In this document: one piece after another, positions 1 to 33,125 of the stretch
Numbering within the stretch: position 1 is the first letter of the stretch
How the letters are laid out: every line of letters starts with the position of its first letter
NCBI GenBank assembly: GCA_023265015.1
Contig: JAHFUO010000023.1
Location: 1 to 33,125 of the forward strand
DNA: 33,125 nucleotides
Source: Acidobacteriota bacterium
GTDB taxonomy: Bacteria > Acidobacteriota > Vicinamibacteria > Vicinamibacterales > UBA2999
Direction of reading: 5' to 3'
The notes under the pieces: model-generated
What the model was told of the DNA's origin: nothing
Database searches by the model: none
Seen by the model: only the letters and a program-made list of their open reading frames with translations
Position numbers and translations under genes: made by a program

Positions 1-2801
1 CTCTGCGCATCCGGCGCGGCCGCGAGCGCGAACCGTTCGCCGTCGGGATGCAGATCGAAGCTCCGCTGCCTGCGCGGGGCGAACCGGGTCTCAGACCAGA
101 CGCTCGGTTTCGCGGCTTGAAGAGAGTCGCCGTCCACCGTGTAGGTCGCCACCATGATCCGATTGTCCGGGGCCGAGTAGAACAGCTCGCGGCGCGTGCG
201 CGACCAGGTGGGAAAATTACCGCCGGCGGTGGACACCTGCCACTTGCCACCCGGTCCAGGAAACGGGCGCACGTAGACTTCGTAGCGACCGGACTCGTTT
301 GATTGGTACGCCAGCCATCGCCCGTCGGGCGAGAACATCGGCTCCCGTTCGTCGAAGGGGCTGTTCAGGAACACCGTGGGCTTGCCAGGCTTCCAGCCTG
401 ATGCCTCGTCCCCTTCCATCGGCAGGATCATCAGGTCGTCGTTGACTGTGTGGATCTCCCGGAAGGCCAGGAACTTCCCGCTCGGGTGCCACGAGCCGGT
501 AAATTGAACGGCCTTGCTCTCCGTGAGACGCTGCACGTCGCCGGTGCCGTCGGCCCGCTGCCAATAGAGATTGAACGCCCCGCCATTCCGCGCCGACGTA
601 AACACGATGCGACGTCCATCCGGCGTCCAGACTGGTTTTTGGTCCGGGGCGGGATCGAACGTCAGGCGCGTCAGCGTATCGCGGGCCCACTCGTAGACCC
701 AGACGTCTGTCTGCTGCTTGTCGACGATGTCAACGGCGAGCCGGCGGCTGTCGGGCGCAAACTGCGGATTGCTCCAGTTGGTCGCGGCCGCACGGAGCGG
801 CAGTGTCTTTCCACCGCGGTCCATCCAGACGATCGGCGCGTCGGCGGTCACGGTCTGCCCTGGCAGGTAGACCAGCGTGCCGTTGCCAGAGACCGCAAAC
901 TGAGCCCCGCCGACGGTCGGGTTCGCTGCCGCCATGACGCCCTCCATGACGGGTACCGCCTGGCCGGTCACTTCCACTCGATCCAGGTCGAAGGGCGCGG
1001 CGAACAACGTCCCTTCGTGGAGGTACACGAGATGCCCGCTGGGCAGATATCTACCGTAGTAGCCGCCCCGCTGCACGACGACCTTCCGCTCACCCGCCGG
1101 CAGCGGCTGCACGACGAGGCTCGCGTCGTCCGCCACGCCCATTGTGTGTTCGCTTGTATAGAGCAAGGCTTTGCCGCCCGGCAGCATTTGCGGCCAGCGC
1201 TGCGTAACTTCGCCTTCCGCGAGCGTCGTCAGCGGTTGCGGTGTCCCGCCGGCTGACGGCACGCGCAGCAGGCGGATCTGCACCGTGCTGTCGGGGGTGA
1301 ACACAATCGTGCCGTCCTCGGCCCACGTGCCGCCGCGGCCGTTCGGCGCGTCGCAGAGCGTGACCGCAGCGCCACCGGTCACGGAGATTTTCTTCAGCTT
1401 CCCCCCGGCAAAGAACGCCACCCATTGGCCGTCGGGCGAGAAGAAGGGATTCCGCGCGCCGTCGGTACCAGAGAGCGGCGTCGCCTGCAACTGATCAAGT
1501 CGACGGACGAACAACTGAGCGTCGCCGCCCGCGCTCTTCTGTGCGGCGAAGACGAGCAGACGGCCGTCCGGCGAGAGGACTGCGGCGGCGCCCTGATCGA
1601 GCACGAGTGACGCATCGGCGCCCAACTCCGCGCTCACGCGCACGGCCGCGGGCGGCGGCACCGTTCGCCACGGCGCCCACAGCCCGAGTACGACCGCGAG
1701 CGCTACCAGCGCGCTTCCCAGCAGCGCCCACGGCAGCGCCCGCCGCCATCCGGATGGCTGAGCGTCAACGCTCACCCCGCTGACGGCGTTCGCGTCGATC
1801 AAGGGTGTTGCCAGCGCTTCGTCGATCTCCAGCCGTGCAGAGGCGATGTCCGGCAAGCGGCGCTTGCGATCTTTCTCCCCGCAACGGCGGAGCAGCTTCC
1901 GAATCTCCGGTGGTGTTCCGGCTGGAAGCGCGGACCAATCAGGCGCATCGCGCAGCACGGCCACCAGCGTGTCCGACACATCGTCGCCCGCGAACGCCCG
2001 CTTCCCCGAGAGCATCTCGAAGACGACGCAGCCGAACGCCCAGATGTCGCAGCGCTTGTCCGCCTCGCGCCCCTTCGCCTGCTCCGGCGCCATGTAGGCC
2101 GCGGTACCGAGCAGCACGCCGGCGCCGGTCATCATCGCGGGCGAGGTGATGGTGGGCGACATCGACAGATGGGCTGCGTCCTGCCCCGTCACCGCGGCGG
2201 GTCCGCTTCGCGGAACCCGCCCTACGTCTGTCAATTTCGCCAGGCCAAAATCGAGCACTTTCACCGTGCCGTCAGGCCGTACTTTGATGTTCGCGGGCTT
2301 CAGATCGCGGTGAATGATGCCCTGCTCGTGCGCCGCTTCGAGCGCGTCGGCAATCTGTCGCGCGATTGGCAATGCCTCATCGAGTGGGATCGGCCCCGCG
2401 GCGATGCGGCCGGCCAATGTCGGTCCCTCGACGAGCTCGAGGACCAGCGCACGGATGGGCCGGCTCAAGCCGGCCCCCACGTCGGGAGTTTCTTCGGGGC
2501 CTCCATGTACATAGGGGCCGGCTTCAGTTTCATGTACGTGGGGGCCGGCTTTAGCCGGCCCGTCTTCGAGGCCGTAGATCTGCGCGATGTTCGGATGATT
2601 CAGCGAGGCGAGGACTTTGGCCTCGCGCTCGAAGCGCGCCAGCCGATCGGGATCTTTCGTGAAGAGATCGGGCAGGACTTTCAGGGCGACGTCACGGTCG
2701 AGTTTCGTATCGCGCGCGCGATACACCTCGCCCATGCCGCCGGCGCCGATGGCGGAGAGGATTTCATACGGACCGAGCCGGGTACCGGGACCGAGCGACA
2801 T
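1..2801 (-). CDS. Serine/threonine protein kinase with C-terminal TolB/WD40-like (PD40) propeller; 3' end runs off the window
   Basis: Manual minus-strand translation from ATG at 2801: MSLGPGTRLGPYEILSAIGAGGMGEVYRARDTKLDRDVALKVLP...HRDLKPANIKV...DFGLAKL...GTAAYMAPEQAKGREADKRCDIWAFGCVVFEMLSGKRAF, then a TM segment and repeated SPDGRxxxF propeller motifs. I checked the frame at several points with no stop seen. It is absent from the ORF track, probably because it is incomplete at the window edge. Confidence 0.93.
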   Translation of the reverse strand, partial: MSLGPGTRLGPYEILSAIGAGGMGEVYRARDTKLDRDVALKVLPDLFTKDPDRLARFEREAKVLASLNHPNIAQIYGLEDGPAKAGPHVHETEAGPYVHGGPEETPDVGAGLSRPIRALVLELVEGPTLAGRIAAGPIPLDEALPIARQIADALEAAHEQGIIHRDLKPANIKVRPDGTVKVLDFGLAKLTDVGRVPRSGPAAVTGQDAAHLSMSPTITSPAMMTGAGVLLGTAAYMAPEQAKGREADKRCDIWAFGCVVFEMLSGKRAFAGDDVSDTLVAVLRDAPDWSALPAGTPPEIRKLLRRCGEKDRKRRLPDIASARLEIDEALATPLIDANAVSGVSVDAQPSGWRRALPWALLGSALVALAVVLGLWAPWRTVPPPAAVRVSAELGADASLVLDQGAAAVLSPDGRLLVFAAQKSAGGDAQLFVRRLDQLQATPLSGTDGARNPFFSPDGQWVAFFAGGKLKKISVTGGAAVTLCDAPNGRGGTWAEDGTIVFTPDSTVQIRLLRVPSAGGTPQPLTTLAEGEVTQRWPQMLPGGKALLYTSEHTMGVADDASLVVQPLPAGERKVVVQRGGYYGRYLPSGHLVYLHEGTLFAAPFDLDRVEVTGQAVPVMEGVMAAANPTVGGAQFAVSGNGTLVYLPGQTVTADAPIVWMDRGGKTLPLRAAATNWSNPQFAPDSRRLAVDIVDKQQTDVWVYEWARDTLTRLTFDPAPDQKPVWTPDGRRIVFTSARNGGAFNLYWQRADGTGDVQRLTESKAVQFTGSWHPSGKFLAFREIHTVNDDLMILPMEGDEASGWKPGKPTVFLNSPFDEREPMFSPDGRWLAYQSNESGRYEVYVRPFPGPGGKWQVSTAGGNFPTWSRTRRELFYSAPDNRIMVATYTVDGDSLQAAKPSVWSETRFAPRRQRSFDLHPDGERFALAAAPDAQ
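2190..2225. repeat. GC-rich palindromic element embedded in the kinase CDS (GGCGGGTCCGC-TTCG-CGGAACCCGCC core 2196-2221)
   Basis: Near-perfect inverted repeat. On the coding strand it reads GTAGGGCGGGTTCCGCGAAGCGGACCCGCC. Confidence 0.8.
2455..2562. repeat. Composite palindromic element cluster (three GGGCCGGCTT/AAGCCGGCCC-type units) embedded in the kinase CDS
   Basis: GGGCCGGCTCAAGCCGGCCCCCACGT ... CATGTACATAGGGGCCGGCTTCAG ... CATGTACGTGGGGGCCGGCTTTAGCCGGCCC. Confidence 0.8.
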
Positions 2802-3026
2802 CTGGTTGAGGGATCCGCGCAGATTCTGCCACGGACGCCGCCCGGCAGCATTGGAAAAACTTCAATGACTTGACGATGAGTGACCACGTCCGCTGCGATT
2901 CATGGCGCCCGTGCGCATGCACACGACGCGGTCCGATTCTTGCCTCGAGCCGGTGACGCCCTCAGCGAATGGCTTGCCCCGTCGAGCCAAGCGCCCTTAC
3001 GATGATCCTGCGACCGAAGCATTGAT

Positions 3027-3599
3027 ATGAGCGCAGTGCAGATGCGGCGTTGGACCCGACGGGAGTACGAGCGAATGACCGAGGCGGGAGTCCTGACACC
3101 CGAGGACCGTGTCGAGCTGATCGATGGAGAGATCCTGACCGTGACGCCGCAAAGCAGCGCGCACGCCACCGGTGTCTCGCTCGTTCACGACGCGCTGCGA
3201 GTCGCGCTCGGGCACGATGTCCATATTCGCGTGCAACTGCCGCTGGCGCTTGGGGCTGACTCCGAGCCCGAGCCGGACGTGGCTGTCGTCGCCGGATCAA
3301 TCCGCGACTATCGCGAGGCCCACCCGCACTCGGCCCTCCTTGTGATCGAAGTCGCCGATACCACGCTCGCGTACGACCGGGACGTGAAGGGCAGCGTGTA
3401 CGCGCGAGCCGCGGTGCCCGAGTACTGGATCGTGAATCTGGCGGCATCGCTCGTGGAGGTCTATCGCGACCCAGCGGTGACCCTGCAGGCACGTTTCGGC
3501 TGGCATTACGCCTCGTCGAATCGCTTCAGACGCGGTGATTCGATACAAGCGCTGTCAGTGCCTGGCGGACCTGTTTCGGTGACCGACTTGCTGCCCTGA
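3027..3599 (+). CDS. Uma2 family (DUF820) putative endonuclease
   Basis: 190 aa ORF; MRRWTRREYERMTEAGVLTPEDRVELIDGEI...PEPDVAVV...LLVIEVADTTLAYDRDVKGSVYARAAVPEYWIVNL matches the Uma2/PDDEXK-like pattern. Confidence 0.9.
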   Translation: MSAVQMRRWTRREYERMTEAGVLTPEDRVELIDGEILTVTPQSSAHATGVSLVHDALRVALGHDVHIRVQLPLALGADSEPEPDVAVVAGSIRDYREAHPHSALLVIEVADTTLAYDRDVKGSVYARAAVPEYWIVNLAASLVEVYRDPAVTLQARFGWHYASSNRFRRGDSIQALSVPGGPVSVTDLLP

Positions 3600-3660
3600 A
3601 GCCTGTTTCCACCTGCCGTGACAAACGGCCTTCGTGACCTTCGTGTCCCTCGTGGTTTCG

Positions 3661-5232
3661 CTACACGCCGGCGCGCTTCTGGAGCTGCGCGGCGTTCTGG
3701 GCAGCCTCGTCGCGGTGCTGCGCTTCCTCGGTCATCGCGCGCTGCTGTCGCGCGATCTGGCGGGCCTTGCCCGCCTCGCTGCCTGGTCCCGCGCTGATCC
3801 TGTCGATCGCCTCGCGCCGGAGCGTCACGCTCAGGTCGTAACATCGCTGGGCGAGGCCGAAGGCCGCTGCGCCCGACGCCCACTGCTGCCGCTCGGCGCG
3901 GACGGCGCCGAGGAGGAACGCCGCCTCGCACTGCCCGGCGTCGATTGTCAGCGCGTCCTGCAGCTCGGCTTCGCTGCTGTCGAACCGGCGGTCGTGCCAC
4001 TCGATCATGCCGGAGAGGACGAAGACCGGCGCGCTGTGCATCAGCCCCTTCGCGCGATCGGTGTCGATGCGCGCCTCCTCGATGCGCGCGAGGTGATACT
4101 CGTTCCACGCTCGCCAGTAGTACGCCTCCCCGGTGAACCAGGTGCCCAGCTCGAGGATCCGCGTTGCGGCCGCGACGGCGTCCTCGTAGCGCTCGAGGTG
4201 CGAGAGCGTCACCGCGCGCCCGAGCAGCGCGTCGCGATGCGTCGGCACCATGGTCAACGTGGCCTCGTACGCGTCGAGCGCATCCGCCCACTCCTCACGA
4301 TCCTCGCGCAGCGAGCCGAGGCTTGCCACGACGGCCGGCGAGCCGGGGAACGTCGCGCGGGCGGCGGTGAACCGGCGCAGCGCCTCGTCCTGATCGGGCT
4401 GCTGCGGAATGTCGAGCGCGTAGCGGCCGAGCGTGAGGTCGACGTCGACGAAATCCGGATCGGCGTCCTGCACCGCCGTCAGGTGCGGCGCCTGCGACGG
4501 CCCGCACAGGCCGGCCCGATACTCGATGAGCGGGACGTCGGGGAAGCGCTGCACTGCGGCGGCAATCGTGACGTTGCGATCGTCCACCACGTACTGGCAG
4601 ACGAGCGACAGCTCGAGATACGCGCGCAGCACTGGAGAGCCCGCGCCCTGGCCGAGGTCGGCGCGCCAGCCCGCCACCGTTTCGCGCGTCGCGCGGTATT
4701 TCAAAGTGTCGGTCAGGATGGCGTCGCGATCGCCGCTCAGGGGATCGATGCGAAGCGAGAGAACGATGGCGAGGTAGTCGGACCAGTCGGGCCCGGCGGG
4801 CATCGAAGCGCGGGCGCGATCGAGCCACGGCTCGTAGGGGAGGCCGAGCTCTTTCGCGCGCGCGGCGAGCAGAAGCGCGGACTCGAAGGCCTGCGGTGCC
4901 AGACGAAGGCGGACCTGCCATCCTTCGCGCTCCGCGCTTCGGAGGCCCGCCGAAGCCTTGGCGGAGGCGGGAAGGTCCGCCTCTACGGGCGATGCAGCCG
5001 GGGTCAGACTCGCGCGACCGCGCGAATCTGACCCCGTCGCGAGGTTATACGCCTGTTCGAGGCACTGGTAACAGCCGCGCTTGATGAGAGCGTCGACGCC
5101 GGCGCGCGCAGACGCTGCCGTCGCGGCGGAGGAGACAGGCGCGCGGGCGGCGCAGGCGGCGCCGGACAGCGCCGCGAGCACTGCCGCGACGAGCGTCGCG
5201 GCGCGTGCGCACGTGCGGGCATGGTGGCCCAT
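3661..5232 (-). CDS. Secreted TPR-repeat protein
   Basis: Minus ORF 3661..5259 with likely start MGHHARTCARAATLVAAVLAALSGAAC at 5232. It has a hydrophobic N-terminus and several TPR-like helical repeats (EWADALDAYEATLTMVPTHRDALLGRAVTLSHLERYEDAV...). Confidence 0.8.
   Translation of the reverse strand: MGHHARTCARAATLVAAVLAALSGAACAARAPVSSAATAASARAGVDALIKRGCYQCLEQAYNLATGSDSRGRASLTPAASPVEADLPASAKASAGLRSAEREGWQVRLRLAPQAFESALLLAARAKELGLPYEPWLDRARASMPAGPDWSDYLAIVLSLRIDPLSGDRDAILTDTLKYRATRETVAGWRADLGQGAGSPVLRAYLELSLVCQYVVDDRNVTIAAAVQRFPDVPLIEYRAGLCGPSQAPHLTAVQDADPDFVDVDLTLGRYALDIPQQPDQDEALRRFTAARATFPGSPAVVASLGSLREDREEWADALDAYEATLTMVPTHRDALLGRAVTLSHLERYEDAVAAATRILELGTWFTGEAYYWRAWNEYHLARIEEARIDTDRAKGLMHSAPVFVLSGMIEWHDRRFDSSEAELQDALTIDAGQCEAAFLLGAVRAERQQWASGAAAFGLAQRCYDLSVTLRREAIDRISAGPGSEAGKARQIARQQRAMTEEAQHRDEAAQNAAQLQKRAGV
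4907..4986 (-). repeat. 80-bp palindromic dispersed element, copy 1 (inside TPR-protein CDS)
   Basis: Reverse complement GTAGAGGCGGACCTTCCCGCCTCCGCCAAGGCTTCGGCGGGCCTCCGAAGCGCGGAGCGCGAAGGATGGCAGGTCCGCCT differs from 9981-10060 at one base by direct reading. Confidence 0.92.
5000..5035. repeat. GGGGTCAGA-type inverted repeat inside TPR-protein CDS
   Basis: GGGGTCAGACTCGCGCG-AC-CGCGCGAATCTGACCCC: 17-bp arms with one mismatch and a 2-nt loop. Confidence 0.9.
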
Positions 5233-5291
5233 CGCAGAAGATTTTAAACTGAACTGCACTTCCCGGCGTCAGCTTTACACCGACGTACACT

Positions 5292-5741
5292 ATGGACCTT
5301 ACGTCCGCCGCCCCACAGACCGATCGGCTCAGCGACGTCCGGCGTGCCCTGCTCGACCTGCACAAGGCGCTGATCGACAGGGAGCGCGCCGAGTACGAGA
5401 AAGCGCACGGCGTTGTCTCGCCCGGCGAGCTCCTGCAGCTCCTGATCCGCGATCCGCAGTTCTCCTGGCTCCATCCGATCTCGGCGCTCATCGTTCGCGT
5501 TGACGAGCTCATCAGCAACGCACGCGACAGGCGCCGGCCGACTCCCGCGAGGCCGCCGATGACGCCCGGCCAGGTCCAAGCCGAGGCGGACGCGCTGCTG
5601 CGCGAGATGCACGAGCTGCTCACCGTCGACGATGCGCCGGGCGGCTTCCGGGAGCGGTACGACACCGCGCTGCAACGCGATCCCGCGATCGTGCTGATGC
5701 ACCAGGCGGTGATGAGCACGCTGCCGGCCGATCGCGCGTAA
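5292..5741 (+). CDS. Hypothetical protein
   Basis: 149 aa ORF divergent from the TPR gene, with a plausible soluble helical composition. Family not recognised. Confidence 0.6.
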   Translation: MDLTSAAPQTDRLSDVRRALLDLHKALIDRERAEYEKAHGVVSPGELLQLLIRDPQFSWLHPISALIVRVDELISNARDRRRPTPARPPMTPGQVQAEADALLREMHELLTVDDAPGGFRERYDTALQRDPAIVLMHQAVMSTLPADRA

Positions 5742-6000
5742 GGCCGACCTCTACACACTTGTCGTGCACACCCTCAAGCCGCGACACGTTTGTCCCCTCG
5801 ATCATCGCCTGCCGGGCGCTCTCCACATGTTTGTGTGATTCGCGGATCGCCCATTCGCGACCCTCGCTGAGACACTGAGCAAATCGCGCGATTCAGCACG
5901 TGGTCCGCGTCTTGCTCTCGCACCGGACTACGCATCTCGCAATTCGCGACGAGTGATTGGCGATTCGTGTCTGGCGGAGCCTCGCCTGAAGGAGACGACG

Positions 6001-8898
6001 ATGAACAGTTGGCGCGTCATCAGCCGCGTGCTGATCCTCTGCGCAGCGATTGCGCTGCCCCGCAGCGGGTTCGCGCAGGAAGCCGTCCTGAGCGGCACCA
6101 TCACCGACAGCACGGGCGGCGTGCTGCCTGGTGTCACCGTGACAGCCCTCAACACAGCGTCCGGAAACAACTTCGTTGCGGTCACCGACGAGCGCGGCGG
6201 CTATCGCATCCCCGTGCGGATCGGCGACTACACGATCTCCGCGGAGCTCCAGGGATTCGGCGCCGCCGCGAAGACGGTTGCCGTGCAGGTCGGCCAGACC
6301 GCGGTGATGAATCTGCAGATGGCTCCGTCCACCGTGCAGGAGTCCATTGTCGTGAGCGGCGAGGCGCCGCTCATCGACACTGCCACCTCCACGCTCGGCG
6401 GCAACATCGACAAGCGGCAGATGCGGGACCTGCCGATCAACGGCCGCAACTGGATGGACCTGGCGATGCTCGCGCCCGGCAGCCGGCAGAACGAGAGCAG
6501 CAACATCCCGCAGGCGCGCCAGGGCTACTCGCAGATCAACATCGACGGCCAGCAGATCACCCACCTGATCCCGGGCACGGATCAGAACCAGCCCAGCTAC
6601 AGCATGGACGCCATCGCCGAGTTCATCGTCGTCACCAACCGGTTCGACGCGACACAGGGGCGATCGTCCGGCATGCTGGCGAACGCGGTGACCAAGTCCG
6701 GCACGAACACCTACGCCGGCACGGTCGCCGGCTACTTCCGGAGCGACAGGTTCAACGCGTCCGACTTCATCCAGAACCGCGTCGTACCGTACCAGGATCA
6801 GCAGCTCGTGACGACCTTCGGCGGGCCGATCAGGAAGGATCGGATCCATTTCTTCGGCAACTACGAGCAGGAGCGGCAGCCGCAGACGGTCACCTTCTCG
6901 AGCCCGTACCCGGCGTTCAACATCGACCTGACGGCGAAGAACCGCCAGCGGAAGGGGATCGTGCGCGGCGACGTGCAGTTCTCGTCGCGGACGCACTTCA
7001 TGACGCGCTTCCAGAAGTACTACAACGACCTGCCGAACAGCGGCACGGGCGGGGCGAGCAGCCACCCGTCCACGGCGCGGCGCGAGCAGCGGCACAGCGA
7101 CGAAATCTTCAGCACGCTCACCGAGGTGCTCGGCGTGCGCGCGGTGAACGAGATCAAGGGCGGCGCGTCGCTCTTCAACTACACGCGCGATGCCGCGGTC
7201 ACGTGGAAAGGCGGCTGTTTTCCCGATGCTCCAGTGCGCTGCGGCGGCTCGGAGACCATCAGTCTCCGCGGGTACTCGATCGGCCAGGGCGTCGGGCAGG
7301 ACCAGACGCAGAACAACTATTCGGTCAGGGACGACTTCACGTTCTCGTTCGACAAGGGCGGGCGGCAAGACGTGAAGATCGGCGGCGAGTACGTCCGCCA
7401 GGCGACCTACATCCTGTGGTGCGCGACCTGCACGGGGAGCCTCGACGCCACCAACGGCCCCGTGCCGGCCAACATCCAGTCGCTGTTCCCGGTCTGGAAC
7501 GACGCCGCGACGTGGAACCTCGCGCCGCTGTCGCCGATTTCGAGGCGCTTCACGATGAACGTGTCGAACACGAGGTTCCACTACAAGATCCCGCAGAGCC
7601 TCTACGCGGCCTGGCTGCAGGACGACTGGAAGGTGGCCAGCAAGCTGACGCTGAACCTCGGCCTGCGCTACGACGTGCAGGCCGGTGCCAACTCCGAAGG
7701 CTATGTGTTCAAGCCGTGGATCAACAACGACATCCCGTACGACCTGAACAACTTCGGCCCGCGCGTCGGCTTCGCGTATACGCTCAACCAGAAGACCGTC
7801 ATCCGCGGCGGCTACGGGTTGTTCTACGCGCAGGCGTCCACCGACGAGGGACACCAGACGGCGGAGGCGGTGCATCAGGCGGCGGCCGAGGCCCTCTACG
7901 ATGGCCGCGCCGACTTCGCCGTCAACCCGTACAACGGCCCTGTGCCGACCTACGCGCAGGTGATGGCGAACGCGTGCGATCAGAACGGCAACGCGCCGGG
8001 ATGCTACCGCCGGTCGATCACCGACGAAATCAACAGCAAGTGGCGGCGGATGCCGTACGCGCGGCAGGGATCGATCGGGCTTGAACGCCAGGTCGGCGGC
8101 GACATGTCGATGCAGGCGAACTATGTCTATACGGGCGGACGCGGCGAAGAAGTGGACACCAACATCAACCTCTCGTATAACCCCGCGACCGGCGTGAACT
8201 ACCCGTCCGCCGACCTGACCCATCGTCCGTTTCAGGATTGGGCGATCGTGCCGCTCGGCCTGCTCGAGGGCTTCTCGAACTACAAGGGCCTCGAGACGAG
8301 CGTCAACAAGCGCTTCAGCCATCATTGGCAGGCTCAGGGCACGTATACCTACTCCCATTTCCGCGACGGCTCGGGCCAGCCGCGGCAGTATTCGATCGTC
8401 AACGGATTGTTGACGCGCACACCGTACGCCTTCGCGATCCCTCCGGACATTTACGGGGGCTACGGCCTGGCGGCCACCGATCAGCGGCATCGCGCGGTCA
8501 TCAACGGCATCTACAGTCCCGGCCTCGGCATTCAGGTCAGCGGCCTCTATTTCTATGGCTCGGGATCGCGGTTGGCGACGAGGTACGGCAGCGACATCCG
8601 CGATGTCGGCTTCAACCTGATGGCGACGCAGCGGCTGCGTCCGAACGGATCGATCATCCCGCGCAATACGTTCGTCGGCTCGCCGATTCACCGCGTGGAC
8701 ATGCGCGTGCAGAAGTCGATCAGCCTCGGGCACCACACGATCGCGGGGGTCGTGGACGTCTTCAACGTCTTCAACCGCGCGAACTACGGCTCCTACACGC
8801 TCACCGAGACGAGCGCGAGCTATGGCAGGCCGTCCTACAACAGCAACCTCGCGTACCAGGCCCGCATGCTGCAGTTCGGGTTCCGGCTCGGGTTCTGA
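6001..8898 (+). CDS. TonB-dependent receptor with N-terminal carboxypeptidase-regulatory-like domain
   Basis: GGAG RBS, then signal peptide MNSWRVISRVLILCAAIALPRSGFAQ; EAVLSGTITDSTGGVLPGVTVTALN; plug-like region; C-terminal barrel ending ...YQARMLQFGFRLGF. Confidence 0.93.
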   Translation: MNSWRVISRVLILCAAIALPRSGFAQEAVLSGTITDSTGGVLPGVTVTALNTASGNNFVAVTDERGGYRIPVRIGDYTISAELQGFGAAAKTVAVQVGQTAVMNLQMAPSTVQESIVVSGEAPLIDTATSTLGGNIDKRQMRDLPINGRNWMDLAMLAPGSRQNESSNIPQARQGYSQINIDGQQITHLIPGTDQNQPSYSMDAIAEFIVVTNRFDATQGRSSGMLANAVTKSGTNTYAGTVAGYFRSDRFNASDFIQNRVVPYQDQQLVTTFGGPIRKDRIHFFGNYEQERQPQTVTFSSPYPAFNIDLTAKNRQRKGIVRGDVQFSSRTHFMTRFQKYYNDLPNSGTGGASSHPSTARREQRHSDEIFSTLTEVLGVRAVNEIKGGASLFNYTRDAAVTWKGGCFPDAPVRCGGSETISLRGYSIGQGVGQDQTQNNYSVRDDFTFSFDKGGRQDVKIGGEYVRQATYILWCATCTGSLDATNGPVPANIQSLFPVWNDAATWNLAPLSPISRRFTMNVSNTRFHYKIPQSLYAAWLQDDWKVASKLTLNLGLRYDVQAGANSEGYVFKPWINNDIPYDLNNFGPRVGFAYTLNQKTVIRGGYGLFYAQASTDEGHQTAEAVHQAAAEALYDGRADFAVNPYNGPVPTYAQVMANACDQNGNAPGCYRRSITDEINSKWRRMPYARQGSIGLERQVGGDMSMQANYVYTGGRGEEVDTNINLSYNPATGVNYPSADLTHRPFQDWAIVPLGLLEGFSNYKGLETSVNKRFSHHWQAQGTYTYSHFRDGSGQPRQYSIVNGLLTRTPYAFAIPPDIYGGYGLAATDQRHRAVINGIYSPGLGIQVSGLYFYGSGSRLATRYGSDIRDVGFNLMATQRLRPNGSIIPRNTFVGSPIHRVDMRVQKSISLGHHTIAGVVDVFNVFNRANYGSYTLTETSASYGRPSYNSNLAYQARMLQFGFRLGF

Positions 8899-8906
8899 GG
8901 TGAACG

Positions 8907-9305
8907 ATGAAAAAAATCATCAAAATTCTGTTGACCTCGGCCACTGTCCTGGCGTTCCTGGCGGGCACACCCGCGATCGCGCATCACTCCGCCAACGCCG
9001 AGTTCAACACGCAAGAGCAGCTCACGATCACCGGCGTACTCACGAAGGTCGAGAATGTGAACCCGCACTCGTGGTGGTACGTCGACGTCAAGGATTCCGA
9101 TGGAAAGGTCAGCTCGTGGAGGCTGGAATCCAACAGCCCGAGCGGCCTCATCCGGCTGGGTCTGAAGGTCAAGACCGAGGTCAAGATCGGAGACATTGTC
9201 AGCTTCAGGATTTCGCCGGCCTGGAAGGACCCTGAGGGCTCCAAGCTCGGGTGGATGAGATCGATCACGGTGAACGGCAAGGAGTTCGTGCTCACCGAGC
9301 TCTAG
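8907..9305 (+). CDS. DUF6152 family secreted protein (paralog A)
   Basis: Signal peptide ending AIA, then HHSANAEFNTQEQLTITGVLTKVENVNPHSWWYVDVK; close paralog of 22743..23138. Confidence 0.88.
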   Translation: MKKIIKILLTSATVLAFLAGTPAIAHHSANAEFNTQEQLTITGVLTKVENVNPHSWWYVDVKDSDGKVSSWRLESNSPSGLIRLGLKVKTEVKIGDIVSFRISPAWKDPEGSKLGWMRSITVNGKEFVLTEL

Positions 9306-9307
9306 GA

Positions 9308-9500
9308 AACCAGTTCTCGGGTTGCTCTGGTGCTCGGGTGCTCAGGTTCTGGTTCTCCGGTTCATGGCAAGGGTTCACGGTGCTCAGGTGGTTCCTCCGG
9401 TTCACAGGTTTTCCGCGCGAACCCACCGGTGCACCCAAGAACCGATGAACCCGCGCACCGGAACCCAAGCACCTGAGCACCCGAGCAACCTGAGAACCGT
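9308..9500. repeat. Long low-complexity imperfect inverted repeat built from GGTTCTC/GGTGCTCGGG-type words
   Basis: Left part is rich in GGTTCTC, GGTGCTC and GGTTCA; right part carries the complementary GAACC, GAGCACC and TGAACC, e.g. GTTCTCGGGTTGCTC...GAGCAACCTGAGAAC. Confidence 0.8.
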
Positions 9501-9522
9501 ATTAAAGCGCCGGCCCGGCTGA

Positions 9523-9951
9523 CTATCTCCGCCGGAAATTATTTCCCCGCCGGAAATTGTTTCCCGCCGCCTGCCCGCTGCCAGGCCACACCCAGCCGTC
9601 CGCCGGGCGGCGGATGCTCTTGAGGTGCACCGAGTACTCCGTCGCGCTGCGGCTGGGCGCCCCGGTGACGATCACGTGGTCGCCCGCGTTGATGCTCCCG
9701 CCCGAGATCCCCTGTTGCGTGAGCCGATTGGGATTGGCCCATTCGGCGCCGAACTGCCGCAGCACGCCCGTGCTGTCCTTCGCGGTGAAGTAGACCCACG
9801 AATGCGGGTTGCGGAGCTCGAACGACACCACGTCGCCCTCGAGCGAGACCAGTTTTTCCTCCGCGTAGTCCTTCGCAAAGGAATGGTGTGCGTCGGCCGC
9901 GGCGGCGACGAGCAGTGCGCCGATGCCCATGAGCAAGAGCGTGCGCTTCAC
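9523..9951 (-). CDS. DUF6152 family secreted protein (divergent paralog C)
   Basis: MKRTLLLMGIGALLVAAAADA|HHSFAKDYAEEKLVSLEGDVVSFELRNPHSWVYFTAKDSTG...; convergent with 8907..9305. Confidence 0.85.
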   Translation of the reverse strand: MKRTLLLMGIGALLVAAAADAHHSFAKDYAEEKLVSLEGDVVSFELRNPHSWVYFTAKDSTGVLRQFGAEWANPNRLTQQGISGGSINAGDHVIVTGAPSRSATEYSVHLKSIRRPADGWVWPGSGQAAGNNFRRGNNFRRR

Positions 9952-9980
9952 GTGGACCTCCAGCGAATCATAATCGACAT

Positions 9981-10060
9981 GTAGAGGCGGGCCTTCCCGC
10001 CTCCGCCAAGGCTTCGGCGGGCCTCCGAAGCGCGGAGCGCGAAGGATGGCAGGTCCGCCT
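9981..10060 (+). repeat. 80-bp palindromic dispersed element, copy 2 (intergenic)
   Basis: GTAGAGGCGGGCCTTCCCGCC...GGATGGCAGGTCCGCCT; 79/80 identical by eye to the reverse complement of 4907-4986. Confidence 0.92.
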
Positions 10061-10161
10061 AGCTTACCGCACCTGCCCGCTGCGCGCGGCCGGCGCTGAT
10101 GATATCCCTGGTCGGCGCAGCCGACGAGGCCGGTCGTGTCGGTGTTACCGCTCCTTCGTGG

Positions 10162-10893
10162 TCATGTTCGTTGCACTCGAGCCGTCGCGACCGGTATGAG
10201 CAGGCCCCGGGAGGCAAAGCCCGTCAGCCGGTCGAGCCTGTCGAAATAGTCCCGCTGCAGCGTGGGTGTGGGTTTGAGCGCCCAGAGGACCTCGGCGTTG
10301 GTCCAGGCGGCATCGCGGGCGGCACGAACGTTCCACATCGCGACCCGATCGTCGACGGGGGAGGTTGCCGCGTCGATGACGGCCAGCGCTCCGGTCATGT
10401 ACTCCGCCTTCACCTTCGTCTCGACCGATTCCAGCAGGCCATTGACCTGCTCGAAATCGTCGTGGCGCGCACCGCTTGAAGCCGGGGCGCCGCCCAGCTG
10501 TTCGTGCACGGTGACGATGCCGGCCGGCAGATCGCGATTGATGTGGGCATTCATGCCAGCGAGTGCGAACTGCAGCGGCTTGAGGTCGCCCCTGGCGCGC
10601 GCACCGAGAAGAGGACGCCAGGCCGGCGGTGCAGCGTCGGGATGCGAGTCGCCGGCCGCAACAGCGTCGAAGTACAGGTTCCCGAACACCACATCCAGCC
10701 GGTTCAGAAAGGCTGAATCCTGGAACGCCGTGGCGTCGATCGTCTGCCGGACGGCGAGCGTGACCTCCAGATACAGGTGGTTGAACCACCAGAGCCCGTC
10801 CGATCTGGGAAGGGTCTGCTCGATTCCCGTCATGATGCTGATGACGTGCTCGACAGATGTGGCGGGCCTTCGATCAAGAACGGACGACAGCAC
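10162..10893 (-). CDS. DUF5995 family protein
   Basis: 243 aa; DGLWWFNHLYLEVTLAVRQ...LDVVFGNLYFDA...FALAGMNAHINRDLPAGIV resembles DUF5995. Confidence 0.75.
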   Translation of the reverse strand: MLSSVLDRRPATSVEHVISIMTGIEQTLPRSDGLWWFNHLYLEVTLAVRQTIDATAFQDSAFLNRLDVVFGNLYFDAVAAGDSHPDAAPPAWRPLLGARARGDLKPLQFALAGMNAHINRDLPAGIVTVHEQLGGAPASSGARHDDFEQVNGLLESVETKVKAEYMTGALAVIDAATSPVDDRVAMWNVRAARDAAWTNAEVLWALKPTPTLQRDYFDRLDRLTGFASRGLLIPVATARVQRT

Positions 10894-11204
10894 AAGGTCT
10901 CCTGCGCGAACGCACCCGGCGCCTCAGCGTCTGACGGGCCGCTCCGACTGATATGACGACGGCTCGACGTCGAACGAACGAGCAACCGAGCGCGCCGTCT
11001 GGCCGGAGCAGCTTACCGCAATCCGCGAGCAAGTCCACCCGGAGTGTTCACGATCTTTTGACGAACGGCGAGCTCCTTGACGTGATGTGTCAGGTCTCGT
11101 GAGATGGAGTGCCATCACAGCGCCTGCTGTCGCCTGATGCGAAACGGAGGCGCTCGCGAAAGGTCTTGTTCATCGCGCGATGGCTGTGCTTAGATGGCGC
11201 GGCC

Positions 11205-11279
11205 CGTGGCCATCTGTTCGGGGCCGATCTGCCCGACGGGGACGAGCGCGCGCTCATCGAGTTTCTGAAGACGTTCTGA
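11205..11279 (+). pseudogene. Possible C-terminal remnant of a cytochrome/oxidoreductase-like protein
   Basis: Translation ...GHLFGADLPDGDERALIEFLKTF* resembles the tail encoded at 11416-11617, with no upstream domain. Confidence 0.4.
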
Positions 11280-11292
11280 CGAAGGGGAGTCG

Positions 11293-11617
11293 ATCATTCC
11301 GGATCACCTGCCGCGGCCGGGCGGGTACGCCGCGCTCGGCATCCTGGGACAGGACGGACACGAGATGCCGATCGGATTCTCCAAGGTGACGGTCGGGTTC
11401 CCGCGCGCCGAGCCGGCGACCGGCGCGGTTCTGGCGCGGCTACGACGTCTACGACCCGGCGAAGGTCGGGTTCATCTCTGACGACGCGGACGCGCAGCGA
11501 GTCGGTACGCTGCTCGACACGGAGCAGGACGGGAACAGCCGGGAGGGACACACCTACGGCACCGAGCTCAGCGCCGATCGGAAGCGCGCCTTGCTCGAAT
11601 ACCTCAAGACGGAGTAG
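11293..11617 (+). pseudogene. Internally deleted, frameshifted di-heme cytochrome-type gene remnant
   Basis: PDHLPRPGGYAALGILGQDGHEMPIGFSKVTVGFPR in one frame, then RFWRGYDVYDPAKVGFISDDADAQRVGTLLDTEQDGNSREGHTYGTELSADRKRALLEYLKTE* in another. No CxxCH in between. Confidence 0.55.
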
Positions 11618-11619
11618 CC

Positions 11620-13221
11620 ATGCCCAAGAACATCGCTGTGTGCGCGGACGGGACGGGGAACGCAAACATCCTCGGCCGAGGGACCAACGTCTTCAAGCTG
11701 TACGAGCTCGTCGATCAGAACGGGCACCGGCAAAACCCGGAACGCATCAAGGCGTCCTTGACCCCGCTGACCTCGCAGGTGGCCATCTATCACGACGGCG
11801 TCGGCACGGAAGACTTCAAGTGGCTCCGGATCTTTGCCGGCGCGACTGGTTACGGCTTGAGCCGCAACGTCAAGCAGCTCTACGGCGAGTTGTGCCGCGC
11901 GTACACGCCCGGCGACAAGATCTTCCTGTTCGGCTTCAGCCGCGGAGCGTTCACGGTCAGGACGCTGGCCGGTTTGATTTCGGCGTGCGGGATTCTGAAC
12001 CTGTTTGACGGCGACAATTACAAGACGAACGCCCAATTCCAGCGCGGGATCGACGAGGCGTACGACGAGTACCGGCGCACGTATCAGACGCGGCTGTCGA
12101 GGTTCGTCCACGGAAAGCGCCCGCCGCTCGACCAGAAGGCGAAGGACGTACTCCGGAAGCGGTTTTCAGTGGACATTCCCGCCTTCCACAACCCGGACTC
12201 GAAGCTCATCGAATTCCTCGGCGTCTGGGACACGGTGGATGCCGTCGGCCTGCCGGTCCCCTCGGCCGAGTTCGTCAACAGGTGGATCTACGCGTTCAAG
12301 TTTCCCGATAGCAAGCTGAACTCGGACGTCAAGCGCGCCTGCCATGCGCTCGCGCTCGACGAGGAGCGCGAAAGCTTCGCGCCGCTGCTGTGGAGCGAGG
12401 CGACCACGACAAGCGGGCAGACCATCGAGCAGGTGTGGTTCGCCGGCGTGCACTCGAACGTCGGCGGCGGCTACCCGCGGCAGGGCATGTCGCTCGTCGC
12501 GCTCGAGTGGATGCTGAAGAAAGCTGAGAAGCACGATCTACGGTTCATCGAACCCGACCGGGCGCTGTACGGGCTTCACGCCGACGTCGACGACAAGCTG
12601 TACGATTCCCGCGGCGGCCTCGGCATCTTCTACCGGTGGAAGCCGCGCGACGTCCAGGCCTTGTGCAAGGCGCACGGCATACAGTCGCCCAGGGTCCACC
12701 GGAGCGCCATCGAGCGCATCGCCCGGAACACGGAAGGCTACGCGCCGGGATCGATGCCTCCGAACATCGACATCGAGTCGACGACGCTTGGGGCGGCGGC
12801 CGCGGAGGTCGAGGCGCTGATCGCGCGTCATCATCAGCAAGACGCGCCGTTGGGGCTGATGCGCCGCGAGGCGGGGTGGCTGGTGTTCGGCGCCTGGTCG
12901 TACTGGCTGTTTGTCTGGGCGGTGCTGATCATTGTCGCGTTCATGGTCGTCAGCCTCGTCGGAGAAGCGGCGCGTGGCGCCGACACCTGGCTCGCGGCCG
13001 CGCGCGGGCTCGTGGAAACTGCAGCCAGTTCCCGATGGATCGGCCTGCTGCTGCAGACGCTGCGGCAGCACCCGTGGCTGGGCATCGCCCTTGTCGTCAC
13101 GCTGCTTCTGGCGCTTTGGGTCGAGCATCACCTCGACAATCGCTACTCGGAGTTCTGGCACCGGATCCGATACGACCTCCGGAATACGCTGGGCCTGGGA
13201 CGGCCGGGCGGTACTCCGTGA
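11620..13221 (+). CDS. DUF2235 domain protein (T6SS phospholipase Tle1-like alpha/beta hydrolase domain) with C-terminal TM segments
   Basis: MPKNIAVCADGTGNA...YHDGVGT...GYGLSRNVKQLYGELCRAYTPGDKIFLFGFSRGAFTVRTLAGLI; hydrophobic segments WLFVWAVLIIVAFMVVSLV and LGIALVVTLLLALWV. Confidence 0.92.
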   Translation: MPKNIAVCADGTGNANILGRGTNVFKLYELVDQNGHRQNPERIKASLTPLTSQVAIYHDGVGTEDFKWLRIFAGATGYGLSRNVKQLYGELCRAYTPGDKIFLFGFSRGAFTVRTLAGLISACGILNLFDGDNYKTNAQFQRGIDEAYDEYRRTYQTRLSRFVHGKRPPLDQKAKDVLRKRFSVDIPAFHNPDSKLIEFLGVWDTVDAVGLPVPSAEFVNRWIYAFKFPDSKLNSDVKRACHALALDEERESFAPLLWSEATTTSGQTIEQVWFAGVHSNVGGGYPRQGMSLVALEWMLKKAEKHDLRFIEPDRALYGLHADVDDKLYDSRGGLGIFYRWKPRDVQALCKAHGIQSPRVHRSAIERIARNTEGYAPGSMPPNIDIESTTLGAAAAEVEALIARHHQQDAPLGLMRREAGWLVFGAWSYWLFVWAVLIIVAFMVVSLVGEAARGADTWLAAARGLVETAASSRWIGLLLQTLRQHPWLGIALVVTLLLALWVEHHLDNRYSEFWHRIRYDLRNTLGLGRPGGTP

Positions 13222-13243
13222 CGCAACAGCGCGTGACAGTAGG

Positions 13244-14473
13244 ATGCGCTGCAAGCTGGTGTGTCCAAGGAGCGATTCCGTGACCTGTTCGAAGTGTGTG
13301 ATTCGCGTGGTTGTCGTCAGCGTCGTGTGCGCGGTGTGCCCGCCGGCGGCCAGTCGCGCGCAGCAGCCCGCCGCGATGACCGCGTCCATCGACGGGACGC
13401 CGGCCGCCGGTCAGTGCAGCCTCGTCGTCACCCTGTCGCAGGCGGCACCGGTCGGCGCCGTGATTCAGCTGGCCATCAACAAGAACCCGCTGCCTATTCA
13501 GAACGCTGATCGCCTGCAGAGGGTGACCCTGACGCTCAAGGGCCCGCTCGAAGAAGGCGACGAAGTGCGGGCGCGCGTCGCCGCGCCGCCGGAACCGTAC
13601 GGCGAGTGGGGGCCGTCGATCCTCGTGGCCGGCAGCGCGAATGCGCCGCAGTGCCAGGCAGGCGGCACGATTGACGACGACGAGCGGCAATCGTTCGAGC
13701 CGTCGGCGTATCTCGGATATGCCTTCGACAACTTCGCGCCCGCCAGCGTCGGCGGCTATGGGAACACGCAGGGCGGTGGTACGTCCCGGAAGCGGTTCGT
13801 CGGGGGCGTTGATTTTGATTTTCGCGCCGTGGGGACGCCGGCGAGCCGGCAGCAGCTCTGGTTCTTCGGCGAGACGCTGCACGGGGTGAGGAGCGCGGAC
13901 GTCAACTGCGCGGCGCCGGACAAACCGCCGGTGTGCGGAACGCTTCTGCAGAATCCCGAGAAGCAAACCCTGTTCATTCTCGAACATGCGTCGAGCATGG
14001 AGGCGTTCATCGGCACGCGGTGGGACGTGCTGACGCTGCAGTCCGGAACCCCGTTCCCGACCAAGCTGTACGTCACCGCCCAGATCGGCGTGATGATGCT
14101 CGACGGGCAGGCGGCGGGATCCAGAACCGCCGCCCAGGTGGTGGACGTCCACCATGCGTACAGCTCCCACCATGTCGGCGTGGGCTTTCTGGCCACGAAA
14201 GATCCGTACGCGGGCAGCCACATCGAGATCGGCTGGGGACGCACCGATCTCTTCAACACCGATCCGGACGGCCGTGCCCGCTGGAACCGGCTCAAGGTCA
14301 ACGGCATGCTCTCGTTTCCAATCGGCGTTCCGTTTACGAGCATGACGTTGAAGTCGGGACCACGGGCGTTCGTGCAGCTCGTCTCGGACTTCGATCCCAG
14401 CCACAAAACGTCGGACAGCGTGCAGACGTTTGTCGGCCTCGACTTCGACGTGAGGGATGTCTTCAAATGGTGA
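13244..14473 (+). CDS. Secreted protein, putative outer-membrane beta-barrel
   Basis: In-frame ATG at 13244 within ORF 12932..14473; hydrophobic N-terminus (VIRVVVVSVVCAVCPPAASRAQQ); SAYLGYAFDNFAP...VGGVDFDFR; terminal aromatic ...VFKW. Confidence 0.65.
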   Translation: MRCKLVCPRSDSVTCSKCVIRVVVVSVVCAVCPPAASRAQQPAAMTASIDGTPAAGQCSLVVTLSQAAPVGAVIQLAINKNPLPIQNADRLQRVTLTLKGPLEEGDEVRARVAAPPEPYGEWGPSILVAGSANAPQCQAGGTIDDDERQSFEPSAYLGYAFDNFAPASVGGYGNTQGGGTSRKRFVGGVDFDFRAVGTPASRQQLWFFGETLHGVRSADVNCAAPDKPPVCGTLLQNPEKQTLFILEHASSMEAFIGTRWDVLTLQSGTPFPTKLYVTAQIGVMMLDGQAAGSRTAAQVVDVHHAYSSHHVGVGFLATKDPYAGSHIEIGWGRTDLFNTDPDGRARWNRLKVNGMLSFPIGVPFTSMTLKSGPRAFVQLVSDFDPSHKTSDSVQTFVGLDFDVRDVFKW

Positions 14474-16176
14474 CGCGAACCAGCCGTCTGGCAGCTCTCC
14501 TGTTGTTGCTGGCGACCGCCGTGGTGTGGCTGGACGCCGCCGCGCCGCTCCTCGTGACCGAGTACTGGCCCGTGCCGCCCGACGTGTGGAAGGGCACGTC
14601 CACCTTCACGTTTCCAGAAGCGAGCGATCCGGGTCTTCAGAAGAATGGCGACCTGGGCATCGCGTTTTCAGGCGGCGGCACGCGCTCGGCGACCCTCACG
14701 GTGGGACAGCTTCGCGGTCTCTTGAGCAACAAGTGGCTCGACCGCGTGCGCTACATCACGGCCGTCTCCGGCGGCTCCTGGGCCGCGGCGCCGTATACGT
14801 ACTCGTCCACGGATCCGAAGATTCTGCTCGGCGAGTTGCTGCAGCCGGAACAACTGACCAAGGCGGTTGTCGAGGTGTCTCCGCCCAGGGCATCGCTGGC
14901 GCGATCGATCGTGGACTCGAAGCTGCTGGCAGCGGCCGCGCCTGACATCGTCAAGATCGCCGGACGGTCGCTCCTCGATCGCCAGAATCTGGCCATTCCG
15001 GATCAAGCCAGGTCTCTCGCGAAGAAGTTTACCGCCGGTTCATCGGACGAAACCTACGCTGACATCCTCGGCAGGATCTTCATCACGCCGCACGTGCCGG
15101 GCGGAATCGACAAGGCCTACACGTGGCACGAGGCGGTGCGGAACCGCATCAAGGAGCTGGCGCCGAGCCTCAGCGTCGGGGACTTCGTGATGGCCGCCGA
15201 CGATCGCCCGTTTCTCATTGTCGGCGGATCGATCATCTACGACCATCCCACGTACGACTTCCCGCGGTTGATTCCCGTCGAGATGACGCCCATCTACACG
15301 GGCGTGCGGCAGCAGTACGGCGACAAGCTGGGCGGCATCTACGTGTCGCCGTTCGCATACGACGTCGCCTCGGCAGGCGCGGTGCGCGAGCACACGGTGC
15401 AGGTCAAGGGCATTGCCGGCCGGCGCCCGTTCACGCTCGCCGACATGATCGCGACAAGCGGCGCGGCACCGCTCCTGGCCCTGTTCCGCGGACAACCTGT
15501 GGCGGCGGCGGGCCGCGCGACGGCTTTTTTCCCGACGTTCAACCATTTCACCATCCGCAAGGACGAGGCCCGGCAGACCGTGGAGCATCTGCTGCATGGT
15601 GACGGCGGGTTCACGGACAACCTCGGCGTCATGCCGCTCCTGGCGCGCAGGGTCCACAACATCATCGTGTTCGTCAACGCCGCGGATCCGCTCAAGGACA
15701 ACCCGGCGGTCGAGTCGCTGTTCTGGCCGCTCGATCGGCAGGAAGACGCCGGGGGCGACCGGTCGATGAATTACGTGTTCGACCACGAACATTTCGACGA
15801 GGTCGATCGCGGCCTGCAGGCGGCGGTCGCCGCACGCGGCGGGGCCGTCTATTGCGGTCGAAATTGGAAGGTGCGCGCCAACGAGCTCTACAACATCGCC
15901 GCGTACGACGGCCTGAACATCTGCTGGGTCAACAACCAGCCGAATCCGACGTGGGTCGGGAAGCTGCCGGCCGAGACCCAGGCGATGGTGGGCTCGAAGA
16001 GCTTCAAGAATTTCCCGTTGTTTGCGACCTTCGGGCAGAACATCCCGTACGCGGTCCGGCTCACGCCGCCGCAGGTGAACCTGCTGTCGCAGCTCGCGGC
16101 CTGGACGGTGACAAACGAGGTGAGCCGCCGGACGATGGCCGGCAGCCTCGATCCGGCCCTCAACTTGCCGCGCTGA
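14467..16176 (+). CDS. Secreted patatin/cPLA2-like phospholipase
   Basis: ATG 14467 overlaps the upstream stop (ATGGTGA). Signal peptide; GIAFSGGGTRSATLTVGQLRGL; nucleophile elbow ITAVSGGSW; Asp motif DGGFTDNLGVMPLLAR. Confidence 0.85.
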   Translation: MVTRTSRLAALLLLLATAVVWLDAAAPLLVTEYWPVPPDVWKGTSTFTFPEASDPGLQKNGDLGIAFSGGGTRSATLTVGQLRGLLSNKWLDRVRYITAVSGGSWAAAPYTYSSTDPKILLGELLQPEQLTKAVVEVSPPRASLARSIVDSKLLAAAAPDIVKIAGRSLLDRQNLAIPDQARSLAKKFTAGSSDETYADILGRIFITPHVPGGIDKAYTWHEAVRNRIKELAPSLSVGDFVMAADDRPFLIVGGSIIYDHPTYDFPRLIPVEMTPIYTGVRQQYGDKLGGIYVSPFAYDVASAGAVREHTVQVKGIAGRRPFTLADMIATSGAAPLLALFRGQPVAAAGRATAFFPTFNHFTIRKDEARQTVEHLLHGDGGFTDNLGVMPLLARRVHNIIVFVNAADPLKDNPAVESLFWPLDRQEDAGGDRSMNYVFDHEHFDEVDRGLQAAVAARGGAVYCGRNWKVRANELYNIAAYDGLNICWVNNQPNPTWVGKLPAETQAMVGSKSFKNFPLFATFGQNIPYAVRLTPPQVNLLSQLAAWTVTNEVSRRTMAGSLDPALNLPR

Positions 16177-16304
16177 GTGATTGCGCGACGAACTCACAAG
16201 GAGTTTCTGAGGCCGATTCTCAAGGTCTTCGCGAACAAGGACGAGATCGCGGCCGCGGTCTCGGACCCTCGCGGCGCCGGGCCGAGTCATCTGCCCGTCG
16301 AGGG

Positions 16305-16601
16305 TCAGCTCCGCGCGATACTCACGACTTCGCCGCTGTGGCGGTCAATCTCGACGAGTATCGTTTCGAACAGCAGTGGGGGCTGGCCCGGCAGCCGTCC
16401 GCGAAACGTGACCCGCCAGACGGCTCGCGCGCCGGACGTGGTTCTGACAGCCTGGATGCTGTCGGGAGGGAAAGACACCTGGCCGCGCGCAATTTCTATG
16501 GCGCGCTCGCGACCGATCTCATCGACGTGGACAGGATGAATGCACGCCGCTATCAGAATCGTTACAGCAGCCAGCACGAGGATGGCGAAGTTGCGCCGCA
16601 T
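16305..16601 (-). CDS. Small putative lipoprotein, PepSY-like
   Basis: MRRNFAILVLAAVTILIAAC lipobox, then RAIEIARGQVSFPPDSIQAVRTTSGARAVWRVTFRG...FETILVEIDRHSGEVVSI. Confidence 0.6.
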   Translation of the reverse strand: MRRNFAILVLAAVTILIAACIHPVHVDEIGRERAIEIARGQVSFPPDSIQAVRTTSGARAVWRVTFRGRLPGQPPLLFETILVEIDRHSGEVVSIARS

Positions 16602-16667
16602 CGAGTGGTTCGCGCCGAGGGCGGTTTTGCGCCCTCGGCCGATTGTAATCACCGGCGAATCGAGGGA

Positions 16668-17462
16668 CTACGCCCAGATGACGAACGTCACCACTCGCTC
16701 CCCGTTGCCGAAATCGCGCTCGAACACTTGCGCACGACCGCCGCGCGTTGTCTTCATCAACTGCCCCCACGAGGAGGGCGAATCTAGATTCGCGCGGGAA
16801 ACGGCCGGCGAGCTCGTGACCGTCGTCGTCGAGTCGAGGTGCGTGTAGATGATGGCGAGCTCCTCGTAGTCGTGTTGATTGGGATGGGTGTTGTCGAGCC
16901 AACCATGCACCGAACCATCCGGGTCGTTCGTATAGTCCATGCACGTGCCGAGATTTGGCTCGTTGAAGTTCGTGTTCTGGTGATCCAGTCCAAACGTGTG
17001 ACCGACCTCCTGGCACACCACGAACCGTCTCCAGGCGGGCGTGTTGTACGTCGACGTGTTGAAGTACGTGTCGTTCAGCTTCACCGTGCCTTGCGTGATA
17101 TGGTTGCCGCCGCTCACCCAGATTTGCGCGACACCCAGCCAGCCGGTGTTGCCATACGTGGCGTTGCAGATTTCGTCCTGACCGGATGTCGGCCGGCAGT
17201 TTCTCGGATTCGTCCGGCCCGACACAACAGCGGTACGTACCGGGTTGCGGTACAAGTCCTGGCTCCAGTCGAAGGACGCGACGGCCAGATAGGCACCCCA
17301 AGCCGGGTTCACGTCATTTCCGAGCTGGACAAGGAACGGGTTGGCCGTACGAGCCCAGTGATAGCCGCCCCACGAGTGCGTAGCGGACGGAGACGATTGA
17401 AGCGCGACGACGAGTGCAAAGGCCAGCATGGCCATCGTGCTCCGGCGGGATGGTCGGGTCAT
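16668..17462 (-). CDS. Metzincin/matrixin-like secreted protein with QExxHxxGxxH motif
   Basis: AGGAGG RBS upstream of ATG at 17462; signal peptide; VVCQEVGHTFGLDHQN and GTCMDYTNDPDGS (Met-turn-like). Confidence 0.8.
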   Translation of the reverse strand: MTRPSRRSTMAMLAFALVVALQSSPSATHSWGGYHWARTANPFLVQLGNDVNPAWGAYLAVASFDWSQDLYRNPVRTAVVSGRTNPRNCRPTSGQDEICNATYGNTGWLGVAQIWVSGGNHITQGTVKLNDTYFNTSTYNTPAWRRFVVCQEVGHTFGLDHQNTNFNEPNLGTCMDYTNDPDGSVHGWLDNTHPNQHDYEELAIIYTHLDSTTTVTSSPAVSRANLDSPSSWGQLMKTTRGGRAQVFERDFGNGERVVTFVIWA

Positions 17463-17570
17463 GAGAAGTCTACCTCCTGAAAGTGGCTGATATTTATGCC
17501 GCATTCCTGGCGGATTCGCAATGGAATTTGCGCGATGCGATGCCGGTGCCGGCGCGCGGCCTGCTCCTTC

Positions 17571-17651
17571 GAAGTTCGAAGTTCGAAGTTCGAAGTAGGG
17601 AAGTAAGTTCGAACTTACTTCAAACTTCGACCTTCAAACTTCGAACTTCCC
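17571..17651. repeat. Low-complexity GAAGTTC-word hairpin
   Basis: GAAGTTCGAAGTTCGAAGTTCGAAGTAGGG AAGTAAGTTCGAACTTACTT CAAACTTCGACCTTCAAACTTCGAACTTCCC; central 20-bp perfect palindrome at 17601-17620. Confidence 0.9.
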
Positions 17652-17696
17652 GTTTCCCCGGGCGGATTATACGGCCGCGTGGTGTAATTCCATGCG

Positions 17697-18479
17697 ATGA
17701 AAATGGAGCGAAAGAGCCTGCTGGCGGGCGCCTCCGGGGCGCGCGGCATCGTCGTGATCATCGACGTGCTGCGCGCCTTCAGCTGCAGCGCGCTGATGTT
17801 CCGCTACGGCATCAAGGACATCGTCCTCGTGCGCACGCCGGCGGAAGCGCTCGACCTTCGCGAGCGCGACCCGCGGTGCCTCGTCGCGGGCGAGGTGAAG
17901 GGCGTCAAGGTCGACGGCTTCGATCTCGGGAATTCGCCCGCCGACATCGTCGCGAAGGGCGAGGCGTTCTTCCGCGACCGCCGCGTGGCGCTGCGATCGT
18001 CCGCCGGCACGCAGGGCGTGCTCGCCGCGAGTGCGACCGCGGACCAGATCATTCTCGGCAGCTACATGACCGCGGCCGCCACCGCGCGCCATATTCGCCG
18101 CGCCGCGCGGCCGGGCACCGTCGTCACGATTGTGGCCATGGGCTTCGAAGGGGTCGAGCCCTCCGTCGAGGACGAGCGGTGCGGCGATTATCTGGAGCAT
18201 CTGCTGAGCGTGGGGGCCGGCTTCAGCTCGAGCGTGGGGGCCGGCTTTCCTGCCCGCCGAAGCTCGGAAAGCGAAGGCGGGAGCCGGCCCTATGATCACG
18301 TCGCGGCGCTGTGGGACTGCCTGAACGATCCCTCCATCGCCATGAGCCTTCGCGGACAGCACGACTACCGGCCGAAGGAGGACATCATCCTCGCGCTGCA
18401 GCGCGATCTCTTTGATTTCGTGATGGTTGGAGCGCTCGAAGGCGACCACGTGCGCGTCACGCGCCAACCTTCGCGATAG
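17697..18479 (+). CDS. ComB-like 2-phosphosulfolactate phosphatase family protein (with in-frame repeat insertion)
   Basis: GIVVIIDVLRAFSCSALMFRYG...CLVAGEVKGVKVDGFDLGNSPADI...LRSSAGTQGVL...MGFEGVEPSVEDERCGDYLEHLL...RPYDHVAALWDC. Confidence 0.85.
   Translation: MKMERKSLLAGASGARGIVVIIDVLRAFSCSALMFRYGIKDIVLVRTPAEALDLRERDPRCLVAGEVKGVKVDGFDLGNSPADIVAKGEAFFRDRRVALRSSAGTQGVLAASATADQIILGSYMTAAATARHIRRAARPGTVVTIVAMGFEGVEPSVEDERCGDYLEHLLSVGAGFSSSVGAGFPARRSSESEGGSRPYDHVAALWDCLNDPSIAMSLRGQHDYRPKEDIILALQRDLFDFVMVGALEGDHVRVTRQPSR
18206..18292 (+). repeat. Palindromic element cluster (GTGGGGGCCGGCTT units plus nested GCCCGCCGAAGC...GCGAAGGCGGG) inside ComB CDS
   Basis: GCGTGGGGGCCGGCTTCAGCTCGAGCGTGGGGGCCGGCTTTCCTGCCCGCCGAAGCTCGGAAAGCGAAGGCGGGAGCCGGCCC. 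Confidence 0.85.
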
Positions 18480-18597
18480 CGGACTGCGGAACACCGCCGG
18501 CCACGCCGGCCTCATGGCGGATCGCACACCCGTTGGAAAAGCCGCTATCATCCCGTTAATGCTGAGGCTCATCGCAATCACCGCGGCAACGCTGAGG

Positions 18598-21558
18598 ATG
18601 TATATGCGTCCACTGATCCGGCGGTTCACGTTTGTTGCTCTTGTCTTCCTCGCCCCATCGCTCGCCCACGCCCAGGCGTCGATCACGGGCGTCGTCAAGG
18701 ACGCGTCGGGCGGGGTGTTACCCGGCGTGACGGTCGAAGCGTCCAGCCCTGTGCTCATCGAGAAGGTACGGACGGCCGTGACCGACGGAAGTGGCCAGTA
18801 CCGGATTATCGATTTGCGCCCCGGGATCTACACCCTCACCTTCAGCCTGGAGGGATTCAGCTCCGTGCGACGTGAAGGGCTCGAGCTCTCCGGGTCGTTC
18901 GTCGCGACGGTGAACAGTGATTTGAAGGTGGGCACGCTGGCGGAAACGATCACCGTGACGGGCGAAACGCCGACGGTGAACCTGCAGAGCGCGACCCGCG
19001 AGACCGTGATGACGCAGGAGATCGTCACCCAGCTCCCGACGGGCCGGTCGATCCAGTCTTTGTCGACGCTCATCCCCGGCGTCAGGATGAGCGTGGCCGC
19101 CGGCACGCTGTCGGTGGATGTGGGCGGGTCATCCGGCGAAGCGGCGGCCCAGATGAGCATTCATGGCAGCACGAATGGCGATACGCGCCCGCAGCTGAAC
19201 GGCCAGGATATCGGCATGCTGATCCTGCCCGACCGGTTCATGAGCACGCCGATCATGTCTGGCGTCCAGGAAGTCACGGTCGACACCAGCGCCGCGGATG
19301 CCTCGGCCACCACAGGCGGCGTCCGTGTGAACTACATTCCGAAGGACGGCGGGAACGTCTTCTCGGGCAACGCCTTTTTTACCGGCGCCAACACATCGAT
19401 GGCGGCGGACAACTTGAGTCAACGGCTGAAGGACCGCGGGCTGGCCGCGGCCAGCCCGGTACGGAAGATCGTCGAGGCGTCGGGGGGCGCCGGCGGGCCG
19501 ATCAAGAAGGACACGCTCTGGTTTTACGCCACGGTTCGCTACAACGTCTCGCAGAACTATCTCGCCGGGTTGTTCAAGAACAAGAACCACGGGGATCCCA
19601 CGAAGTGGATCTACGAGGCCGATCCGACCGAACAGATCTTCAACGGGACCGACGGCAAGAGCGTGGGCCTGCGCCTGACGTGGCAGGCGACGCCGCGCAA
19701 CAAGTTTGCCCTGGCGCACCAGAACGCGTACCAGTGCTTCTGCCCGGATCAATCGCCGACGACGGCGCGGGAATCGTCCACCAACACCGTGCTCTCGCCG
19801 CAATCAACGACGACACTCGACTGGACGGCGCCGGTGACGAACCGGCTGCTGCTGGTGGCCAGCGCGCTCACCAAGCCGGATCGCTACGGCTTCCGGCCGA
19901 CCGTCGATTACGCCGGTTTGATTGGCGTCACTGAACAGGTGCCGGTGGGCAGCAACCCCGCGACGTACCGCGGGCGCACCAACTTCGAGTGGCGCCAGAA
20001 TCCGCTCGCGCGGCTGCGGTTCGAAGCCTCGTATGTCACCGGCGCCCATTCGCTCAAGGTGGGGTTCGCCGACACGTTTGGGCACCGGTATAACCCGTTC
20101 GACACCCCCCAATACCCGTACACCTACACGGTCAACCAGGGCGTTCCCGTCCAGCTCACGCAGAGCGCGGTCGAAGGCACGGGCCCGGCCGACCGAATGA
20201 AGTACGACGCCGGCATCTACGCGCAGGATCGCTGGACGATTCACCGGCTGACAGTGAATGGGGGCGTGCGGTTCGACCTCCTCGACAGCTACGCGCCGGA
20301 GCAGCACGTCGGTCCCGCGCGCCTGGTCCCGACGCGCGATTACACCTTCCCGCGAACGCAGCTCCGCCACTTCAGGGACGTCAGCCCGAAGTCGTCGGCG
20401 GTCTACGATGTCTTCGGAACGGGGAAGACGGCCGCGAAGGTGTCGCTCAACCGGTACGTCGGAAGCGTACCCTGTTGCGGCTCGGGCAACCCGGTCACCG
20501 AGCTGGTGAGCAGCGCGTCGCGCGCATGGACCGACAACGGCAACTTCTTCCCGGATTGCGATCTCACCAATCCCGGGCTGCAGGACAACCGCGCTACCCG
20601 CGGCGACCTCTGCGGCGCGCTGACGGGAACGGGCGTGAATTTCGGCAAGCGCGTCCCGGGGACGCCGGTCGATCCGGCCATCACACGGGGATGGGGGTCG
20701 CGCAGCTATAACTGGGAATTCTCCACGGGGGTGCAGCACCAGTTGCTGCCACGCGTCGGTCTCGACGTCGCCTACTTCCGGCGGTCCTATGGGAATCAGA
20801 CCCTCACGGTCAATCGCGCGGTCACGGCGGCCGACTACGGGACGTTCTGCGTGACGGCGCCGGCCGATTCGCGCCTCCCCAATGGCGGCGGCTACCAGGT
20901 GTGCGGATTCCGCAACATCAATCCGGACAAGGCAAGTGCGGCGACCGACAACCTCTCCACCTTCGCGAAGAACCACGGCAGGCAGATCGACTTCACGCAA
21001 TCGTTCGACGTGAACACGTCGGTCCGGTTGAAGGCGGTGATGATCCAGGGCGGGACGTCCTCGTCGCGGCAGACCACGGACAACTGCGAGGTGTTGAAGA
21101 ACGTGCCGTCAGGGGGAAACCTCGCGTTCTGCCACGCGACGGGCACATTCATCACGCAGATCAAAGGGTTCGGGGCCTACACGGTTCCGCGGATCGAGCT
21201 GCTGCTGAGCGCGGTCTTCCAGAGCTATCCCGGCCCGGCACTCGCGGCGAATTATGTGGTGCCGACCGCGATCGCGGCGCAGTCGCTCGGCCGGCCGCTG
21301 TCGGGCAACGCCGCCAGCGTCACGGTGCCCCTCATCGAACCGCGATCACTCTACGGCGATCGGATGAACCAGTTCGACCTGCGCTTCGGCAAGGTGCTGA
21401 AAGCGGGTCGGTCCCGTTACCAGCTCAATATGGATCTGTACAACCTGTTCAACGCGGCCCCGGTCCTGACCGAGGCGACCACCCTGTCGAACTTCCGTAC
21501 GCCGACGGCGGTGCTGCCGCCTCGCCTCTTCAAGGTTGGCGTGCAGTACGATTTCTAG
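18598..21558 (+). CDS. TonB-dependent receptor with carboxypeptidase-regulatory-like domain
   Basis: MYMRPLIRRFTFVALVFLAPSLAHAQASITGVVKDASGGVLPGVTVEASSPVLIEKVRTAVTDGSGQYRIIDLRPG...; C-terminal barrel ...RLFKVGVQYDF. The start could also be the ATG at 18604. Confidence 0.92.
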   Translation: MYMRPLIRRFTFVALVFLAPSLAHAQASITGVVKDASGGVLPGVTVEASSPVLIEKVRTAVTDGSGQYRIIDLRPGIYTLTFSLEGFSSVRREGLELSGSFVATVNSDLKVGTLAETITVTGETPTVNLQSATRETVMTQEIVTQLPTGRSIQSLSTLIPGVRMSVAAGTLSVDVGGSSGEAAAQMSIHGSTNGDTRPQLNGQDIGMLILPDRFMSTPIMSGVQEVTVDTSAADASATTGGVRVNYIPKDGGNVFSGNAFFTGANTSMAADNLSQRLKDRGLAAASPVRKIVEASGGAGGPIKKDTLWFYATVRYNVSQNYLAGLFKNKNHGDPTKWIYEADPTEQIFNGTDGKSVGLRLTWQATPRNKFALAHQNAYQCFCPDQSPTTARESSTNTVLSPQSTTTLDWTAPVTNRLLLVASALTKPDRYGFRPTVDYAGLIGVTEQVPVGSNPATYRGRTNFEWRQNPLARLRFEASYVTGAHSLKVGFADTFGHRYNPFDTPQYPYTYTVNQGVPVQLTQSAVEGTGPADRMKYDAGIYAQDRWTIHRLTVNGGVRFDLLDSYAPEQHVGPARLVPTRDYTFPRTQLRHFRDVSPKSSAVYDVFGTGKTAAKVSLNRYVGSVPCCGSGNPVTELVSSASRAWTDNGNFFPDCDLTNPGLQDNRATRGDLCGALTGTGVNFGKRVPGTPVDPAITRGWGSRSYNWEFSTGVQHQLLPRVGLDVAYFRRSYGNQTLTVNRAVTAADYGTFCVTAPADSRLPNGGGYQVCGFRNINPDKASAATDNLSTFAKNHGRQIDFTQSFDVNTSVRLKAVMIQGGTSSSRQTTDNCEVLKNVPSGGNLAFCHATGTFITQIKGFGAYTVPRIELLLSAVFQSYPGPALAANYVVPTAIAAQSLGRPLSGNAASVTVPLIEPRSLYGDRMNQFDLRFGKVLKAGRSRYQLNMDLYNLFNAAPVLTEATTLSNFRTPTAVLPPRLFKVGVQYDF

Positions 21559-21567
21559 ATCGGTTGT

Positions 21568-21644
21568 CAGTTGCCCGTAGTCAGTTCCCAGTCCTGATAC
21601 CCTTGGAGTCGAGCTGAGAACCGGCTACTGGGAACTGAAAACTG
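21568..21644. repeat. CAGTTCCCAGT-word imperfect hairpin downstream of the receptor
   Basis: CAGTTGCCCGTAGTCAGTTCCCAGT ... ACTGGGAACTGAAAACTG. Confidence 0.75.
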
Positions 21645-21770
21645 CTTTATTGCGGCGGCGGGGCGACAGGACTATAAAAGCTGACGTAAGCTCTATGGGC
21701 CTCTTGCGGCATCCGATCGAATCCGGTTATAAATCTCCCTTGGACAGACTCGATCATCAGAGGTAATCGA

Positions 21771-22709
21771 ATGCGTACCGCCATCGTCGTTGCTGCTGCA
21801 GGCCTGCTCATGGGGAACGCCGTCATGGCACAGCGGGGCATGCCCGCGGCGCCGGCCGGTCCGGCACCGACCTGTCCGCCGAGCGGCTACATGCCGCAGG
21901 CGTATTACGCCGGGTTCGGCCAGAACGGCGGTGACGGCAACACCGCCTACGAGATCGCCAGCCCGTGCATCGGCAAGGACGTGCGCGAGGTCGCCGAATC
22001 GATCGGCATGGGGCGCAACAAGCTGCTCGGCGTCAAGAACGTGATCACGATCATGTTCTCCGCCGACGGGACGATGGCCGATGCGGGCGGAATGGCCAAG
22101 CTGACCAAGTCCGACTTTCATATCTCCTACTATCTGCCGGCCATGCGGATGTTCCTCAACGGAACTCGCGCGAACGGCCAGCCGCTGAAGGACATCCGCG
22201 TGTTCGCTGACCAGTACGCGTGGAACGAGACCCAGGAGGGTAGAGGGGCGACGGCCGCGATGAGCACGCTGAACGATCGCGCGCCGCTCCTCAAGCTCAC
22301 GCCGTTTGGCGCGATGTGGTCGGTGATCGAGGCCGAGGGCCACACGGTTGTCACCAAGACGGCCGACGGCAAGACGGTCCTCACCGGCACCTCTCCGTAC
22401 GATGGCATTGAAGTCTCGATCACGGTCGAGGATCGGGTTCAGCATCCCCGACTGGGCCCGTACGCTCCGGGCGAGTTGATACGGCTGCCGGTCGCAGTCA
22501 CGGCGAAGGCGAACGGTCACGCCTACGGCGCGACGTTTGCGGATTACCGCAGCAACCTGGAGCCGAATGTCTGGATCATCTTCCCGGCCCAGATCGCGTG
22601 GACGCTCGACGGCAAGCCGCTCGCCGATCTGAGGGTCACGTATTTCCGTTCGAATCCGTACGTCGTGTTTCCGGTGCCCGACGTCGTGAAGCAGAAATCA
22701 TCCAATTAG
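21771..22709 (+). CDS. Secreted hypothetical protein
   Basis: 312 aa with signal peptide MRTAIVVAAAGLLMGNAVMAQ. Family not recognised. Confidence 0.75.
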   Translation: MRTAIVVAAAGLLMGNAVMAQRGMPAAPAGPAPTCPPSGYMPQAYYAGFGQNGGDGNTAYEIASPCIGKDVREVAESIGMGRNKLLGVKNVITIMFSADGTMADAGGMAKLTKSDFHISYYLPAMRMFLNGTRANGQPLKDIRVFADQYAWNETQEGRGATAAMSTLNDRAPLLKLTPFGAMWSVIEAEGHTVVTKTADGKTVLTGTSPYDGIEVSITVEDRVQHPRLGPYAPGELIRLPVAVTAKANGHAYGATFADYRSNLEPNVWIIFPAQIAWTLDGKPLADLRVTYFRSNPYVVFPVPDVVKQKSSN

Positions 22710-22742
22710 ACCGATCAAGGCGCAGAGAAAGGACTCAGCAAC

Positions 22743-23138
22743 ATGGTCAAGAAGATTGTCATCGCATCCGCCGCCGTTCTGGCGCTGCTGATGATCGGCG
22801 CCCCCGCGATGGCGCACCATTCGGCGAACGCGGAGTTCAACACGCAGGAGCAATTCACGATCACCGGCGTGCTCACGAAGGTTGAGAACGTCAATCCGCA
22901 CTCCTGGTGGTACGTCGACGTCAAAGGGCCGGATGGCAAAATGACCTCGTGGAAGCTGGAATCGCTGAGCCCGAGCGGTCTGATTCGCCAGGGTCTGAAG
23001 GTCAAGACCGAGCTCAAGATCGGCGATACGTACAGCTACCGGATCTCTCCCGCGTGGAAGGACCCCGAGGGCGCGAAGCTGGGGTTCATGCGGGCGATCA
23101 CCATGAACGGCAAGGAATACATCGTCGTCGAACTGTAG
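22743..23138 (+). CDS. DUF6152 family secreted protein (paralog B)
   Basis: Signal peptide ending AMA, then HHSANAEFNTQEQFTITGVLTKVENVNPHSWWYVDVKGPDGK; very similar to 8907..9305. Confidence 0.88.
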   Translation: MVKKIVIASAAVLALLMIGAPAMAHHSANAEFNTQEQFTITGVLTKVENVNPHSWWYVDVKGPDGKMTSWKLESLSPSGLIRQGLKVKTELKIGDTYSYRISPAWKDPEGAKLGFMRAITMNGKEYIVVEL

Positions 23139-23146
23139 GAGGCGTC

Positions 23147-24079
23147 GTGAGCAACAACATCCGGTCATCGGCCGCCGCGGCGTTCGCGCTCGTCGCCGCG
23201 GTCGCAGTGTCGCCTGGGCATTCCGCTGCGCAGCAGCAGCCTCAGGCCGCCCAGCAGCTTCCGCCGAGCGCACAGCGGACGGGGAACCTTCCGCTCCGGG
23301 ATGTGCAGACGTCGTACAGTCCCGCGGGAAAGCGCATCTCGCCGCAGGACGGCTTCGTCATGCAGCAGCATTCATCACTGCCGACGCCGCGTGATGCCGA
23401 CGGCCATCCGGACCTGTCTGGAAACTGGGGCGCGAACTTTCCCAATCCGATCGGCGCACCCGGACTACGGAGGATGGGGGCCCTCGAACCCGACCAGGCC
23501 ACGATGCAGCGCGGCGCGCAGTGGAACAAACCGCTCTATAAGCCGGAGTACTGGGAGAAGGTCAGGAGTCTGGACTTCAGCAAATCCGACGTCGATCCGA
23601 ACTACGGCTGCGGAAAGCCGAGCGGCGTGCCGCGGCAGAACACGCCGGGGCGGATTGTCCAGAAGGACAAGCAGATCTGGCTGCTCAACGGCGTCGAGAA
23701 TGAACTTCGTATCCTCCCGCTCGACGGGCGCCCGCGCGACCCCAACGATGAGCAGTTCTCGACGTTCAGCGGCATGGGGCTGGCGCGCTGGGACGGCGAC
23801 ACGCTCGTGATCGAATCGGTCGGCTTCAACGACATCTCCTGGCTCGGGTGGGAAGGGTACTTCCACACCGACAAGATGACGGTGACCGAGCGTTTCCGTC
23901 GCGAGGGCGACCTGCTGTTCTACAACTTCACGGTGAACGACCCTGACGTGCTGATGGAGCCGTGGACGTCGTACACGTATGTGAGGAGGGGGAACACGAA
24001 TCCGAACCGGCAGGACGAAGCGACGACTTGCGACGAGCGCGATATCGGCCTGCTGGTCGATCCGTACCTCCGCGGCTGA
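23147..24079 (+). CDS. Secreted hypothetical protein (HPDLSGNWG / RWDGDTLVIESVGFND type)
   Basis: GTG start at 23147 after TAGGAGGCGTC, in frame with ORF 22907..24079; signal-like N-terminus; motifs common in acidobacterial secreted proteins. Confidence 0.75.
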   Translation: MSNNIRSSAAAAFALVAAVAVSPGHSAAQQQPQAAQQLPPSAQRTGNLPLRDVQTSYSPAGKRISPQDGFVMQQHSSLPTPRDADGHPDLSGNWGANFPNPIGAPGLRRMGALEPDQATMQRGAQWNKPLYKPEYWEKVRSLDFSKSDVDPNYGCGKPSGVPRQNTPGRIVQKDKQIWLLNGVENELRILPLDGRPRDPNDEQFSTFSGMGLARWDGDTLVIESVGFNDISWLGWEGYFHTDKMTVTERFRREGDLLFYNFTVNDPDVLMEPWTSYTYVRRGNTNPNRQDEATTCDERDIGLLVDPYLRG

Positions 24080-24090
24080 CCGCGGTTTCC

Positions 24091-24153
24091 GTAGGGCGGG
24101 CCTTCACGGCCCGCCTGCCATCTTCTCGTAGGGCGGGCCTTTACGGCCCGCCT
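24091..24153. repeat. Two tandem 26-bp palindromic units GTAGGGCGGGCCTTYACGGCCCGCCT
   Basis: 24091-24116 and 24128-24153 differ at one base; each is a hairpin; located between convergent genes. Confidence 0.9.
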
Positions 24154-24155
24154 CG

Positions 24156-24542
24156 TTACATCTTTGCGAGATGCCACACCATGCCGCGGCCCTCGCCGAG
24201 CTTGTCACCGGCGGCCTTGTCCATCACGAAGTAATAGAGCGGCTTGCCCTTGTACGCCCACTGCTTCGAGCCATCGTCACGGGTGATGACCTTCCAGTCG
24301 CCGAGGTCCTTGTCGGCGGCCTCGGCCTTCAGCACGGGCCAGTTGTTCAGGCAATTACCGGCACAGGCCGACTTGTTCGCTTCTTTGTCGTTATCGAAGG
24401 TGTACAGCGACATGCCCTTCGCATCCATCAGCATGCCATTCGCCGCATGCACGGCGGCCGGCATCGTCGGAGTCTGGGCGACGGCATATCCGCTCACCGC
24501 CACGGCCAATATGGCCGACGCCACAACAGTCATTGCTCGCAT
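24156..24542 (-). CDS. Secreted Yx(FWY)xxD-repeat protein (COG4315-like), copy 1
   Basis: MRAMTVVASAILAVAVSGYAVAQ...LYTFDNDKEANKSACAGNCLNNWPVL...KPLYYFVMDKAAGD; AGGAG RBS upstream. Confidence 0.85.
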   Translation of the reverse strand: MRAMTVVASAILAVAVSGYAVAQTPTMPAAVHAANGMLMDAKGMSLYTFDNDKEANKSACAGNCLNNWPVLKAEAADKDLGDWKVITRDDGSKQWAYKGKPLYYFVMDKAAGDKLGEGRGMVWHLAKM

Positions 24543-25083
24543 GAGGTTTCTCCTGAAGTCGCTCCTCGAACACCGGGGGAGGCGGGGCGACGTGCGCATC
24601 CGGGAGGCAACTTAGCACAAATCGGCGAGGCGGTGGATCTTCGAAGCCTGGACTCAGGTCCGCCAGGCCGAAGCGCAACACAGGACGTGCGTTCCTCATC
24701 GCTACGGCGTTCAGCACGAACGAGCCGCGCGCGTCACGAGCGATCGCGCGCCGGCTCCATTCGGGGGTTGGACGCCTTCCTCGCCGATTCGCGCGCGGCG
24801 TCCGAGTGCGATGTTCATCCTCGTAATGCCCCACGTCCATTGCGGGAGAAGTCCTACGTCCTCAGTCGTTTGGGCAGGCAGGCGGCGATTCGGGCCACGC
24901 ATGCGGCGGCTTATCGAGTGCGCTGATCGCTCCGGGAAGTCGCGTGGCGGCGAGAATCAAGGGATCTCCGGACGACGCGCCGCGGTCTCGGACGAAAGAA
25001 ATCGGGCGCGCCTGCCACGACAGATGTAGCATACGGGACGCGTTCCACATTCTGCGGCTTCTCGAAAGGAAGGCAGGAGGCAC

Positions 25084-26244
25084 ATGATGAATCTGATTCC
25101 GAAGCAGTCGGTAGGCGCGATCACAGCGTTGGTTCTTGGCATCTCGCTGACCGTCGGAGTCAGCCAGAAGCTGGTCACCGCCCAGGCTCCCGTCGCACTC
25201 AGCAACAACCAGAAGGTCGAGGACGTGTTCCTCAACATCAAGTCTCTCAGGGGCCAGCCTGCGGACATGCTGAACCCGACGATGGTGTTCTTTGAGGCCG
25301 CCCTTGGAGTCGGCTGTCCGTACTGCCACGACAATGACGCCAACAAGCGCGAGCTCGACTCCAAGCCACAGAAGCTGATCGCCAGGCGGATGATCGACAT
25401 GGTGACGTCGATCAACAAGGAGACGTTCAACGGAGCCCGGCAGGTCACCTGCTTCACCTGCCACGAGGGACGGAGCACGCCGATCGGGACGCCGAATGTC
25501 AGTGGCGCCGAACTGCCGCCCGCACTGGGAGAAGACTACCTTGCGACGCTGCCTCCTCCTCCTCCGGTACCCGCGATGAGCGCCGGCCAGGTGCTCGACA
25601 AGTACATCGCGGCGCTTGGCGGAGCGAACGCCCTGGAGAAGGTTCCCGGCCTGACGGCGGCGGGTACCGTCACGCAGCGCCGGCCCGGACGCGACTTCCC
25701 TTCGACTCAGATCGAGATTTTCTCGAGGGTTCCCGGAATGGGGCTGAGCGTGACCAAGGCGGGACAGAACGACAACCTGCTGTCCTACGGCGCGACCGGC
25801 GGATGGGCGCGAGCCGGCAACGCAGCCCCGCGCGACCTCCGCAAGGCCGAGGCCGACGGCACGAAGCTGGAAGACCCCTTCAACCTTCCGGCCCAGCTGA
25901 AGCAGACCCTGATCGACGCGAAGCTGGACCACCCGGACGTGATCGGCAACCGCGAGGTCTACGTGATCACGGCGCGCACGCAGAACCTGCCGTTGGTGAA
26001 GGCGTACTTCGAGAAGGAAAGCGGGATGCTGGCGCGCCTCGTCTACTACACCGACACGCCCTTCGGCCAGTATCCGACGCAGATCGAATACAGCGACTTC
26101 CGGGACGTCGGCGGGAGAAAGGTCCCGTACCAGTGGGTGATCTCGCAGACCAGGAATCGCGAGTTCACGTATGCGATGCAGACCGTCCGGGCGGTGGCGA
26201 TCGAAGACGCCAGATTCGCCAAGCCGGCTGCAACCGCGCGCTGA
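25084..26244 (+). CDS. c-type cytochrome, photosynthetic-reaction-centre-cytochrome-subunit-like, two CxxCH motifs
   Basis: MMNLIPKQSVGAITALVLGISLTVGVSQ...VGCPYCHDND...VTCFTCHEGRSTP, plus a C-terminal LolA-like region. Confidence 0.85.
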   Translation: MMNLIPKQSVGAITALVLGISLTVGVSQKLVTAQAPVALSNNQKVEDVFLNIKSLRGQPADMLNPTMVFFEAALGVGCPYCHDNDANKRELDSKPQKLIARRMIDMVTSINKETFNGARQVTCFTCHEGRSTPIGTPNVSGAELPPALGEDYLATLPPPPPVPAMSAGQVLDKYIAALGGANALEKVPGLTAAGTVTQRRPGRDFPSTQIEIFSRVPGMGLSVTKAGQNDNLLSYGATGGWARAGNAAPRDLRKAEADGTKLEDPFNLPAQLKQTLIDAKLDHPDVIGNREVYVITARTQNLPLVKAYFEKESGMLARLVYYTDTPFGQYPTQIEYSDFRDVGGRKVPYQWVISQTRNREFTYAMQTVRAVAIEDARFAKPAATAR

Positions 26245-26304
26245 CGTCGATAGACCGCCGGCCGTAGCGCGGTCTCTGGCGGAATCAACGTGTCGCTGAG
26301 CGAT

Positions 26305-26330
26305 GGGGCGGGCCTTGAGAGGCCCGCCTC
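26305..26330. repeat. GC-rich hairpin GGGGCGGGCCTTGAGAGGCCCGCCTC downstream of the cytochrome gene
   Basis: GGCGGGCCT-TGAG-AGGCCCGCC inverted repeat, related in sequence to 24091-24153. Confidence 0.8.
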
Positions 26331-26340
26331 ACTCGCATCG

Positions 26341-26460
26341 CAGAGCGGCGAGAGGATCCAGTCGCGTTGCGCTCGACGGATCTTGATCGCGGCGTACATT
26401 CCTGCGCGCCGCGCCGCGCGGCTCGATCCCGCCGTTACCCTTCGATACGAGTTGACCCTG
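26341..26460 (+). pseudogene. C-terminal scar of an FtsX/MacB-type (ADOP) ABC permease
   Basis: Translation ILIAAYIPARRAARLDPAVTLRYE matches the typical permease C-terminus; nothing of the gene lies upstream. Confidence 0.6.
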
Positions 26461-26544
26461 CAGTTCCTGCACGCCGCTGCCGCTTGACTTCGACAAGACG
26501 ACGATGCCATCGTCGTCTTCGAGGGCCAGGAAGGATTTGCGTGT

Positions 26545-26916
26545 ATGGACCCTCAAGACGTGTTGACCATGGCGGATGAACGCTTTGAGCGCCGGCTGAC
26601 GCAGGAATCGGGCGCGATACGCCAGGAAATCGCCGGCGTACGTCAGGAGGTCGCAGTCCTGCGGCAGGACATGACAGCCCTGCGCCAGGAGATGGCGACG
26701 CGGCAGGACCTGGCAGCCCTGCGCCAGGAGATGGCGACGCGGGAGGATCTGGCGGCGCTGCGCCAGGAGTTCGCGCAATTCAACGAGAAATTCGGCCAAC
26801 TCAACGAGAAAATCGGCGACTGGCGCGCCGATATCATCAAATGGTCGTTCCTGTTCTGGACCGGCCAGCTCTTCGCGACCGCTGGATTCCTGCTCGTCAT
26901 CCTCCGGATCCGCTAG
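26545..26916 (+). CDS. Coiled-coil protein with single C-terminal TM helix
   Basis: Repeated LRQEMATRQDLAALRQEMATREDLAALRQE, then IIKWSFLFWTGQLFATAGFLLVILRIR. Confidence 0.7.
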   Translation: MDPQDVLTMADERFERRLTQESGAIRQEIAGVRQEVAVLRQDMTALRQEMATRQDLAALRQEMATREDLAALRQEFAQFNEKFGQLNEKIGDWRADIIKWSFLFWTGQLFATAGFLLVILRIR

Positions 26917-27064
26917 GATTTCCCCATATCGCCCCTTCTCGGTATTCAGGTTTGCCGGCTCGAATACCCTTCACAATGAAATCCTGGCTCACTCCATAAT
27001 CCTTCTTGGCCGTTACGTCGCTGAGGGTTGCCCCTTTACGATTCCACTCGCCGTATTCCGCCAT
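26897..27064 (-). CDS. Small hypothetical protein (55 aa), possibly 3'-truncated
   Basis: Manual translation MAEYGEWNRKGATLSDVTAKKDYGVSQDFIVKGIRAGKPEYREGAIWGNPSGSGG*; below the ORF-track length cut-off. Confidence 0.5.
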   Translation of the reverse strand: MAEYGEWNRKGATLSDVTAKKDYGVSQDFIVKGIRAGKPEYREGAIWGNPSGSGG

Positions 27065-27162
27065 ATCTCATCTCTCTGACCGAACGTGAGCGCTCACCCG
27101 CCGGCGATCACGATCACAGAGCGCCGGTCGGGTGCAGCCTCGGCGGCCTCCCCGTGACGTGA

Positions 27163-27558
27163 TCAGACCCAGTTCGCTGTCTTGAGCCCCGCGACCCGCT
27201 GAAAGTGCTTCACATTGTTGGTCACGAAGGTCAGGCCGAGTGACAGAGCATGGGCTGCAATGAGCGTGTCGAACGTGCCGATAGGCTCGCCCCTTCTCGC
27301 CAGGGCGCTGGCCACGGGGCCGAACCGGCCGGCAGCCGCCACATCGAACGGCATCACCGCCACCGACTGCATGAAGGTGTCGATCAGGCCATGCAGCTTG
27401 CGCGACCTCTTGGCATCCGCCCCGAAGCGCAACTCGGCCAGGGTAATCGAACTGATGCACAGTTGGGATGGCCGGTGCTCCAGGAGACGGGTCGCTACGG
27501 CCCCCTGCCCCCGCAATGCCCAGCTCACCGTGTCCGTATCGAGCATCAACTCGGGCAT
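27163..27558 (-). CDS. vapC: VapC-like PIN-domain toxin
   Basis: MPELMLDTDTVSWALRG...ISSITLAELRFGA...IGTFDTLIAAHALSLGLTFVTNNVKHFQRVAGL: PIN acidic residues and TNN-x-HF motif. Confidence 0.93.
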   Translation of the reverse strand: MPELMLDTDTVSWALRGQGAVATRLLEHRPSQLCISSITLAELRFGADAKRSRKLHGLIDTFMQSVAVMPFDVAAAGRFGPVASALARRGEPIGTFDTLIAAHALSLGLTFVTNNVKHFQRVAGLKTANWV

Positions 27559-27797
27559 CAGGTCAGCGGATTCCGAAGGTCCCGTACGGAACGCTGGGGC
27601 GGCCGCGGAATCGCCTCACGCCAAGCGCCCAGACATGCACGGAACTCGGCTGGCCATTCGTCAGCGGGCTCGAGAATCACGCGCCGCCCTTCACGACGGA
27701 CCAAGACGTCCTGCGCTGCCGGGAAGCGGCACGCTTTGGGAAGCCGAACCGCCTGGCTTCCACCGTTCTGGAACAATTTCGCGCGAGCACCTTTCAT
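27558..27797 (-). CDS. vapB: VapB-like AbrB/SpoVT-type antitoxin
   Basis: MKGARAKLFQNGGSQAVRLPKACRFPAAQDVLVRREGRRVILEP; ATGA overlap with vapC. Confidence 0.92.
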   Translation of the reverse strand: MKGARAKLFQNGGSQAVRLPKACRFPAAQDVLVRREGRRVILEPADEWPAEFRACLGAWREAIPRPPQRSVRDLRNPLT

Positions 27798-27803
27798 GCA
27801 ATT

Positions 27804-27832
27804 AGTATAGATGCCAGTCTATACGGCGTCAA
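27804..27832 (-). promoter_or_regulatory. vapBC promoter with internal operator palindrome
   Basis: Minus strand TTGACG-N17-TATACT (27832-27827 and 27809-27804); inverted repeat GTATAGA-tgccag-TCTATAC at 27805-27824. Confidence 0.75.
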
Positions 27833-27951
27833 CAAGTGAGCCGATGAACCGTCTTCAAGTCCGCAGAACTATTTGTAGACATCTCCCACGCTCGTAAACA
27901 CGCTCACGCGCGAACGCACCGAGCACCGCGAACGGATCAACGCGCGCGCGG

Positions 27952-28689
27952 TCAGGGACGCGGCTCGAACGCGATCGCGGACCGCTCGTCGCAGCCAGGC
28001 GGCAGGTGTACTTTGCCTGGCAGCACGTTGCCGACATAGCATCCGGGGATCGCGTAGATCGTCGACGGCGGCGGCACGTCCGGAGCGCGGGCAACCTGTG
28101 GAGCAGGTGTGGGCGCGGCGGCCGCAGGTTTCAACGTACCTCGGAATGTGATCGGCCGGTCGGCGGGAACCTGGACGTCGACCTCGAGGCTCTCGTATCC
28201 GTCGGCGCGCAGCTCGACGTGGTGTGGGCCCGCGTCGAGCGTCAGCTCGCCGCTGTCGTCATCCACCATACCGACGTAAAAGCCGTCGATGTAGATCTGC
28301 GCGGCGACTCCGCGCTGCAGCGCCAGGCGCAAGCGTCCCGTCCGCGGCGTCGGCTCCTCACGTCGAGCGGGTTTCGCCGGCGTCTCCGGATACGGCCAAC
28401 TGGATATCGGAACGAAGTAGATGATGATCGGGGTGGGCCGCATCGTGCCGCCTCGACTGCTCCTCGTGCCGCTCGGTCGCGCGTCGAGCGCCGGCGCGCT
28501 GTCGGCAGGAGCGCGAGGCAAACCCATCGGCGGCAGCGGAAGCCCGATGTGCGGAAGGGGAAGACCGATTGTAGGCAAAGGAAGGCCGATGCTCGGCCGC
28601 GGGACCAGCGACGAGTCCGGCTCGGACGATTGGGCCGTGACCACGGCCGACACGCTGAACACCGCCGCCGCTACCAGGGCGAAACGCAT
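27952..28689 (-). CDS. Secreted PEGA-domain-like protein with IGLPLPx repeats
   Basis: MRFALVAAAVFSVSAVVTAQ; SIGLPLPTIGLPLPHIGLPLPPMGLP; VAAQIYIDGFYVGMVDDDSGELTLDAGPHHVELRADGYESLEVDVQV. Confidence 0.78.
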   Translation of the reverse strand: MRFALVAAAVFSVSAVVTAQSSEPDSSLVPRPSIGLPLPTIGLPLPHIGLPLPPMGLPRAPADSAPALDARPSGTRSSRGGTMRPTPIIIYFVPISSWPYPETPAKPARREEPTPRTGRLRLALQRGVAAQIYIDGFYVGMVDDDSGELTLDAGPHHVELRADGYESLEVDVQVPADRPITFRGTLKPAAAAPTPAPQVARAPDVPPPSTIYAIPGCYVGNVLPGKVHLPPGCDERSAIAFEPRP

Positions 28690-28726
28690 TCCCTGTTCAG
28701 CACTATACCGCCACCCGGGATCCGCG

Positions 28727-29488
28727 TCAGATTCCCGCGTACCACGAGTAACCGATCTCTGGTGACCACGAGCCCAGGCCCTTGCCGATGCCGTTCAGCG
28801 TATCCACGACCGTGATGCGGGAAAGATATTTCACGCTCTTGTACCCGAGCTGCCGCGGCACGCGCAGCCGCAGCGGCGCGCCGTGGCCGGAGGACAGCTC
28901 CTGTCCGTTCATGCCGTAGGCGAGCAGCGTCTGCGGATGCCAGGCATCGGACATGTCGAGGCTGTCCCACGACTGGTCGAACGGAAAGAATGCGACGTAC
29001 TGTGCCCGCGTGCTGACGCCAACCAGGCTCAAGACATCAGACAGGGACACGCCGGTCCATTGTGCGATGAAGGACCAGCCTTCCTCGCACGCCTGATGTG
29101 TGATCTGGCTGCGCGAAGGCAATCGCTGCAGCTCCGCGAGCGAAAAAGACGAAGGCCGCGCGACCAGCCCGTCGACAAGGAGCCGCCACTCCGCGAACGC
29201 GCCGCTCGACAACCGCTGGTAGGCGTCCGTCTCCGGAGGCGCCCCATTCACCGGCGCCACTCGCGAGATATCGCCGCGGTCGAATTCGCGGGCCATCGAA
29301 TGATGAGACATCAGCACCCGCTGCGCGGCATAAGTGAGCGTTTCGCCGGCACCGTAGATGCCGCCATGGTCGGGCGGAATCAGGCCGTATCGATCGGCAA
29401 GACGCGCGGCGGCCGCGAGCCCGGAGGCGCCGGCTGCAGCCGCGAGGCCTGTCGTGATCAGTCTGCGACGCGTAATCAGCCGCGTCAT
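28727..29488 (-). CDS. Molybdopterin-dependent oxidoreductase (sulfite oxidase/MsrP-like)
   Basis: Tat-like N-terminus TRRRLITTGLAAAAGASGLAAAA; ITHQACEEGWSFIAQWTGVSLSDVL; GAPLRLRVPRQLGYKSVKYLSRI. Confidence 0.88.
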   Translation of the reverse strand: MTRLITRRRLITTGLAAAAGASGLAAAARLADRYGLIPPDHGGIYGAGETLTYAAQRVLMSHHSMAREFDRGDISRVAPVNGAPPETDAYQRLSSGAFAEWRLLVDGLVARPSSFSLAELQRLPSRSQITHQACEEGWSFIAQWTGVSLSDVLSLVGVSTRAQYVAFFPFDQSWDSLDMSDAWHPQTLLAYGMNGQELSSGHGAPLRLRVPRQLGYKSVKYLSRITVVDTLNGIGKGLGSWSPEIGYSWYAGI

Positions 29489-30099
29489 CGCTCGTCCGTC
29501 GCGGCTGGCGTCCAGCCGGTAATCATTCCTCGCACGCGGTCCGTGAAGCCGGCGCGCCACACCATCCCGATGTGCACCAGAAGAAACAGAACAAGGAGAT
29601 CCGCCGCGAAGAAATGAATGGTCCGCGCCGACTGCTGCCCGCCCAGCACGCGCACGGCGCCGGGCACAACCGAGACGATCGCGGGAGACATCGCGAGGCC
29701 GCTCCAGATCATCAGGGGGAACAGCGCGAAGACGACGATCAGGTACGTGCGTCGCTGAAGGGGGTTGTAGTCGCGCATGCGGAAGTGCCGGGTCCACAAG
29801 CCGTACAAAACGTAGATCGCGCCGGTCGCGACGGCGATCCACGCGGAGAGAAAGTGCAGATACCGGCCCCAGCCCGTTTGACCCGTCAGGACAAGCGGGA
29901 GCGGCAGATCGATGAGAGAGGGCGCTCCCACGGCCCCGGTTTCACCCCAGTAGAGCCGTGGGTGAGCCAGCAGAATCGCGACGCCGCTGACGAGCAGCGC
30001 GCAGAAGGCGACCGCGGTCATCCAGTGCGTGATGCGCACGAGGGTGGAGTGCCGCGGACGATCCGTTGATCGCTCCTCTACATCTTGGCGAGATGCCAC
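29485..30099 (-). CDS. Cytochrome b561/b6-domain membrane protein
   Basis: GTG start at 30099; HSTLVRITHWMTAVAFCALLVSGVAILL...LHFLSAWIAVATGAIYVLYG...IHFFAADLLVLFLLVHIGMVWRAGF; stop overlaps the downstream ATG. Confidence 0.88.
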   Translation of the reverse strand: MASRQDVEERSTDRPRHSTLVRITHWMTAVAFCALLVSGVAILLAHPRLYWGETGAVGAPSLIDLPLPLVLTGQTGWGRYLHFLSAWIAVATGAIYVLYGLWTRHFRMRDYNPLQRRTYLIVVFALFPLMIWSGLAMSPAIVSVVPGAVRVLGGQQSARTIHFFAADLLVLFLLVHIGMVWRAGFTDRVRGMITGWTPAATDER

Positions 30100-30464
30100 A
30101 CCATGCCGCGGCCTTCGCCGAGCTTGTCACCGGCCGCCTTGTCCATCACGAAGTAATAGAGCGGCTTGCCCTTGTACGCCCACTGCTTCGAGCCATCGTC
30201 ACGGGTGATGACCTTCCAGTCGCCGATGTCCTTGTCGGCGGCCTCGGCCTTCAGCACGGGCCAGTTGTTCAGGCAATTGCCGGCACAGGCCGACTTGTTC
30301 GCCTCTTTGTCATTGTCGAAGGTGTACAGCGACATGCCCTTGGCATCCATCAGCATGCCATTCGTCATATGCACGGCGGCCGGCATCGTCGGAGTCTGGG
30401 CAACGGCGTATCCACTCACCGCCACCGCCAATATGGCCGACGCCACAACAGTCATTGCTCGCAT
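30078..30464 (-). CDS. Secreted Yx(FWY)xxD-repeat protein (COG4315-like), copy 2
   Basis: Differs from copy 1 (24156..24542) at about three residues; upstream leader also conserved. Confidence 0.85.
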   Translation of the reverse strand: MRAMTVVASAILAVAVSGYAVAQTPTMPAAVHMTNGMLMDAKGMSLYTFDNDKEANKSACAGNCLNNWPVLKAEAADKDIGDWKVITRDDGSKQWAYKGKPLYYFVMDKAAGDKLGEGRGMVWHLAKM

Positions 30465-30559
30465 GAGGTTTCTCCTGAAGTCGCGCCTCGAACACCGGCG
30501 GACGCGGGGCGACGTGCGCATCCGGGAGGCAACTTAGCACAAATCGACGACACACCCTG

Positions 30560-33125
30560 CTAGAACGTGAACCGCACCGCCAGCTCCGCCTGCTGGCGGG
30601 GCTGGACCTCGAGCAGACGCCCGAAGGAATCGGACAACACGTTTTCCTGCCAGGTGCCTGCGACGCCCAGGTTGTCGCGTCCGAACAGGTTGAAAACCTG
30701 CGCGATGAACTCGAGCTTGCGTACGCCCACCTGGAGAGCCTTGCTCGCGCGGACATCGACGCGGTTGTAATCGTTCGTTTCGATGGTGGACGCCGAAATC
30801 GGGGCGCGTCCATTTTGCGCGCGATACGCGTTGACCACCTGGAGCAGCGCCTCGTTGTTGCCGCGGTTGAACACGTTGCGGCTCAGGCCCGGCACGTAGT
30901 CGGTGGTGGCGCCGTCGTTGTTCAGATCGCGGCCCGCGCGCGCGCTGAAGGGCATCATCGACCGCAGCGTCCACACGCCGCCGAGACTGACCTCGAACGG
31001 CAACAGCACGGATCCGCTGGCCACGAGGCCATGGCGCCGGTCTCCGCTGCCGGGACCGTAGTCCACGCCCGGATTATAGAAGTCGGTGATCGCCCCGGTC
31101 GGCCCCTGATTCTTCTCCTTCGCCACGGTGTAGGAGAGCATGTACTGATGCCGGGCGGCGAACCGCTTCTCGAGCCGCACGTACATGGCCCGATATTCGT
31201 GAAAGCCGGCCGATTGCAGGCGCACGATGCGCCCCCACGCGGGCCGTGGACGAAGCGCGGTCACCGGGTCCGGGGTGTTGATGTTCGCCGACTGGATCAT
31301 CTTCTCGACATTGGTGTACACGCCGTCGACATGAACGGCCAGATTGCGCCGCAGCTCCTGCGAGAAGCCGACGTTGAATCCCCGCGCCTCCGCGTTCTCG
31401 ATCGCGTCGTCGGTGATGTTCACATTCGGCGGCGCAGTCGAGGCAAAGGATTCGGGCGTCCGGCCGCCGTACGGATCCGGATACGACGGATTTCGGATGG
31501 TGATGCTCGTCTGACGCAGCGCCGTCAGCTCCGGCCGGAGATTCGTCTGCATGAGGTACTGGTAGTAGATGCCGTATGCGGCTCGCACGACCGAGCGCCC
31601 GTTGTTCCCCACGTCCCACGCGACCCCGAGCCGCGGAGCGACGTTGTTGTTGTCGCCTCGCGACGCCGGGTCGATCAGCTCGCGCAGCCGCGGCACGGGC
31701 GTCAAATCGAGATGGGTGTTGAAGGACTTGTACTGATTGTCGTACCGGAGCCCGAGGTCCAGCGTCACATTCGGCCGAACGCGCCACTGCTCGGCGACGT
31801 AGCCCTGGATCCAGTGGTTCTGAAGCTGCCGCGGAAGCGGCGGCCACGATGCCGTGAACTGAATCGGGTTCCGCACCCTGGCGATCGCCGCGGCCGAACC
31901 GTCGAAGAACTGGTCGGTGTCGAACACCCACGTGCCGAGGTTGTTCCCCTGCTCTTCCGGAGAATATAGCCGTACGTAAGCGCCGCCGAACTTCAGGTTG
32001 TGGCCGCTGCCCACGGACCAGGAGAAATCGTCGCGATACTCCTGCCGATCGGTCCAGTTCATGGACAACGCGTTCGACCCCCAGGTCAAGCTCGGGAACT
32101 GGTAGATCTGGGTGTAGTCCTTGAACCGCTCCGGCGGAAATTGCCCTTTCTTATCAGGCGTCCAGAACCCGACGCCGGGCGGGGCATTGCGGTTGTCGAG
32201 ATGCGACGGCGGGATCTGCACGCGGATCTCGTTCAGCTTCCGGGCGCCGATCACCCACGTGTGACCGATCAGGTTCGAATCGCGCGGCGACCAGACATCG
32301 GAGCCGGTATTCGCCGCGCTGGAGCCGCCACAACTTTCGCAGTGGATGAACTCCAGATCGGTGACGTAGCGCATGAAGAGCGTCTGCTGCTGGTTGACCT
32401 GGAAATCGCCCCGCAGGAACCAGGCACGCCGCATGTACGTGCGCGGGAAGCTGCCTTCCAGCGCCGAGTAGAACCGCGGCTGGCCGGTGTTGACAATCGC
32501 GTTGGCCTCCTCGCGCGATCTCTCGAACGCCGCAAAAAAGTGCAGGCGATCGCGAATGATGGGACCGCCAAAGGCCACGCCCACGGAATGGCGCCGGTAA
32601 TCGGGCTTCCGCTCACCAAACTGGTCGTGACGAGCCTTCTCGAGGCTGTCCATCGCGTTGAGGCTCTTGTCGCGGAAGAACTCGAATGCCTCGCCGCTGA
32701 ACCGGTTCGTGCCGCTCTTGGTCGCCACCTGGACGACGCCGCCCACCGCGTTGAACTCGGCCGTCGACTGGCTGATGTTGACCTTGAATTCCCGAATCGC
32801 CGTCTGCGGCACTTCCAGGTGCTGCTGTCCGGAGTTGTTCGACATGTTCATGCCGCCGTCGGCGTAATAGAGGTTCATTCGGCCGCCGTCTCCGCCGCCT
32901 GCCCCGATGGTCGCCGTCGGCCGGCGCCCCGACAGGTTGTTCATGCTCGTGCCGGGGAGCAGGAGGGCAAGCGAGATCGGCATGCGATTGGCGATCGGCA
33001 GCATCTCGATCTGCTCCTGCGTCACGACCACCGCCACCCGGGTCTGCGTCGTTTCGACAACGGGCGCTTCGGCGCTGACGGTCAATGTTTCCTGCACGCC
33101 CTGGAGTCCCATCGTCAGGTCGCGC
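30560..33125 (-). CDS. TonB-dependent receptor, 5' end beyond the window
   Basis: Open through the right edge; VQETLTVSAEAPVVETTQTRVAVVVTQEQIEMLPIANR...plug...barrel ending RQQAELAVRFTF. Confidence 0.92.
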   Translation of the reverse strand, partial: RDLTMGLQGVQETLTVSAEAPVVETTQTRVAVVVTQEQIEMLPIANRMPISLALLLPGTSMNNLSGRRPTATIGAGGGDGGRMNLYYADGGMNMSNNSGQQHLEVPQTAIREFKVNISQSTAEFNAVGGVVQVATKSGTNRFSGEAFEFFRDKSLNAMDSLEKARHDQFGERKPDYRRHSVGVAFGGPIIRDRLHFFAAFERSREEANAIVNTGQPRFYSALEGSFPRTYMRRAWFLRGDFQVNQQQTLFMRYVTDLEFIHCESCGGSSAANTGSDVWSPRDSNLIGHTWVIGARKLNEIRVQIPPSHLDNRNAPPGVGFWTPDKKGQFPPERFKDYTQIYQFPSLTWGSNALSMNWTDRQEYRDDFSWSVGSGHNLKFGGAYVRLYSPEEQGNNLGTWVFDTDQFFDGSAAAIARVRNPIQFTASWPPLPRQLQNHWIQGYVAEQWRVRPNVTLDLGLRYDNQYKSFNTHLDLTPVPRLRELIDPASRGDNNNVAPRLGVAWDVGNNGRSVVRAAYGIYYQYLMQTNLRPELTALRQTSITIRNPSYPDPYGGRTPESFASTAPPNVNITDDAIENAEARGFNVGFSQELRRNLAVHVDGVYTNVEKMIQSANINTPDPVTALRPRPAWGRIVRLQSAGFHEYRAMYVRLEKRFAARHQYMLSYTVAKEKNQGPTGAITDFYNPGVDYGPGSGDRRHGLVASGSVLLPFEVSLGGVWTLRSMMPFSARAGRDLNNDGATTDYVPGLSRNVFNRGNNEALLQVVNAYRAQNGRAPISASTIETNDYNRVDVRASKALQVGVRKLEFIAQVFNLFGRDNLGVAGTWQENVLSDSFGRLLEVQPRQQAELAVRFTF

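What the first reader, a model, noticed from the sequence alone, without database searches (positions are those of the whole stretch)
4907..4986. 80-bp palindromic element present both in frame inside a CDS and as an intergenic copy at 9981-10060
Reading both loci base by base, the reverse complement of 4907-4986 matches 9981-10060 at 79 of 80 positions. One copy encodes VEADLPASAKASAGLRSAEREGWQVR within the TPR protein; the other is non-coding. Such high identity over a discrete 80-bp unit suggests a recently mobile, short non-autonomous element that can insert into genes without destroying them. This is analogous to Rickettsia palindromic elements; I do not know a named family for this one. 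The coding copies in this window (here, 2190, 2455 and 18206) are read in the same phase (GTA GAG GCG / GTA GGG CGG / GTG GGG GCC), which avoids the TAG in GTAG.
Basis: partly seen in the sequence, partly recalled or inferred. Interest (0 to 1): 0.82.

Follow-up and report, generated by a model that had tools for sequence, protein, structure and literature searches.

The report
REP hairpin carrying a nested palindrome
The 80-bp repeat is a known kind of tiny mobile bacterial hairpin (a GTAG-tagged REP) that has slipped into genes without breaking them, but its loop holds a second, separately tagged mini-palindrome that sits in the loops of several unrelated REP families and whose core is found unchanged in about a dozen bacterial phyla, which seems not to have been described.

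Summary
Observation confirmed: 4907-4986 (-) and 9981-10060 (+) match at 79/80. The unit is a composite. Outer part: a GTAG-tagged REP (GTAG-AGGCSGACCT..AGGTCSGCCT), 59 near-exact short-loop copies in this draft acidobacterial genome (control 0), present in 14 of 59 genomes searched; in relative G014 a Y1/RAYT gene is flanked on both sides by it. The genome's own six Y1 genes are flanked by other palindromes, one identical to the window's 2457/2538/18210 repeats. Inner part: a second palindrome, CYTGY-CCGMCGAAGC-N-GCGAAGKCGG, 54 copies (control 0), with compensatory pairs. 21 of 54 sit between paired REP arms (2% at shifted sites), plus about ten dimeric ones, in at least five REP families; the same nesting is seen in another genus. 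The inner core occurs exactly in about twelve phyla with the CYTGY tag conserved. Same-genus orthologs of the TPR protein and of a 2-phosphosulfolactate phosphatase lack 41 and about 24 residues there, so both are in-frame insertions. In-frame REPs are already known (Di Nocera 2013); the loop-nested, pan-phylum tagged module appears new. The Rickettsia analogy holds for behaviour, not membership. The enzyme that moves the inner module is unknown.

The parts
4907..4986 (-). composite element: GTAG foot 4983-4986, left arm AGGCGGACCT 4973-4982, right arm AGGTCCGCCT 4907-4916, nested module between; in frame in the TPR ORF
   Evidence: folds as a nested hairpin (z -4.5)
4947..4970 (+). inner module core CCGCCGAAGCCTTGGCGGAGGCGG (its inverted, degenerate partner at about 4920-4945 makes it dimeric)
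9981..10060 (+). intergenic copy of the composite, 79/80; module core 9997-10020 (-)
5000..5035 (.). second palindrome GGGGTCAGACTCGCGCGACCGCGCGAATCTGACCCC inside the same 41-residue insertion; the GGGGTCAGACCCC type also flanks Y1 genes L034, L223, L226
3661..5259 (-). TPR-protein ORF (532 aa) carrying the insertion; same-genus ortholog lacks residues 83-123
2457..2480 (-). REP of family P (GTGGGGGCCGGCTT/AGCCGGCCC) in frame in the Ser/Thr kinase gene, between two regions that match PknA
2538..2561 (+). second family-P REP, inverted partner of 2457-2480, in frame in the kinase gene
2196..2225 (-). GTAGGGCGGGTTCC..GGACCCGCC REP in frame in the kinase gene; its type flanks RAYT L031
18210..18233 (+). 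partial family-P REP unit in frame in the 2-phosphosulfolactate phosphatase gene
18234..18290 (+). family-P REP with the inner module (18254-18280) in its loop, in frame in the same gene; same-genus ortholog lacks residues 171-196

Best explanation
The 80-bp unit is a two-layer element. The outer layer is a GTAG-tagged REP of the RAYT/TnpAREP kind: a hairpin with a GTAG foot that a Y1 (HUH) transposase can cut and rejoin as single-stranded DNA; such REPs are non-autonomous and spread through the chromosome. The loop of this REP has received a second palindrome with its own foot (CYTGY), a CCGMC/GKCGG stem, a symmetrical GAA/GAA internal loop and a variable inner stem. This inner module is a separate small mobile element: it occupies loops of several unrelated REP families and also occurs alone. 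Most likely it inserts into single-stranded hairpin loops exposed during replication, leaving no target duplication, so that REP loops are favoured landing sites; once nested, the composite can be copied as one unit (79/80 pair). Insertions whose length is a multiple of three and whose phase avoids TAG are tolerated in protein loops. Shown: composite anatomy, copy numbers, RAYT-REP pairing, nesting statistics, covariation, phylum spread, two empty sites. Inferred: single-strand insertion, a Y1-type enzyme for the inner module, co-mobilisation, neutrality in the proteins.
For: Outer REP: 65 exact GTAGAGGCSGACCT arms and 100 with <=1 mismatch (reversed control 10); 59 short-loop units with 0 control, 14 of 59 genomes searched; RAYT of G014 (L215) flanked on both sides by GTAGGGGCGGACCTTAAGGTCCGCCCCTAC; six Y1 genes in the own genome, each with flanking palindromes. 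Nested loops: REP A, 46 of 77 copies have a 2-nt loop and about 16 a 31-71-nt loop with a palindrome; REP P, 37 of 57 have none and 14 a 24-66-nt loop. Module: 54 copies, control 0; M/K pair C-G 39, A-T 14, mismatch 1; 98% of cells paired, covariation 0.227 against 0.054 shuffled, 0 of 500; 21 of 54 within >=6-bp paired flanks against 1.9% at shifted positions, plus about ten dimeric modules inside REP arms; same nesting with other REP stems in G033. Exact core in >=114 contigs of about 12 phyla, about 0.1 expected by composition (own estimate); CYTGY tag conserved there (-5 C 77/108, -2 G 86/108, -1 Y 91/108). Empty sites.
Against: No transposase is found next to the inner module in 48 Y1 loci or, by a motif search, near the cross-phylum copies. 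No relative was found in which the same REP copy exists with and without the module, so insertion into a pre-existing REP is inferred from many copies, not seen at one site. In other phyla only 9 of 108 modules lie in paired flanks (1.3 expected), so loop targeting is a bias, not a rule. Module type and orientation are partly tied to REP family (D-type with P, B-type with A), which co-amplification alone would also give. The cognate RAYT of REP A is missing from this assembly (92% complete).
Confidence: 0.68

Rival explanations
1. The long-loop form is simply a structural variant of the REP family: one REP with a large self-complementary loop (as reported for GTAG-3, -14 and -15), copied by its RAYT; short-loop copies are deletion derivatives. 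No independent inner element exists.
For: Long self-complementary loops are known in REPs (PMC3733652); the 79/80 pair shows whole-composite copying; module type is partly correlated with REP family.
Against: The same module, with the same CYTGY tag, lies in loops of at least five REP families with unrelated stems in one genome, of others in G033, alone in genes and spacers, and in about twelve phyla without any sign of these REP stems around most copies.
Confidence: 0.2
2. A family of its own comparable to Rickettsia palindromic elements, specialised in insertion into coding sequence.
For: In-frame insertion without loss of the gene; copies also in RNase P RNA-like sequence in other phyla (L267, L294).
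Against: The outer unit has the GTAG/GTGG foot and RAYT association of GTAG REPs; most copies are outside or at the edge of genes; RPEs are 105-146 bp elements (PMC2229807).
Confidence: 0.04
3. The sequences are kept for a function (RNA hairpins at mRNA ends, terminators, protein-binding sites), and compensatory changes reflect RNA structure rather than transposition.
For: Both strands fold; many copies are near gene ends; such REP functions are published; covariation does not tell DNA from RNA.
Against: In-frame insertions inside genes, two elements side by side at one site, tandem half-REP arrays (L090, L105) and spread across phyla in unrelated contexts fit spread better than local function.
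Confidence: 0.08
4. Ancestral protein sequence: the peptide is an old part of the TPR protein.
For: The reading frame is open through the element.
Against: The same-genus ortholog at 77% identity lacks 41 residues exactly there; G006, G016 and G028 also lack them.
Confidence: 0.01

Closest known systems
GTAG-tagged REPs with RAYT/TnpAREP (PMC2817692; Di Nocera 2013, PMC3733652)
   Same: GTAG or GTGG foot, about 10-bp stem, 2-nt TY loop, high copy, several families per genome each with its own RAYT, intragenic copies that encode 20-30 residues
   Different: A fifth to a quarter of the copies carry a second tagged palindrome in the loop; I did not find these stem sequences named
Double-foot REPs of TnpAY1 subclass 2.4 (PMC6006769)
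   Same: GT[AG]G at one end and C[TC]AC at the other in copies beside L215; REPs inside RAYT genes in frame (here L031)
   Different: Subclass was not assigned for these RAYTs; no nested module described there
GTAG-14 REPs of Bradyrhizobium with GCGG/CCGC loops up to 27 bp (PMC3733652)
   Same: REP with a long self-complementary loop with GCGG/CCGC ends; the module core is frequent in Bradyrhizobium
   Different: Treated there as loop variants of one family; the figure with the sequence could not be read, so identity with the module is untested
Insertion sequences that insert at the symmetry axis of REPs (ISPsy8, ISRm22; PMC1525189)
   Same: The REP hairpin tip is the target
   Different: Those are complete insertion sequences, with direct repeats; the module is 30-60 bp with no gene and no visible target duplication
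Rickettsia palindromic elements (PMC2229807)
   Same: Protein-coding palindromes tolerated in frame; also in RNase P RNA
   Different: Other size and host; RPE-4 and RPE-6 belong to the CGTC superfamily (PMC3733652)

Membership tests
GTAG REP (outer part) | unpaired GTAG (or GTGG) at the foot of a short hairpin | tested here: met
GTAG REP (outer part) | tens to hundreds of copies dispersed in the genome | tested here: met
GTAG REP (outer part) | cognate RAYT gene flanked by the same REP | tested here: met
   met in relative G014 (L215); not found in the own 92%-complete assembly
GTAG REP (outer part) | cleaved and rejoined as single strand by that RAYT | not testable with these tools
   needs purified protein
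GTAG REP (inner module) | GTAG foot | tested here: not met
   foot is CYTGY
CGTC REP (inner module) | CGTC foot (also TGTC, CCTC), 8-9 bp stem starting with A-T pairs, CCA-like tail | tested here: not met
   CYTGY foot, stem starts CCG
REPIN (inverted REP dimer) | two REPs in inverted orientation as a unit | tested here: not met
   the 80-mer is one REP with a nested dimeric module; the kinase gene does hold an inverted REP pair
Rickettsia palindromic element | 105-146 bp Rickettsia element | tested here: not met
   length and host differ
Insertion sequence or MITE with target duplication | direct repeats at the ends | tested here: not met
   the REP loop GACCTTC^AGGTC is interrupted without duplication

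The most novel reading that the evidence does not exclude
The inner module is a third superfamily of tagged palindromes (CYTGY-tagged, beside GTAG and CGTC), spread by horizontal transfer over about a dozen phyla, and moved by an unidentified single-strand enzyme that prefers hairpin loops, so that it parasitises REPs: a mobile element nested inside a mobile element, both small enough to be carried in frame inside genes.
Probability: 0.45. Interest if true: 0.8.

Novelty: new variant of a known kind. Interest (0 to 1): 0.62.

Why it matters
REPs are among the commonest tiny repeats of bacteria, and how they gain new sequence and spread is open. A defined module that recurs in the loops of unrelated REP families, with its own conserved foot and an exact core shared from Patescibacteria to Bradyrhizobium, would be one of the most widely shared non-coding mobile sequences and gives a concrete substrate for assays of loop-directed single-strand insertion. 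It would also explain odd repeat-like peptides in proteins of environmental bacteria.

Tried and rejected
The ancestral-peptide idea was rejected by orthologs. Rfam: no match in the window. A search of paper texts for the module sequence found nothing relevant, nor one for repeats of Vicinamibacteria. The first test of loop insertion across phyla with wide windows was only weakly positive, because it ignored the tag; repeated with the right boundaries it gives 9 of 108 against 1.3 expected. Search for a transposase beside the module: none in 48 Y1 loci and none by motif in the cross-phylum loci. A scan of viral contigs failed twice on the server; plasmid BLAST with a 30-mer found nothing, but is insensitive at that length. 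My codon-usage caller is crude (it labels the TPR copy 'edge'), so the intragenic counts are lower bounds. No structure prediction was made: the host proteins are ordinary.

Full report
Observation. The two 80-bp stretches are an inverted pair, 79 of 80 identical, with sharp ends. The window is contig 31 of a draft genome (3.18 Mb, 175 contigs, 92% complete). I take the organism to be an acidobacterium of the Vicinamibacteria kind (inference from gene content and from named matches such as Luteitalea; not proven here).

Outer layer. Read from the GTAG end the unit is GTAG-AGGCGGACCT-...-AGGTCCGCCT. The genome holds 65 exact GTAGAGGCSGACCT arms; most copies are the plain 26-bp hairpin GTAGAGGCSGACCT-TC-AGGTCSGCCT. 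14 of 59 genomes searched have it, up to 110 copies, with none for the reversed pattern. This is the published anatomy of GTAG REPs: GTAG foot, stem of 6-13 bp, short TY loop, several families per genome, a fraction inside genes (PMC3733652).

Partner enzyme. Six Y1 transposase genes are in the genome. L031, L033, L035 and L036 are each flanked by their own REP-like repeat, L034 by GGGGTCAGACCCC palindromes, L032 by a long inverted repeat. The gene flanked by the 80-mer's own REP type was found in relative G014 (L215: GTAGGGGCGGACCTTAAGGTCCGCCCCTAC on both sides). The own genome has no close homolog of it (best 44%), so REP A here is an orphan or its RAYT lies in the missing part.

Inner layer. 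In about 16 of 77 REP-A copies and 14 of 57 REP-P copies the loop is not 0-2 nt but 24-71 nt and mostly contains a second palindrome. Aligning these shows one superfamily: CYTGY-CCGMC-GAA-GC-N-GC-GAA-GKCGG. The pattern without the tag has 54 matches in the genome and none when read backwards. The free outer positions pair (C-G 39, A-T 14, one mismatch) and the free inner position takes three pair types; covariation beats all 500 shuffles and all slid registers (sequences within one genome are related, so the shuffle count is not a probability). It folds with a 3x3 internal loop. In the 80-mer the module is an inverted dimer whose second half is degenerate. A further loop type, CCCTCGAC..GTCGAAGGG, is also seen (L042, L056, L088, L374).

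Nesting. With the tag allowed for, 21 of 54 modules lie between perfectly paired flanks of at least 6 bp; shifted positions in the same loci give 1.9%, permuted flanks 9.6%. Dimeric modules, including both window copies, add about ten more by eye. Host stems differ: AGGCSGACCT, GGGCCGGCTT, GTCCGGCTT, GGGCGGGTCTT, CGCGGACC, GGCGGGCC. In G033, another genus, the same module sits in other REPs (GTAGAGGCGGGTCTTTCTTGT-module-AAGACCCGCCT; GTAGCGCGGAACTTTCTTGT-module-AAGTTCCGCG). No bases of the REP loop are duplicated.

Spread. The module is abundant in part of the order (87, 62, 43 copies in G033, G037, G038; G037 is a single contig) and in one distant family (G236, 42), but near background in most genomes of the phylum. 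The exact 24-mer core CCGCCTYCGCCAAGGCTWCGGCGG was found in at least 114 stretches before the scan hit its limit: Acidobacteria, Alpha- and Deltaproteobacteria (including cultured Bradyrhizobium and Reyranella), Verrucomicrobia, Kiritimatiellae, Omnitrophota, Planctomycetota, Elusimicrobia, Nitrospirae, Bacteroidota, Marinimicrobia, Acidimicrobiia and many Patescibacteria. At 65% G+C I estimate 0.1 by chance over the collection. The CYTGY tag is conserved there too, so tag plus palindrome is the unit. Some records are metagenome bins and may be misassigned; the cultured isolates and complete genomes are not open to that doubt. Two copies lie in what reads like RNase P RNA genes (L267, L294, recognised by eye only).

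In-frame insertions. The same-genus ortholog of the TPR protein (77% identity) matches residues 20-82 and 124-532 in abutting segments, so 41 residues are extra here; three other genera agree. The insert holds two palindromes side by side, 4907-4986 and 5000-5035. The 2-phosphosulfolactate phosphatase ortholog (75%) matches 3-170 and 197-248 with 6 bp between: the REP-plus-module at 18210-18290 is a second in-frame insertion. In the kinase gene, the REP pair 2457-2561 falls between the parts that match PknA, where the solved kinases are about 26 residues shorter. Thus three genes of one window carry in-frame REPs.

Phase. Only the phase that reads TAG is forbidden. REP A copies inside genes use both open forward phases and the reverse strand; REP P favours one.

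Mechanism. Established: TnpAREP enzymes act on single-stranded, folded REPs and cut and rejoin them (PMC8266576, PMC6006769). In E. coli the upper half of the REP hairpin is described as non-specific, so a REP with cargo in its loop could stay mobile; other groups read the loop, so this must be tested. Inference: the module inserts into exposed hairpin loops, and the composite is then copied. The enzyme for the module is unknown.

Known or new. In-frame REPs, REP-RAYT pairing and long REP loops are published. I found no account of a tagged module that recurs in loops of unrelated REP families and across phyla (the library holds open-access papers only).

Noticed in passing
L090 (C93:32162-32266) and L105 (C152:40246-40389): Tandem arrays of a half REP, e.g. 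GTAGAGGCCGACCTTCAGCAACC repeated, ending in one complete REP.
   Followed up: no
L031, RAYT gene on C161: A REP of the gene's own type lies in frame inside the RAYT gene, as published for TnpAY1 subclass 2.4.
   Followed up: partly
L267 and L294 (other phyla): The module core sits in sequence that reads like RNase P RNA genes; other copies seem to follow tRNA genes directly (L303, L308) (by eye).
   Followed up: no
window 9310-9500 and L020 (C136:1-170): Repeats made of ...GGTTCTCAGGTGCTCGGGTGCTC... and their inverted form, shared between two places of the genome, one beside a module.
   Followed up: no
window 24157-24456 and 30079-30378; 8964-9263 and 22797-23096: Long direct repeats at 96% and 80% identity, probably duplicated genes.
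   Followed up: no
L042, L056, L088, L374: A second loop type, CCCTCGAC...CCTGAGCGAAGTCGAAGGG, occupies REP loops at the same site; it resembles palindromes that I recall from many phyla.
   Followed up: partly
L034, L223, L226: GGGGTCAGACCCC palindromes flank a different Y1 group in three genomes, and one such palindrome is beside the 80-mer in the TPR gene.
   Followed up: partly
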